DNA of 49,774 nt from NCBI GenBank assembly GCA_016213435.1, contig JACRAL010000054.1, positions 1 through 49,774 on the forward strand, read 5' to 3'. Positions within the stretch are counted from its first letter, which is position 1; every line of letters begins with the position of its first letter. Positions 1 through 49,774 of the stretch are shown in pieces. Both the position numbers and the translations under genes were made by a program. A model generated the notes under the pieces. It was not told the DNA's origin and ran no database searches. It worked only from the letters and a program-made list of their open reading frames with translations. This DNA is from Bacteroidota bacterium. GTDB lineage: Bacteria > Bacteroidota > Bacteroidia > Palsa-948.

Positions 1-132
1 GCACTCACAAATAAAATTGCAATCAATCTGTTAAACCAAGAAATAGAATCCAAACTCTCAATGACCCATAAAAAACTAAGAGCCAACTACGATACTGCAT
101 ACTTGAAAACACTATTAAATTATAATGCGTAA
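1..132 (+). CDS. C-terminal fragment of a probable ISAs1-type transposase (runs off the left edge)
   Basis: An open frame enters from the left edge and ends at TAA 130-132, giving 43 residues. It contains KIAINLLNQE, a basic stretch, then KLRANYDTAYLKTLL. This resembles the end of ISAs1-family DDE transposases (helix with NLL, then a K/R-L-(K/R)-A-x-(W/Y)-(D/N)-x-x-YL-x-x-LL pattern). The catalytic residues lie outside the window, so the family is inferred from a short tail. The next 54 bases to the dnaJ stop have no gene and should contain the element's right end, but I could not identify a terminal inverted repeat without the left end. Confidence 0.5.
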   Translation, partial: ALTNKIAINLLNQEIESKLSMTHKKLRANYDTAYLKTLLNYNA

Positions 133-186
133 AACCTGATTGGGCTCTGCAAGAGAACGGATTGGCTATTTCACAATGCCCGATAA

Positions 187-1347
187 CTACTCAAAATACT
201 CCTTCATCCTGTCAAAAAAACCTTTGTCTTTTTTATCAGGATGCGGTTTAAAGTTTTCTGACTCACGGAGTTTTTCTAGGATCTTTTTTTCTTCGTGAGA
301 TAAATGCTGGGGAGTCCATACATTGATACTTACCAGTAAGTCTCCTCTTCCGTATCCGTTCACATCGGGAATTCCTTTTCCTTTCAGGCGCAGGATCTTT
401 CCGGGCTGAGTGCCTGCATCGATCTTTACTTTTGCTTTTCCCTCAAGTGTCGGAACATCAACAGATGTTCCTATGGCAGCATCCACAAAGTTGAGGTGCT
501 GTTCATAAAAAATATTATTCCCTTCGCGTTTAAAATGCGGATGCTCCGCTTCTTCAATGGCAATGATAAGTTCTCCGGGAATCCCACCTCTCGGACCTGC
601 ATTGCCTTTTCCACTCATGGAAAGCTGCATTCCTTCGGCAACTCCTGTCGGAATATTTATTGTTATTACATCTTCCCCGCGAACGATTCCATCCCCGTTA
701 CAAGATTTACATTTATCCGTGATCACTTGTCCTTCTCCTCCGCAAGCAGGACAGGTAGAACTCGTTTGCATGTAACCGAGAATGGTTTGCTGGGTTCTTG
801 TTACCTGACCTGTGCCTTTGCAAGTGGAACAGTTGCTGAATCCGGAACCTTTATTCGCACCCATGCCACTGCATTTCTCGCAGGAAACATATTTATTGAC
901 TTTAACCTTTTTCTCAACGCCTGTAGCAATTTCTTCCAGTGTAAGCTTTACTTTGATGCGGAGATTGGAACCTCGGTTCACTCTTCTGCCGCTTCTGCGA
1001 CCACCACCGCCACCACCAAAAAAACTTTCAAAGGGATGTTCACCGCCAAAAACATCTCCGAAGCGATCGAAAATATCGTTCATGTCAAACCCGCCACCAC
1101 CAAATCCTCCTCCTGCTGCGCTGCCCACTCCCGCGTGACCATACTGGTCGTAACGTTTTCGTTTTTCAGCATCCCCAAGCACTTCGTAAGCCTCTGCCGA
1201 CTCTTTAAATTTTTCCTCTGCTGCTTTGTTGTCTGGATTTCGGTCAGGATGGAACTCAAGCGCATTTTTTCGGTACGCTTTTTTTATTTCCTCTGCAGAC
1301 GCGCCTTTAGAAACTCCAAGTATTTCGTAAAAATCTCTCTTCGCCAT
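187..1347 (-). CDS. dnaJ: Chaperone protein DnaJ (Hsp40)
   Basis: Co-chaperone that delivers unfolded clients to DnaK and stimulates its ATPase through the J domain; cytoplasmic. The 386 residues show the full type I layout: J domain (about 1-70) with the HPD triad at 33-35, a Gly/Phe-rich linker (about 75-120), four CxxCxGxG zinc repeats ([32 protein letters not shown]), then the two C-terminal beta domains and dimerisation tail. The length is normal. It lies downstream of grpE on the same strand, separated by 82 bases that hold an interspersed palindrome, so the usual grpE-dnaJ heat-shock pair is present. No dnaK is in the window. The start [10 protein letters not shown] is the canonical one. 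Confidence 0.98.
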
Positions 1348-1361
1348 ATTATTCCTTGTAT

Positions 1362-1424
1362 GTCATGCTGAGCGGAGTCGAAGCATCTTTTCTGTGAGAT
1401 TGCTTCGCTTCGCTCGCAATGACG
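1362..1424. repeat. Interspersed palindromic repeat, GTCAT..GCAATGAC family
   Basis: An imperfect inverted repeat between grpE and dnaJ, opening with GTCATGCTGAGCGGAGTCGA and closing with CGCTCGCAATGACG. A second member at 16603-16687 has the same outer arms (GTCATTGCGAG and CTCGCAATGAC) and the same inner AGATTGCTTCG. It fills most of the grpE-dnaJ gap, so it would be transcribed as an RNA hairpin in the chaperone mRNA. Such repeats are common in environmental Bacteroidota; their function is not established. Confidence 0.75.
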
Positions 1425-1429
1425 TTGAA

Positions 1430-1977
1430 TTAATTTCCCACAATTACCTTCGCATGCCTAACCACTTTCCCATTCAGCCAATATCCTTTTTCAATTTCTT
1501 CCACCACTTTCCTTTCATATCTTCAGAAGGAGCAGGGATATTTGTAACTGCATCATGAAGTTCAGGATCAAAAACTTTCCCGGTAGTATGCATTTCCGCT
1601 AATCCGCTTTGGGTGAACAAGTTTTTAAATTTGTTATAGATGAGCTGCTCGCCTTGTTTTATCGTTTCAATGTCTGTGGCTTGTGAAGCGGCTTTCATGG
1701 CACGTTCAAAATCATCCATCACAGGAATCAATAGCTTGAGAACATCTTCACCGGCATATTTGAGCAAGTCCAATCTTTCTTTGGAAACTCTTTTTCTGTA
1801 GTTGTCAAAATCTGCATAAAGACGGAGATACTTATCGTTAAGCTCAACGAGTTTTTCTTCAGGAGTTTTCTCTACCTCTGCAGCAACAGGCACTTCAGGT
1901 TTTGTCTCTTCGGAGGTAATCTGATTTTCTTCCACTTGTTTTTCTTTATCGTTCTTGCTCATAATAATTTTTTCCAT
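1430..1977 (-). CDS. grpE: Nucleotide exchange factor GrpE, frameshifted near the C-terminus
   Basis: GrpE releases ADP from DnaK; the family has an N-terminal coiled coil and a C-terminal beta domain that contacts DnaK. Here an acidic N-terminus is followed by the long helix (LNDKYLRLYADFDNYRKRVS) and the family signature around FDPELHDAVTNIPAPSEDMK. As sequenced, the frame then reads KGKWWKKLKKDIG and stops at 1474 (167 residues). One frame over, the DNA encodes KVVEEIEKGYWLNGKVVRHA and ends at TAA 1430-1432, exactly the expected C-terminus. Adding one base to the run at 1508-1510 (TTT on the plus strand) restores it. The second Met (MSKNDKEK) is a better start than MEKIIM. Either a sequencing or assembly slip or a real loss of the beta domain. 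Confidence 0.9.
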
Positions 1978-2052
1978 GTGATGGCAATAAACCTGCCATT
2001 TCGGGAGGACAAATATAATAAAGCCAAAGTGTCGGAGAGTGTCAGGTTAAAA

Positions 2053-2086
2053 CAAAAAAGACAGCCCGTATTTGACGAACTGTCTT
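2053..2086 (-). terminator. Intrinsic terminator after the 2133-3422 gene
   Basis: On the minus strand a 7-bp perfect stem AAGACAG / CTGTCTT (2080-2086 with 2058-2064) encloses a 15-base loop and runs into a T tract. It lies 47 bases past the stop of the upstream gene and before grpE, so it separates the accessory patch from the chaperone genes. Confidence 0.7.
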
Positions 2087-2132
2087 ATGTTTTCAATGTC
2101 TACGAGAACAGAATTGCCTGTATGTTGAAAAG

Positions 2133-3422
2133 TCAATTTTCAATTTTTGTTAGAATGCCACCAAAGAAGTACAAATTATATTTCCAAGTATAAAACCAAT
2201 GCTCTCTTGTTCCTAATACAGTCGTTGTTTTATAAATATTCCAAGGAATACCCCAAGCGGATTCGCACATTTCAGTAGTCATTCCTATCTCAAGTTTTCC
2301 CTGCGCAACTAATTCTCCAAAATGCTGACCATATTTAGCTATACATTCTGTTTTATATTTTTCCATTACCTTTTTTTCATTTTCAATTCTGCTTTTTTCC
2401 TCTTTCTGTTGTTTAGCAATTAATTCTTCTTGCTTTAGCTTTTTTTCTTGCTCATTTTTTATATATTCGGATTCCAACATGTAACTGCCATCACTTACAT
2501 ATTCTGTTTGTTCGTCTTTTTCATTCTTGAATTTATAAAAAAAATAATATTTGTTGTCTTTCATATTTGGATATTCAGGATTCCTTTTTAGTAATGTAAC
2601 TTCTGAACAAACCCATTTACTTTTATCGCTTAGATTAATAAAATTTAGATATTGATATAATTGCTTATGTTTTACAAAATAAGGCACTAATATCATGCGT
2701 TCCTGAAAAGGATTAGAACATAACAGTGAGTCACCATTCTCGTCATTCCTTAGTAGGAATAATGGATTATTTTCTAACAAAGGGCGCTCTATGTTATTTC
2801 CATTATGGGCTTGGAAGTTTTGGGGTAATTGAGAAAAACAAGTTTTATGCATACCCCAATTTTTCAGATTCTCAATTTTGATCTTAATTTGATTAATAAT
2901 ACTGTCCACTTTTTTCCCATAATAAATATCTAGAATAGTAAAATATTTTCCACTAACGGATGCACTGTCAGAAAAAATTCCTACAAATGGTTCGTTACTC
3001 GAGCCACCTGAATAATAATGTATTGGTTTATATATAAATGTAATTACACTATCGTAACTCGTAACGAGACCAGCACTATAAGCATGAGCATAATCATAAT
3101 TAAAAGGATAATACTCTGTCTTTACTTTTGCTTTAATAATAGTCGGTGAAATGGAAAAGAGAAAATTTTTCCTGTCACCTTCGTATTTTCCAATAATTGG
3201 ATTTGAAATTGGGAATGTATAAAGTTTCAAACCGACATATTGATAATAATTTATTGGTTCGTTTTGGTATTCTATATTTTTTAAACTGTCATAAGGAGGA
3301 GGTTTTAGTACAATTTTCTCTTCTTGTTTCTTTTTTTCTACTGTTCCAATTGTTACTTGGGAGTAAAGAAATCCTTGCATTGCAAAAAATAACAATGGTA
3401 TGGATGTTAGTTTTGTATTCAT
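2133..3422 (-). CDS. Secreted protein of unknown function with coiled coil and Bacteroidota C-terminal domain
   Basis: I do not recognise a named family. The 429 residues begin with a signal peptide (about 1-21, ending FLYSQ), so it is exported. The middle (about 50-310) is Tyr/Phe/Asn-rich with no motif I know. A Lys/Glu/Gln-rich coiled coil follows (about 315-360). The last 60 residues form a compact unit with GKLEIGMTTEMCESAWG, a Tyr/Trp-rich strand pair and a closing YLYFFGGILTKIEN-like end; similar tails (a GM(T/S)xxMxxxAWGxP element, then YFxxGxLxxI) occur on many secreted Bacteroidota proteins and look like the SmpA/BamE fold. The gene is AT-rich relative to murA and dnaJ. It is last in a three-gene minus-strand run and has its own terminator. 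Confidence 0.75.
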   Translation of the reverse strand: MNTKLTSIPLLFFAMQGFLYSQVTIGTVEKKKQEEKIVLKPPPYDSLKNIEYQNEPINYYQYVGLKLYTFPISNPIIGKYEGDRKNFLFSISPTIIKAKVKTEYYPFNYDYAHAYSAGLVTSYDSVITFIYKPIHYYSGGSSNEPFVGIFSDSASVSGKYFTILDIYYGKKVDSIINQIKIKIENLKNWGMHKTCFSQLPQNFQAHNGNNIERPLLENNPLFLLRNDENGDSLLCSNPFQERMILVPYFVKHKQLYQYLNFINLSDKSKWVCSEVTLLKRNPEYPNMKDNKYYFFYKFKNEKDEQTEYVSDGSYMLESEYIKNEQEKKLKQEELIAKQQKEEKSRIENEKKVMEKYKTECIAKYGQHFGELVAQGKLEIGMTTEMCESAWGIPWNIYKTTTVLGTREHWFYTWKYNLYFFGGILTKIEN

Positions 3423-3436
3423 CTATATAATGTATT

Positions 3437-3691
3437 TCAATATATTTTTGGCGATCTCATAAACCACCAATTTCCATCATTTAGTTCGTCAAAATATTTT
3501 TGAAACTCTTTTCCTGAAAAACTAAATAAAGTAAGATAATGTCTACCATTCACTTTGTGGACTGTTTTTATCAAATGAATATCGCCTATTTCCATTTCTT
3601 TATTATTGTCATCATAAATTATATAATCCTTTTCTTCTGCAGATTCTAGTATCTTGCTATTTTCTCTAATGTTAAATTGAGGTATTGTCAT
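3437..3691 (-). CDS. Small protein of unknown function (84 aa)
   Basis: An 84-residue acidic protein without signal peptide or membrane segment, starting MTIPQFNIRE and ending WWFMRSPKIY. It has a likely beta-rich pattern (YIIYDD, GDIHLIKTVHKVNGRHYLTL) and no catalytic motif that I recognise. It lies 14 bases upstream of the 429-residue secreted protein and 16 bases downstream of the broken CHAP-like gene, so all three were probably co-transcribed. A partner role for the amidase is possible but nothing in the sequence proves it. Confidence 0.6.
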   Translation of the reverse strand: MTIPQFNIRENSKILESAEEKDYIIYDDNNKEMEIGDIHLIKTVHKVNGRHYLTLFSFSGKEFQKYFDELNDGNWWFMRSPKIY

Positions 3692-3943
3692 AATTTTAAT
3701 TTTTGAATTAATATGGTTGATAAAACCTAAGTTTATAAATTTTAATTCCTATATTTTCGCCAGTTGGGTCAAAGTTATTTATTTCCACTTTAGTTTTACT
3801 TTGAGGTTTTCCGTCTGAATTTTGTTCAGCCACTTTTATGTTCCCTTTTTTGTCTATGGAATAAACTATACAAACATGGCTGTTATGTTCACTTGTCGCT
3901 AAACTTTTCCATTTAAAAACTATAATGTCTCCCGAAAGCAAGT

Positions 3944-3971
3944 CTTTTCTCTTAATTCTTTTCTCTTAATT
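3944..3971. repeat. 14-bp direct tandem duplication causing a frameshift
   Basis: CTTTTCTCTTAATT occurs twice back to back (3944-3957, 3958-3971). Fourteen is not a multiple of three, so it shifts the amidase frame; with one copy the coding strand reads GKRIKRKDLLSGD without a break. It looks like replication slippage. Confidence 0.9.
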
Positions 3972-4121
3972 CTTTTCCCATAAATATACTCGGGTTTGTG
4001 AAATATTTTTGTCCGTTTCCGCCAATTCGGTTCAACATGGTCTAATGCTTCTGCAACAAAGTCAAAACATATTCCTGTTTTTATTCTCTTGCCAATTTTT
4101 GTATTTACGTATTCTATTATT

Positions 4122-4200
4122 AGACCTCTTGCGTAATTAAGCTTTTATTCATGTAACCAACTGATAATCAATGTTTAGTTTTTAATTTCGCAAGAGGTCT
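4122..4200. mobile_element. MITE (79 bp) with terminal inverted repeats and ATT target duplication
   Basis: The ends AGACCTCTTGCGTAATTAA (left) and the reverse complement of TTAATTTCGCAAGAGGTCT (right) match at 18 of 19 positions. ATT flanks both sides (4119-4121, 4201-4203), and deleting the element with one ATT rejoins the host coding frame exactly. It has no room for a transposase, so it must have moved in trans. The ends look somewhat like those of IS5-group elements, but I am not certain of the family. Confidence 0.85.
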
Positions 4201-4338
4201 ATTGTCTTGTTTGCTGTCGGCAGACTGTCGCTTTGACCGAAGCAAAAAAAGCCGACTGACAAAAATAAGATTGTGCATTTTATTTTCATTTGTCTGTCTG
4301 CGAGTAACTGTCCACCGTGTGAAGATGAATCCTTTATA

Positions 4339-4860
4339 TTACTTCACATACTTTGATAATTCCAGATCAAGAGCAGATCCTCTGAGGTTTTTTGCCAGGA
4401 TAATTCCTTTTGCATCAATAAGAAGGTTGGTGGGAATAGAACTAATTCCATATATTTTTGCAGCTTCGCTATTCCAATATTTCAAATCGCTCACATGATT
4501 TTTCCAGTATAGATTATCTTTTTCAATTGCTCTTAGCCATGCTTCTTTTTGGAGGTCGAGCGATACACTGTAAATTTCAAATCCCTTCGCGTTTTTGAAT
4601 TTTAGATCTTTGAATTTGTTGTATGCGGTAACTACATTTGGATTTTCCATTCTGCAGGGTCCGCACCACGATGCCCAGAAATCAATCAGCACCATTTTTC
4701 CCTGAAGGGAAGAAAGTGCGATGAATTTCCCATCAACTCCCGGAAGTTTTAATTCAGGTGCTTTATCACCAACCTCCAGTCCCACTTTTGTATCCTGAAA
4801 AAAAGAAAACAGGAAAACTGATACTAAAACTAAAGCTGCGAGAGAAATTATTTTTTTCAT
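4339..4860 (-). CDS. TlpA/ResA-like periplasmic thiol-disulfide oxidoreductase
   Basis: A thioredoxin-fold protein that reduces or exchanges disulfides outside the cytoplasm. Its 173 residues start with a signal peptide or anchor (about 1-21), then GDKAPELKLPGVDGKFIALS, the usual AhpC-TSA/Redoxin entry strand. The active site WCGPC is at 65-69 and the cis-Pro loop at ISSIPTNLLID. The extra helix-strand between the active site and the cis-Pro loop fits the TlpA/ResA class rather than plain thioredoxin. It follows murA on the same strand with 23 bases between. Cytochrome maturation or general envelope thiol repair are possible roles; no ccm genes are nearby to decide. Confidence 0.9.
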   Translation of the reverse strand: MKKIISLAALVLVSVFLFSFFQDTKVGLEVGDKAPELKLPGVDGKFIALSSLQGKMVLIDFWASWCGPCRMENPNVVTAYNKFKDLKFKNAKGFEIYSVSLDLQKEAWLRAIEKDNLYWKNHVSDLKYWNSEAAKIYGISSIPTNLLIDAKGIILAKNLRGSALDLELSKYVK

Positions 4861-4883
4861 ATAGGGGTTTTTCTTTATTGTTC

Positions 4884-6200
4884 TTACTTTCTTACAATTT
4901 CCGCGCCAATCTTATTGAGGCGCTTATCAATTTGCTGGTAGCCGCGGTCTATTTGTTCAATATTATGAATGGTGCTTTTCCCTTCGGCAGACATTGCTGC
5001 TATGAGAAGCGCCACTCCCGCACGAATATCGGGTGATGTCATAGAGATGCCGCGCAAAGGATATTGTCGGTTCAGTCCGATGATGGTAGCGCGGTGTGGG
5101 TCGCATAAGATTATCTGTGCGCCCATGTCAATCAATTTATCTACAAAGAATAAACGGCTCTCAAACATTTTCTGATGAATGAGCACAGTGCCTTTTGCTT
5201 GAGTGGCTGTAACAAGAATAACGCTCAGCAGGTCAGGAGTAAGTCCGGGCCAGATCGCATCAGCAATAGTGAGAATGGAACCGTCAATATAAGTATCAAT
5301 GGCATAATTTGTTTGGGAAGGAATGTAAATGTCATCGCCTTTTCTTTCCATTTGAATTCCGAGACGTGCGAATGTGTCGGGTATTATACCTAAGTGTTCG
5401 TATCCAACATTCTTAATGGTGATCTCCGATTGAGTCATCGCAGCAAGACCGATGAAACTTCCTACTTCGATCATATCGGGTAGCATACGATGAGTGCATC
5501 CGCCAAGCGAATCAACTCCTTCGATAGAAAGCAAATTGGAACCGATGCCGGAAATTTTTGCGCCCATGCTCACCAGCATTTTGCACAATTGCTGAATGTA
5601 AGGTTCGCAGGCAGCGTTATAAATTGTAGTAACTCCTTTTGCAAGTACTGCCGCCATTACGATGTTCGCAGTTCCAGTTACGGATGCTTCATCCAAAAGC
5701 ATATAAGCGCCTTTGAGCTTGCTGGCATCTACTTTATAAAAACTTGTTTTATCATCGTAGTCAAACTTTGCTCCGAGTTTCTGAAAACCGATGAAGTGCG
5801 TATCCAGTCTTCTTCTGCCGATCTTGTCTCCCCCCGGTTTCGGAATGTATCCTTTTCCAAATCGTGCGAGCAGCGGGCCCATGATCATGATGGAACCACG
5901 AAGTGCAGCTGCTTTCTTTTTGTATTCTTCTGTGAGAAGGTAATCTACATTTACAGTGTTGGCCTGAAAGGTGTATGAAGCACCGCCATCATCTCCACCT
6001 ATCTGAGAAACTTGTACTCCAATAGATTTTAACAGATCGATGAGTTTGATAACATCAATAATTTCCGGAATGTTGGAGATGGTAACTTTTTCGGGAGTGA
6101 GAAGTACTGCACACAGAATCTGCAATGCCTCGTTCTTGGCGCCTTGGGGAACCAGTTCGCCTTTTAATTTTTTTCCGCCCGTTACTTCAAAACTACTCAC
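4884..6200 (-). CDS. murA: UDP-N-acetylglucosamine 1-carboxyvinyltransferase (MurA), Asp active-site variant
   Basis: First committed step of peptidoglycan synthesis: transfers enolpyruvate from PEP to UDP-GlcNAc in the cytoplasm. It has 438 residues, slightly longer than the E. coli enzyme. The conserved Lys-Asn pair is at 22-23 (GAKNEALQ) and Arg at 101 (ALRGS). The loop that normally carries the catalytic Cys reads KPGGDKIGRRRLDTH, so residue 125 is Asp (codon GAC, complement of 5826-5828). Asp at this position keeps activity but blocks covalent attack by fosfomycin, as known for mycobacterial and chlamydial MurA. DUF4290 gene upstream, TlpA-like gene downstream, all on the minus strand. 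Confidence 0.97.
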   Translation of the reverse strand: MSSFEVTGGKKLKGELVPQGAKNEALQILCAVLLTPEKVTISNIPEIIDVIKLIDLLKSIGVQVSQIGGDDGGASYTFQANTVNVDYLLTEEYKKKAAALRGSIMIMGPLLARFGKGYIPKPGGDKIGRRRLDTHFIGFQKLGAKFDYDDKTSFYKVDASKLKGAYMLLDEASVTGTANIVMAAVLAKGVTTIYNAACEPYIQQLCKMLVSMGAKISGIGSNLLSIEGVDSLGGCTHRMLPDMIEVGSFIGLAAMTQSEITIKNVGYEHLGIIPDTFARLGIQMERKGDDIYIPSQTNYAIDTYIDGSILTIADAIWPGLTPDLLSVILVTATQAKGTVLIHQKMFESRLFFVDKLIDMGAQIILCDPHRATIIGLNRQYPLRGISMTSPDIRAGVALLIAAMSAEGKSTIHNIEQIDRGYQQIDKRLNKIGAEIVRK

Positions 6201-6278
6201 AAAATTTAAAGTTTAAAATCTAATGTTTAAAGTTAAAGTTCCATCTACCCTCAACCATCTTGTCTCGTCCATAATTTT

Positions 6279-6995
6279 TTATCTTCCTCTTCTCCTGTTA
6301 TTATAATGTCTTCCACCTCCTCCGCCACCTCCGCTGTTTCTGTCTCTGCCGCGGTTATCTCTTCCACCACCACCTTCTCTTCTGCGTTCTCCGGCACGGT
6401 CATCGCGGTTATTGATACCTTTTGTTTTTGAAAGAATATCGTAGGTACTGGTCATGCGAAAATTTTCAGGCACTTTCAATTTTCCTTTTGAGAGAGTTTC
6501 TAACTCCTGAAGAATCACCGTATCAGCCACAGTATCTCTGTTCCACACGAGGTAAGACTTTTTCATCAGGTTGGCAATGGCTTCAATGAAAGCAGTTTTT
6601 TCTTCCCCGTTTTTCATGTCCGAAGCTTTCTCAATGAGTCGCTCAACGGCTTTTCCGTAATGCTTGAACTTCATTTTCGCTGCAGGGTATTTTACCCGCT
6701 CAGGTTTTGTAGTAAGAATTTCTTTCGAAGGAACCGGATAAGGAGAGTCAACCTCTAATTTAAAATTTGAAATGATAAACAGATGGTCCCAAAGCTTATG
6801 GCGAAAATCCGTGATATCGCGAAGCATCGGATTCAAACGACCCATGATGGCGATGATAGCGTTAGCAACATTATTTCGTTCTTCTTTATTTTTTAGTGTG
6901 CAGGCATACTCGATTAGCTTCTGAATGTTTCTTCCGTATTCGGGAATGATCAGTTTAGGCATCTGCGTGTTGTATTCCATTTCTACTTTTTTCAT
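6279..6995 (-). CDS. DUF4290 family protein with Arg/Gly-rich tail
   Basis: DUF4290 is a cytoplasmic family of unknown function restricted to Bacteroidota, commonly next to murA as here (78 bases upstream). Residues 1 to about 190 are helical, with the family opening MEYNTQMPKLIIPEYGRNIQ and the LNPMLRDITDFRHKLWDHLF core. The last 45 residues are low-complexity Arg/Gly/Asn (RRREGGGGRDNRGRDR, then GGGGGGGRHYNNRRRGR), similar to RGG boxes that bind RNA; an RNA-related role is my inference only. Confidence 0.9.
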   Translation of the reverse strand: MKKVEMEYNTQMPKLIIPEYGRNIQKLIEYACTLKNKEERNNVANAIIAIMGRLNPMLRDITDFRHKLWDHLFIISNFKLEVDSPYPVPSKEILTTKPERVKYPAAKMKFKHYGKAVERLIEKASDMKNGEEKTAFIEAIANLMKKSYLVWNRDTVADTVILQELETLSKGKLKVPENFRMTSTYDILSKTKGINNRDDRAGERRREGGGGRDNRGRDRNSGGGGGGGRHYNNRRRGR

Positions 6996-7046
6996 ATTCT
7001 GAACAAGAATTGAGGATTTGAATTATAAAATATTAGAATACTAATA

Positions 7047-7110
7047 ACGAATGTGTTACGAATGTTACAAATCTGAATACATAGATTCGTAATATTTGTA
7101 GCTGATTCGT
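7047..7110. repeat. Inverted repeat of the ACGAAT/ATTCGT family (28-bp arms)
   Basis: Two 28-base arms around an 8-base loop. The left arm starts ACGAATGTGTTACGAATGTT and the reverse complement of the right arm starts ACGAATCAGCTACAAATATT; they agree at 22 of 28 positions. It lies in the 170-base gap between the UvrD gene and the DUF4290 gene, both on the minus strand. Related ACGAA-based dyads occur at 25751-25779 and 34775-34825. It may act as a terminator or mRNA-stabilising hairpin. Confidence 0.7.
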
Positions 7111-7165
7111 TAATTGGTAACTATCGCAAAAGTAGGGTAATTATTTTAATGGGCAAAGTATCGTT

Positions 7166-9688
7166 TTATCCTACAATCTCCAGCTTCGCAAATTTCAGCA
7201 GAAGCTGTTTTTGACCTGCTTCGCCAAAATCCACTGTTGCTTTTGAATTCGGAAATTGACCTTCCATATTTAATACTTTTCCATTCCCAAAACGCTCATG
7301 AGAAACAGTCATTCCTACTTGTAAGCTTCTTAAGTGTTCCTGCGATTCACTCGGTGGTTTGTATTGCGCAACGGTTGCGTTAATGAGTTTTTTAGGAGTT
7401 AACTGAGACTGGCGACCGGTTTCTGGTTTCTGGTTTCTGGCAACTGGCTTATGGCTGCTAACTTTTGAATTTTGTCCGAATGGCAATTGGGATTTAAATC
7501 TTGTTTTGTCCCCATATCGTATCACCGGCAAATCATCGTAAGTTGGATCTACAATATTTTCTCCCCTTCCATCTTCTCTTGGTTGCGACATTTTTCCTCC
7601 TAACTCAAGGTATTGCGGATCAATTTCTTCTATGAACCTGCTGGGTTCGGTGTTGATGAGCGAACCGCGGTGAAAACGTGTGGCGGCAAAAGTAAGCGTG
7701 GATCGTTTTTCCGCACGAGTGAGGGCAACATAAAACAATCTTCTTTCTTCTTCCAGATCGTCTCTCGAATTCATGCTGAACGAATTCGGAAAAAGATTTT
7801 CTTCCAGCCCAACGATGAAAACATGCGGGAACTCTAATCCTTTCGCCTGATGAATGGTCATCAAAGAAACGTGGTCGCGGTTTTCAGGTTCATCTTTTTT
7901 GTCGGAGTCAGTTAAAAGCGCAATATCGGACATGAAAACATCCAGCCGCCTCACCCCATCCCTCTCCAAAGGAGAGGGGGCATCAAGCCCTTCGTTCCCC
8001 TCTCCTATGACAACCGTAGGTTGCGACCGAAGGTCAGGGTCAGGAGTGAGATCTGGCAAATCAATGGGCTTGTATTCCTCCTCCCCTTCGGGGAGGCCGG
8101 GTGGGGCTGAGAATTCTTTCAACGCCCCAAGCAACTCCTCAATATTTTCATAGCGGGAAACTCCTTCCGGACTTTTGTCGTTGTAAAGATCTTTCTGAAT
8201 TCCGGTTTTGCTTGCAATGTGATTTCCAAGATCATATGCATTGTTTTTTTGCAACATGGCAGAAAAACTTTTTAGCATTGTAACGAAATCAGATATTTTG
8301 CTTCTTGCACCTGCATTCATCTCAACATTGAAGTCGTTAAGGTTTTCCATCACGGTGAACATACTGATGTTGTGGTCGTTTGCTGCGACAACTATTTTAT
8401 CGATCGTTGTGTTCCCAATCCCACGCGTTGGATAATTGATCACGCGCTTCATCGCTTCCTCATCGTGGTTGTTGATGGTGAGTCGGAAGTATGCCAGCAT
8501 GTCTTTGATTTCTTTACGCTGATAAAAAGAAAGTCCGCCATAAATTCTGTAGGCGATGTTTCGTTTGCGAAGTGCTTCCTCCATGGCACGCGATTGCGCA
8601 TTCGTGCGGTAGAGAATTGCAAATTCTTTCGGATGCATTTGATGCTGCATCATACTTTCAAATATCATCTGCGCCACTTTTGCTCCTTCTTCATTGTCGG
8701 TAAGCGCGCGCACTACTTTTATTTTTTCTCCTTCAGAATTGTCGGTCCAGACCTGTTTCTGTATCTGATTTTTATTTTTTAAGATCAAACTGTTTGCCGC
8801 GTTCACAATGTTTTTTGTGGAACGGTAGTTTTGTTCCAGTTTGAATGTGCGTGTATCCGGATAATCGGATTTGAAGTTCAGAATGTTCTCAATGTTCGCA
8901 CCGCGGAAAGCATAAATGCTCTGCGCGTCATCGCCTACCACACAAATATTTTCAAAACGCGCAGCCAGTTGCTTGATGATCATGTACTGCGCGAAATTCG
9001 TATCCTGATACTCATCCACCAAAATGTATTTAAACTTGTTCTGGTATTTGTAAAGTATTTCAGGATGATCGCGGAGCAAAATACTTGTGTTATAAAGGAT
9101 GTCGTCAAAATCCATTGCCCCTGCTTTGAAACAGCGCTTGCAATAAGTTTCAAATATTTCTCCGAAGTGCAGTCGCCCGGAAGATCGATCGCTTTCTGTG
9201 TAAGAAGAATTGTGCTGATACGCTTCAAAGGACAACAGCATGGTTTTCATTTGAGAAATTCTTGCAAGCAGCATGGAAGGTTTGTACACCTTTTCATCCA
9301 ACTGCATTTGCTTTACAATATCCTTCACAAGATTTTTTGAATCTGCCGTGTCGTAAATGGTGAAGTTGGCAGGATAATTTAATTTATCGTGTTCAAAGCG
9401 GAGAATGCGTGCAAACACCGAGTGAAAAGTTCCCATCCATAAATTGCGTGCTTCGTTATCGCCAACAAGATTGGTGATCTTTTCTTTCATCGAGCGCGCG
9501 GCTTTGTTCGTAAAAGTGAGAGCCAGAATATTGAACGCATCCACCTCTTTACTCATCAGATGAGCAATGCGATAGGTCAACACGCGTGTTTTACCAGAGC
9601 CCGCTCCCGCTACGATCATCACCGGTCCTTCGGTGCAGAGGACAGCGTCTCTTTGAGATTCGTTAAGTTCGTTTAGATAATTACTCAT
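7166..9688 (-). CDS. pcrA: UvrD/PcrA-like superfamily 1A DNA helicase
   Basis: ATP-dependent 3'-5' DNA helicase for repair and replication-fork clearance. Its 840 residues start LNELNESQRDAVLCTEGPVM, with Walker A GAGSGKTR at 28-35 and Walker B DEYQDTN near 226. Later motifs include VVGDDAQSIYAFRGA, QNYRST, LMTIHQAKGLEFPHVF and FYVALTRA. The C-terminal PcrA-type tail (VGMTVSHERFGNGKVLNMEG, ending FAKLEIVG) is complete. Residues about 526-581, between the EELLGALKEFS helix and LDVFMSDIALLTD, are a Pro/Gly-rich stretch encoded by two interspersed palindromic elements (7948-8111). A heptamer tract is at 7418-7440. UvrD versus PcrA naming is arbitrary here. Confidence 0.96.
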   Translation of the reverse strand: MSNYLNELNESQRDAVLCTEGPVMIVAGAGSGKTRVLTYRIAHLMSKEVDAFNILALTFTNKAARSMKEKITNLVGDNEARNLWMGTFHSVFARILRFEHDKLNYPANFTIYDTADSKNLVKDIVKQMQLDEKVYKPSMLLARISQMKTMLLSFEAYQHNSSYTESDRSSGRLHFGEIFETYCKRCFKAGAMDFDDILYNTSILLRDHPEILYKYQNKFKYILVDEYQDTNFAQYMIIKQLAARFENICVVGDDAQSIYAFRGANIENILNFKSDYPDTRTFKLEQNYRSTKNIVNAANSLILKNKNQIQKQVWTDNSEGEKIKVVRALTDNEEGAKVAQMIFESMMQHQMHPKEFAILYRTNAQSRAMEEALRKRNIAYRIYGGLSFYQRKEIKDMLAYFRLTINNHDEEAMKRVINYPTRGIGNTTIDKIVVAANDHNISMFTVMENLNDFNVEMNAGARSKISDFVTMLKSFSAMLQKNNAYDLGNHIASKTGIQKDLYNDKSPEGVSRYENIEELLGALKEFSAPPGLPEGEEEYKPIDLPDLTPDPDLRSQPTVVIGEGNEGLDAPSPLERDGVRRLDVFMSDIALLTDSDKKDEPENRDHVSLMTIHQAKGLEFPHVFIVGLEENLFPNSFSMNSRDDLEEERRLFYVALTRAEKRSTLTFAATRFHRGSLINTEPSRFIEEIDPQYLELGGKMSQPREDGRGENIVDPTYDDLPVIRYGDKTRFKSQLPFGQNSKVSSHKPVARNQKPETGRQSQLTPKKLINATVAQYKPPSESQEHLRSLQVGMTVSHERFGNGKVLNMEGQFPNSKATVDFGEAGQKQLLLKFAKLEIVG
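7418..7440. repeat. Heptamer tandem repeat (GGTTTCT)3 plus GG inside the helicase gene
   Basis: GGTTTCT repeats three times and is followed by GG, within the sequence encoding the non-conserved linker before LTPKKLINATV. Seven is not a multiple of three, so a unit gain or loss would shift the last ~85 codons. It resembles the (TTCTGGC)5 tract in sprE/porW. Confidence 0.8.
7948..8111. repeat. Composite palindromic elements in frame inside the helicase gene
   Basis: The left part is CTCACCCCATCCCTCTCC then a GGAGAGGGGG arm (7950-7980). A second partial copy in opposite orientation follows (about 7994-8052, with CCCCTCTCC and GGTCAGGGTCAGGAGTGAG). A third hairpin at 8081-8095 is CTCCCCTTCGGGGAG followed by GCCGGGTGGGGCTGAG. 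All are translated without a stop. Confidence 0.85.
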
Positions 9689-9759
9689 AATGAAGCACGA
9701 AGATAATTTAAATAAAAGAGTAAAAACAGATGTTGAAAAATCTTATGTAACTTTATAAA

Positions 9760-10449
9760 ATGGTTCCCCGTTCGCTAAAATACATTGTAGTACTGTTTTC
9801 TTTATTTATTTCTTATGGCGTATATGCTGGAGATTCACTTTATGTGAAGTCTATAAAAAGTTACGTAAAAAGCATAGAGAAAGATAATGGAATCTTTGTG
9901 GTAGAGAAGAATAAAATGTTTGGATTATCGGATTCTTCAGGTGAATTGATTATTCCAATAGAAAATAAAAAGTTTAGTGGAGGAGGTGATTGTTATTACA
10001 GGTTTAACAAAAGGTATGTATTTGTACTTGATAGTAAGGTTACAGTTGATATTGTCTGTGATTCTATTGATGTTGGCGATGGAGAAGCATTTATTTATAA
10101 GGATGGGAAATCTGGTATTACAAGGTGGTGTTATCCAGGGTTTGTATCTCCCATTATCTATGATTCTATACAAGTAGGTTTTAAAGAAACATTGTTGGAT
10201 GCCGCGTATATTGATTCTAAAATTGATGTTTATCGTCTTGTTGATGTTCCTCCTAAGAAATTAAATAAAAAACCATTTGAAGCGATTGAAGTAGCACAAA
10301 TTAAAGTGTATTATTATTCGCCAGAATATTTATATGTAAAAACAAATGGGAAATGGGGTGTTATGTCTGATTCAGGAAAAATGGTTATAAAAACTAAATA
10401 CAGAGATTTAGACGAAGCAAAACGGATTTTTGCATTATGGAACAAGTAG
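9760..10449 (+). CDS. Secreted WG-repeat-like protein
   Basis: The 229 residues begin with a signal peptide ending near SYGVYAG (about 24). The body contains degenerate WG (KWG) repeats, typically xWGxxDxxGxxVIPxxYD: KMFGLSDSSGELIIPIE near 50, a middle copy around KSGITRWCYPGFVSPIIYDS, and KWGVMSDSGKMVIKTKYRDL near the end. Such repeats form exported beta structures of unknown binding role. The stop overlaps the start of the DUF2905 gene by 13 bases, suggesting co-expression. Confidence 0.75.
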   Translation: MVPRSLKYIVVLFSLFISYGVYAGDSLYVKSIKSYVKSIEKDNGIFVVEKNKMFGLSDSSGELIIPIENKKFSGGGDCYYRFNKRYVFVLDSKVTVDIVCDSIDVGDGEAFIYKDGKSGITRWCYPGFVSPIIYDSIQVGFKETLLDAAYIDSKIDVYRLVDVPPKKLNKKPFEAIEVAQIKVYYYSPEYLYVKTNGKWGVMSDSGKMVIKTKYRDLDEAKRIFALWNK

Positions 10450-10661
10450 GTAGAACCATAATTATTGCTGGTATTGTGCTTCTGTTTATTGGATTGTCGA
10501 TCTATTTTTTCGGCAACAAATTTAACTGGCTTGGAAATTTACCTGGAGATATTAAAATTGAAAAGGAAAATTTTAAGTTTTATTTTCCTGTCACTACGAT
10601 GGTTCTGGCATCCATAGTTTTAACTATTGCTTTATGGATAATCAGAAAACTTCTGCATTAA
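10437..10661 (+). CDS. DUF2905 small membrane protein
   Basis: The 74 residues hold two membrane helices (about 7-27 and 50-70) flanking the family hallmark NWLGNLPGDIKIEKENFKFYF with the GDI element. DUF2905 proteins are short inner-membrane proteins of unknown function found widely in bacteria. The start overlaps the end of the preceding WG-repeat gene by 13 bases in another frame. The 130 bases downstream to the next stop codon hold nothing that I can identify. Confidence 0.9.
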   Translation: MEQVGRTIIIAGIVLLFIGLSIYFFGNKFNWLGNLPGDIKIEKENFKFYFPVTTMVLASIVLTIALWIIRKLLH

Positions 10662-10791
10662 TTTCCCCTCGCTGCATTGGATTTAGAATTAAAAGATAAA
10701 CACAATCAGAAGATCTAGTCGAGATTTAAAATCCAGTAAACACTGCGGTGTCTTCGCAGGCACGGAGCTTTTCAATTAGCATCCAAAAAAA

Positions 10792-11646
10792 TTAAGCGGT
10801 AATTTTATTCCTCAACACACTAACAATTTCGCGCAACTTAGGCAGAGCGGTTGAATCCCATCCGGTTTTTCCGTATCCCATGAGCGTTGTTTTTGAGGAC
10901 TCCATTTCTTGTAAAAGTTTTGCGCAATCCGCATTGTTTTTATATGCAAGCAATAGCTGGTATATATAATCAACCGCATAGCAATGCACGCTGATCTCGT
11001 TGCAGAGATCTTTTGCGTTTCCGGCATCCGGATTTGCATTTAATGATTCAATGGATGTGTACAGCCCTTCCACCCATCCTCCGGCAATCATCAAAATAGT
11101 GGTTGCAACACGCTGGTTGGAACGAAGGTTGCGTTCTGCTTTATCAAATGCCTTGTCGAGCATAAGCTGAAAGGTATCGGGCTTACTGATGTTTGAAATA
11201 ATTTTTTGGGAAAATTCGGGATCAAATGCGCTATTGACTCCAAGCTCGGTTGCCAGTTTACTGATCTCTCCCAGATAGGCAAGGGCATCCTGCGATTGGT
11301 TGTGGGCAGCAGCTACTCCGATATCTGCTCCAAAAGCACCCATGCCGATAGCTTTCTGGTAATTGGTAGCATAATTTGATCTTTTGCCGGCAGGAAGCAA
11401 AAAGGTTTTATTATATACAATTTTAGCAGAGGAAATTTTTTTAGTCAAAACTCCGGGAGAAGGTATGTTGACACGAAGCAAATCAAAATTAATTCGGGTT
11501 TCTGATTTAACGGTGTCTTTTGTAATTTCAACATCTGTCAAATCTGAGGCTTGCTCTTTATGCTCACCGCAAGAAGTAAAAAACAAAGGCAGGACTACAA
11601 TTCCTGTAACAACAGTTAAATGAATGATGAATTTCTCTCTGAACAT
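10792..11646 (-). CDS. Lipoprotein of unknown function
   Basis: I take the start at 11646 (MFREKFIIHL) because it gives a proper lipoprotein signal: basic n-region, hydrophobic core VVTGIVVLPLFFTS, then the lipobox Cys at residue 26. The upstream in-frame Met would add 35 residues and spoil the signal. The mature part (about 284 residues in all) is mostly helical, with an Ala/Gly stretch AIGMGAFGADIGVAAAHNQS and no enzymatic motif known to me. Probably anchored in the outer or inner membrane facing the periplasm. Confidence 0.75.
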   Translation of the reverse strand: MFREKFIIHLTVVTGIVVLPLFFTSCGEHKEQASDLTDVEITKDTVKSETRINFDLLRVNIPSPGVLTKKISSAKIVYNKTFLLPAGKRSNYATNYQKAIGMGAFGADIGVAAAHNQSQDALAYLGEISKLATELGVNSAFDPEFSQKIISNISKPDTFQLMLDKAFDKAERNLRSNQRVATTILMIAGGWVEGLYTSIESLNANPDAGNAKDLCNEISVHCYAVDYIYQLLLAYKNNADCAKLLQEMESSKTTLMGYGKTGWDSTALPKLREIVSVLRNKITA

Positions 11647-11808
11647 ACATTGATATATTTTTTGTTTAAAATCTATGTTATTGCGACTTCTGATGAAGCC
11701 GAAAGCATTTAACATGATATTCATCATAAAAGTATTTGTTTTTATTGACATTGCAATGAAAATTTATGAATATTTTTAATTTCTTCATTCGGCATAAGCA
11801 ATAAAGAA

Positions 11809-12243
11809 ATGATATCCATTCAGCGAATAAGTATAAAAGATTCTTTGTACGAATCAGAAAGGCAGTTAAGAAACAGAGTATTGCTCCGACCCATTGGTCT
11901 GCCCGACCATGCCTGGGAAATGCACGATGAAAAATCATGGCATTTTATAGCAGTAGAAGAAGGGAATGTAATCGGATGCGTGGCGTTATTTCCGCTTGAC
12001 AGCGAAGGGCATAAAGCACAACTGATGCAGATGGCGGTGGAAAGCAAACAACAGGGAAAAGGGATCGGCAAATTATTGGTAAACGAACTGCTGAGTTTTT
12101 GTAAAACCAAAGGCATAAAAGAGGTTACATGCCATTCCAGAGAAACAGCAGTAAAATTTTATTTGCAACAGGGGTTTGAAATTTATGATGTACCATTTTC
12201 AGAAGTGGGCATTCAGCACTCTCACATGAGGTTGTATTTATAA
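11809..12243 (+). CDS. GNAT family N-acetyltransferase
   Basis: The 144 residues have the GNAT fold in order: a strand pair WHFIAVEEGNVIGCVALFPL, then the acetyl-CoA pyrophosphate loop QQGKGIGKLL (pattern Q/R-x-x-G-x-G/A), then EVTCHSRETAVKFYLQQGFE, the usual AxxFYxxxGF element. The substrate is unknown; a small-molecule or protein amine is expected. The start MISIQRISIK is preceded by an AT-rich spacer shared with the divergent lipoprotein gene (about 160 bases, no clear promoter match). Confidence 0.9.
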   Translation: MISIQRISIKDSLYESERQLRNRVLLRPIGLPDHAWEMHDEKSWHFIAVEEGNVIGCVALFPLDSEGHKAQLMQMAVESKQQGKGIGKLLVNELLSFCKTKGIKEVTCHSRETAVKFYLQQGFEIYDVPFSEVGIQHSHMRLYL

Positions 12244-12287
12244 AAATAAAATCCGAGTCTGCAGGCATAAAGTTTCAGAACCTCCCT

Positions 12288-14189
12288 CTACCCCACTAAT
12301 TCAATACTGCGCTTGATAAAGTTTGTGAGATCGGCACCGCTGAGCATGTTTTGAGATAACAAACCGAGGTCATACGCCTGCTTGGCAAGTTTTATCTGCA
12401 CATCTTCTGTTTCTGCTTTCAGTACGCGCTGCGTAATGGGATGGTTGCCGTTAATTGCCACATTATAATTATCCGGCATTGTTCCCATAAAACTCATTCC
12501 GCCTCCGCCTCCCATTTTTGCCATGTCTTTCATCCTGCGCATCCATTCGCTGATGGTAACTACCACAGGGAGATCGGAGGGTGAAAGAGATTCTACCGCA
12601 ACGCTCATGTTCTTGTTGTTGATGGCTTTTTCGAAAATGATTTTTACTTTTTCCTGTTCCTCTTTGCTCAATACACTTTCAATCTTTAAGTCCTGATCGA
12701 TAAGTTTATCGGTGGTTTCGCTGTCAACACGCTTTATTCTTGTCTTTTCAAACTTCTGTTCAAGTGTGTTGATGAAGTGATTGTCCAATTGTCCATCCAG
12801 CAGCAACACATCGTATGCTTTGCTTTTTGCTGCCTGAATAAAGCTGTCTTGCTTATCAGCATCCGTGGTATAGATATAAACGACATTCTTTTCTTTCTCC
12901 GTTTGATTCGGGCTTACCTTTTCTTTGTATTCATCGAGCGTAAAATATTGCTTATCCACATTCTTAAGCAAAGTGAAATCCTTTGCTCGTTCGTAAAACT
13001 TTTCATCGCTGATAATTCCGAACTTCACGAAGAGATTAATATCATCCCACTTCTTTTCAAAATCAGCACGATCTTTTTTGAATAACTCTTGTAATTTATC
13101 TGCTACCTTTTTACTGATGTGCTGGCTTATCTTTTTCACGTTGCTGTCGCTTTGCAAATAACTGCGCGATACGTTCAGCGGAATATCGGGCGAGTCAATT
13201 ACTCCGTGCAGCAGCATGAGAAAATCGGGAACCACATTTTTTACTTCATCGGTAATAAATACCTGGCGCGAATAGAGATGAATTTTGTTCTTATGAAGTT
13301 CAAAATCATTCTTCACTTTTGGAAAGTAAAGAATACCCGTAAGATTAAAAGGATAATCCACATTGAGGTGTATCCAAAACAAAGGATCTTCGCTGAAAGG
13401 ATAAAGTTCTTTATAAAAAGCAAGATAATCTTCATCCTTTAAAGTGGCTGGAGACTTTGCCCAAAGAGGATTAGGATTATTGATAATATTCTCTACCGTA
13501 ATGGTTTTGTATTGGGTTTTTCCTTCTTTGTCCAAGCCATCTTCAACGCTTTCCTGTTTAGTTCCGAATTTTATTTCTACAGGAAGGAATTTGCAATATT
13601 TCTCAAGAATTCCTTTCAAACGAAATTCATCCAGAAATTCTTCTGAGTCTGCATGGACGTGCAGTATTACATGTGTTCCTCTGCTCTCTTTTTCTGCTGT
13701 AGTCAATTCATATTCCGTTGAACCGTCACATATCCAGCGTGCAGCTTCGGTATTTTCTTGGTAAGATTTTGAAATTACTTCTACTTTATCAGAGATCATA
13801 AAAGCAGAGTAGAATCCTAACCCAAATTTGCCGATGATATCTTTGGCATCCGTTTTATCCTTGAACTTCTCTACAAATTCTGTAGCGCCAGAAAATGCAA
13901 TCTGATTGATGTATTTTTTAATCTCTTCACCTGTCATACCAAGACCTTTGTCGCTAACGGTAATGGTCTTTTTGTCTTTGTCAAAGCTTACTTCAATCTT
14001 AATATCACCCAACTCTCCCTTAAACTCGCCCATCGAGCTTAACTTTTTCAGTTTCTGCGTTGCATCAACGGCATTTGAAACCAGCTCGCGTAAGAATATC
14101 TCATGGTCGCTGTAAAGAAATTTCTTAATAACGGGAAAAATGTTCTCGGTGTGGATGGAGATGCTGCCCTTTTCAGATACTTTTGTCAT
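12288..14189 (-). CDS. htpG: Molecular chaperone HtpG (Hsp90)
   Basis: ATP-dependent cytosolic chaperone that acts late on DnaK clients. It has 633 residues, normal for bacterial Hsp90. The GHKL ATPase domain shows IFLRELVSNAVDA (Glu 34, Asn 39, Asp 42 region), DKGLGMT and IGKFGLGFYSAF; the middle domain has RQVFITDEV and the ATP-sensing Arg region VSRSYLQSD; the C-terminal dimerisation domain is complete. Monocistronic, facing away from pepT. A promoter-like site lies 32-60 bases upstream. Confidence 0.97.
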   Translation of the reverse strand: MTKVSEKGSISIHTENIFPVIKKFLYSDHEIFLRELVSNAVDATQKLKKLSSMGEFKGELGDIKIEVSFDKDKKTITVSDKGLGMTGEEIKKYINQIAFSGATEFVEKFKDKTDAKDIIGKFGLGFYSAFMISDKVEVISKSYQENTEAARWICDGSTEYELTTAEKESRGTHVILHVHADSEEFLDEFRLKGILEKYCKFLPVEIKFGTKQESVEDGLDKEGKTQYKTITVENIINNPNPLWAKSPATLKDEDYLAFYKELYPFSEDPLFWIHLNVDYPFNLTGILYFPKVKNDFELHKNKIHLYSRQVFITDEVKNVVPDFLMLLHGVIDSPDIPLNVSRSYLQSDSNVKKISQHISKKVADKLQELFKKDRADFEKKWDDINLFVKFGIISDEKFYERAKDFTLLKNVDKQYFTLDEYKEKVSPNQTEKEKNVVYIYTTDADKQDSFIQAAKSKAYDVLLLDGQLDNHFINTLEQKFEKTRIKRVDSETTDKLIDQDLKIESVLSKEEQEKVKIIFEKAINNKNMSVAVESLSPSDLPVVVTISEWMRRMKDMAKMGGGGGMSFMGTMPDNYNVAINGNHPITQRVLKAETEDVQIKLAKQAYDLGLLSQNMLSGADLTNFIKRSIELVG

Positions 14190-14220
14190 ACTAAATAGAT
14201 TTTAAGTTTAAAATTATTTG

Positions 14221-14249
14221 CGAAGATAGGCTTTCAAAAGGTATTCCAA
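14221..14249 (-). promoter_or_regulatory. Possible Bacteroidota promoter for htpG
   Basis: Minus strand: TTGG (complement of 14246-14249), 17 bases, then TATCTTCG (complement of 14221-14228), close to the phylum's TTTG / TAnnTTTG pattern. It sits just upstream of the htpG start. On the other strand TAAATTTG at 14313-14320 is a possible -7 box for pepT, without a convincing -33 box. Confidence 0.4.
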
Positions 14250-14367
14250 TGCTAAAATATGGACAGGATGTCAGTTAGCTAGCATCAAATAACCCTTCGC
14301 GCAAACTTTTAGTAAATTTGCCTCCGAAAACAAAAGGTTGTTCTTTAACAAAATACAATTAAACTTT

Positions 14368-15618
14368 ATGCAAATAAATAACACTGTTACAGAAAGATTT
14401 CTCCGCTACGTTCAAATCGATACTCAATCCAATCCGGAATCTGCTACGTGTCCTTCCACCGAGAAACAAAAAAATCTCGGAAAAGTTCTTGTAGAGGAAT
14501 TGATGCAGATAGGAATTAAAGATGCTCACATGGATGAATATGGATATGTTTACGCCACGATTCCTTCCAACACGTCTAAAAAAGTTCCGACAATTTGTTT
14601 CTGTTCGCACATGGATACTTCCCCCGATTGCTCAGGAAAAGATGTAAAACCCATCATTCACAAAAACTATCAAGGAAAAGATATTGTTCTTCCAAAAACA
14701 ACTGACGGAAAAAAAGTAATTCTCTCTCCAAAAGATCATCCCGATTTACTTAATCAAATCGGCAAAGACATCATTACGGCTGACGGCACAACCCTTTTGG
14801 GCGCTGATAACAAAGCCGGTGTTGCAGAAATTATGAATGTGGCTCATCATCTGAGCTTGCACCCGGAAATTAAACACGGCACGATAAAAATTCTTTTCAC
14901 GCCCGATGAAGAAGTCGGCAGAGGCGTTGAAAAAGTGGATATGAAAAAGCTGGGAGCGGATTTCGGCTATACGATTGATGGAGAAGCGCTCGGACATATA
15001 GAAGACGAAACATTTTCTGCAGATGGAGTGACCATTACCATCAACGGCTACAGCACACATCCCGGATTTGCAAAAGGAAAAATGCAAAGCGCTATTAAGA
15101 TCACTTCTGAACTGATTGACACACTACCTAAAAAGAAACTCTCACCTGAAACTACCTGGAAAAAAGAAGGATTTGTGCATCCTGTTTCTATGAACGGAAC
15201 GATTGAAAAAATGACTTTGAAATTTATCATCCGCGATTTTTCTGAGAATGGATTGAAAAAACACGAGTCCTTTTTAAAAAATCACACAAAAAATATTCTG
15301 AGAAAATATAAAAAATGTTCTTTCGATTTTCAGGTGCATGCGCAATACCGGAATATGAAAAATATTTTAAAAAAACATCCACAAGTTGTTGAATACGCAC
15401 TTGAAGCAACAAAAAGAAGCGGCATTAAACCGATGCGTTCCAGCATTCGCGGAGGAACGGATGGCTCGCAGCTTTCTTACAGAGGACTTCCCTGCCCGAA
15501 TATTTTCGCTGGCGAACATGCCTTCCACTCCAAGCAGGAATGGGTTTCGGTTCAGGATATGCAAAAAGCGGTGGAGACGATTGTGAATCTATGTATGATT
15601 TGGGAGGAGAAGTCGTAA
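14368..15618 (+). CDS. pepT: Peptidase T (tripeptide aminopeptidase)
   Basis: Di-zinc M20 peptidase that releases the N-terminal residue of tripeptides in the cytoplasm. I place the start at ATG 14368 (MQINNTVTERFLRYVQIDTQ); the longer frame from TTG 14338 adds ten residues not typical of the family. That gives 416 residues, as usual for PepT. Zinc and catalytic elements are visible in order: FCSHMDTSPD near 80, LLGADNKAGVAEIMN, FTPDEEVGRG and, near the C-terminus, GGTDGSQLSYRG. Nine bases after its stop the histidine kinase gene begins, so the two are probably co-transcribed. Confidence 0.96.
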   Translation: MQINNTVTERFLRYVQIDTQSNPESATCPSTEKQKNLGKVLVEELMQIGIKDAHMDEYGYVYATIPSNTSKKVPTICFCSHMDTSPDCSGKDVKPIIHKNYQGKDIVLPKTTDGKKVILSPKDHPDLLNQIGKDIITADGTTLLGADNKAGVAEIMNVAHHLSLHPEIKHGTIKILFTPDEEVGRGVEKVDMKKLGADFGYTIDGEALGHIEDETFSADGVTITINGYSTHPGFAKGKMQSAIKITSELIDTLPKKKLSPETTWKKEGFVHPVSMNGTIEKMTLKFIIRDFSENGLKKHESFLKNHTKNILRKYKKCSFDFQVHAQYRNMKNILKKHPQVVEYALEATKRSGIKPMRSSIRGGTDGSQLSYRGLPCPNIFAGEHAFHSKQEWVSVQDMQKAVETIVNLCMIWEEKS

Positions 15619-15627
15619 TTTTACAAA

Positions 15628-16602
15628 ATGCAACCTAAAAGTTCCCGTCCTCTTTTTCTTTTTTACATTCTTGTCGCGTATGTACTTGTTCAGTTTGCAT
15701 GGTGGGGATATTTGATGATCCAACAGAACAACGAGATCTATCAGCTGAAAAGCACAATCAACCTTCTTCACCATGAAGACCCACAACTGGTGATAGAACA
15801 AGGCAATGCGCTGGAGAAAAAACTTCACAGCCGTTGGATGATGATTACAGGAGAAGGACTGGTATTTTTCATTTTACTTTCGATCGCCTTTTTAAGGGTT
15901 CGCAACACATTTCACAAAGAAGCGGAACTCGCCTCCCATCAGAAAAATTTTTTACTTTCTGTCACCCATGAATTAAAATCCCCCATTGCATCCGCCAAGC
16001 TGCAGCTTGAAACATTGCTCAAGCACGATCTGGAAAAAGAAAAACAGAAAGAACTTCTTACTAACGCCATCAGTGATACCGAACGCTTGAACAAACTTGT
16101 GGAAAATATTCTGCTGGCATCAAAAATTGAGAATAAAGCACACGCACTTCACAGGGAAAATGTCAATCTTTCCGAATACCTTGAAGAAGGAATGAAACAA
16201 ACGATTCTGAAATTCAATCCTAAACAAAAAGTAACGCTCGATATTCAGCCCAATGTTTTTTACAGCATTGATAAAACAACTTTCCCATCCATCATCTTAA
16301 ACCTTTTTGAAAATTCGGTGAAATATTCTCCCGCACACTCGATGATAAAGATCATTTTAAAAGAGCAGGGGAATGGTGTAGTTTTGTCCGTGAGCGATGA
16401 AGGTGTTGGAATTCCGGATGCAGAAAAGCAAAACATCTTCAAAAAATTCTACAGAGTGGGAAACGAAGAAACACGCAAGGAAAAAGGAACAGGATTGGGA
16501 TTGTATATTGTAAAATATCTCGCAGAAGAACATCTTGGAACTGTTTTAGTGAAAAACAATTCTCCAAGAGGAACTATGTTTGAAATAGTATTTAACGCAT
16601 AA
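15628..16602 (+). CDS. Membrane sensor histidine kinase (orphan)
   Basis: The 324 residues carry two membrane helices (about 10-31 and 71-91) framing a roughly 40-residue extracytoplasmic loop, too short for a folded sensor domain. HisKA follows, with the phospho-acceptor His at 114 in SVTHELKSP, then HATPase_c: N box NLFENSVKYSP, G1 SDEGVGIPD, F box KKFYR and G2 GTGLGLYIVKYL. All key residues are present. No response regulator lies next to it, so the partner is elsewhere. The signal is unknown. Confidence 0.93.
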   Translation: MQPKSSRPLFLFYILVAYVLVQFAWWGYLMIQQNNEIYQLKSTINLLHHEDPQLVIEQGNALEKKLHSRWMMITGEGLVFFILLSIAFLRVRNTFHKEAELASHQKNFLLSVTHELKSPIASAKLQLETLLKHDLEKEKQKELLTNAISDTERLNKLVENILLASKIENKAHALHRENVNLSEYLEEGMKQTILKFNPKQKVTLDIQPNVFYSIDKTTFPSIILNLFENSVKYSPAHSMIKIILKEQGNGVVLSVSDEGVGIPDAEKQNIFKKFYRVGNEETRKEKGTGLGLYIVKYLAEEHLGTVLVKNNSPRGTMFEIVFNA

Positions 16603-16687
16603 CGTCATTGCGAGCGATTCCGATAGCTATCGGGGGAAGCAATCTTATTCTTGAGATTGCTTCGATCGAAACTCCCTCGCAATGACG
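16603..16687. repeat. Interspersed palindromic repeat, GTCATTGCGAG family, with nested palindromes
   Basis: The outer arms are CGTCATTGCGAG (16603 on) and CTCGCAATGACG (to 16687). Inside are the perfect 14-bp palindrome CCGATAGCTATCGG (16620-16633) and the hairpin GAAGCAATCT / AGATTGCTTC (16636-16663). It begins right after the histidine kinase stop and ends 11 bases before gpmI. Same family as 1362-1424. Confidence 0.85.
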
Positions 16688-16698
16688 AATAAAAACAT

Positions 16699-18243
16699 AT
16701 GAAGAATAAAAAACTTGTATTAATAATTCTTGACGGATGGGGAATCGGTAACGGTTCAAAAGCGGATGCCATTGCAAATTCAAAGACTCCGTTTTACGAT
16801 TATCTGCTGAAAACGTATCCGCATTCACAACTTTTAACTGACGGAGAAAACGTGGGCTTGCCCGAAGGACAGATGGGAAATTCTGAAGTCGGGCATTTGA
16901 ATATTGGAGCGGGAAGAGTGGTATACCAGGATTTGGCTAAAATAAATAAAGCTGTCCGCGAGAAAACGATTGATAAAAATTCTGTTTTATTGGAGGCGTT
17001 TGCGTACGCCAAGAAAAACAATAAGTCTTTGCATCTGATGGGCTTACTTTCTCCCGGAGGAATTCATTCGCATGAACAACATCTTTACAAACTCTGCGGC
17101 CTGGCGAAAGAACACGGAATCAAAAATGTTTTTATTCACGTCTTCATGGATGGGCGCGACTGCGATCCGAAGAGCGGATTGAAACATATAATTAATTTAG
17201 AAAAACACCTCACCCCCAATCCCTCTCCCTTGGGAGAGGGAAGAAAAGACGGTGCTCGAATTGCCACTGTGATCGGCCGCTATTATGCCATGGACCGAGA
17301 CAAACGCTGGGAGAGAATTAAACTTGCATATGATCTGCTAGTGCATGGAATTGGTAAAAAGTTTTCCCGCGCTGTTGATGCTGTAAAAAGCTCTTACGAA
17401 GAAAATGTAACCGATGAATTTATCAAACCCTGCATAATTTCAGAAGAAGGAAAAATTAAAGAAGGCGATGCGGTTATCTGCTTCAACTTTAGAACGGACA
17501 GATGCAGAGAAATAACGACAGTACTCACCCAAAAAGATTTTCCTGAGTTTGGAATGAAAACTATTCCGCTTCATTACGTAACCATGGCTCGTTACGATGA
17601 CACATTCAAAAATGTACATGTGATGTACGATAAGGATGATCTAAAAATGACATTGGGAGAAGTGCTTAGCAAGGCAGGTAAAAAACAAATTCGTATTTCC
17701 GAAACAGAAAAATATCCACACGTTACGTTTTTCTTTTCGGGAGGAAGAGAAAAAGAATTTGACGGAGAAAAACGCATCATGATTCCTTCTCCAAAAGTGG
17801 CGACTTACGATCTGAAGCCAGAGATGAACGCTAAAGAAGTTACAGATTGCCTCACCCTAGCCCTCTCCGAAGGAGAGGGGAAAAAGCCGGATTTTGTGTG
17901 TTTAAATTTTGCAAACCCTGACATGGTAGGACACACCGGAGTTTTTTCTGCAGTACAAAAAGCAGTTGAAACCGTTGACGCCTGCAACAAGCGTGTGGTA
18001 GAAGCAGGACTTGAAAATGGGTACTCTTTCATCATCATTGCCGACCACGGAAATGCAGAGTTCATGATTAATCCCGATGGCTCACCCAATACAGCTCATA
18101 CCACGAATCCTGTTCCTTGTGTTTTAATAGATAAGGATTACAAAAATATTTTTAATGGAAAACTTGCTGACCTTGCTCCTACTATCCTTAAAATTCTAGA
18201 ATTGGAAATTCCAAAAGAGATGGACGGGAAAGTACTGATCTAA
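16699..18243 (+). CDS. gpmI: 2,3-bisphosphoglycerate-independent phosphoglycerate mutase
   Basis: Glycolytic enzyme interconverting 3- and 2-phosphoglycerate, with two metal ions and a phosphoserine intermediate. The 514 residues show ILDGWGIG at the start, the catalytic Ser 62 in MGNSEVGHLNIG, HVFMDGRDCDP, GRYYAMDRDKRW, FNFRTDR, and the metal-binding VCLNFANPDMVGHTG and IIADHGNAE near the end. Two in-frame palindromic elements add residues: about 170-182 (LTPNPSPLGEGR) just before the substrate-binding GRYYAMDRDKRW strand, and about 385-395 (LTLALSEGEGK) before DFVCLNFANPD. Catalytic motifs are intact on both sides, so the enzyme is probably active. Confidence 0.97.
   Translation: MKNKKLVLIILDGWGIGNGSKADAIANSKTPFYDYLLKTYPHSQLLTDGENVGLPEGQMGNSEVGHLNIGAGRVVYQDLAKINKAVREKTIDKNSVLLEAFAYAKKNNKSLHLMGLLSPGGIHSHEQHLYKLCGLAKEHGIKNVFIHVFMDGRDCDPKSGLKHIINLEKHLTPNPSPLGEGRKDGARIATVIGRYYAMDRDKRWERIKLAYDLLVHGIGKKFSRAVDAVKSSYEENVTDEFIKPCIISEEGKIKEGDAVICFNFRTDRCREITTVLTQKDFPEFGMKTIPLHYVTMARYDDTFKNVHVMYDKDDLKMTLGEVLSKAGKKQIRISETEKYPHVTFFFSGGREKEFDGEKRIMIPSPKVATYDLKPEMNAKEVTDCLTLALSEGEGKKPDFVCLNFANPDMVGHTGVFSAVQKAVETVDACNKRVVEAGLENGYSFIIIADHGNAEFMINPDGSPNTAHTTNPVPCVLIDKDYKNIFNGKLADLAPTILKILELEIPKEMDGKVLI
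17207..17242. repeat. Palindromic element in frame in gpmI (copy 1)
   Basis: A CTCACCCCCAAT tail is followed by the perfect hairpin CCCTCTCCCTTGGGAGAGGG (17221-17240). It is translated as LTPNPSPLGEGR at about residues 170-182. Confidence 0.9.
17850..17883. repeat. Palindromic element in frame in gpmI (copy 2)
   Basis: A CTCACCCTAG tail, then CCCTCTCC (17861-17868), GAA, GGAGAGGG (17872-17879). It is translated as LTLALSEGEGK at about residues 385-395, in the same orientation and reading phase as copy 1. Confidence 0.9.
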
Positions 18244-18259
18244 TTTGCTCCTCCAATAA

Positions 18260-18745
18260 ATGAATGAGAAAAATAATTTCCACGAACTACTCATAAAAGC
18301 AGAACGCTTCTGTGCATATCAGGAACGATGCAGCTATGAAGTGAAACAAAAACTAAAAGAACTTGGAGCGGGTGTGAATGAAACGGAAGCAATAATTTTA
18401 TCCCTCCAGGAAGATGATTTCCAAAACGATGAGCGGTTTGCCCGGCTTTTTACCTCCGGAAAATTCAGAATTAAAAGATGGGGGAAAAATAAAATTTGTG
18501 CCGAACTGAGAATGAGACACATTCCGGATTCTTTTATCAAAAAAGGACTTGACGCAATAAACGAAGAAGATTATTTGAAAACGCTAAAAGAGTTAGCTAA
18601 GAAAAAAGAAAGAGAAGTAAAAAGCAAAAACCTAAAAGATAAAAACCAAAAGATTGGAATGTTTCTTTTATCGAAAGGGTTTGAGTCTGAGTTAATTTGG
18701 AAAGCGCTTAAAAGCCCCTCTCACTGGGGAGAGGGGCTGGGGTGA
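18260..18745 (+). CDS. recX: RecX family regulatory protein
   Basis: RecX proteins bind RecA filaments and limit recombinase activity. The 161 residues show the helical three-repeat pattern: LLIKAERFCAYQERCSYEVKQ, then DDFQNDERFARLFTSGKFRIKRWGKNKI and LRMRHIPDSFIKKGLD. The usual third repeat is present up to MFLLSKGFESELIWKAL. The last ten residues (SPSHWGEGLG with the stop TGA) are encoded by a palindromic element, so the gene's original end has been replaced. No recA nearby. It follows gpmI by 16 bases and converges on the methyltransferase gene. Confidence 0.9.
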   Translation: MNEKNNFHELLIKAERFCAYQERCSYEVKQKLKELGAGVNETEAIILSLQEDDFQNDERFARLFTSGKFRIKRWGKNKICAELRMRHIPDSFIKKGLDAINEEDYLKTLKELAKKKEREVKSKNLKDKNQKIGMFLLSKGFESELIWKALKSPSHWGEGLG

Positions 18746-18746
18746 G
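18711..18746. repeat. Palindromic element at the 3' end of recX; likely terminator for convergent genes
   Basis: Perfect 10-bp stem AGCCCCTCTC (18713-18722) and GAGAGGGGCT (18729-18738) with a 6-base loop, then GGGGTGAGG, the reverse of the TCACCCC tail. It supplies the last recX codons and stop and sits between two convergent stop codons, so it may also end transcription. Confidence 0.9.
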
Positions 18747-18749
18747 GTC

Positions 18750-19472
18750 TCATTTGCTGTTCTTAATTAACACATCAAATCTGTAATGCGCATGAGGAAG
18801 AGTTTTTTCTTGCTGAAGGATAGTAACTGGTAGTTTTTTTCTCTCACACCAGTCAATAATTTCTTTGGGGTTGATCCACCAGCCGAGATCGCACTCTCCT
18901 TCTTTAAATTGAATCAGTCGCGAAATTTTTTCCCGATAAAATTTCAATTGGGTCGGGTAAAAATTCCACATACGTGTTTTGTCGGGGATATCTCCAAGAA
19001 AAATTACTCCATTATGTTTTGTAACACGCGATAGTTTTTCGAGAATATCTTCCCTTTTCTTTTTATCAAAATACTGGAAAGAAAAATAGCAATACGATTT
19101 ATCAAAAAAATCCTCCTGAAACAACTTGTCAATGTTCAAGGCATCGGAAAGATGTAAAACCACAGCCAGCTCTCGCGAAGGCAGAAAGATCTTCCCACTT
19201 TGGGAGGCAGGGGGGATTTTTGCTGTCTCAATCAACTTTTCAGAAAAATCCACTCCATGAATTTCCTTACAGGTTTTAGAAATTATTTTTGCAAGCGCAG
19301 CATTACCACAACAAAGGTCCAGAACAACATCGTGCGATTCAAAGTGCACTTTACCAATTATATCCTTTGCAATTTTTTCAAAATCGTATTGCTCCCCTCT
19401 GCGCGCACTTTGCTCAAGCAAGGAATCATCAATTGGAAATGCCCATTTGCCAATAAACTTATCTGACATCAA
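18750..19472 (-). CDS. Class I SAM-dependent methyltransferase
   Basis: The 240 residues carry motif I VLDLCCGNAALAKII (about 50-65) and the acidic strand-2 end HGVDFSEKLIETAK, so it is a SAM-dependent methyltransferase; strand 4 is around FFDKSYCYFSFQYFDK and the RVTKHNGVIFLGDIPD strand follows. No substrate motif is apparent. Residues about 84-98 (IPPASQSGKIFLPSREL) differ from the usual short linker before LHLSDALNID and are encoded by a palindrome-bearing stretch at 19181-19222. It converges with recX. Confidence 0.88.
   Translation of the reverse strand: MMSDKFIGKWAFPIDDSLLEQSARRGEQYDFEKIAKDIIGKVHFESHDVVLDLCCGNAALAKIISKTCKEIHGVDFSEKLIETAKIPPASQSGKIFLPSRELAVVLHLSDALNIDKLFQEDFFDKSYCYFSFQYFDKKKREDILEKLSRVTKHNGVIFLGDIPDKTRMWNFYPTQLKFYREKISRLIQFKEGECDLGWWINPKEIIDWCERKKLPVTILQQEKTLPHAHYRFDVLIKNSK
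19181..19222. repeat. Degenerate palindromic element in frame in the methyltransferase gene
   Basis: CTTCCCACTTTGGGAGGCAG followed by GGGGGGAT (minus strand: ATCCCCCC tail, then CTCCCAAAGTGGGAAG). It has the hairpin-plus-tail structure of the other elements with more decay. Confidence 0.65.
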
Positions 19473-19774
19473 TGAATACTAATTTGAACGAAGGTACAAA
19501 TGAGGGACAAGAAAACTAAGTAAGAAACTTCCAGATTATCCACAGAGCAATGGTTAAAACTATCGAACGTAAAATCATAATAGTGACGGAGAAGCAAAAT
19601 ACGCTCCCAGAAAAACTTCGAAAAATTTGCTCCGTTCAATAAAAAAATCAAAAATCACTTCTCCGCTTGCATCAAACGCTGCACTTACTACTTGGAACTC
19701 AATCATCTAAAAAGACAAGATAAATACTCAAACCACATTCTTCTTACATTTACGCTGTATCGATTCCTTTTTCT
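19473..19774. other. 302-base intergenic stretch between divergent genes
   Basis: It contains no convincing gene or RNA. It holds one perfect DnaA-box-like 9-mer TTATCCACA (19536-19544) without companions, several A/T runs, and near the right end TTACATTTACG, only a partial match to a Bacteroidota -7 element. Promoters for the methyltransferase (minus) and the repeat protein (plus) should lie here. Confidence 0.5.
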
Positions 19775-20854
19775 ATGAAAAATTATTTATTCCTATTTTG
19801 TTTCTTTGCATTTTATGGTTTGCTGCCTGCCCAAAATATTTCTGCATACTCAGATTATAAAAATTATTTTTATGTGTTTGACAATGGCGTTTCCAAAGAA
19901 CTTGAATACCTTCCAGTGAAATGGTACAAGGTGGGAAAAAATGCCATCGCTTATTTTGATAATTCCGATAACTTTAAAGCGTATTACCAGGGCAATAAAT
20001 TTGATCTTGCTTTTTCTGCGCCTTCCGATTGCCAGGTAACAGATGATTTCATCGTTTACTTTTTCGGCAAAACACTGAAAATATTTGATAAGGGAGATAT
20101 AACTCTTTTGTCAGGGTGGACAACAACCTATGTTATCGGTGACAGCATTGTGGGCTGTCTTGATCAAAATACATATACCTATCAGATATATTATCATGGA
20201 AACATATTTTATCTGCCGGATTTTCTTGATGATAATTCATTGCGAAGTTTTCGGGCAGGAGATAATCTGCTGGCATATATTTCCAACGAAGGATTTCTGA
20301 AAATATATTACAAGGGTCGTATTTTTAACACAGAAGCCAGTCAGTCCATGAATTACAAAGCAGCAGCAAATACGGTTGCCTTTGTGAACGAGGCCACACA
20401 GGAGTTCAACGTTTTTTATAAAGGCAATTTAAGCGTACTTGATAATTTTCCTCCGCGCACTTTTGTTGTTGCCGATGATATGGTGGCGTATGTAGATAAC
20501 AGCGGAAGTTTCAAGGTTTTTTATCAGGGAAAAATTACCGAACTGAGTTCGTATGCTCCTCTGTTTTATGATGCGGAGGATAATATTCTTGTATATGGAG
20601 ATAATGTGAATTTTAAAGTTTTTTATAAAGGAACCTCTTACACACTTGAACGATATATTCCGGGTGTGTATAAAAAAGATTTTAATACGCTTGTTTACCA
20701 AGACAGCGAAGGGTATCTGAATACATTTTCTGATGGAAAGATACAAAAGGTGTGCAATGAAAAAGTTGCGAGTTGGGATTTATTTGGAAACACAATAAAA
20801 TTTATTAATTCGATGAATGAAGTTCATTTTTTTGTAGCGGGAAATATTTTTTAG
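19775..20854 (+). CDS. Secreted repeat protein of unknown function (possible beta-propeller)
   Basis: I do not recognise a named family. The 359 residues begin with a signal peptide ending LLPAQ (about 20). The rest is seven to eight repeats of roughly 37-41 residues, each with an NxVAYxDNxGxFKVFYxGK-like strand pair: FKAYYQGNKF, YQIYYHGNIF, LKIYYKGRIF, FNVFYKGNLS, FKVFYQGKIT, FKVFYKGTSY, LNTFSDGKIQ, VHFFVAGNIF. Between them lie DN/VADDM(V/L)AY segments. Even spacing, aromatic strands and turn Gly suggest a beta-propeller or solenoid. There is no T9SS sorting domain at the C-terminus, so export to the periplasm is likelier than surface delivery. Confidence 0.75.
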   Translation: MKNYLFLFCFFAFYGLLPAQNISAYSDYKNYFYVFDNGVSKELEYLPVKWYKVGKNAIAYFDNSDNFKAYYQGNKFDLAFSAPSDCQVTDDFIVYFFGKTLKIFDKGDITLLSGWTTTYVIGDSIVGCLDQNTYTYQIYYHGNIFYLPDFLDDNSLRSFRAGDNLLAYISNEGFLKIYYKGRIFNTEASQSMNYKAAANTVAFVNEATQEFNVFYKGNLSVLDNFPPRTFVVADDMVAYVDNSGSFKVFYQGKITELSSYAPLFYDAEDNILVYGDNVNFKVFYKGTSYTLERYIPGVYKKDFNTLVYQDSEGYLNTFSDGKIQKVCNEKVASWDLFGNTIKFINSMNEVHFFVAGNIF

Positions 20855-20955
20855 AATAGTTGCACTCTTTCCCATCTTCCTGTATCCCCAAAATCCCTTA
20901 ACTTCGGCACAATATTTTTACCATTACATAGTTAACGGAAAAGTATTTCAAATCA

Positions 20956-23598
20956 ATGAGAATTTTTAAAAGAAAACGGCTGTACTTCTGGCTTCTGGCT
21001 TCTGGCTTCTGGCTTCTGGCAAGTTGTTCTCAAAAGAAAAACACGTTTACCAGCCGCACCTTTCATAATCTCACCGCACACTACAACGGACTTTACTGGG
21101 CAAATGTAAATCTAGAGGAAGCCATCGTTAATATCGAGAAAGGACATAAGGATGATTACAGCAAACTTCTGCCTGTATTCAAATACGCGGATGAAAAAGC
21201 AGCGAAAGCAAACTATCCCCAGCTGGACAAGGCGATTGAGAAAACCAACAAGATGATCCAGTATCACTCCATGCTCATCAACGGGCGGGAGTATTGCCGA
21301 TGGATTGACGATAACTACATGACAATGGGCATGTCGCATTTTTATAAACGAGATTATTATGCTGCACTGCTGGTGTTTGATTATGTCGTGAAAATGTTTT
21401 CTGATAACCCTACTAAGTACGATGCTTTTTTATGGATTGTGCGAACGAATAACCAGATGAACAGTGTTATAAAAACAGGACCAATATTAGATGTTCTCAA
21501 ACACGACAGTAAATTACCAAAACGGTTAAGGGGCGATTATTTTTCCGTGCTGTCGGATTATTACATCCGCACCGAAGAATATAAAAAAGCCGTTGATGCC
21601 TTGAAGAAAACTATTCCGTTTACAAAAAAGAAAAATGTGCGCGCCAGATATATTTACATTCTCGCCCAGCTTTATGAGCAAGAAGGAAATCTCGAAAAAG
21701 CATCCCAGTTTTACAGTTCATGCGCCACCCTACATCCATCCTACGAAATGGAATTCAACGCGCGCCTCAGCAAAGCGCGGACTTTTCAGGTTGAGAACGG
21801 AGAAGGCACAAAAGATCTGAAAAAAGAACTTACTAAAATGCTGAAAGATGAGAAGAACAAAGATTTCCGCGATCAGGTCTATTATGCACTCGGAGATATT
21901 TCCGCAAGAGAAAATGACATCCCTGCTGCCATCAATTTATTTAAATCCTCCGCACGAAGCAGCGTAGGAAATGTTCAGCAAAAAGCGCTAAGTTTTCTGC
22001 GCATTGCCGATATTTATTTTGACCAGCGCAGTTACAAATTATCAGGTTCTTACTACGACAGCACGATGGCATTTCTCTCCAAGGATTACAAAAATTACGA
22101 GCAGGTAAAAAATAAAAAAGAGAGTTTGGCATCGCTGATCAAGAACATCAACATTATTGACAGGGAAGACAGCCTGCTGAATATTGCCAGGATGGACACC
22201 GCAAGCATTTCAAAACTCATTGCCGGAATTATCTCAAAAGTGACAACGGATGAAGCAAAGAAAAAAGAAGAACTTGAGCAGAAGAAAAATCAACCAAAAT
22301 CTGCTTCTATCCCGGATAATTTATCCGGATTACCCAATGCCGGATCCTGGTATTTTTATAATCAGGCAACCATGAGTTCCGGCTTTGCGGACTTTTTCAG
22401 AAAGTGGGGAAATCGCCAACTCGAAGACAACTGGCGCAGAAGCAGTAAGCAGCAGGTCATGGCAGAACAGCAGGAAGCGGACACCCCTCCTTCTTCTCTT
22501 ACAGATACTTCGGGCGGATCAAAAAAAACTCCTCCCGCCCAAACAGAGGAATATTACTTAAAAAATATTCCTTTCTCTGATGAACAAAAAACGAAAGCGA
22601 ATGAAAAAATTCTGGAGGCGTATTATAATCTGGGAAGTATTTATAAAGAAGATCTTGACGATGACCAGAAAGCAGAAGAAACATTTGAAGCGCTGCTCAA
22701 ACATTATCCAGACAGCAAGTACACCTTGAATTTATATTATCAGTTATATCGCCTGTATCTGGCGGACAAAGAACAAGGTAAAGCGAATTTTTACAAAGAC
22801 AAAATTCTGAATGAATACCCTGATTCAGAGTATGCAAAAATTATCAAGAATCCTGATTACCAAAGACAGATGATGGCATCACAGAATGAAATAGAAATAT
22901 TTTATACTGAAACGTATTCTGCCTACCGCAGTGGAAAGTATGACAATGTTCTGGCAATGGTAGATAAAGCAGATTCTTTTTACAGTAAAAGTGAACTTAT
23001 GCCCAAGTTTGCCCTCCTGCGCGCATTTTCCATCGGAAAAACAAAAAGCATGAGCGATTATGAGAACGCACTGCAGGGAGTAATTGCAAAATATCCTAAA
23101 GACCCAGCCAAAACAAAAGCGCGGGAACTTCTTGATCACCTAAAAGAAATGCAAAAAGCTCCGGTGGATTCTGCTGTGTTAAAAAAAGATACAGCAGTGT
23201 ATAAATCCCCCTATACGTTCAAAGACAGTGCGGAACATCAGTGCATGATCATCATCTCCTCAAAAAAAGTAAACGTGAATGATTTCCAGATAAAAGTTTC
23301 CAATTTTAATAGCGAATATTATCGCTTAGCGGGACTCTCTGTAAGCAACCTGCTTATGGATTTGGATCATCAGCTCTTTATCGTAAAAAGTTTTCCTCTA
23401 TCAGGAAAAGCAAAAGATTACTATGACTTTATCAATCAGGACAGCGTAGTGTTCAAAGGAGTTTCTCCGCAGGATTATCAGATATTCCCTATATCTACAG
23501 ATAATTTTTCGATCTTTTACAAAGATAAAAACGATAAAAAAATTGACGAGTACAGGAATTTTTTTCTCGATAACTATTTCAGGAAGAAGGAAAAATAA
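20956..23598 (+). CDS. sprE: SprE/PorW-type gliding motility / type IX secretion lipoprotein with TPR
   Basis: SprE (PorW in Porphyromonas) is a lipoprotein required for type IX secretion and gliding; it links the core motor complex to the outer-membrane ring. The 880 residues begin with a basic n-region, a hydrophobic core and lipobox LLASC at about 20-24. The family opening TFTSRTFHNLTAHYNGLYWA follows directly, then TPR-like helices (EEYKKAVDALKK, YEQEGNLEKASQFYSS, YFDQRSYKLSGSYYDS). The diagnostic segment AGSWYFYNQATMSSGFADFF then NRQLEDNWRRS sits near the middle, followed by more TPRs. The signal peptide is encoded by a heptamer tract at 20986-21020. Other T9SS core genes are not in the window. 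Confidence 0.93.
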   Translation: MRIFKRKRLYFWLLASGFWLLASCSQKKNTFTSRTFHNLTAHYNGLYWANVNLEEAIVNIEKGHKDDYSKLLPVFKYADEKAAKANYPQLDKAIEKTNKMIQYHSMLINGREYCRWIDDNYMTMGMSHFYKRDYYAALLVFDYVVKMFSDNPTKYDAFLWIVRTNNQMNSVIKTGPILDVLKHDSKLPKRLRGDYFSVLSDYYIRTEEYKKAVDALKKTIPFTKKKNVRARYIYILAQLYEQEGNLEKASQFYSSCATLHPSYEMEFNARLSKARTFQVENGEGTKDLKKELTKMLKDEKNKDFRDQVYYALGDISARENDIPAAINLFKSSARSSVGNVQQKALSFLRIADIYFDQRSYKLSGSYYDSTMAFLSKDYKNYEQVKNKKESLASLIKNINIIDREDSLLNIARMDTASISKLIAGIISKVTTDEAKKKEELEQKKNQPKSASIPDNLSGLPNAGSWYFYNQATMSSGFADFFRKWGNRQLEDNWRRSSKQQVMAEQQEADTPPSSLTDTSGGSKKTPPAQTEEYYLKNIPFSDEQKTKANEKILEAYYNLGSIYKEDLDDDQKAEETFEALLKHYPDSKYTLNLYYQLYRLYLADKEQGKANFYKDKILNEYPDSEYAKIIKNPDYQRQMMASQNEIEIFYTETYSAYRSGKYDNVLAMVDKADSFYSKSELMPKFALLRAFSIGKTKSMSDYENALQGVIAKYPKDPAKTKARELLDHLKEMQKAPVDSAVLKKDTAVYKSPYTFKDSAEHQCMIIISSKKVNVNDFQIKVSNFNSEYYRLAGLSVSNLLMDLDHQLFIVKSFPLSGKAKDYYDFINQDSVVFKGVSPQDYQIFPISTDNFSIFYKDKNDKKIDEYRNFFLDNYFRKKEK
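20986..21020. repeat. Heptamer tandem repeat (TTCTGGC)5 in the sprE signal peptide
   Basis: Five perfect TTCTGGC units (20986-20992, then every 7 bases to 21020), preceded by C, encoding two copies of FWLLAS. Units are not a multiple of three. Losing one unit leads to TAA in about 30 codons; gaining one leads to TAA in about 17. Confidence 0.95.
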
Positions 23599-23603
23599 CT
23601 ACA

Positions 23604-23695
23604 GCCCATCCTAAATCCTTCCCGAAGGGAAGGACTATTAAAAATTAAATTCATTTTTTTGTTCCCTTCCCTTTGGGAAGGGCTAGGGATGGGCT
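23604..23695. repeat. Head-to-head pair of palindromic elements between convergent genes (bidirectional terminator candidate)
   Basis: The left copy starts GCCCATCCTAAATCCTTCCC, then a GAAGGGAAGGA arm; the right copy starts TTCCCTTCCC, then TTTGGGAAGGGCTAGGGATG and ends GGCTT. The outer arms AGCCCATCC and GGATGGGCT are complementary, so each copy can form a hairpin and the pair a long cruciform. It fills the gap between the sprE stop and the TPR-protein stop and ends in a T run. Confidence 0.85.
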
Positions 23696-23697
23696 TT

Positions 23698-25737
23698 TTA
23701 CCTCTTCAATTTAGGATTCATCTTCTGCGCAATCTGAAAATACTTATCTGCATTTGCTTTGTCACCCATGTTTTGATATGTGATGGCTATAAAAAAGTAC
23801 GCGTTCGCATTGTCAGGAGCGTAATAAATTACATTGTTAAAACTGGCAATGGCATTGTTGTAATCCTTCATCGTTCCACACACACTGCCAAGGTTCATAT
23901 GAGCATCAACAAATCTTGGATCGATCTGAAGCGCCTGCTGAAATTTTTCCTTTGCTTCAGGATATTTTCCCCACTCAAAATAAACACTGCCGATATTATT
24001 CAGCGTGATAGCATCCGAAGGTTTTAGTTCTGCCGCCTTATTGTAATTCTCAATCGCCTTTCCATAATTTTTCATTTTATAATAAGCAACCCCCATTTCA
24101 GTATGTGCTCCGGAGAAGGCTGGAAGAATCTTCACTGCTTTTTCCAATTCACGGATTCCTTCTTCATATATCTTTTTCCTTTTCTCAGTATCCTGCTCGG
24201 CATCTGCTGACACCTTCACAAGTTCCAGCCCGAGATAATAATGCGCCTTCACGCTGTTCGGAACAACAGTTACATCGTGAGAGTAAAGGGTGTAGTTGTC
24301 TTTCCAGTCAGCATTGCGGGAATAGGTTTTGTAAGCAAAGAGAGAAATGACGATAAATAAAATAACGCCCCGACCTGTTCCGAAGGGATCCCTTCGGGAA
24401 AGGGCGAAAGAGCGAATATCATTGCTCCCTTTAGGGCTGGAGCAAAACAACACCGCCACGCAAATACAAAATCCCAAAGACGGAAAGTATATTAATCTGT
24501 CCCCCATGGAAGTTCCGATAATGAGCGCTAAGTTTGAGAAAAGAAAAATCGTTATCAGAAAAAATAAAACTCCAAAAGCAAGTATCGGCTGTACCTCCCC
24601 CTTATAAAGGAGGTTATGGGGACTCCTTTTGAATGTTCTGTAAAGTACAAATGCAACATAACTTCCAATCACAACATAAAACAACAAGGATGCAATCGAA
24701 AAAATATCTCCCATTGATACAATCGGGATCTGATTGAAAGAGTAATCATACGAAAGAGGGTGAGGAAAAATTAGTTTCAGCACATATAATCCCAGTATGT
24801 AAAATGCAGTCCCCATATGTGTGCTGAAAGTTTTTGCACCGGCAATGACATTATCCGCCACTGACACTCCTTCATTCGCCATTGCTCCCTGAAGAACAGA
24901 ATGCCGTATAAGTAAATAGATTATTGCCATTACAAGAAAAAATGAAGTGATAGATATATTTTTCTTTATCGAAACAGAAGAGAAAAAGTGTAACGATAGC
25001 GGAAGTAATGCCAAAAAAGTAATGGATGTCTCCTTGGAGAGCAGAGAAAGAAAATAAGTACTCATCCCAAAAAATAAAAATCTTTTCTTACTGCTTTCTA
25101 AAAAACGAAACACAAACAGAAAACTGCAAATCACAAATAAAAAACATAGGATTTCATCCCTGCTTTTAATATTTGCCACTACTTCAACGTGAAGAGGATG
25201 TACGATGAAAAGAAGCGAAGTGATGAAAGCAATGACCTCACCGGCCCATCCCGACCTCCCCAAGGGGGAGGAGATCACGCGTGTTGCTCCCTCCCTTTGG
25301 GAGGGCTGGGGTGGGCAGAAAAATTTACACAATATTAGAAAAAGTAAAAACCCGGTAATTCCATACAACACCACATTCACAAAATGGCTTATGCCTGGTT
25401 TGTCAGGAAAATAATTCCATTCTATGGCAAAAGTCGCAAGTGAAAGCGGACGATATAAACCGTCTTTAACAGAAAGATAACCCTCACGATAAGATGTTTT
25501 AAAAATTTCAGGAATGGCATGAATGCCCTGACGTACAATATTATTTTCTTTTACAGCAGAAAAATCATCCAACACATAGCCATGAGAAAACGTATTTGAA
25601 TAAAGAAGAAATCCAAAAATACCAACGATGAGTGCAAGTATTAATCTTCGTTTTCTATCAGAAGCAGATTGCTGTTGTTTCCCCCTTGTAAAGGAGGGCA
25701 GGGAGGATTTGACTTTTGCTTTTTGTTTTGCTTTCAT
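23698..25737 (-). CDS. GT-C-like membrane protein with C-terminal TPRs
   Basis: The 679 residues have an N-terminal multi-spanning region (about 10 helices) and four TPRs at the C-terminus (about 540-679: SGAHTEMGVAYYKMKNYGKA, ALQIDPRFVDAHMNLGS and others). The first outer loop has NTFSHGYVLDDFSAVKENN; the paired Asp after a hydrophobic helix is the acceptor/donor-site signature of GT-C sugar transferases of the TMTC type. HPLHVEVVANIKSRDEIL is another family segment. Four repeat-derived stretches sit in frame (about residues 10-19, 141-166, 372-382, 433-458), all outside the conserved blocks, in the N-terminus or interhelix loops. An O-mannosyl-type transferase acting at the inner membrane is the likely role; sugar and acceptor are unknown. 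Confidence 0.82.
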   Translation of the reverse strand: MKAKQKAKVKSSLPSFTRGKQQQSASDRKRRLILALIVGIFGFLLYSNTFSHGYVLDDFSAVKENNIVRQGIHAIPEIFKTSYREGYLSVKDGLYRPLSLATFAIEWNYFPDKPGISHFVNVVLYGITGFLLFLILCKFFCPPQPSQREGATRVISSPLGRSGWAGEVIAFITSLLFIVHPLHVEVVANIKSRDEILCFLFVICSFLFVFRFLESSKKRFLFFGMSTYFLSLLSKETSITFLALLPLSLHFFSSVSIKKNISITSFFLVMAIIYLLIRHSVLQGAMANEGVSVADNVIAGAKTFSTHMGTAFYILGLYVLKLIFPHPLSYDYSFNQIPIVSMGDIFSIASLLFYVVIGSYVAFVLYRTFKRSPHNLLYKGEVQPILAFGVLFFLITIFLFSNLALIIGTSMGDRLIYFPSLGFCICVAVLFCSSPKGSNDIRSFALSRRDPFGTGRGVILFIVISLFAYKTYSRNADWKDNYTLYSHDVTVVPNSVKAHYYLGLELVKVSADAEQDTEKRKKIYEEGIRELEKAVKILPAFSGAHTEMGVAYYKMKNYGKAIENYNKAAELKPSDAITLNNIGSVYFEWGKYPEAKEKFQQALQIDPRFVDAHMNLGSVCGTMKDYNNAIASFNNVIYYAPDNANAYFFIAITYQNMGDKANADKYFQIAQKMNPKLKR
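24366..24440. repeat. Palindromic elements in frame in the GT-C/TPR gene (copy 1)
   Basis: It includes the perfect 18-bp palindrome CCGAAGGGATCCCTTCGG (24380-24397) with GGGAAAGGGCG beside it, and a second hairpin GCTCCCTTTAGGGCTGGAGC (24424-24443 approx.). It encodes the SSPKGSNDIRS to RRDPFGTGRG stretch between two membrane helices. Confidence 0.8.
24593..24623. repeat. Palindromic element in frame in the GT-C/TPR gene (copy 2)
   Basis: ACCTCC and GGAGGT arms around CCCTTATAAA, followed by TATGGGGAC, the reverse-oriented tail. It encodes FKRSPHNLLYKGEVQP in a loop. Confidence 0.75.
25243..25318. repeat. Head-to-head pair of palindromic elements in frame in the GT-C/TPR gene (copy 3)
   Basis: The left element starts GGCCCATCCCGACCTCCCC then AAGGGGGAGG; the right starts GCTCCCTCCC then TTTGGGAGGGCTGGGGTGGG. 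Same architecture as the intergenic pair at 23604-23695, but translated (CPPQPSQREGATRVISSPLG and on) in a loop between two membrane helices. Confidence 0.88.
25681..25709. repeat. Palindromic element in frame in the GT-C/TPR gene (copy 4)
   Basis: CCCCCTTGTAAAGGAGGGCA then GGGAGGAT: CCTT/AAGG core arms with the tail on the right. It encodes residues about 10-19 (SSLPSFTRGK). Confidence 0.75.
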
Positions 25738-25750
25738 GGAGAAAAGACAA

Positions 25751-25779
25751 AACGAAAGTACGAAATTCGTATATTCGTT
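25751..25779. repeat. ACGAA-type palindrome in the divergent intergenic region
   Basis: AACGAA..TACGAA and TTCGTA..TTCGTT arms around a single A. It lies between the starts of the GT-C/TPR gene (25737) and the phosphoribosyltransferase gene (25796), so it overlaps both promoter regions. Related to 7047-7110 and 34775-34825. Confidence 0.6.
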
Positions 25780-25795
25780 CCTTCAACAGATCATC

Positions 25796-26305
25796 ATGCC
25801 AAATTCAAAGACACTCATACTCAGCAACCGGCAAATCCAGCAGCGCATTGACCGGATCGCTTACCAGATATACGAAAATAATTATCAGGAAAAAGAAATT
25901 GTTGTAGCCGGAATTTCAAAAAATGGATACACGCTTGCGGAAAGAATATCGGAGAAAGTGAAGGAAATATCCCCGATAAAAGTAAAACTGGCAGAGGTTA
26001 GCATGAATAAAAAAGATCCTCTTTCCGAAAAAGTAAAAGTAAATCTTCCTGAAAAGGAATTGAAGGACAAAGTTGTAATTGTGGTGGACGATGTTTTGGA
26101 ATCTGGAAGAACAATAATGTATGGCATTGCTCCTTTTTTGAAAGCTTCTGTCAAGCGGCTGATAACCGTTGTACTTGTTGACCGCGATCATCGCTCGTAT
26201 CCCATCAAAGCGGATTTTGTGGGCATCTCGCTTGCCACCACCATGCAGGAACATATTTCCGTTGAACTGAACGGAGGAAAAAACGATGCTGTTTACCTCA
26301 TGTAA
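25796..26305 (+). CDS. Phosphoribosyltransferase family protein (PyrR-like)
   Basis: Type I PRT fold. I place the start at ATG 25796 ([20 protein letters not shown]), giving 169 residues; the longer upstream frame crosses the divergent gene. The PRPP-binding motif [14 protein letters not shown] is at about 96-109, with the flexible-loop region [20 protein letters not shown] and the end [18 protein letters not shown]. The closest common type in Bacteroidota is PyrR-like uracil phosphoribosyltransferase/attenuator, but the nucleobase cannot be read from the sequence. Its TAA overlaps the next ATG (TAATG), indicating translational coupling with the copper ATPase, an unusual pairing. Confidence 0.88.
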
Positions 26306-28470
26306 TGGAACCTCATTCCCATCATCCTCACGAAGAAGACACACAGGTTGTGCTGAATGTGGAAGGAATGACCTGCGCACATTGCGCAATGACCATCTCA
26401 AAAGTCATAGAAAATAATGGGGCGGAACATGCAAATGTAAATTTTGCTACAGGTGAAGCCCGCTTTTCTCTCGGCAATAAAGAAGAGTTAAAAACAATTG
26501 TAGAAGGAATTACAAAAGCAGGGTACAAAGTAATAAGCCAGAAAGAAAGCGAAGCGCATACCCACGGCCTGTCATCCTTAGAAAAAAAATTCCTTTTTAC
26601 ACTTCCCTTTACCGTTGTGCTTTTCTTTTCGCACATGATTTTTTCGCATGATTTTATTTTAAACTCTCCACTGCTTCAACTTGCTATTTGCCTTCCTGTT
26701 TTTATTGTCGGATGTATGTATTTTGGAAAGAGTGCATGGAACTCGCTGAAATTATTCTCGCCAAACATGGATGTGCTGATCATGATGGGTTCTGGAGCCG
26801 CTTTTGTGTACAGCATTGCAGGAACAACACTTTTCTACGGAACGCATGAAGCGCACAATTATATTTTTTACGAAACTGCTGCTACAATCATTTCACTTGT
26901 ACTGCTTGGAAATGTAATAGAACATCGTTCCGTGAAACAAACCACAAGTGCTATTTCTGAACTAACCAAACTGCAAAGCACTATTGCAAAAAAAATAATT
27001 CTTGTTGATGGAAAAGAACTAATGGAGGAGGTTTCCGCAAAAGAAATTCTTGTTGGCGATATGCTGCTGGTGAATACAGGTGATAAAATTCCTGTGGATG
27101 GTTCTTTGATTTCAGGAAATATTTCTGTAGACGAATCAATGATCACGGGAGAAAGTATGCCGGTTGAAAAATCAAAAGGCGATACAGTTATTGGCGGAAC
27201 CATTTTGGTAAACGGCAGCATGAAAATGCTTGCAGAAAAAGTCGGGAAAGCAACTGTCCTTGCAAAGATCATCGAAATGGTGAAGAACGCCCAGCAATCT
27301 AAACCGGAAATTCAAAAACTGGGAGATAAAGTGAGTACTATTTTTGTCCCTGTTGTATTATGTATATCGATTGTTACATTTTTGATTTGTCATTTTGTTT
27401 TTGATATCTCTATTCAGAAAGCAATGATGAACAGCATTGCGGTATTGGTTATCTCCTGCCCTTGTGCTATGGGATTGGCAACTCCCACCGCAGTGATGGT
27501 GGGTATCGGTCGCGCAGCAAGGAACGGAATTCTCATCAAAGGAGGAAGTTCACTCGAGGAGTTTGCAAAAGTGCAAAGCATCGTGTTCGACAAAACCGGA
27601 ACATTGACAACAGGAGATTTTAAAATAAAAAATATTCAGTCGTTGAATGAAACTTCAAAAGATGAGATTGAATCCGTTCTTTTTTACCTGGAACAACGAT
27701 CTTCTCATCCTATTGCGAAATCTATTATTCAAGAATTGAAAAATAAAAATCATTTGCCGATTTCTTTTTCTGAAATAAAAGAAATAAAAGGGTTGGGAAT
27801 GGAAGGAAAAAACAGTGACGGCAATTATTTTAAAGTAGGTTCCTACAGAATCGCTTCAGAAGTTACGACCGATTCTTCGCATACATTATATGTTCTAAAA
27901 AATAATCTTCTCATTGGTTTCGTGGATATGGAAGATGAAATTAAAACCCATGCGAAGGAAACAATTTCTTTTTTAAAATCTCAGAACATTACTCCTGTTA
28001 TGTTAAGTGGTGATACGAAAAAGAGATGCGAAGAAATTGCAAGTCAACTTCGTATTTCTGAAATTTACAGCGAACAACTTCCTGATCAGAAACTAAACCT
28101 GATAGATTCCTTTTCTAAAAAAGGACATGTTGCCATGGTGGGAGACGGTATCAACGATGCTCCGGCACTTGCAAAAGCATCGGTTGGCATTTCTATTGGC
28201 AACGCAACACAGGTTGCCATTCATTCTTCTCAAATTGTTTTGCTGAAGGAAAAAGACCTCGCACAGTTGCAAACTGCCTACCTGATTAGCAAGCACACGT
28301 TGAAAACAATAAAACAAAATCTTTTTTGGGCGTTTTTTTATAATGTGGTTGCCATTCCGATCGCAGCTGCCGGATATTTAAGTCCCATGATTGGCGCTCT
28401 TACAATGGCTTTTTCAGATGTGATTGTCATAGGAAATTCCATACGATTAAGAACAAAAAAGCTTAACTAA
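26305..28470 (+). CDS. copA: Copper-translocating P1B-type ATPase
   Basis: Pumps Cu(I) out of the cytoplasm. The 721 residues begin with a His-rich leader (HSHHPHEE), one HMA domain with GMTCAHC (Cys 24 and 27), then eight membrane helices. The transport motif CPC is at about 385-387 ([13 protein letters not shown]), the phosphorylated Asp near 429 in DKTGTLT, the HP motif in SSHPIAKS, the TGES-type loop [12 protein letters not shown], and [13 protein letters not shown] near 613. All elements of a functional CopA are present, with one HMA domain rather than two. No copper regulator or chaperone gene is adjacent. The glycan genes start 2 bases after its stop. Confidence 0.95.
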
Positions 28471-28472
28471 TA

Positions 28473-30059
28473 GTGCAGAGTTTATTTCAAGTACGCTTTC
28501 TGAAAGAAAAAGCATTGATCTTGTTTTTTTATTTCTTATTGGCTGCACTATTATCTCCTCATCATAAATATTATATTCATTTAGCGGATACGTTTCAATA
28601 CCTGACGATTGCTCAGGATTATTCTATGGGAGATTTTACAGAAGCCATAAACAGTTATTGGAACCCGTTATTTTCCTGGCTGTTGACAGGGTTTCTTAAA
28701 ATAGGAATTGAGCCCTTCTCTGCGATTCAGCTTTTACAGATTATCATTGGCGCGATTGCCCTGCTCGGAATTTTTGTCTTGATCCCGTTCAAAAAAGAAA
28801 ACAGAATTTTATTTTTACTGCTATGGCTTTCTTTTGCAATTCTTATTATATCCTTTGCCCTCCTGATGGCAAGTCCAGATCTGCTATTGCTGACAATTAG
28901 TATATGGTATCTTATTTCTATTTCTGACAAACATTTCTATTTTAATAATAAATATTCTTTTCTATTATTCGGATTAACAGATGCTTTGCTGTATTTTGCA
29001 AAAGGGGCTGGGTTTGTTTTTTTTCTCCTCTCATTTTCCCTTATTAACATACTTTTTATTATCAGGAAGGACTCTAATATTAAAAAAATCGCATCCAACT
29101 ATTTTTCTTCCATTGGCATCTTTTTAATTCTTTCCTCTTTCTGGATTATTCTGATAAGTCAAAAAGAAGGAAAACTTTTATTTTCTTCGACCCCGGAATA
29201 TAATTTTAATCTTATTGGTCCAGTTTCTAATCCAAGTGTATTGGGAGAACTGCACCATCCTTTTGAATGGAACGGACTAATTCCACCATTTCAGAAAAAC
29301 TCTCTCAATGCTTGGGAAGAACCACAAAAACTAACACTTAAAAATTGGTCACCGCTACATAGTGAGCAGGAGTTTTTTCATTACATAAAAATCATATTGA
29401 GAAATATATGGAGCTTACAATCCTATTATTTTGGTTTGGATGCGGGAACAGTGTTGCTTTTGGGAATATTATTTTTATGGATATATAGAAGAGATGAAAT
29501 AAAAAATATTCTTTCTAACAATATAATTCCAATAATCATTGCTGTTTCTTGCACGTTCCCTTATATATTTGTCCTGGTAACAGAAAGGTATATTTGGATA
29601 AACATTGTTATTCTTGGAATTATCGCGATTTCTGTTTTTAAAGAATTGTTACTAATCAGTAAGCATATTTCTATAGCATTTTTACTCATGTTCACTTTTT
29701 TAATTGCATATAAACCAGCGATAGAAATGCTGACCTTTCATGACGACTATACAAATATATTTTCCGAAAAAGAGAGCTTTGAAAAATATATTTCAGGCAA
29801 TACCGCTTCTGTACTTACAAGCGATGAAATCGGAGGAGAAAATTATACTAAATCTACCATCATAAATTATCTATCCCATGGAAAATACTTTGGAATGATT
29901 CCCGTTCCTGAACAAAACAAAAGCATGGGCAATGAATTAAAGAAATATCAAATAAAATATCTTTTGTCATGGAATGATGCATACACAATTTCCAATTCAT
30001 TGTATACAGAAGCAGTAACATTCCCCAAAAGCGGAGTAAAGGTTTATAAATTGAAATAA
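28473..30059 (+). CDS. GT-C family membrane glycosyltransferase (ArnT/PMT-like)
   Basis: The 528 residues are mostly membrane helices (about 10-12). The start is GTG at 28473, 2 bases after the copA stop. The first outer loop has HLADTFQYLTIAQDYSMGDF then NSYWNPLFSWLLTGFLK, the Asp-containing loop typical of polyprenyl-linked-sugar GT-C enzymes (ArnT, Pmt, GT83-like). A periplasmic C-terminal segment follows the last helix. It would transfer a lipid-linked sugar on the periplasmic side of the inner membrane. Its stop overlaps the GT4 start (TAATG), so it is coupled to that gene. AT-rich relative to copA. Confidence 0.85.
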   Translation: MQSLFQVRFLKEKALILFFYFLLAALLSPHHKYYIHLADTFQYLTIAQDYSMGDFTEAINSYWNPLFSWLLTGFLKIGIEPFSAIQLLQIIIGAIALLGIFVLIPFKKENRILFLLLWLSFAILIISFALLMASPDLLLLTISIWYLISISDKHFYFNNKYSFLLFGLTDALLYFAKGAGFVFFLLSFSLINILFIIRKDSNIKKIASNYFSSIGIFLILSSFWIILISQKEGKLLFSSTPEYNFNLIGPVSNPSVLGELHHPFEWNGLIPPFQKNSLNAWEEPQKLTLKNWSPLHSEQEFFHYIKIILRNIWSLQSYYFGLDAGTVLLLGILFLWIYRRDEIKNILSNNIIPIIIAVSCTFPYIFVLVTERYIWINIVILGIIAISVFKELLLISKHISIAFLLMFTFLIAYKPAIEMLTFHDDYTNIFSEKESFEKYISGNTASVLTSDEIGGENYTKSTIINYLSHGKYFGMIPVPEQNKSMGNELKKYQIKYLLSWNDAYTISNSLYTEAVTFPKSGVKVYKLK

Positions 30060-31243
30060 TGTCAGAAAGAAATAATCTGAAAATACTTTTTATCCCCAGG
30101 TGGTTTCCAAACAGAGTTAATCCGTTGAATGGAATTTTTATTCAGCGGCATGCCATTGCTGTTGCTAAAAAACATGAAGTAGCGGTTCTGTATGTGAATG
30201 CCGATCCGACTATGAAGAACAAGACGTATGATTCCGAATATTCAAAAGAGGATGGCATTGTGACTGTTCGTGCGTATTACAACAATTCATTTCCTGAAAT
30301 TCCGATCATTTCTTCTTTTGTAAAATTCTATCGTTATCTCCAATCATGCAGAAGAGGGGTAAAATTAATCAATGAAAAATTCGGCAAGCCGGATATCAGC
30401 CATATTCATGTTTTATCCAGAACTTTTTTTATTGCATTTTACTACAGCGCTTTTCACAAAATACCTTTTTTAATTTCAGAACAATGGTCAGGCTATTTTC
30501 CTGAAGACGGTGCATACAAAGGATTTTTTAAAAAACTGTTGACCAGAATAGCCATAAAACAAGCCTCTGCTGTTACCGCTGTGAGTGAAAGTTTGAAAAA
30601 AGCCATGCTTGTTCATGGTCTGAAAAATAATTATTTTATTATTCCTAATATTGTAAATACGCAGATGTTCTTCCCCTCTTTTCAGGAGCAGAAGAAAAAT
30701 AAAATTACCTTCATTCATGTTTCCAATCTTGATGACAGGGCAAAAAATATTTCAGGCATGATCAATGCCGTGAAGAAATTATCAGCGATAAGAAATGATT
30801 TTGAATTTCATATTGTTGGCGATGGGCCTGAAAGGAATAGATTTGAAGAAATATCACGAACAAACAATCTTTTGAACAGCATTGTATTTTTTCATGGATG
30901 GAAAAAATTAAGTGAAGTTGCAGAGATGATGAGAAAAGCGGATTTATTTATTTTGTTCAGCAACTACGAAACTATCTCATGCGTAATGCTGGAGTCTCTT
31001 GCAAGCGGAGTGCCTGTTATTGGCTCTTCCATTCCTGCACTCAAAGAATACGTGAAAGAAGGCATGGGATTGCTTGTCCCTCCGCGTGACGAGAATGCAC
31101 TGTGTGACGCGATGTTAAAAGCAATGGATAACATTGGATCTTTTGATAAGAAGAAAATGCATGATTATGCAAAAGATAATTTCAGCTATGAATCTGTGGC
31201 GGAGAAAATTGATACTGTATATCAATATATTTTAAAAAAATAA
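30059..31243 (+). CDS. Glycosyltransferase family 4
   Basis: Retaining, GT-B fold, cytoplasmic face. The 394 residues open with LKILFIPRWFPNRVNPLNGI, the GT4 N-terminal donor/acceptor loop. The C-terminal domain has FIHVSNLDDRAKNI, HIVGDGPERNRFEEI, and the E-x7-E nucleotide-sugar signature in FILFSNYETISCVMLESLAS (about 295-315) followed by GVPVIGSS. The sugar is unknown. Translationally coupled to the GT-C gene and 8 bases from asnB. Confidence 0.94.
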   Translation: MSERNNLKILFIPRWFPNRVNPLNGIFIQRHAIAVAKKHEVAVLYVNADPTMKNKTYDSEYSKEDGIVTVRAYYNNSFPEIPIISSFVKFYRYLQSCRRGVKLINEKFGKPDISHIHVLSRTFFIAFYYSAFHKIPFLISEQWSGYFPEDGAYKGFFKKLLTRIAIKQASAVTAVSESLKKAMLVHGLKNNYFIIPNIVNTQMFFPSFQEQKKNKITFIHVSNLDDRAKNISGMINAVKKLSAIRNDFEFHIVGDGPERNRFEEISRTNNLLNSIVFFHGWKKLSEVAEMMRKADLFILFSNYETISCVMLESLASGVPVIGSSIPALKEYVKEGMGLLVPPRDENALCDAMLKAMDNIGSFDKKKMHDYAKDNFSYESVAEKIDTVYQYILKK

Positions 31244-31251
31244 TTTAACAA

Positions 31252-33273
31252 ATGTGCGGCATTACAGGAATAATAGATCTGAGCGGAAAAATTGACGGCA
31301 TTCCCCGCCATATTTCTGCTATGACAGATGCCATTCGCCACAGAGGTCCGGATGGAGAAGGTTTTTTATTGATGAATGATGCCGAAATGGTTTCTGCCTC
31401 TGGAAAAGATACTCCCGAAAGCGTCATTAATTCTTCCTTCACTTATTCTCCGAAAAGTCCTGTAGGAACTGTTTCTATGGAGAATATTCAATTCGCACTC
31501 GGACACAGAAGATTGTCCATCATTGATGTTTCTGCTGCAGGGCATCAACCGATGTGCGATCCGGATAAAAAAATATGGATTGTTTTTAATGGAGAGATAT
31601 ACAATCATATTGAACTGAGAGAAGAACTTTCTCAGAAAGGATTTTCTTTCAACACACAAACAGATACAGAGGTAATTCTTCAATCCTATTTGCACTGGGG
31701 AGAAGATTGCGTGAATCACTTTAATGGAATGTGGGCATTGGTAATTTACGATTCCAGAAAAAATATTCTTTTCGGTTCGCGCGACAGGGTGGGCGTAAAA
31801 CCATTTTACTACTACATGGATTCAACGGTTTTGGCTTTCGCTTCGGAACAGAAAGCTCTATTGAAACTTCCCTTTGTTAAATCAGGAATTAATCTGAAAG
31901 CCGTTTCCGAATTTTTAGTGGGCGATATTCAGTATATCGAACGAGGAGAAGAAAACATGTTCAAAAATATTTTTGAAATCCTTCCGGCTCATAATTTCAG
32001 GATTGATCTTAAAACGAAATCGTTTCAAAAGTGGAGTTACTATACGCTGAAGACAAACACTTCTTTTTCCGATTACGATGAAACAGCATTTGAACAATAT
32101 AGAGATGAAACAGAAAAACTCCTGGTCAATTCTGTAAAACTTCGATTGCGTTCCGATGTGCCGGTTGGCTCTTGCCTGAGCGGAGGAATTGACAGTTCTG
32201 CCATTGTGAGCATCATGGGAAGTCTGGCAGGTGGCGGACACAAAATAAATCTTGGAGGCAAACTGAAAGTATTCACACTTTCATTTGATGATCCGGCAAT
32301 TGATGAAAGCAAATGGGCAAAACAGGTAGTGGATCAGACACAGGCAGAATGGCATCGCGTCAGTCCAACCGGAAATGATCTATTGAGAGATTTTAGTGAT
32401 CTGAATTACGCGCAGGATATTCCAATCTGTTCCACGGGAACCTATGGGCAGTTTCAACTCATGCGCAGAGCGAAAGAAACGGGAATCAAAGTAATCCTTG
32501 ACGGACAAGGAGGCGATGAATTATTTGGCGGCTATCCTTCTCACTCCATGGTTTTCTGGAAAGAGCTTTTACGAAAAGGAAGAATCGGGAAATTCCTTGA
32601 CGAAACTTCTTATGATGGAAAAATGTTTTTCAATCTCAAGCAGATCGCCAAGGATTTTTCAAAAAGAGAATTTGTTTCCTTAGTTCCAAACTCCCTGCAA
32701 AAATCATTTTACAGATCATATTTCAAACAGAATGAGTTTGTAAATGAAGAGATCATTCATGAATTTATCCGTTCCGGAGGAATAAAATCTGAATTAGAAG
32801 TCAACAAGTCTTCATCTCTGAACGAAGCGCTGCTGAAAGATTTCACAAACACACGACTGAAAATGTATCTGAAATATGAAGACCGATCCTCCATGTGGCA
32901 TTCCATCGAGGCGCGTACTCCTTTTGCAGACGATTATACACTTGTTGAATATGTTTGCGGAATTCCGGGTACGTATAAAATTCACAACGGAGTTAATAAA
33001 TACCTGTTGCGGGAGGCCATGCGCAATTTCCTGCCGAAACAAATCAAGGAGAGAAAAGATAAACTCGGCTTTGTAACTCCCATCGAAACATGGGTGAAAC
33101 AGATACAAAACCAATGCATGGATTATTTTGATGATTCATTGAATGAATTCATGGATGTGAAAAACATAAAACAAAACCCCGATAAATTCTTCTCCATGTC
33201 AAACCATGCGGATGGAGTACGGGTGTTCAGGATGATTAGCTTTGCTGTATGGAAAAAGATCTTTAATCTTTGA
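31252..33273 (+). CDS. asnB: Asparagine synthase (glutamine-hydrolysing)
   Basis: AsnB makes asparagine from aspartate using glutamine; members inside glycan clusters often amidate sugar acids or peptides instead. The 673 residues start MCGITGI, so the N-terminal nucleophile Cys 2 is present, with GHRRLSIIDVSAAGHQPM and FNGEIYNHIELRE of the class II glutaminase. The synthase domain has the PP-loop SCLSGGIDSSAIVS near 310 and LDGQGGDELFGGYPSH. It is longer than E. coli AsnB (554), like many glycan-locus paralogues. It lies between GT4 and GT2 genes and overlaps the upstream extension of the GT2 frame, not the GT2 start itself. Confidence 0.92.
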   Translation: MCGITGIIDLSGKIDGIPRHISAMTDAIRHRGPDGEGFLLMNDAEMVSASGKDTPESVINSSFTYSPKSPVGTVSMENIQFALGHRRLSIIDVSAAGHQPMCDPDKKIWIVFNGEIYNHIELREELSQKGFSFNTQTDTEVILQSYLHWGEDCVNHFNGMWALVIYDSRKNILFGSRDRVGVKPFYYYMDSTVLAFASEQKALLKLPFVKSGINLKAVSEFLVGDIQYIERGEENMFKNIFEILPAHNFRIDLKTKSFQKWSYYTLKTNTSFSDYDETAFEQYRDETEKLLVNSVKLRLRSDVPVGSCLSGGIDSSAIVSIMGSLAGGGHKINLGGKLKVFTLSFDDPAIDESKWAKQVVDQTQAEWHRVSPTGNDLLRDFSDLNYAQDIPICSTGTYGQFQLMRRAKETGIKVILDGQGGDELFGGYPSHSMVFWKELLRKGRIGKFLDETSYDGKMFFNLKQIAKDFSKREFVSLVPNSLQKSFYRSYFKQNEFVNEEIIHEFIRSGGIKSELEVNKSSSLNEALLKDFTNTRLKMYLKYEDRSSMWHSIEARTPFADDYTLVEYVCGIPGTYKIHNGVNKYLLREAMRNFLPKQIKERKDKLGFVTPIETWVKQIQNQCMDYFDDSLNEFMDVKNIKQNPDKFFSMSNHADGVRVFRMISFAVWKKIFNL

Positions 33274-33277
33274 CGGC

Positions 33278-34021
33278 ATGAAAATATCCATCATTACCGT
33301 TTGCTTTAACAGCGCTGATACCATTGAAACCACCCTTCAGTCCGTGCTGAATCAGGATTACGGAGATATTGAATACATCCTTGTTGACGGAAAATCCTCC
33401 GACAACACACTTTCAATCATAGAAAAATATAAATCAAGGATAGCAAAAATAATTTCCGAAAAAGATGATGGGATTTATTTTGCGATCAACAAAGGGATTA
33501 GTACAGCTACAGGTGATGTGGTTGGAATTCTTCATGCAGATGATTTTTATGCCGATGAAAAAATCATCTCTCGTGTGGTGAAAGAACTTTCGGAAAAGAA
33601 AACAGACAGCATTTACGGAGACCTGCAATATGTTTCAAGAGAAAACCCTCAGAAGATTATCCGCAATTGGAGATCAGGCGCATATTACCCAAAACTTTTT
33701 TTGAAGGGATGGATGCCTCCCCATCCAACTTTTTTTGTGAAGCGAAAATGCTACGAGCAGTTCGGAGCATTTAACACGCTATTTTCTTTTTCGGCAGACT
33801 ATGAGCTCATGCTCCGTTTTTTGTACAAGCATAAGATCAGCACCTCTTATATTCCAGAAGTGCTGGTAAAAATGAGAACAGGCGGAAAAAGCAATGTAAC
33901 TTTCAAAAACAGAATTAAAGCCAACCGCGAAGACCGCCTTACCTGGAAAATAAACGGACTAAAGCCCGGCAAGTTGACCACTATATTAAAACCTCTCTCT
34001 AAACTCAAGCAGTTTTTTTAA
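33278..34021 (+). CDS. Glycosyltransferase family 2
   Basis: Inverting GT-A enzyme. I take the ATG at 33278 (MKISIITVCFNSADTIETTL) because the longer frame from 33242 overlaps asnB. That gives 247 residues. The nucleotide-binding strand QDYGDIEYILVDGKSSDNTL, ISEKDDGIYFAINKGI, and the metal site ILHADDFYADEK (DxD equivalent) are present, then WMPPHPTFFVKR. It resembles the WcaA/colanic-acid type GT2. Last gene in the copA-glycan run; converges with mtgA. Confidence 0.93.
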   Translation: MKISIITVCFNSADTIETTLQSVLNQDYGDIEYILVDGKSSDNTLSIIEKYKSRIAKIISEKDDGIYFAINKGISTATGDVVGILHADDFYADEKIISRVVKELSEKKTDSIYGDLQYVSRENPQKIIRNWRSGAYYPKLFLKGWMPPHPTFFVKRKCYEQFGAFNTLFSFSADYELMLRFLYKHKISTSYIPEVLVKMRTGGKSNVTFKNRIKANREDRLTWKINGLKPGKLTTILKPLSKLKQFF

Positions 34022-34045
34022 AGATCCTCTAATACCTTTTAATAA

Positions 34046-34753
34046 TTATTTTTTCTCTTTCTCTTCTTCCCCATACTTTAATTCCCCTCCCCAGTTTTTT
34101 ATTTGTCCGCGTATCCAGCTTTGCCGCGTGCGCACATAAGCGCTTGGATTTTTCACCAGCAGCTTAAAGGGATTCGGCAACACAGAGACAAGCAAGGCAG
34201 CCTGCTCGCGCGAAAGTTTTTTTGCATCCTGCTTAAAAAACTCTTTGGATGCCGCCTGCGCTCCGTAAATCCCATCTCCAAACTCAATAACGTTCAGATA
34301 TACTTCCATGATCCGTTCTTTGCTCCAGAAGGTTTCTATCAGGAAAGTAAAATACACTTCCATGCCTTTTCTTATCCAGCTTCTGCCGGGCCAGAGGAAA
34401 ACATTTTTTGCCGTTTGCTGGCTGATGGTGCTGGCTCCGCGCTTGTGCCGGCTGTGCTCGTTATGTTCCACAGCTTTTTCTATTGCATCAAAATCAAATC
34501 CGTAATGCTCTAAGAAATTCTGGTCTTCGGAACAAACAACGGCCAGTTGAAGATTGGGAGAGATTTCTTCCAGAAAAATCCATTTCTTTTTCAGTTTTAC
34601 CTCTCGCTTACTGTCAAACAACTGTTGGCCGCTTCTCAACACCATCAGCGGAGTAACGGGAACGGGAATCCAGCGAAAAAAAATTACAGAAACAATGCTG
34701 ATAATACAAAACCATAAGCAGATTCTCAGAAAGATGCGCCAAATTCTTTTCAT
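34046..34753 (-). CDS. mtgA: Monofunctional biosynthetic peptidoglycan transglycosylase
   Basis: Polymerises lipid II into glycan strands at the inner membrane (GT51). The 235 residues have one N-terminal membrane helix (about 6-26), then the catalytic Glu region VVCSEDQNFLEHYGFD (about 88-103), RGASTISQQTAKNVFLWPGR and IMEVYLNVIEFGDGIYGAQA with the second Glu, and EQAALLVSVLPNPF. No transpeptidase domain, so monofunctional. The gene converges with the GT2 gene, with only 24 bases between their stops. Confidence 0.95.
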   Translation of the reverse strand: MKRIWRIFLRICLWFCIISIVSVIFFRWIPVPVTPLMVLRSGQQLFDSKREVKLKKKWIFLEEISPNLQLAVVCSEDQNFLEHYGFDFDAIEKAVEHNEHSRHKRGASTISQQTAKNVFLWPGRSWIRKGMEVYFTFLIETFWSKERIMEVYLNVIEFGDGIYGAQAASKEFFKQDAKKLSREQAALLVSVLPNPFKLLVKNPSAYVRTRQSWIRGQIKNWGGELKYGEEEKEKK

Positions 34754-34774
34754 AATTTATTGAGAAATGAACGT

Positions 34775-34825
34775 TACGAAAATACGAAATAGTAAAAGCG
34801 ATTTCTTTATTTTCGTATGTTCGTA
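34775..34825. repeat. ACGAA-type inverted repeat upstream of sixA and mtgA
   Basis: Left arm TACGAAAATACGAAAT (34775-34790), right arm TATTTTCGTATGTTCGTA (34808-34825), followed by CCGATAACTATCG. It lies between the divergent starts of mtgA (34753) and the sixA-like gene (34863). Confidence 0.65.
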
Positions 34826-34862
34826 CTCCCGATAACTATCGAGATCGTTTTTCGTAGATTTC

Positions 34863-35366
34863 ATGAAAACCATTTACATTATGAGACATGCCAAAGCAGA
34901 AGACAAATCTGCTACGGGAATGGATTTTGACCGGACGCTCACCGAAAAAGGAATCAGTAATGCGGAAAAAATGGGAAAGCGGCTTGCCCAAAGAGAAGTG
35001 CTGCCCAATCTCATTATCACCAGCCCGGCACGGAGAGCACTGCAAACAGCACAAATTATCGGAAAGATAATTAAATACTCGGGCAAGATCATTCAAAACG
35101 AAACTATTTATAACTCAACGGTTCCCGCACTGATCGACATAATAAGAAATACCGGGGAAGGTATTCAATCCCTTATGCTGGTGGGACACAATCCTTCTCT
35201 TACGGACCTTGTGAATTATTTTTGCCCCTCTGCATCCGATAGCCATCGGATTAAAAATCTGCCAAAAGCAGGAATTGCAGGAATAGAAATATCAGAAGAT
35301 GGCTGGAAGAATATAATGCACCGATGCGGGCAACTGCTTTTCTTTGATTATCCGAAAAAGAAATAA
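34863..35366 (+). CDS. SixA-like histidine phosphatase family protein
   Basis: Phosphohistidine phosphatases of the SixA type. The 167 residues begin MKTIYIMRHAKAED with the catalytic RHA triad at 8-10, Asp-Arg-xLTExG (FDRTLTEKGISNAEKM), the Arg of ITSPARRALQTAQI and the second His of LVGHNPSLTDLVNYF. The insert SASDSHRIKNLPKAG near the end is encoded by the palindrome ATCCGATAGCCATCGGAT (35234-35251), another short in-frame repeat. Partner His kinases are unknown; the orphan kinase at 15628 is too far to assign. Confidence 0.9.
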   Translation: MKTIYIMRHAKAEDKSATGMDFDRTLTEKGISNAEKMGKRLAQREVLPNLIITSPARRALQTAQIIGKIIKYSGKIIQNETIYNSTVPALIDIIRNTGEGIQSLMLVGHNPSLTDLVNYFCPSASDSHRIKNLPKAGIAGIEISEDGWKNIMHRCGQLLFFDYPKKK

Positions 35367-35459
35367 TAATCGTTATTCGGGTTGATTCTTATTTTGAAGT
35401 GCCTGAAATTTGTTATTATAAATAAAAAATTACTCTACTAATTCGGGGGTCGATGGTTT

Positions 35460-36044
35460 ATGAATTTTTTAGCACACCTATATCTCTCCGACAACGATGA
35501 TCAGTTAATGATAGGTAATTTCATTGCTGATTCCGTGAAGGGAAGTATGTTTAAGAATTATCCTGAAGGAATTGCAAAAGGAATTAAGCTTCACCGCGCC
35601 ATTGATTTTTACAGCGACAACCATCCTGTCTTTTTGCAAAGTGTGATCCGCCTGCGACCTGCTTACAGGAAATATGCCGGAGTTGTTGTGGATATTTTTT
35701 ACGATCACTTTCTTGCTAAAAACTGGAAAGACTATTCTGAAAAACCATTGAAGCAATATGCGGATGAAGTCCATTCCCTCATGATGAAAAATATTTTTAT
35801 AATGCCGGATAATTCATTGATGTTTTTGAAATATGCCATGCGAACCAACCGCATGGTTTCTTATGCAACGATTGAAGGAATTGGTGAAACACTATATGGT
35901 ATGAGCCGAAGAACCACATTCAAATCGAATATGGAATTGTCGGTGAACAACCTGAAAGAAAATTATCCTTTGTTTGAAAATGAGTTCAGAGAGTTTTTTG
36001 AAGAAGCCAGGATGTTTGCAGTAGAATGGATAAAGAATCACTAA
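35460..36044 (+). CDS. Acyl carrier protein phosphodiesterase (AcpH-like, DUF479)
   Basis: AcpH removes the 4'-phosphopantetheine arm from ACP. The 194 residues open with MNFLAHLYLSDNDDQLMIGN and FIADSVKGSMF, then KLHRAIDFYSDNHP and VVDIFYDHFLAKNW, carrying the family's HD-type metal residues (H in LHRAID, D/H in IFYDHFL). Length is normal for AcpH (about 190). Stands alone, with an 93-base spacer after the sixA-like gene and convergent to aroC across a small hairpin. Confidence 0.9.
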   Translation: MNFLAHLYLSDNDDQLMIGNFIADSVKGSMFKNYPEGIAKGIKLHRAIDFYSDNHPVFLQSVIRLRPAYRKYAGVVVDIFYDHFLAKNWKDYSEKPLKQYADEVHSLMMKNIFIMPDNSLMFLKYAMRTNRMVSYATIEGIGETLYGMSRRTTFKSNMELSVNNLKENYPLFENEFREFFEEARMFAVEWIKNH

Positions 36045-36045
36045 C

Positions 36046-36065
36046 TCACAGATTTTACTCTGTGA
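36046..36065. terminator. Small hairpin between convergent acpH-like and aroC genes
   Basis: Perfect 7-bp stem TCACAGA (36046-36052) and TCTGTGA (36059-36065) with a 6-base loop filling the gap between two convergent stops. There is no clear T run, so termination is likely but not proven. Confidence 0.5.
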
Positions 36066-37157
36066 CTACATTTTGATAGTTCTATTTCTTAGTAAATGAT
36101 CCGCTAAAACTATTGCAGTCATTGCTTCCACAACAGACACAGCGCGCGGAAGAACACAAGGATCGTGTCGTCCTTTTCCACTTATCTCAACTTCTTCTCC
36201 TCTTTTATTTACCGTCATTTGTTTTTGCATGATGGTTGCAACCGGCTTAAATGCCACGCGGAAATAAATATCATCACCATTGGAAATTCCTCCGAGCACT
36301 CCTCCGCTGTTATTTGTTTTGAACGCAATCGCCCCCTTCTCCTTTGGAGCAGGGTTGGGGATGAGACCATCGTTATGCTCACTTCCTTTCATCTTCACTC
36401 CTTCGAATCCGCTGCCAATTTCAAAACCTTTCACTGCATTGATACCAAGCATAGCTTTACCTAGGTCGGCATGAAGTTTATCAAATACAGGCTCGCCCAA
36501 ACCTGCTGGAACATGTTGTGCCACACAAGTAATTACGCCTCCGATTGTGTCGCCTTCTTTACGCACTTGCTCAATTCTTTTAATCATGGTATCGGCAATC
36601 AATTCATCGGGACAGCGAACCACATTCGATTCTATTTTTGACAAATCCAATTCCTTGTAGTTCCTCAATAATTTTATTTCTCCCACCTGCGAAGTGTAGG
36701 CCGATATTTTAATTCCGTATTTATTCAGAAAAAGTTTTGCAATGGCTCCTCCAACTACCGATGAAACTGTGGCGCGTGCCGATGCTCTTCCAGCGCCATT
36801 ATAATCTCTAATGCCGTATTTTTTATCATAAGTATAATCCGCATGCGAAGGACGATATGCATCCATTAAATGGTCGTAGTCTTCAGATTTATGGTTTTCG
36901 TTTCGGATGATGAAGCCGATGGGTGTTCCTGTAGTTTTTCCTTCAAAAATTCCTGAGAGGAATTCTACTTTATCACTTTCTTTTCTTTGTGAAACAATTT
37001 TTGATTGTCCTGGCCGTCTGCGGTCGAGTTCGGATTGAATAAAATTCAAATCAATTTCTAATCCGGAAGGACAGCCGTCAATTACTCCGCCCAATGCAAC
37101 TCCGTGCGATTCGCCAAAAGTGGTTAGAGTAAATATTTTGCCGATTGTGTTGGACAT
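36066..37157 (-). CDS. aroC: Chorismate synthase
   Basis: Last step of the shikimate pathway: EPSP to chorismate, FMN-dependent. The 363 residues show the signatures [34 protein letters not shown] and [20 protein letters not shown], and [20 protein letters not shown]. Residues about 265-277 ([19 protein letters not shown] region) are an extra stretch between a conserved loop and the NSGGVLGG segment, encoded by a palindromic element at 36329-36365. The rest matches the usual length, so the enzyme is probably active. Confidence 0.96.
36329..36365. repeat. Palindromic element in frame in aroC
   Basis: CGCCCCCTTCTCC, TTT, GGAGCAGGGTTGGGGATGAG: imperfect hairpin with the GGGGATGAG tail (reverse of CTCATCCCC). 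Translated as part of [15 protein letters not shown] in aroC (minus strand). Confidence 0.8.
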
Positions 37158-37181
37158 TGTGCAGTAAAATTAAGAAATAAC

Positions 37182-37931
37182 TCAGAAGAGGATTCCGAAT
37201 TTGATGCCTGCGGAGGCAAAGCGCCTGCCAAGAGGTGATTGATTTATTTCACAATTAAATTCAGGCCCACATTGAAGTATATGTTTTCGTTTGGTATACT
37301 TTAAAATATCTATACCCATTATTCCAAATAATGCCCAGTTGTGTTTGATGTAATGCGGTGGAAAAGCATCATACTCACTATTGCCATTTTCTCTAAAAAA
37401 TGTTGAGCCGGATATCCCTACATTAAAATTTAACAGTCTGTTTTTTTTCAAATAGATTTGGTAATTCATTTTCACAGGTAAGTGAAGAAATAAGTCTAAG
37501 TAAACATAATCTGAGGAATATGATCTTGTGGTATAAGGGTATTTATTTTCATAATGCGTTATTGTGGTTGTTCCCATGTAATGAAAAACTTCTGCATTAA
37601 GACCGATATTAATAAAGAGTTTTCGTGAAATTTTTTTGGATTGTATCTGAAATCCTAATTTATAACCAACTCTTGGTTGTTCTTTTATCTTGTCAAATGT
37701 TTTATAGCAATTACAATCTGCAGGGTCATAGTTAAAAGGGAAGATTTTTTCGCCAAGATTAAAACTTGCAGTTGGAGAAAAATAAAATCCAACTCGCCAT
37801 CTATTTTCTTTGCTTCCTTTTGCTAAAGAAGTATCTAAGTTCGAACCCTCCGGAATGTTTATCTCTTGCGAAAATGCATCTGTTTGAAGTAAGTAGAAGA
37901 AGCAAAAAACATATACCAATATTTTTCTCAT
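37182..37931 (-). CDS. Outer-membrane beta-barrel-like protein of unknown function
   Basis: I place the start at 37931 (MRKILVYVFCFFYLLQTDAF), which gives a clean signal peptide cut after AFSQ (about 22); the longer frame from 37955 adds 8 residues. The 249-residue mature protein alternates aromatic/hydrophobic strands (RWRVGFYFSPTASFN, VGYKLGFQIQSKK, LFINIGLNAEVF, FGIMGIDILKY) and ends with GIKFGILF, an outer-membrane barrel-type C-terminal strand with terminal Phe. No catalytic motif. It is divergent from hutI, with 29 bases between their starts. Confidence 0.7.
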   Translation of the reverse strand: MRKILVYVFCFFYLLQTDAFSQEINIPEGSNLDTSLAKGSKENRWRVGFYFSPTASFNLGEKIFPFNYDPADCNCYKTFDKIKEQPRVGYKLGFQIQSKKISRKLFINIGLNAEVFHYMGTTTITHYENKYPYTTRSYSSDYVYLDLFLHLPVKMNYQIYLKKNRLLNFNVGISGSTFFRENGNSEYDAFPPHYIKHNWALFGIMGIDILKYTKRKHILQCGPEFNCEINQSPLGRRFASAGIKFGILF

Positions 37932-37960
37932 CTTTGGAGGGAATTGCCAAACCAAAAGTA

Positions 37961-39202
37961 GTGAAAATCCTGATAAAAAATATAAAGTCGCTTGTTCAAT
38001 TCGATGATGGTAAGCGATTAAAAGTTTCAGGGCTTGAGATGAAAAAACTTCCTTGTCTTGAAAATGCCTGGCTTGCCATTGAAGGGGATAAAATCGCAGA
38101 TTTCGGAGAGATGAAAGATTTTCCGGGAATTTCTGATTGGAGCAATTTGCAGGTAATCGATGCGAGCGGTAAATTGGTTTTCCCGAGCTGGTGCGATTCT
38201 CATACGCACATTGTTTATGCCGGAAACCGTGAGCAGGAATTTGTTGACCGAATCAATGGATTGTCCTACGAAGAGATCGCAAAACGAGGTGGAGGAATCC
38301 TGAACTCGGCAAAAAAACTAGCGGATGCCACAGAAGATGAATTGTTTGAATCTGCTATGAAACGGATCCGCGAAGTGATCTTGCTTGGGACAGGAGCGAT
38401 CGAAATAAAAAGCGGTTACGGTCTTTCTTTCGAAGCAGAACTAAAAATGCTTCGAGTGATAAAGAAGATAAAGGGGAATATAGCTATTCCGGTAAGGGCA
38501 ACTTTTTTAGGTGCACATGCCGTTCCTGTAGGAATCACAAAGGAAAATCATATTGAAAATGTTATTAGTAAAATGCTTCCGAAGATCGCTGAAGAAAAAT
38601 TAGCGGATTACTGCGATGTGTTTTGCGAAAGAAATTATTTTACGAAAGATGAAACAATCAGAATTCTTGTCGAAGCAAATAAATACGGAATCAAAGGCAA
38701 AGTTCATGCAGAGCAATTGAGCCATGCAGGCGGAATAGAGGCGGGCGTTGAATCCAAAGCCCTCAGTGTGGATCATTTGGAATTTGCAAATGAAAGCGAT
38801 CTTTCTCTTTTGAAAAGTTCTGATACCATGCCGACCATTTTGCCGGGTGCGCAGTTTTTTCTTGGACTGCAATATCCTCCGGCAAGAAAAATGATCGATG
38901 CGGGTTTGCCTCTTGCCATTGCCAGTGATTACAATCCCGGTTCTTGTCCTAGCGGAAACATGAACTTTATGATTGCTCTCGCCTGTATTAATTATAAACT
39001 TACTCCGGAAGAAGCAATCAATGCTGCTACGATCAATTCCGCTTATGCAATGGGATTGGGCAAAACCCATGGAAGTATTGCGATCGGCAAACAGGCAAAT
39101 ATTTTCATTACGAAAGAAATTCCTAACTATGCAGTTATTCCGTATTCATTTGCAAATAATCCGGTCGAAACAGTAATTTTGGACGGGAAGGTTATTTCAT
39201 AG
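37961..39202 (+). CDS. hutI: Imidazolonepropionase (histidine degradation)
   Basis: Hydrolyses 4-imidazolone-5-propionate to N-formimino-glutamate. I place the start at GTG 37961 (KILIKNIKSLVQFDDGK follows); no ATG exists in the right place, and the upstream in-frame ATG lies in the divergent gene. This gives 413 residues, the usual size. Amidohydrolase metal ligands are in WCDSHTHIVYAGNREQEF; KSGYGLSFEAE, FLGAHAVPVG, KVHAEQLSHAGG, and ASDYNPGSCPSGNM are the other family blocks. The next gene is a GT-C membrane protein, followed by ftcD. Confidence 0.95.
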   Translation: MKILIKNIKSLVQFDDGKRLKVSGLEMKKLPCLENAWLAIEGDKIADFGEMKDFPGISDWSNLQVIDASGKLVFPSWCDSHTHIVYAGNREQEFVDRINGLSYEEIAKRGGGILNSAKKLADATEDELFESAMKRIREVILLGTGAIEIKSGYGLSFEAELKMLRVIKKIKGNIAIPVRATFLGAHAVPVGITKENHIENVISKMLPKIAEEKLADYCDVFCERNYFTKDETIRILVEANKYGIKGKVHAEQLSHAGGIEAGVESKALSVDHLEFANESDLSLLKSSDTMPTILPGAQFFLGLQYPPARKMIDAGLPLAIASDYNPGSCPSGNMNFMIALACINYKLTPEEAINAATINSAYAMGLGKTHGSIAIGKQANIFITKEIPNYAVIPYSFANNPVETVILDGKVIS

Positions 39203-39206
39203 TTTT

Positions 39207-40454
39207 ATGAATAGTAAAAATATTCCAATTTTTATTTCAATAATTGTTCTCCTGCAACTTGTTGTTCTTTTTATTATTCAACCTGAAATCAACCTTTGGG
39301 AGGACCATAACATGGCTGTGAGTTTGCTTCAAACAGGAGATGCATTCTGTTATAATGACGGGCAGCCAAATCATTCTTTTGTCTTTCCTGTATATTATGG
39401 TGTTGTTTTTTTTGTTTATAAAATTTTTGGCATAGTTCCGATATATGTGGCAGCGCTTCATTTAATATTTAATGGAGCTACTGCTTTTTTTGCATATAAA
39501 GCAGCTGTTTTTTTTATTGAAACAAATTCTCTGATAGATAAAATCTTTTTTGCAAGAGATAAAATAGCCTCTGTGCTTGCGTGTAGTGTTCTTTTTCATC
39601 CGTTTATTTTTTGGTATTCATTTGCAAATGTCCATCCCTTTGCTTTCGATATGTTTTTCTTTTATGCATGCCTTTTTTTTACCACAGTATATTTTCGAAA
39701 TAAAACAATGCTTAATCTTTTGATCTTTGCTGTGGTGTATGGACTCGCTGTACTTGATCGGCCCACACTTATGGTTTGTGTTATTCCATTTCTTCTGTTA
39801 TCCTTTAAATATATGGAAACCAATAAAATCATCTTAAATTTCTCCGTTATCAGTATCCTTTCAATAATGATTATTGCACCTTATCTGATCCGGAATTATC
39901 ACACAGATAAGATATTTGGTTTTAATTCAAATACGGGGAAAATACTCTGGAAAGGAGTTCTATATAATTCGGAAGGAAGTAATTACCTTAAAAACGGGAA
40001 AAACTATTATGCTGCTTTGGGCAGTAAGGATTTTGGGTTACTTATTAATCTTTCCGTAAAGGATCAGAATAAATTTTTTATGAATAAATATATTGAAATA
40101 TGGAAAGAGGATCCTTTTCAGGTAATCAAAATGTATCTTGTTAAGCTGAAAAATTTCTGGTGGTTTCGTGAAAACATAGGAAATGAATATTCTCAGGCAA
40201 TTCAAACTTTTATTCCTTTATATAAAATCATGTATGGCGGAATGCTCCTATTTGCAGTTTTTTTCTGCATGTTCTCAAGTAAAGGAATTTTTTTTCTGGT
40301 TTCTGCACCAATTGCACTTTCTCTTTTTCAATCTTTTTTTTATGTAGAGACGAGGCATAGAATAATTATTGAGCCCATTTTAATATTTCTAGCCATATTA
40401 GGATTATTTTTATTGCGGCATAAATTAAGTATTTTGAAAAATAATTATAATTAA
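39207..40454 (+). CDS. GT-C-like multi-spanning membrane protein
   Basis: The 415 residues contain about 9-10 membrane helices and an outer loop with NLWEDHNMAVSLLQTGDAFC then GQPNHSFVFPVYYGVVFFVY, like GT39-family proteins in which an acidic pair follows the first helix. A cytoplasmic or periplasmic domain is around GILWKGVLYNSEGSN. It lies between hutI and ftcD, 4 bases after the first and 5 bases before the second, so it is co-transcribed with histidine-degradation genes with no evident link in function. Strongly AT-rich relative to both neighbours. Specific transfer reaction unknown. Confidence 0.7.
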   Translation: MNSKNIPIFISIIVLLQLVVLFIIQPEINLWEDHNMAVSLLQTGDAFCYNDGQPNHSFVFPVYYGVVFFVYKIFGIVPIYVAALHLIFNGATAFFAYKAAVFFIETNSLIDKIFFARDKIASVLACSVLFHPFIFWYSFANVHPFAFDMFFFYACLFFTTVYFRNKTMLNLLIFAVVYGLAVLDRPTLMVCVIPFLLLSFKYMETNKIILNFSVISILSIMIIAPYLIRNYHTDKIFGFNSNTGKILWKGVLYNSEGSNYLKNGKNYYAALGSKDFGLLINLSVKDQNKFFMNKYIEIWKEDPFQVIKMYLVKLKNFWWFRENIGNEYSQAIQTFIPLYKIMYGGMLLFAVFFCMFSSKGIFFLVSAPIALSLFQSFFYVETRHRIIIEPILIFLAILGLFLLRHKLSILKNNYN

Positions 40455-40459
40455 TTTTT

Positions 40460-42109
40460 ATGAGTACACTTATTGAATGCGTTCCAAACTTCTCCGAAGG
40501 AAATGATTTACACATCATCGAACAAATTGCTGACGAGATAGAAAAAGTTGACGGAGTAAAACTTTTAAATGTTGATCCGGGCAAAGCAACCAACAGAACA
40601 GTTGTGACCTTGGTTGGAACTCCTGATGCCTGCGTTGAAGCCTGTTTTCAGGCAATCAAAAAAGCCGGGGAACTTATCGATATGAGCAAGCACAAAGGCG
40701 AACATCCGCGAATGGGTGCAACCGATGTGTGTCCGTTCATTCCTATTTCCGGAATTTCAATGGCTGAAACTGCGGAGTATGCAAAAAAATTAGCCGAACG
40801 TGTTGGCAAAGAATTGAAGATCCCCGTTTATCTGTACGAACACGCACAAAAAAATCCTATACGAAAAAATCTTTCCATCATCCGCGAAGGAGAATACGAA
40901 GGTTTTTTCAAAAAAATAAAACTGGCAGAATGGAAACCCGATTTTGGTCCTGCTGAGTATGATGCAAAACGAGGTGCAACTGTAATTGGTGCACGCGATT
41001 TTCTGATTGCATACAATGTGAATCTGAATACAACTTCCACACGCAGGGCAAATGCAGTGGCATTCGATGTGCGCGAGGCGGGAAGAAAAGTTAAAAATGA
41101 AAAAGGCGTAGAAGTTATTCAGCCCGGAACTTGCAAAGCAGTAAAAGGAATTGGCTGGTTCATTCAGGAATATGGAATTGCACAAGTGAGTATGAATCTT
41201 ACGGACATTAACATTACTCCTGTTCACATCGCGTTTGAAGAGTGTGTGAAGAGTGCAGCTAACCGGGGAATGCGAGTTACAGGTTCTGAATTGATCGGAT
41301 TAATTCCATTGCAATCCATGCTTGATGCAGGAAAATATTTCCTGAAAAAACAACAACGATCGATTGGTGTTTCAGAAAAGGAATTGATAAAGATCGCGGT
41401 AAAATCACTTGGACTCGATGATCTTGCTCCTTTCAAACCCGAAGAAAGAATTATTGAATATTTATTGAATACGGATTCAAGTGCGAAGTTGGTAAAGATG
41501 AATTTAGTTGACTTCGCAGAAGAAACTGCAAGCGAAAGCCCTGCTCCCGGAGGCGGAAGTATTTCTGCCTATGTTGGTGCGCTCGGAATTTCACTTGGAA
41601 CAATGGTGGCAAACCTTTCTTCTCACAAAAAAGGTTGGGATGCGCGATGGGAAGAGTTTTCTCAATGGGCGGAGAAGGGTCAAAAAATAAAAAATGAACT
41701 TTTGCAATTAGTGGATGAAGACACAAATGCCTTCAATAAGATCATGACTGCATTTGGCTTGCCAAAATCTACGCCCGATGAAAAGAAAGAAAGAGACAAG
41801 GCAATCCAGGCAGCAACAAAATATGCTACCGAAATTCCATTTAAGGTGATGCAATTGAGTTATGAGTCAATGGAAATAATAAAGGCAATGGTTGAAAAAG
41901 GGAATCCTAATTCAGTGACCGATGCCGGTGTGGGAGCATTATGCGCACGAAGCGCTGTGCTTGGAGCAGGCATGAATGTTAAGATCAACGCGAAAGGGCT
42001 CGCTGATAAAAAATTTGCGCGAAGCATCGTTCTGAAAGCAAAGAACATTGAAGAGAAAGCAAAAAAAATGGAAGCAACCGTTCTTGCTATTGTTAGAAGA
42101 AAAATTTAA
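40460..42109 (+). CDS. ftcD: Bifunctional glutamate formimidoyltransferase / formimidoyl-THF cyclodeaminase
   Basis: Transfers the formimino group from formimino-glutamate to tetrahydrofolate, then deaminates it, feeding histidine nitrogen and one-carbon units. The 549 residues hold an N-terminal formiminotransferase (opening LIECVPNFSEGNDLHIIEQI, HPRMGATDVCPFIPI) and, from about 345, a cyclodeaminase domain (LVDFAEETASESPAPGGGSI, AYVGALGISLGTMVANLSSH). The size equals the animal FTCD fusion. It works directly after HutI, so the two genes make a partial hut operon; hutH and hutU are not in the window. Confidence 0.95.
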   Translation: MSTLIECVPNFSEGNDLHIIEQIADEIEKVDGVKLLNVDPGKATNRTVVTLVGTPDACVEACFQAIKKAGELIDMSKHKGEHPRMGATDVCPFIPISGISMAETAEYAKKLAERVGKELKIPVYLYEHAQKNPIRKNLSIIREGEYEGFFKKIKLAEWKPDFGPAEYDAKRGATVIGARDFLIAYNVNLNTTSTRRANAVAFDVREAGRKVKNEKGVEVIQPGTCKAVKGIGWFIQEYGIAQVSMNLTDINITPVHIAFEECVKSAANRGMRVTGSELIGLIPLQSMLDAGKYFLKKQQRSIGVSEKELIKIAVKSLGLDDLAPFKPEERIIEYLLNTDSSAKLVKMNLVDFAEETASESPAPGGGSISAYVGALGISLGTMVANLSSHKKGWDARWEEFSQWAEKGQKIKNELLQLVDEDTNAFNKIMTAFGLPKSTPDEKKERDKAIQAATKYATEIPFKVMQLSYESMEIIKAMVEKGNPNSVTDAGVGALCARSAVLGAGMNVKINAKGLADKKFARSIVLKAKNIEEKAKKMEATVLAIVRRKI

Positions 42110-42183
42110 AACGGGAAATAATATTTTGGATTGAAACAAAAAAAATGGTATTAGCGTAAAAGCAAAAAGGCAATGAAGACGAT

Positions 42184-44463
42184 ATGAGAAGATTACTTTA
42201 TCATCCAACTATCAGACGGTTAATTTTCTTTTTCCCGTTACAGTTATTGTTTCTGCATATCAAAAAAAATCTTTTGCTGTTATCCATTTGGGGACTTCTT
42301 TTTGGATTTATTACACAATCGCTTGCACCACGCTACGGGGTTCCGTATTTGTTTTTAAACCCTGAATATCTGGATGAAGTAAGTCCTCTTTCCTATTTTA
42401 TCATTGGATTTGCCTGCGGAGGATTTGTGATGGCTTTCAATATCTCGAGTTATACCCTGAATAGTTACCGATTTCCTTTTCTCGCAACACTTTCCAGCCC
42501 GTTTACAAAATACTGCTTCAATAATTTTATTATCCCGCTTTTGTTTCTCATCGTTTATGTCATCAATGTAATTTCATTTTTGGAACGCGAAGATCTTTAT
42601 TCTAAATTTGAAGAGTTTATGATGGTGATGGGATTTCTCGGAGGAGTCCTAATTTTTGTTGCCCTCACGCTGCTGTATTTTTTCAGAACCAATAAAGACA
42701 TTCACGGAATGTTTGGAGTAAAATCTCAGGAAGCGGGACAAGATGAGTTACTGCACAAGAGATATAAGAGGAGGAATGAATCTTGGAAAAATCCTTATCT
42801 CGTCCGTGAGGCACGCGACTGGTACGTGGAAACCTATCTCAGTAATCCATTTCGTGTGCGCCTGGTGCGCGCAGTTCGTCATTATAAAAGAGAAATGCTT
42901 CGCAATGTGTTCCTGCAGAACTACAGGAATGCCGGAATCTATTCTTTCATCGCAATAATTACTTTGTTAGGACTTGGATTCTTTCGCGAAGTGCCTTTTC
43001 TGATGTTTCCTGCCGGTGCAAGTGTATTTCTTTTACTAACCATGCTCATCATGCTTCCCATCCCTCTCTATTCTGTTTTCAAGGGATGGGCTCCGGTGCT
43101 TTTGTTTGTATTTTTAATAGCACTCAATTTTCTCTACCAGATGAAGTTTTTCAATAACATCAATAAGGTTTACGGTTTGGATTATAATACCAAGGAAGCA
43201 TCCTACGATAATAACACCCTGAATAAGTTTGCTTCTCAGCAAGATACTGCCGATGCCGACTTCAAAGCCATGCTGGAAACCTTGAATAAGTGGAGATTAA
43301 AAAATCTGAAAACCACAGTGCAAAAAAATGAAAAGCCAAAGTTTGTGGTTGTCTGCACCAGTGGTGGTGGATTACGATCTTCTCTCTGGACTTTTCAATC
43401 CCTACAATATTCGGATAGCGTACTTCAGGGGGAGTTGTTAAAACATGTGGCACTGATAACAGGTTCTTCTGGCGGAATGATCGGTGCTGCCTATCTGCGC
43501 GAATTATATTGGCAAAATCAGTCGGGAAAATTGAAAGACCTCTATAACCCCTCTTATCAAAAGGATATTTCAAAAGATGTTTTAAATGCAGTGGCATTCA
43601 GCATTGCAACAAGTGATTGGTTTGTTTCTTTCCAAAGCGTGAAATATGGGGAATACAAATACAATAAAGACAGGGGGTATATGTTTGAAAAGCGCTTGAA
43701 CGATAATCTTCGGAATGTTTTTTCAGGCAGAAGCATCTCTGATTACAGACTTGTCGAATCGGAAGCGATTATTCCAATGATGATCTTTTCTCCTACCATG
43801 GTGAATGACGGCCGAAAGCTCATTGTTTCCTCTTTGCCTGTTTCTTTTCTTACGCAAAATGCACAATCGGATAAGCTGAACAAGTTGCCCTTAAATGACG
43901 GGATTGAGTTCTCTCGTTTTTTCAGGGAACAAAAAGCCGACAACATTCTTTTTACCAGCGTGCTTAGGATGAGTTCAACATTTCCCTACATCACACCTAT
44001 TGTTTCCCTGCCAAGTGAACCAGCCATTGAAATAATGGATGCCGGCATGCGTGACAATTATGGAATTGAAGTCGCATTAAAATATTTATACTCCTTTCGA
44101 AATTGGATTGCCACCAACACCAGCGGAATTGTCATCATCCAGATTCGCGACAGGCATAAAGAATTCCCCATAGAAGAAAATCCTTTGCCCACCATTATGG
44201 GAGCGCTTAGCCGTCCGCTCGGAAGTTTTTACGGTAATCTGTTTTACATGCAGGATTTCTCGCAGAACCAGCAAATAGAATATATCAGTTCTTGGTTTGA
44301 TGGACCGGTTGATGTTATTGATTTTCAGCTGAAGAATGAAATACCAGACAAGATATCTCTTTCTTGGCATCTTACAAATCATGAAAAAGCAAAGGTGATA
44401 AACTCTATTGACCTTCCCGAAAATCAGGAATCCATTAAAAAGCTGAGAGCGTTGCTTGAATAA
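42184..44463 (+). CDS. Membrane patatin-like phospholipase family protein
   Basis: The 759 residues have about eight N-terminal membrane helices (to about 330) and a C-terminal patatin-like domain. That domain shows the oxyanion loop TSGGGLRSSLWTFQS (about 395-409), the nucleophile Ser in GSSGGMIGAAYL (Ser near 428, G-x-S-x-G), and the catalytic Asp in MDAGMRDNYGIE (near 619, D-G/A type). So a Ser-Asp dyad lipase is expected, with the active site on the cytoplasmic or membrane face depending on topology. Physiological substrate is unknown; lipid A or phospholipid remodelling are possible. No neighbour clearly belongs to the same pathway. Confidence 0.85.
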   Translation: MRRLLYHPTIRRLIFFFPLQLLFLHIKKNLLLLSIWGLLFGFITQSLAPRYGVPYLFLNPEYLDEVSPLSYFIIGFACGGFVMAFNISSYTLNSYRFPFLATLSSPFTKYCFNNFIIPLLFLIVYVINVISFLEREDLYSKFEEFMMVMGFLGGVLIFVALTLLYFFRTNKDIHGMFGVKSQEAGQDELLHKRYKRRNESWKNPYLVREARDWYVETYLSNPFRVRLVRAVRHYKREMLRNVFLQNYRNAGIYSFIAIITLLGLGFFREVPFLMFPAGASVFLLLTMLIMLPIPLYSVFKGWAPVLLFVFLIALNFLYQMKFFNNINKVYGLDYNTKEASYDNNTLNKFASQQDTADADFKAMLETLNKWRLKNLKTTVQKNEKPKFVVVCTSGGGLRSSLWTFQSLQYSDSVLQGELLKHVALITGSSGGMIGAAYLRELYWQNQSGKLKDLYNPSYQKDISKDVLNAVAFSIATSDWFVSFQSVKYGEYKYNKDRGYMFEKRLNDNLRNVFSGRSISDYRLVESEAIIPMMIFSPTMVNDGRKLIVSSLPVSFLTQNAQSDKLNKLPLNDGIEFSRFFREQKADNILFTSVLRMSSTFPYITPIVSLPSEPAIEIMDAGMRDNYGIEVALKYLYSFRNWIATNTSGIVIIQIRDRHKEFPIEENPLPTIMGALSRPLGSFYGNLFYMQDFSQNQQIEYISSWFDGPVDVIDFQLKNEIPDKISLSWHLTNHEKAKVINSIDLPENQESIKKLRALLE

Positions 44464-44510
44464 ATTTTTTTCCCAGCCGAGACACCCATAAGTTCGGGAA
44501 AAAAATTTTC
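44462..44510 (+). terminator. Long A/T-rich stem-loop after the patatin-like gene
   Basis: AAATTTTTTTCCC (44462-44474) and GGGAAAAAAATTT pair as a 13-bp stem with a loop of about 20 bases. It starts at the stop codon and may end the transcript, though it lacks a GC-rich base and trailing T run of the classic type. Confidence 0.5.
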
Positions 44511-44525
44511 ATGAAAAACCGCATA

Positions 44526-44555
44526 TTGCCGGTTTTGAAATTTATTTTATATTTG
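44526..44555 (+). promoter_or_regulatory. Bacteroidota-type promoter candidate for the tail-fibre-like gene
   Basis: TTG (44526-44528), 19 bases, then TATATTTG (44548-44555): a good match to the TTTG-N19-TAnnTTTG consensus. The start would be near 44562, leaving a leader of about 155 bases before ATG 44718 that contains the hairpin at 44628-44665. Confidence 0.55.
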
Positions 44556-44627
44556 CTTTGTGAACGCAAAACACAATACAATGGCACTCACTCACTCACT
44601 CATATAATAAGGACAATAATTTACAGC

Positions 44628-44665
44628 AAAGCCCGGTACATACTTATGTGCAGGGCTTTTTTTTT
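44628..44665 (+). terminator. Terminator-like hairpin in the leader of the tail-fibre-like gene
   Basis: AAAGCCC (44628-44634) pairs with GGGCTTT, with an inner GTACATA / TATGTGC pairing, then nine T's. Classic intrinsic terminator shape. If the promoter at 44526-44555 is right, it would be an attenuator; otherwise it ends an upstream transcript. Confidence 0.75.
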
Positions 44666-44717
44666 CAACCCAATGTTTCTTAACCAACCAATAACCGCAA
44701 CTAAAATTTACATTTCC

Positions 44718-46904
44718 ATGAAGATAAATTTCCGCATCAGCACACCAATAGGGGGAGCAATGGCATTGCTTCTTTTCTTTAACACTCAGAGTTTTTCGCA
44801 GGCGCTATGGCAGGCAAACGGATCGGGCATTACCTATACCAACCGCTGGGTAGGAATAGGAACAACTACTCCAACACAAAAATTAGATGTTGCAGGAAGA
44901 ATGCATGCATCAGGCAATGCGTATTTTGACTCGCTTGCGCAGGCGCTATCGCTGAAAGCGGGCAACATAAGCATCAGTTCCAACCTTATTACATCTTCCA
45001 CCGGAGCTATTTCTTTCGGAAACAATAACCTGAATACTACCGGAAATATTACTGCAAACGAAATAACAGCAAACGGACATGTATCGCTGAATGCCCTTGC
45101 CGATTATTCTGCTGATCTTTCTTCCTCTTATACAAACCGCAGTCTGGTTGACAAAGGATGGGTTACCTCGCTGGGATATTTAACAGGCAACCAACCCATC
45201 GCCCTCAGCGGTGATGTGAGCGGAAACGGAACCACTTCCATTGCAAGCGCTGTTGCATGGGCTAATGGCTATCCGGCTTTTGATGCACGCTATCTTTCCC
45301 TCAGTGGCGGAAACCTGACAGGAACACTGACCTTAAACGCGGATCCTGCCAATGCGCTTGAAGCAGCCACCAAACACTATGTGGATACAAAAACAGCAGC
45401 AGTAAACGCCAGCCAGTGGACCACATCGGGCAGCGCCATTTATTACACTAACGGAACTGTAGCCATTGGCACAGCCACACCCAATACCCTTTATAAATTC
45501 CATGTGTCAGGAGGAAGCATTCGTTTAGACCAGGGAGGCATAGCGGTTGTAGCATCTAACACCCAGTTTCCGATAGCTGCCGCCACTTCCACTTCCAACA
45601 CCTTTTTTGCAGTGACTAACACCGGTCAAACGGCAGCGGGCATATACATGACCGGAGGAGGAACAGGCACCAAGGGCGTTATCCTGCATGCCACAGGACC
45701 CGGAAATTACCAAGGTGCCAACAAACTTGTTTTCCGCACTTCAGACTCAACGGATATTTATTGCCAGTTACTGGATGGATCAGGCAAAGGCAACCTCGGA
45801 TTAGGCACTCTGTACCCAACAGAAAAACTCGAAGTAGCAGGAACGGTTTACAGCACAACAGGCGGGTTTAAATTCCCCGATGGCAGCATGCAAATCACTG
45901 CCACTACAAGCCATCCAAGTTTTGACAGCATTAATGTTGCAAACAGAATTAAAGTCGGGAACTCTATTATTATTGATGGTCTAAGTAATACAAATACAAC
46001 CAATCAGATTTATACCGATGCAACCGCTCCTACAGATTTACTGATTCAATCCAAGCCGTCTCCAGCAGATTTCAACACCATCATCAATGCAAATAATACA
46101 GGACAGGTAATAATAGGAACTGCTAATCCAAATGATCCTCCACTAACAAAAGCAAAACTTAGAGTAAATGGAAGCATTTCTGTTTACGATGGAAACGGGA
46201 ACACGTCATTATTTTTCGGAGAAGAAATGTTTAATCCAAATCCTAATAATGTATTGGGGGAATGGGGAATACAATATTGGAATGGAGCAAGCAAGGGTAC
46301 TGCCAATGGTAATAATGGATGGGGCGGGTTAAATTTCTGGAAACCCTCTGGCAGCACCGGAGGTCAACCTGGTGGGGACGTTAATGGTTTTTTATATCTT
46401 CAAGATGATGGAAATATTGGTATTGGAACAGAAAATCCTCAAGCAAGATTAGATGTAATCGGAACTGGCAAGATTAGCGGTAATGTGGGTATAGGTACTG
46501 CTCCTGATGTATCCTCTAATAATTATAGATTATCTGTTTGTGGTACAATCCATGCAAAAAGAGTTGTCATAGAAACCTTTACCTGCGATTTTGTTTTTGA
46601 TAATAGCTATTCTTTATTATCTCTTAAGGAAAGACAGGAAAAAGTTTTTCAAAACAAGCATTTGATAAATGTACCCTCTGCAAAAGAAATGGATAAAAAT
46701 GGAAATGATTTAGGTAATACTACCATGGGCATCCTTCAAAATGTAGAAGAACATGAACTCTATTTATACAAGCATGATGAACAACTTACGAAAATAGAAC
46801 AAGAAAATAAATTATTGAAAGATAGCATGGCACAGCAGGCAAAATTATTAGAGGAACAAGCTAAAGCAATAAAAGTTTTGCAAAATGCAATACAGCATAA
46901 ATAA
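44718..46904 (+). CDS. Secreted tail-fibre-like protein with repeated GIGTxxPxxKLxVxG motif
   Basis: I place the start at ATG 44718 (MKINFRISTP), which gives a proper signal peptide ending FNTQSFSQ; the longer frame crosses the leader hairpin. That gives 728 residues. The motif GIGTxxPxxKLxVxG recurs: GIGTTTPTQKLDVAG, AIGTATPNTLYKFHVSG, GLGTLYPTEKLEVAG, IIGTANPNDPP, GIGTENPQARLDVIG. This is typical of Bacteroidota surface/phage-fibre-like proteins. The C-terminus has CGTIHAKRVVIETFTCDFVF, NKHLINVPSAKEMDKNGNDL and a coiled coil, as in other fibre-like proteins. There is no type IX sorting domain. Base composition changes near 45940, higher GC before, AT-rich after. Confidence 0.8.
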   Translation: MKINFRISTPIGGAMALLLFFNTQSFSQALWQANGSGITYTNRWVGIGTTTPTQKLDVAGRMHASGNAYFDSLAQALSLKAGNISISSNLITSSTGAISFGNNNLNTTGNITANEITANGHVSLNALADYSADLSSSYTNRSLVDKGWVTSLGYLTGNQPIALSGDVSGNGTTSIASAVAWANGYPAFDARYLSLSGGNLTGTLTLNADPANALEAATKHYVDTKTAAVNASQWTTSGSAIYYTNGTVAIGTATPNTLYKFHVSGGSIRLDQGGIAVVASNTQFPIAAATSTSNTFFAVTNTGQTAAGIYMTGGGTGTKGVILHATGPGNYQGANKLVFRTSDSTDIYCQLLDGSGKGNLGLGTLYPTEKLEVAGTVYSTTGGFKFPDGSMQITATTSHPSFDSINVANRIKVGNSIIIDGLSNTNTTNQIYTDATAPTDLLIQSKPSPADFNTIINANNTGQVIIGTANPNDPPLTKAKLRVNGSISVYDGNGNTSLFFGEEMFNPNPNNVLGEWGIQYWNGASKGTANGNNGWGGLNFWKPSGSTGGQPGGDVNGFLYLQDDGNIGIGTENPQARLDVIGTGKISGNVGIGTAPDVSSNNYRLSVCGTIHAKRVVIETFTCDFVFDNSYSLLSLKERQEKVFQNKHLINVPSAKEMDKNGNDLGNTTMGILQNVEEHELYLYKHDEQLTKIEQENKLLKDSMAQQAKLLEEQAKAIKVLQNAIQHK

Positions 46905-46910
46905 GGAAAA

Positions 46911-47579
46911 ATGAAAAACTATAAGCATCCAATATTATTCTCTTTCTTATTACTCAGTGTAATATATATTAATAATATATACGCTCAGGATAGTATTATT
47001 ACTTCCAATAATTATAAATACAAGCTAGGTGCAAAACTTATTGCTGATAAAAGCGGAGATATAGCAATATCGCCATTTTTCTATCAAGTATACTGCGGGG
47101 GAATGCAAATAATAAAAAGAATAAAAACTTCTAAAATGAGTTTAGAAAGTGGTGTTTATTATTACAACAAAGTATATGAAAACCGCTTTTATTCAAACTC
47201 GCATCCTGTTACACTGTATTTACCTTTTTATTATCACTATTTAAATTTGCCTTTAAGTTTAAGATATGACACAAAACTTTTTTATTTTACAGCAGGGGGT
47301 TATGTTGATTACTTAACTTCTACAACTCTAGATCCAGAAAATAAAGAGTATAAGGACAGCATTATTGATAATGGTCCCAATAGAAAGATAAATTTGGGCA
47401 TTGCTTTTTCAGTCGGGCTGGAAAAACAAATATCTAAACAGATAAACTTTTTTGTAGAAGGGCATTTATTACAAAATTTTTCTTCTACCAAATTAGGAAT
47501 ACATAATATTCTGCCTAGCATGGAAAATTATGGTTTTGCAATCGGGATTAATTATAAGATGAAGTTGTTTAAAGTTTGA
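46911..47579 (+). CDS. Outer-membrane beta-barrel protein of unknown function
   Basis: The 222 residues have a signal peptide ending NNIYAQ (about 26), then a barrel-like strand pattern (KYKLGAKLIADKSGDIAISP, YLPFYYHYLNLPLSLRYDTK, LFYFTAGGYVDYL, INLGIAFSVGLEKQ, INFFVEGHLLQNF, YGFAIGINYKMKLF). The last strand ends in a hydrophobic residue two before the C-terminus, roughly as barrels do. It begins 6 bases after the fibre-like gene and is probably co-transcribed; it may be the outer-membrane partner of a surface protein. No further family evidence. Confidence 0.75.
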   Translation: MKNYKHPILFSFLLLSVIYINNIYAQDSIITSNNYKYKLGAKLIADKSGDIAISPFFYQVYCGGMQIIKRIKTSKMSLESGVYYYNKVYENRFYSNSHPVTLYLPFYYHYLNLPLSLRYDTKLFYFTAGGYVDYLTSTTLDPENKEYKDSIIDNGPNRKINLGIAFSVGLEKQISKQINFFVEGHLLQNFSSTKLGIHNILPSMENYGFAIGINYKMKLFKV

Positions 47580-47706
47580 TTTTTGATTGATTTTCAAACA
47601 AGTAAAGTTTATATGCTCGTAGTGAGCTTGTTGGTTTGATTAGTGATTTTATTGTTTTTTAAGGATGACTTTAAACAACTCCGATATTAAATAAAGAAGT
47701 AAAAAA

Positions 47707-49308
47707 ATGAAAACTAAAAAAAATACATTATTATTTATATCAATTATTCCAACATTTCTTTTTTCGCAAACCAATTTAATTCATAATCCAGGTTTTGAAA
47801 ACGGGTCTGGAACACCAGTATCAGAATCATCATGTCAATTTGGAGCTTATGTTCCAGGCACTACTGCCATAGATAATTATATTTATGATTGGAAATTAGC
47901 CAGATGCACAGATTCTTGGCCATCTATTTGTGATTACAAATATTCAGAACCAGATTGGAAGGGACCGGATTATGGCTGCTCCTATCTAATACCAAGTCAC
48001 ACCCGATTTATGTATCTTGAAAAAAGAAAATATGGCACTACCTGTCATACTAAATCAGGTGAACAGGATGCAGTACGGTCTCCTCTCATTTCTACTATGG
48101 ACGGAACAAAAAATTATTTATTCAGAATAAACTATGAAGGGTTAAATCAATTTTTTCCAAATACAGATTGCCAGCCAGATGCTCCTAGAACAAGAATATA
48201 CTTTTCAAAAAATAGCTCTAATTGGCATGCAAAGTGGGGTAATACAAAACTTTCTTTTGCAATGTATCCTCCTTACAGTTTCGTCCAACATTGGGTTATT
48301 TTAAATGGACCACGTTTCAACTCAATTCCATTCATTGGAAATATTTTTGATAAATTAAAAAATATTACTATTGCTTGCGAAGATGGAGCATTTTATGTTG
48401 ATTATGTTGAACTCGCAGAAATGTGCGAAGATCCTTTGCTCATTCAAAATCACGTATTCTATTATGGCGTAAACGAAGTGCCCTATAAATCCAGCGGAAT
48501 ATTAAAAGCAGGTAATAATGTAGGCGCTCCAACTGCAACGGGTGATGTAATTATTAAAAATAGTGCTGTGACAATATTTAAAGCAGAAACCGCCATTTAT
48601 TTAGAACCCGGATTTAGAACTGAGAATAATGCGCACTTTGAAACAATAATAGAAAATTGCAATACAAATACTGCCAATAGAATGATGGCACCAAATATTC
48701 AAATGCTTTCCAAAAATAATTATGTTATAACAACTGAAGATGATATTATTTCTATTGAAGACGATCATATTGACACTTTGGCTTGTCGCCCTGACACACT
48801 TAAAATTTATGGTTTAGATGGAGACACGATATCGTTCACAAATTATTGGTGGGATTATGGTAACGGAACAACCTCTACAGATAAAGTAGCGAAAATATTA
48901 TACACTCAGTCTGGAGATTATTTAGTAAGATTAGCGCTTACTGATTCTACTGGATTTACGGATACATTATCAAAAATATATGTAGTTCCTGATTGTAATA
49001 ATTTACGGAGAATGAATCAACAACAACTCACAGCAGAGGAGGTTGCAAAGAATAATTTTGAAACAGCGATAACTATTACTCCAAATCCCACGTCAGGTGT
49101 TTTTGTTTTACACATAAACGATAACACGCCTATTGAGGTTTTTATTTACAATAATATTGGTCAGCTTATTTACCAATCAACAATAATAAATGGTCAATCC
49201 TCAATTGATCTATCCACCCAGCCCAGAGGAATTTACTTTGTAAAGGTGCAGAGTGCAGACCCCGCAGGGGCAGGTAAAATTTATACGGAGAAGGTGGTAG
49301 TGCAGTAA
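47707..49308 (+). CDS. T9SS type A sorting-domain protein with PKD-like domain
   Basis: Likely surface or secreted cargo of the type IX system (sprE at 20956 is one component). The 533 residues have a signal peptide ending FLFSQ (about 21), an N-terminal NLIHNPGFENGSGTPVSESS region like carbohydrate-binding-type modules (about 22-240), a middle with MAPNIQMLSKN, a PKD-type domain (FTNYWWDYGNGTTSTDKVAK, ILYTQSGDYLVRLALTDSTG), and the C-terminal sorting domain starting ITPNPTSGVFVLHINDN and ending RGIYFVKVQSADPAGAGKIY. The last loop is lengthened by SADPAGAG, encoded by CCCCGCAGGGG (49260-49270). No enzymatic motif. Confidence 0.88.
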   Translation: MKTKKNTLLFISIIPTFLFSQTNLIHNPGFENGSGTPVSESSCQFGAYVPGTTAIDNYIYDWKLARCTDSWPSICDYKYSEPDWKGPDYGCSYLIPSHTRFMYLEKRKYGTTCHTKSGEQDAVRSPLISTMDGTKNYLFRINYEGLNQFFPNTDCQPDAPRTRIYFSKNSSNWHAKWGNTKLSFAMYPPYSFVQHWVILNGPRFNSIPFIGNIFDKLKNITIACEDGAFYVDYVELAEMCEDPLLIQNHVFYYGVNEVPYKSSGILKAGNNVGAPTATGDVIIKNSAVTIFKAETAIYLEPGFRTENNAHFETIIENCNTNTANRMMAPNIQMLSKNNYVITTEDDIISIEDDHIDTLACRPDTLKIYGLDGDTISFTNYWWDYGNGTTSTDKVAKILYTQSGDYLVRLALTDSTGFTDTLSKIYVVPDCNNLRRMNQQQLTAEEVAKNNFETAITITPNPTSGVFVLHINDNTPIEVFIYNNIGQLIYQSTIINGQSSIDLSTQPRGIYFVKVQSADPAGAGKIYTEKVVVQ

Positions 49309-49328
49309 AATCCTCACATTATTTTTTT

Positions 49329-49369
49329 AAAGGGCTGCAATCCGGATATTCGGATTCAGTCCTTTTTTT
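49329..49369 (+). terminator. Intrinsic terminator after the T9SS cargo gene
   Basis: AAAGG / CCTTT outer pairing with AATCCG (49339-49344) and CGGATT (49351-49356) inner stem, then seven T's. It begins 20 bases after the stop at 49308. Confidence 0.8.
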
Positions 49370-49380
49370 CATTTTCTACT

Positions 49381-49551
49381 TTCAGCGAAGCCTATGTATG
49401 GACGCGCGAACTTTATCGCAGCGCCAAAGCGGCAGCAGCCAATCAGGTGCCGGGTGCCGATGCAGTGGCAGATGATCTGGCTCCTATGTTTGAAGCACAA
49501 GGCAATCAGGGTGCAACGCCTGATGCTGCTCCTGTAACTCCGGTGCCGTAA
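49381..49551 (+). pseudogene. Orphan C-terminal coding fragment (Ala/Pro-rich)
   Basis: An open frame without start reads FSEAYVWTRELYRSAKAAAA and ends DAAPVTPVP at TAA 49549-49551 (57 codons). The SEAYxxxRELYRxAKxxxxxxVPGxDxxxDDLxxxF pattern looks like the end of a small Bacteroidota/phage-type protein family that I have seen without an assigned function. It begins immediately after the terminator T run, and its GC-rich composition differs from both neighbours. It is probably a remnant left by recombination, rather than an expressed gene. Confidence 0.55.
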
Positions 49552-49560
49552 AAAGCATTG

Positions 49561-49580
49561 AATTCACAAATTTGTGGATT
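49561..49580. repeat. 20-bp palindrome upstream of the repeat array
   Basis: AATTCACAAATTTGTGGATT is a palindrome with one mismatch; the core CACAAATTTGTG (49565-49576) is perfect. Such dyads often bind dimeric regulators; possibly linked to the 21-bp array 20 bases downstream. Confidence 0.6.
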
Positions 49581-49599
49581 GAGGGGCTAAAAATATCAT

Positions 49600-49714
49600 T
49601 ATCATTTACCTTTTGTTTGTTATCATTTACATCTTATTCGATATCATTTACCGGTTCTTTGATATCATTTACAGTTTGTTTGTTATCATTTAGTATTTAT
49701 TTGTTACCATTTAC
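49600..49714. repeat. Six tandem repeats with exact 21-bp period (TATCATTTAC core)
   Basis: Core TATCATTTAC (last base variable; last unit TACCATTTAC) starts at 49600, 49621, 49642, 49663, 49684 and 49705, each 21 bases apart, separated by 11-base spacers rich in T/G (for example AGTTTGTTTGT). It ends 28 bases before an ATG. The 21-bp spacing equals two helical turns, so each unit faces the same side of the DNA, as in iterons and operator arrays. Confidence 0.9.
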
Positions 49715-49742
49715 TGAAAATACCACATTAATTTAAAAATAA

Positions 49743-49774
49743 ATGAGAAAACTTACTCCTGAAGAATTGTCCGA
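49743..49774 (+). CDS. Start of an unidentified gene (runs off the right edge)
   Basis: ATG at 49743 followed by AGAAAACTTACTCCTGAAG, translated MRKLTPEELS, open to the window edge. Ten residues do not allow identification. Its only context is the 21-bp repeat array immediately upstream. Confidence 0.45.
   Translation, partial: MRKLTPEELS

Follow-up and report, generated by a model that had tools for sequence, protein, structure and literature searches.

A heptanucleotide array in the sprE/porW signal peptide as a probable instance of a genus-wide repeat process in Bacteroidota

In one survey, heptanucleotides reportedly outnumbered every other category of repeat in the majority of genomes (Mrazek 2007 as cited in PMC4679880). 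The cause proposed for the excess, according to the same citation, is an interaction of DNA polymerase that extends over seven nucleotides, together with slippage (Mrazek 2007 as cited in PMC4679880; slippage also PMC4692102), and in genes of prokaryotes repeats are described as enriched towards the N-terminus (Lin and Kussell as cited in PMC4692102).

The array considered here consists of five copies of TTCTGGC within the gene sprE/porW of a Bacteroidota bacterium. It is like the CTCTT repeats of Neisseria opa (PMC3960869) in that a non-triplet repeat lies in the region encoding a leader peptide, where a change in copy number shifts the frame. The opa genes, however, encode surface adhesins and phase-vary at about 1e-3 per cell per generation (PMC3960869), whereas sprE, compared from sequence alone, has a short array and encodes a periplasmic component of a secretion machine. 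With Haemophilus influenzae hmw1a/hmw2a (PMC2651432), the array shares 7-bp tandem repeats, which in hmw are tied to phase variation. The classical hmw repeats act through the promoter and number 13-38 in the reported cases (PMC2651432), but the five copies at sprE lie inside the coding sequence.

The array, its gene and the reading frame

The features of the locus, given as positions in the window (the whole stretch of 49,774 nucleotides that was analysed), are as follows.

20986..21020, + strand: (TTCTGGC)5, perfect heptanucleotide array, seen in the sequence (TRF: 100% matches, 5.1 copies)
20956..23598, + strand: sprE/porW, periplasmic lipoprotein of the type IX secretion system (T9SS), 880 aa (NCBIfam NF052312, PDB chain 8gl8_I)
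20956..21027, + strand: lipoprotein signal peptide MRIFKRKRLYFWLLASGFWLLAS-C, from translation, with the array as its hydrophobic core
21025..21027, + strand: lipobox Cys codon; the heptamer register relative to Cys is kept in five congeners
20910..20922, + strand: CAATATTTTTACC, a AATATTTTTGC-like element upstream of sprE, from upstream sequences read by eye

The sequence-only reading had described five perfect TTCTGGC units at 20986-21020, lying in sprE/porW and encoding the signal-peptide core just before the lipobox Cys. The sequence and TRF confirm the tract. The identity of the gene is borne out by the NCBIfam profile T9SS_PorW_SprE (NF052312), which the 880-aa open reading frame at 20956-23598 matches almost end to end (E=7.7e-208, 692.6 bits against a cut-off of 250), and by a match to the SprE chain of a solved structure (8gl8_I, E 2.5e-76). 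The protein has the lipobox LLASC at residues 20-24 and matches TPR families, as a PorW/SprE lipoprotein should, and translation places the array where it had been said to be: it encodes FWLLASG-FWLLA, directly ahead of LLASC. The same cyclic heptapeptide, FWLLASG, is read in all three frames of the + strand. The AATATTTTTGC-like element is present 5' of sprE in many genera when read by eye, and CAATATTTTTACC is probably the -7 region of the sprE promoter, which would put the array in the coding sequence and outside the promoter. In the source genome, a 216-contig draft, only one other run of TTCTGGC with at least three units was found, and it lies in the signal peptide of a TonB_C-domain protein.

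A frame test gave simple results. With 2, 5 or 8 units the frame of sprE is open; with 3 or 6 units a stop is met 15 codons past the tract, and with 4 or 7 units, 29 codons past it. It had been claimed that the loss or gain of one unit leads to a stop while a change of three units stays in frame, and this stands, although the stops fall at 29 and 15 codons rather than at about 30 and 17. No upstream ATG, GTG or TTG rescues the main frame at 4 or 6 units, and the next in-frame ATG is 76 codons beyond the Cys. As one would expect of a contingency locus, the tract is built of non-triplet units, lies in the 5' part of the coding region and affects the frame. To judge from the sequence, an allele with one unit less or more would be null, so off-variants are bound to appear at some rate. 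The supposition that SprE is needed for T9SS export finds support in a model strain of Flavobacterium johnsoniae (PMC10994853). Since SprE is essential for type IX secretion there, an off allele here would plausibly shut the system down as well.

Probable turnover of the array at sprE

The sprE signal peptide was compared in seven species of the genus, one genome each. A period-7 array is present in six of the seven, one of them decayed, and the unit is specific to the species: TTCTGGC, TTCTTGC, TTTGTAC, TTTTTAC, ATTGTAC and, in the decayed array of G004, CATCTGC (GCCATCAGCCATCTGCC). When the arrays are cut into sevens from the lipobox Cys, which lies at residue 23-25 in the congeners, five species share a single 7-nt register, their arrays being (TTCTGGC)5; (TTCTTGC)4; GTTGTAC followed by (TTTGTAC)4; (TTTTTAC)4; and TTTGTAC followed by (ATTGTAC)2. 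Outside the genus, a period-7 signal was found in none of 23 SprE 5' regions.

At the 4-fold sites of sprE, 50-71% differ between the species compared, and with such divergence, units that are identical within a species need turnover. Units alike within species and different between them point to the replacement of units in one old array, which probably dates to the ancestor of the genus or before. If six of seven species had acquired arrays independently at a base rate of 8%, the probability would be about 2e-6, a figure that loses most of its force under common descent. The idea that such heptamer units change over time is supported on an evolutionary scale, by a shared register filled with homogeneous yet different units.

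Period-7 arrays across the genus

The sample of genus DNA consisted of about 1.30 Mb of stretches, rather than whole genomes, from four congeners. It contained 83 arrays of period 7, as against 0-11 for each other period from 4 to 13. The four samples contributed 25, 22, 21 and 15 period-7 arrays, and each of the other periods gave 0-6 in any one sample; period 14, in effect paired heptamers, gave up to 9. These counts are conservative, as the low-complexity filter of the scan hides (TTTTTAC)4 of one congener, which was confirmed by eye. A third-order Markov null of 1.3 Mb yielded 0-1 period-7 arrays, so chance does not account for the 83 observed. Four other families of the class, serving as outgroup, yielded one period-7 array in 380 kb. 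Present in four congeners and nearly absent from other families, the excess of period 7 belongs to the lineage. The units differ widely, and no sampled array has more than about five pure units. TTCTGGC in particular forms short arrays in many phyla, inside genes as well as between them; within the class such arrays were found in 5 of 7 members of the genus and 4 of 388 other genomes.

The arrays are far from evenly spread. Per 100 kb there were 100 in signal-peptide codons, 11 in intergenic DNA and 3 in other coding DNA, densities that are approximate because signal peptides were called by a simple ad hoc rule; signal peptides exceed intergenic DNA about 9 times (Fisher p 4e-12). About 8% of signal-peptide genes carry a period-7 array: among 297 such genes, period 7 was found in 21, period 9 in two, and the other periods from 4 to 12 in none. 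None of 78 outgroup signal-peptide genes has a period-7 array. The mean hydropathy of the encoded peptides is +1.24 in signal peptides and -0.92 inside other coding sequences, which is expected if arrays arise widely and survive according to the peptide they encode.

Other signal-peptide genes gain and lose arrays, which were found in the signal peptides of M1 peptidases (3/5), fam1185 (4/4), PD40/OmpA proteins (2/7) and M16 peptidases (1/7). Among T9SS genes, the lipoprotein gene gldK has an array in none of six cases, a gldJ-like gene in none of seven, and sprA in none of the five examined, three of which have an unclear start. Two orthologous amidohydrolase-type genes (L124:14511-14600 and L108:6079-6190) each have two different heptamer arrays in tandem, one encoding the charged n-region (YKLQVTG) and the other the hydrophobic core.

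Arrays were also found in frame in housekeeping genes: murC, tsaD, topA, hemC, lipB, rsmA, rsmE, lnt and the genes for dihydroorotase and for E1 and E2 of PDH. The array in murC of G004 (L128:19237-19265) is (TTCTGGC)4 itself, in the opposite orientation, where it encodes the segment QPEARSQKPE of the product of an essential gene. In murC, tsaD and similar genes, being switched off should be lethal or costly, and the arrays in essential genes speak more strongly than anything else against taking any one array for a dedicated switch. Repeats of a contingency kind should be concentrated in dispensable, exposed or niche genes; genes for exported proteins are indeed enriched, but murC, tsaD, topA, hemC, lipB and PDH carry arrays too.

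No off-frame coding array was shown in the 1.3-Mb sample or in the ortholog signal peptides examined. Six arrays had been flagged as candidates, and none was upheld on reading. Those of L114 and L120 lie in genes with plausible GTG starts, that of L115 is intergenic, upstream of an ATG start, and that of L108 is an in-frame internal array of an open reading frame without an assigned start; the remaining two flags both stem from L082, where a single intergenic array was picked up once on each strand. In fam1185, two orthologs lack an ATG but may start at GTG or TTG.

The window has further arrays of this type. At 7418-7440, (GGTTTCT)3.3 lies in frame in a PcrA/UvrD-like helicase gene (7166-9688, - strand), in the stretch that encodes the C-terminal part. 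At 18626-18654, two copies of the 14-mer AAAAACCAAAAGAT, the length of a double heptamer, lie in a RecX-like gene (18260-18745), and arrays of period 14 and period 7 occupy 3943-3977 and 6201-6240 (TCTTTTCTCTTAAT, AAAGTTT). Elsewhere, a degenerate array of 148 bp and about 21 units (L069:6620-6767, G000 C14) covers the 3' end of a gene and continues beyond it; certain positions of its unit are variable, and a TTGG core is for the most part retained. Two loci from an unrelated phylum (L185 and L205, Acidobacteria gp5 AA63) have inverted heptamer arrays around the start region: N-terminal hydrophobic stretches of the FWLLASG type are preceded in the same open reading frame by an inverted ARSQKPE array.

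Slippage, switching and the known repeat systems

In our judgment the sprE tract is likely to be a product of a heptanucleotide repeat process of the LSSR/STRR kind that operates throughout the genus, and thereby a by-product rather than a selected switch. Slippage, the presumed mechanism, would create, lengthen and homogenise 7-bp units at many sites, and the arrays would persist where the encoded heptapeptide is harmless, being tolerated best where any hydrophobic heptapeptide suffices. Since the same cyclic heptapeptide is encoded in every frame of a strand, the hydrophobic FWLLASG would be acceptable as a signal-peptide core, and ARSQKPE, from the reverse complement of a TTCTGGC array, may be equally acceptable as a hydrophilic loop. 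The array at sprE would have been born in or before the ancestor of the genus and then rewritten unit by unit, while selection maintained the frame and held the signal to a length of 23-25 residues. Off-variants at sprE are then best read as a by-product, with selection probably not acting on switching as such.

Three considerations weigh against the by-product reading. The roughly 9-fold enrichment of signal peptides over intergenic DNA exceeds what simple tolerance would give. The array is found at sprE in 6 of 7 species, which independent acquisition at the base rate would make very improbable (though common descent takes away most of that force), while GldK has it in 0 of 6 and the GldJ-like protein in 0 of 7. 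Finally, to rewrite non-triplet units and end in frame, the array must have passed through frame-shifted states, moved in steps of three units or undergone conversion.

The sequence-only reading had proposed a switch. As a true contingency locus, the heptamer array would toggle SprE, hence T9SS export and gliding, by slipped-strand mispairing at a useful rate. There is something to be said for this: the frame effects are clean, with no bypass start; loss of SprE blocks the T9SS in the model strain (PMC10994853); in 6 of 7 species an array sits at this one position although the units differ, so that it is the 7-bp periodicity and not the sequence that persists; signal-peptide arrays are enriched over intergenic DNA; and the CTCTT repeats in the opa leader offer a precedent (PMC3960869). 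A dedicated on/off switch at sprE is nonetheless unsupported, and we think one unlikely. Period-7 arrays are genus-wide and of the same type in essential genes, in frame in murC and tsaD, where off should be lethal; they are short, with 5 units here and a maximum of about 5 pure units in the sample, as against 13-38 in the phase-variable hmw heptamers (PMC2651432); and an off-frame allele was shown in none of the sampled coding arrays or of the ortholog signal peptides examined. A broader proposal is that about 8% of the exported proteins of the genus are subject to frame-shift switches formed by their signal-peptide arrays, sprE being the master switch of the T9SS and its periodicity being kept by selection; to this we give somewhat less credence still. 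A search of mostly open-access literature found no case of repeat-based switching of a T9SS, and none in which heptamer arrays are concentrated in the signal peptides of Bacteroidetes.

Perhaps selection acts on the protein, favouring FWLLASG as the core of the signal peptide, with the repeat in the DNA as a consequence. Similar hydrophobic heptads do appear at sprE in congeners (YFVLCTL, YFLLFTF, FFLLASC). The units, however, are identical at the level of DNA in all codon phases, though the Leu, Ala, Ser and Gly codons could vary freely; the period of 7 is shared by arrays that lie between genes or otherwise outside signal peptides; and other genera do without any repeat. This makes the explanation quite improbable. 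An artefact of assembly or binning, to which short repeats in a 216-contig draft might be prone, is scarcely credible, as the gene is open, matches the SprE profile almost end to end and has period-7 arrays at the same place in separately assembled congeners.

Should the arrays act as switches, an entire secretion system would be under the stochastic control of a coding repeat. Should they not, the genus still offers a good natural setting in which to ask why 7-bp units are favoured by slippage and how non-triplet arrays are rewritten inside conserved genes with the frame kept. Either way, annotators should expect spurious heptads in such genomes, hydrophobic (FWLLASG) or hydrophilic (ARSQKPE).

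The slippage reading places the sprE array nearest to the heptanucleotide LSSR (Mrazek 2007 as described in PMC4679880 and PMC4692102). In those descriptions, as in the genus, there are many 7-bp arrays throughout the genome, an excess specific to period 7, and slippage as the proposed cause; the genome-wide excess of period 7 over other periods that characterizes LSSR/STRR repeats was found in the sampled genus DNA. What was not found is the dominance of one or a few mostly non-coding units, a mark of the Xanthomonas/Nostoc and TAACTGA sub-types and not of the broad LSSR class. The LSSR of Xanthomonas and Nostoc (PMC4692102) have one dominant G-rich unit, over-represented in non-coding DNA, whereas the genus has many diverse units, densest in signal-peptide codons. 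The TAACTGA direct repeats of Beggiatoaceae, Cyanobacteria and some Bacteroidetes (PMC4679880) are alike in forming dispersed heptamer arrays of few copies with a sporadic phylogeny. They consist, however, of a single unit, lie mostly in intergenic DNA just upstream of start codons and are proposed to regulate translation (PMC4679880), while the array at sprE is coding and its unit interchangeable.

Follow-up and report, generated by a model that had tools for sequence, protein, structure and literature searches.

At the right-hand end of the window, that is, the whole stretch of 49,774 nucleotides analysed, an array of six 21-bp direct repeats lies just upstream of the start of a gene for a small basic protein. 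Our best explanation, for which we see about an even chance, is that this array is a private, helically phased operator of the downstream gene and would be bound by the encoded protein of about 82 residues. The family, consisting of a small protein and its own 21-bp array, is apparently undescribed; a literature search, with most subscription journals outside its scope, returned no description of such an array-protein system. The features at this locus are the following.

49383..49551, plus strand: 3' remnant of a gene of the c1 family, 5' part missing, with 93% nucleotide identity to the copy on contig C163 of the same genome (G000) and 75-82% to those on C68 and at other loci.
49561..49580, no strand assigned: imperfect 20-bp palindrome AATTCACAAATTTGTGGATT, matching at 18 of 20 positions.
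49600..49714, plus strand: array of six 21-bp units, each made of the core TATCATTTAC and 11 variable T-rich bases, identified by Tandem Repeats Finder (TRF), pattern scan and shuffles.
49743..49774, plus strand: start of the small basic protein gene, about 10 residues (MRKLTPEELS), cut by the contig end; the homologue in genome G005 begins MKKLTSEEFS.

Contig C213, which the window covers in full, is one of 216 in a 3.7-Mb draft genome, and it stops at 49774, 60 bases past the array. The units start at 49600, 49621, 49642, 49663, 49684 and 49705, so that the constant 21-bp spacing of six units described in the sequence-only reading is exact, and TRF delimits the array at 49599-49714 with period 21, 5.5 copies and no indels, as the top-scoring tandem array in the 49.8-kb window. 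That reading had counted six TATCATTTAC cores separated by T/G-rich spacers. Four of the cores are exact (units 1-4), two carry one mismatch each (TATCATTTAG in unit 5 and TACCATTTAC in unit 6), and the spacers were found to be T-rich. The palindrome that it placed 20 bases upstream is present, is imperfect and ends 19 bases before the array; it occupies the position at which other copies of the locus have a terminator-like hairpin with a run of T, for example GATCGTAAATGTTCTTTTTTTG. The ATG at 49743 does follow the array after 28 bases, and the reading frame of the c1 remnant ends in ...PVTPVP at the TAA at 49549-49551. A pattern of paired cores with up to 3 mismatches occurs in the window only at the array and was found in 0 of 100 dinucleotide shuffles, and an exact-pattern scan of genome and viral collections gave chance or unrelated matches only. 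At a contig end in another Bacteroidetes genome (L009:7820-7944) there are 21-bp units AATGTATCATTTACCATCYGC that share TATCATTTAC by sequence, about 190 bp 5' of a regulator-like gene with a helix-turn-helix-like product. Three Shewanella contigs (L010:1692, L015:3651 and L017:1700) have TATCATTTACGCCTACAAAGGTATCATTTACGC with a common sequence after it and differing sequences to its left, a pattern resembling a mobile-element end.

Because the contig ends inside the downstream gene, that gene cannot be named from the window alone. Its identification, which the sequence-only reading had proposed as a check, was reached through a relative in the same genus. Contig C71 of G005 carries a complete locus, consisting of an upstream gene whose C-terminus matches the window remnant at 49383-49551, a terminator-like hairpin, a 21-bp array with a unit close to TTATGATTTACCTTTTATAAG, an 82-aa gene and mrp, and the gene at 49743 is thereby placed in an unclassified family of basic proteins of about 82 residues. 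A DNA overlap search found no continuation of C213 on another contig; from the protein sequence the window gene probably continues on contig C94, where positions 3-197 start at family residue 18. The same genome has about seven further copies of the small gene (on C68, C163, C104, C154, C88 and C94, with a broken one on C12), that on C88 reading EELSDFQSGWDGRSSPF. Nearly all copies with upstream sequence have an array of their own with 21-bp units that differ from copy to copy, such as CTCGATAGTACACTGAACATG on C163 and GTTATGTTTTGATTAAACGAT on C68.

The family proteins have a median pI of 9.9 and a net charge of +8. No good match was found in Pfam, NCBIfam, PHROG or PADLOC and none among PDB sequences, and the families in these five collections give no support for a DNA-binding fold. 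For most measurable pairs of the small gene dN/dS is below about 0.3, from which it follows that the gene is under selection. The family occurs in 31 of 395 genomes of the class and in 9 of 197 genera, including all seven genomes of genus g4 and 7/9 genomes of genus g10, with up to about a dozen matches per genome. In a draw of 395 genomes across the phylum the only family match was in the genome of the window itself. Searches of 72,556 plasmids, 50,697 phages and IMG/VR gave no member; short, weak phage DNA matches were not counted as members, and the wide alignment A2 was too diverse for the viral scan. Longer homologues of 170-190 aa have an extra C-terminal domain, fall into families f20 and f41 and are single-copy in the sampled genomes. 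In the long forms L097-L108 (except L105) this C-terminal domain is conserved (...LQLKSDLVVFYLGR...HIVIENEKTYIPLR), has no family match and is accompanied by an 11-bp repeat upstream. The c1 family (about 165-190 aa, some members with a longer C-terminus) recurs before the array and small gene in several genera (window 49383-49551 and loci L153, L154, L155, L161, L164, L165, L166 and L171), and nucleotide identity between c1 copies is often above that of the array and small gene behind them.

The association between array and short-form gene is strong. When the best period was taken among 12-60 bp in the sequence upstream of the 59 short-form genes that have at least 128 bp of it, this period was 21 or 42 in 50, as compared with 0/11 of the long forms; among the nine exceptions are partial copies and copies at a contig edge. 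In the 350 bp that precede family genes, every TRF row but two has a period of 21, 42, 63 or 84; since loci overlap, these rows are not independent. The short-form arrays have a median of 8.4 units and lie a median of 63 bp from the start codon. Unit sequences vary freely among loci, and for distant pairs the similarity on the same strand is no higher than that to the reverse complement. Over the family, pairs with more similar proteins also have more similar array units when the same strand is compared (Mantel r=0.43, p=0.0005), a co-variation that is partly expected from linkage alone; the corresponding value on the reverse complement is not significant (r=0.04). At 60-80% protein identity the array can be aligned in 78% of pairs, the gap between array and gene in 25% and the 3' flank in 0%, a comparison that rests on few pairs and favours the array, whose repeats offer more chances to align. 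There are also close proteins with clearly different arrays (L133 vs L135 or L147). Two loci are syntenic between G091 and G009. Their flanking proteins are mostly 87-94% identical (a few are lower), and array and small gene give no nucleotide alignment; one pair of small proteins has 44% identity, and the other pair is diverged.

The arrays of the family also have a substructure within the 21-bp unit. Similarity between half-units at a lag of 10/11 bp is 0.133, as compared with a null of 0.017 (sd 0.020; p=0.0005), and the most over-represented trimer is AAC. This trimer is contained in TTAAACAAYAR, a conserved 11-bp repeat found at about -150 to -100 in the long forms, above a conserved promoter; pairs of it spaced by 11 bp number 18 vs 0.6 expected, with the motif chosen from the same sequences. 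One helical turn in the long form and two in the short form would be compatible with a single binding mode of a shared N-terminal domain.

The -7 consensus of Bacteroidota promoters is TAnnTTTG, and it is present at about -37 or -28 in 9/11 long forms. In the short forms it occurs 12 times between array and gene (1.4 expected) and 0 times inside the arrays (4.5 expected), the exact consensus being found in a minority of short forms only. In a few short forms the gap between array and gene is only about 14 bp, and the promoter there must consequently overlap the array. Repeated sites are thus found upstream of the gene's own promoter, as for a small autoregulated regulator.

In the mechanism that we propose, molecules of the protein would occupy one repeat after another cooperatively, all on the same face of the helix, and the bound protein would control its own promoter. 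After duplication of the module, array and protein would drift together and give rise to paralogues with different sites. An operator array read by a protein on one DNA face was among the candidates named in the sequence-only reading, and it is the one that we favour; beyond the spacing, the position of arrays above recognisable promoters, the period of 21 or 42, the 10/11-bp half-units and the co-variation with the protein all point to it, within what can be read from sequences.

The operator reading is complicated by arrays that lie outside the family. Tandem arrays between genes, with a length of 55 bp or more, were surveyed in stretches of three genomes, and their periods are multiples of 21 in 10/11 cases in G000 (423 kb, window included), 3/3 in G001 (360 kb) and 10/11 in G091 (400 kb). 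The stretches were not chosen for the family, and the density is slightly biased by C176 and G001:C71, which had previously been seen with an array. Within genes, most arrays of G000 have a period other than these, and those of G001 and G091 show a mixture. In G354 and G148, which have the long form, 200 kb each contained no intergenic arrays with such periods. Most surveyed arrays are upstream of a gene, including small families whose members repeatedly have arrays (3/3, 3/5 and 2/2 members). The genes that private 21-bp intergenic arrays precede are many and unrelated, and they include several small protein families of about 200-400 aa; the loci outside the family are on C37, C196, C176 and C41 of G000 (L240-L259), in G091:C1:1-400000 (L280-L299) and in G001 (L260-L277). 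One orphan array (L234:3980-4228, on G005:C55) has twelve units that are 90% homogeneous, lies after a c1 gene and lacks a small gene downstream; it has the usual leader and opens with bases that match those at the start of the array on C68.

The arrays of the family could be one case of a general intergenic class that is independent of sequence, the small gene being just one frequent neighbour; in promoter regions, 21-bp arrays would then be made or maintained either by copying in two-turn steps or through a nucleoid protein that senses the spacing and not the sequence. We regard this as possible, at clearly less than an even chance. The predominance of multiples of 21 beside unrelated genes in all three genomes, with private units each time, is in its favour, as is G001, a congener with private 21-bp arrays and no detectable family member, which shows that a 21-bp array does not require the small protein. 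However, arrays not beside family genes have neither the half-unit similarity (-0.049 at lag 10, p=0.999) nor the enrichment of AAC, which makes the period of 21 wider than the family and the half-turn signature specific to it. Arrays are found at 50/59 family genes vs a few percent of other genes, and array and protein co-vary. In a broader reading, some Bacteroidota-like genomes would contain on the order of a hundred private intergenic arrays of exactly two turns per unit in front of many unrelated genes. These would make up a regulatory or structural code with private sequences and conserved spacing, and the family of about 82 aa, with its co-varying arrays, would be one self-binding branch of it. 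We put this forward tentatively and expect it to fail more readily than to hold; the genome-wide counts rest on sampled stretches, from which the order of a hundred is extrapolated.

By analogy with known partition loci, the small protein might coat the array in order to anchor or pair DNA, with autoregulation as a secondary effect. Such a centromere-like locus would be consistent with a small, basic protein whose gene is immediately preceded by direct repeats, and cross-pairing among the loci of a genome, up to about a dozen, would be avoided by their different arrays. The loci are, however, chromosomal, with no partner ATPase recognised and no match in the plasmid and phage collections, and no test result speaks for segregation, so that we consider this role improbable. 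A plasmid partition locus of the ParR/parC or StbA type, which is found on plasmids and usually comes with a motor protein, is not supported either: the 72,556 plasmid records contain no match and the neighbours are unrelated chromosomal genes.

Similarly improbable, to a slightly greater degree, is a small mobile or amplifying unit in which array and gene are copied together and the array is needed for copying. The module on C104 is a copy of that on C163, about 90% identical and with fewer units; the copied part begins immediately behind the c1 stop and runs as far as the final codons of the small gene, and other duplicates within the genome likewise lose homology at the gene end. The array and small gene are also absent directly upstream of mrp in six congeners, but the mrp neighbourhood of G005 is rearranged and therefore offers no clean empty site. 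Against mobility, no transposase, terminal inverted repeats or target duplications were recognised, and some loci are syntenic between species. A transposon end was discarded, as no boundary signature was seen at the duplicates, and so was a minisatellite in a MITE of the BrickBuilt type, given the private unit sequences and the lack of evident inverted repeats at duplicate boundaries (judged by eye).

A repeat that encodes heptads or a structured leader RNA is the least probable reading, hardly to be entertained: 21 bp do equal seven codons and a plus frame is open in some arrays (the window, C163 and C154), but 24/43 arrays have no open plus frame, the open ones use differing frames, codon-phase variability is significant in 0/41 and 0/22 arrays, RNA folding of the arrays gives no consistent or general signal, Rfam gives no match, and the arrays are mostly upstream of recognisable promoters. 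The decayed heptapeptide-coding tract that the sequence-only reading had offered is rejected on the same frame counts and the lack of codon phase; the minus frame in which it had noted heptads is not the sole open one, since a plus frame is open through the window array too, and we give that frame no weight. Dyad symmetry of the units likewise gave no general signal (mean z 0.32; above 2 in 7/45). A type III toxin-antitoxin system, in which a terminator separates a transcribed repeat array from a ToxN-type endoRNase toxin, is not supported, as the arrays mostly precede those promoters that can be recognised and no PADLOC or Pfam match was found.

If the protein does bind its array, nature offers dozens of pairs of protein and array that differ in specificity, and a single genome can have up to about a dozen. 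The rules of a small DNA-binding fold could then be read from sequence, and the pairs could be used as independent switches. Almost all intergenic tandem arrays in these genomes have units of exactly two helical turns, irrespective of sequence, which raises the further question of what measures 21 bp.

Several known systems resemble parts of this arrangement. Replication initiators regulated by iterons have direct repeats of about 20 bp upstream of their genes, spaced by helical turns, and direct repeats of this length at constant helical spacing near a gene are found here as well. Iterons of an initiator, a further candidate of the sequence-only reading, are nevertheless unsupported: the product has about 82 aa, no Rep domain and no Pfam or NCBIfam match, it is chromosomal with many copies per genome (up to about a dozen), and it is absent from the plasmid and phage collections searched. 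The stbA gene of R388 is said to be a single-protein plasmid stability locus with direct repeats upstream of the gene for the protein that binds them. By that description it differs in being plasmid-borne, whereas the present family is chromosomal and multi-copy, with different repeats for each paralogue.

The BrickBuilt elements of Porphyromonas gingivalis have a 23-nt unit of one common sequence and are MITEs with terminal inverted repeats and predicted long stem-loops (PMC4596501). Like the present arrays they are short tandem arrays in many copies between the genes of a Bacteroidota genome, with repeats that have a conserved and a variable half (PMC4596501). The arrays described here differ in that their units are 21 bp and private to each locus, no terminal repeats and no stem-loops were found, and they are tied to a protein family. 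The TAACTGA direct repeats of Beggiatoaceae, Cyanobacteria and some Bacteroidetes are also intergenic tandem repeats upstream of genes for which a regulatory role was proposed (PMC4679880). That element is a fixed heptamer, mostly next to the start codon, with a proposed post-transcriptional action (PMC4679880), whereas the arrays of the small protein family have 21-bp units of many sequences and lie mostly upstream of the promoter where one is recognisable.
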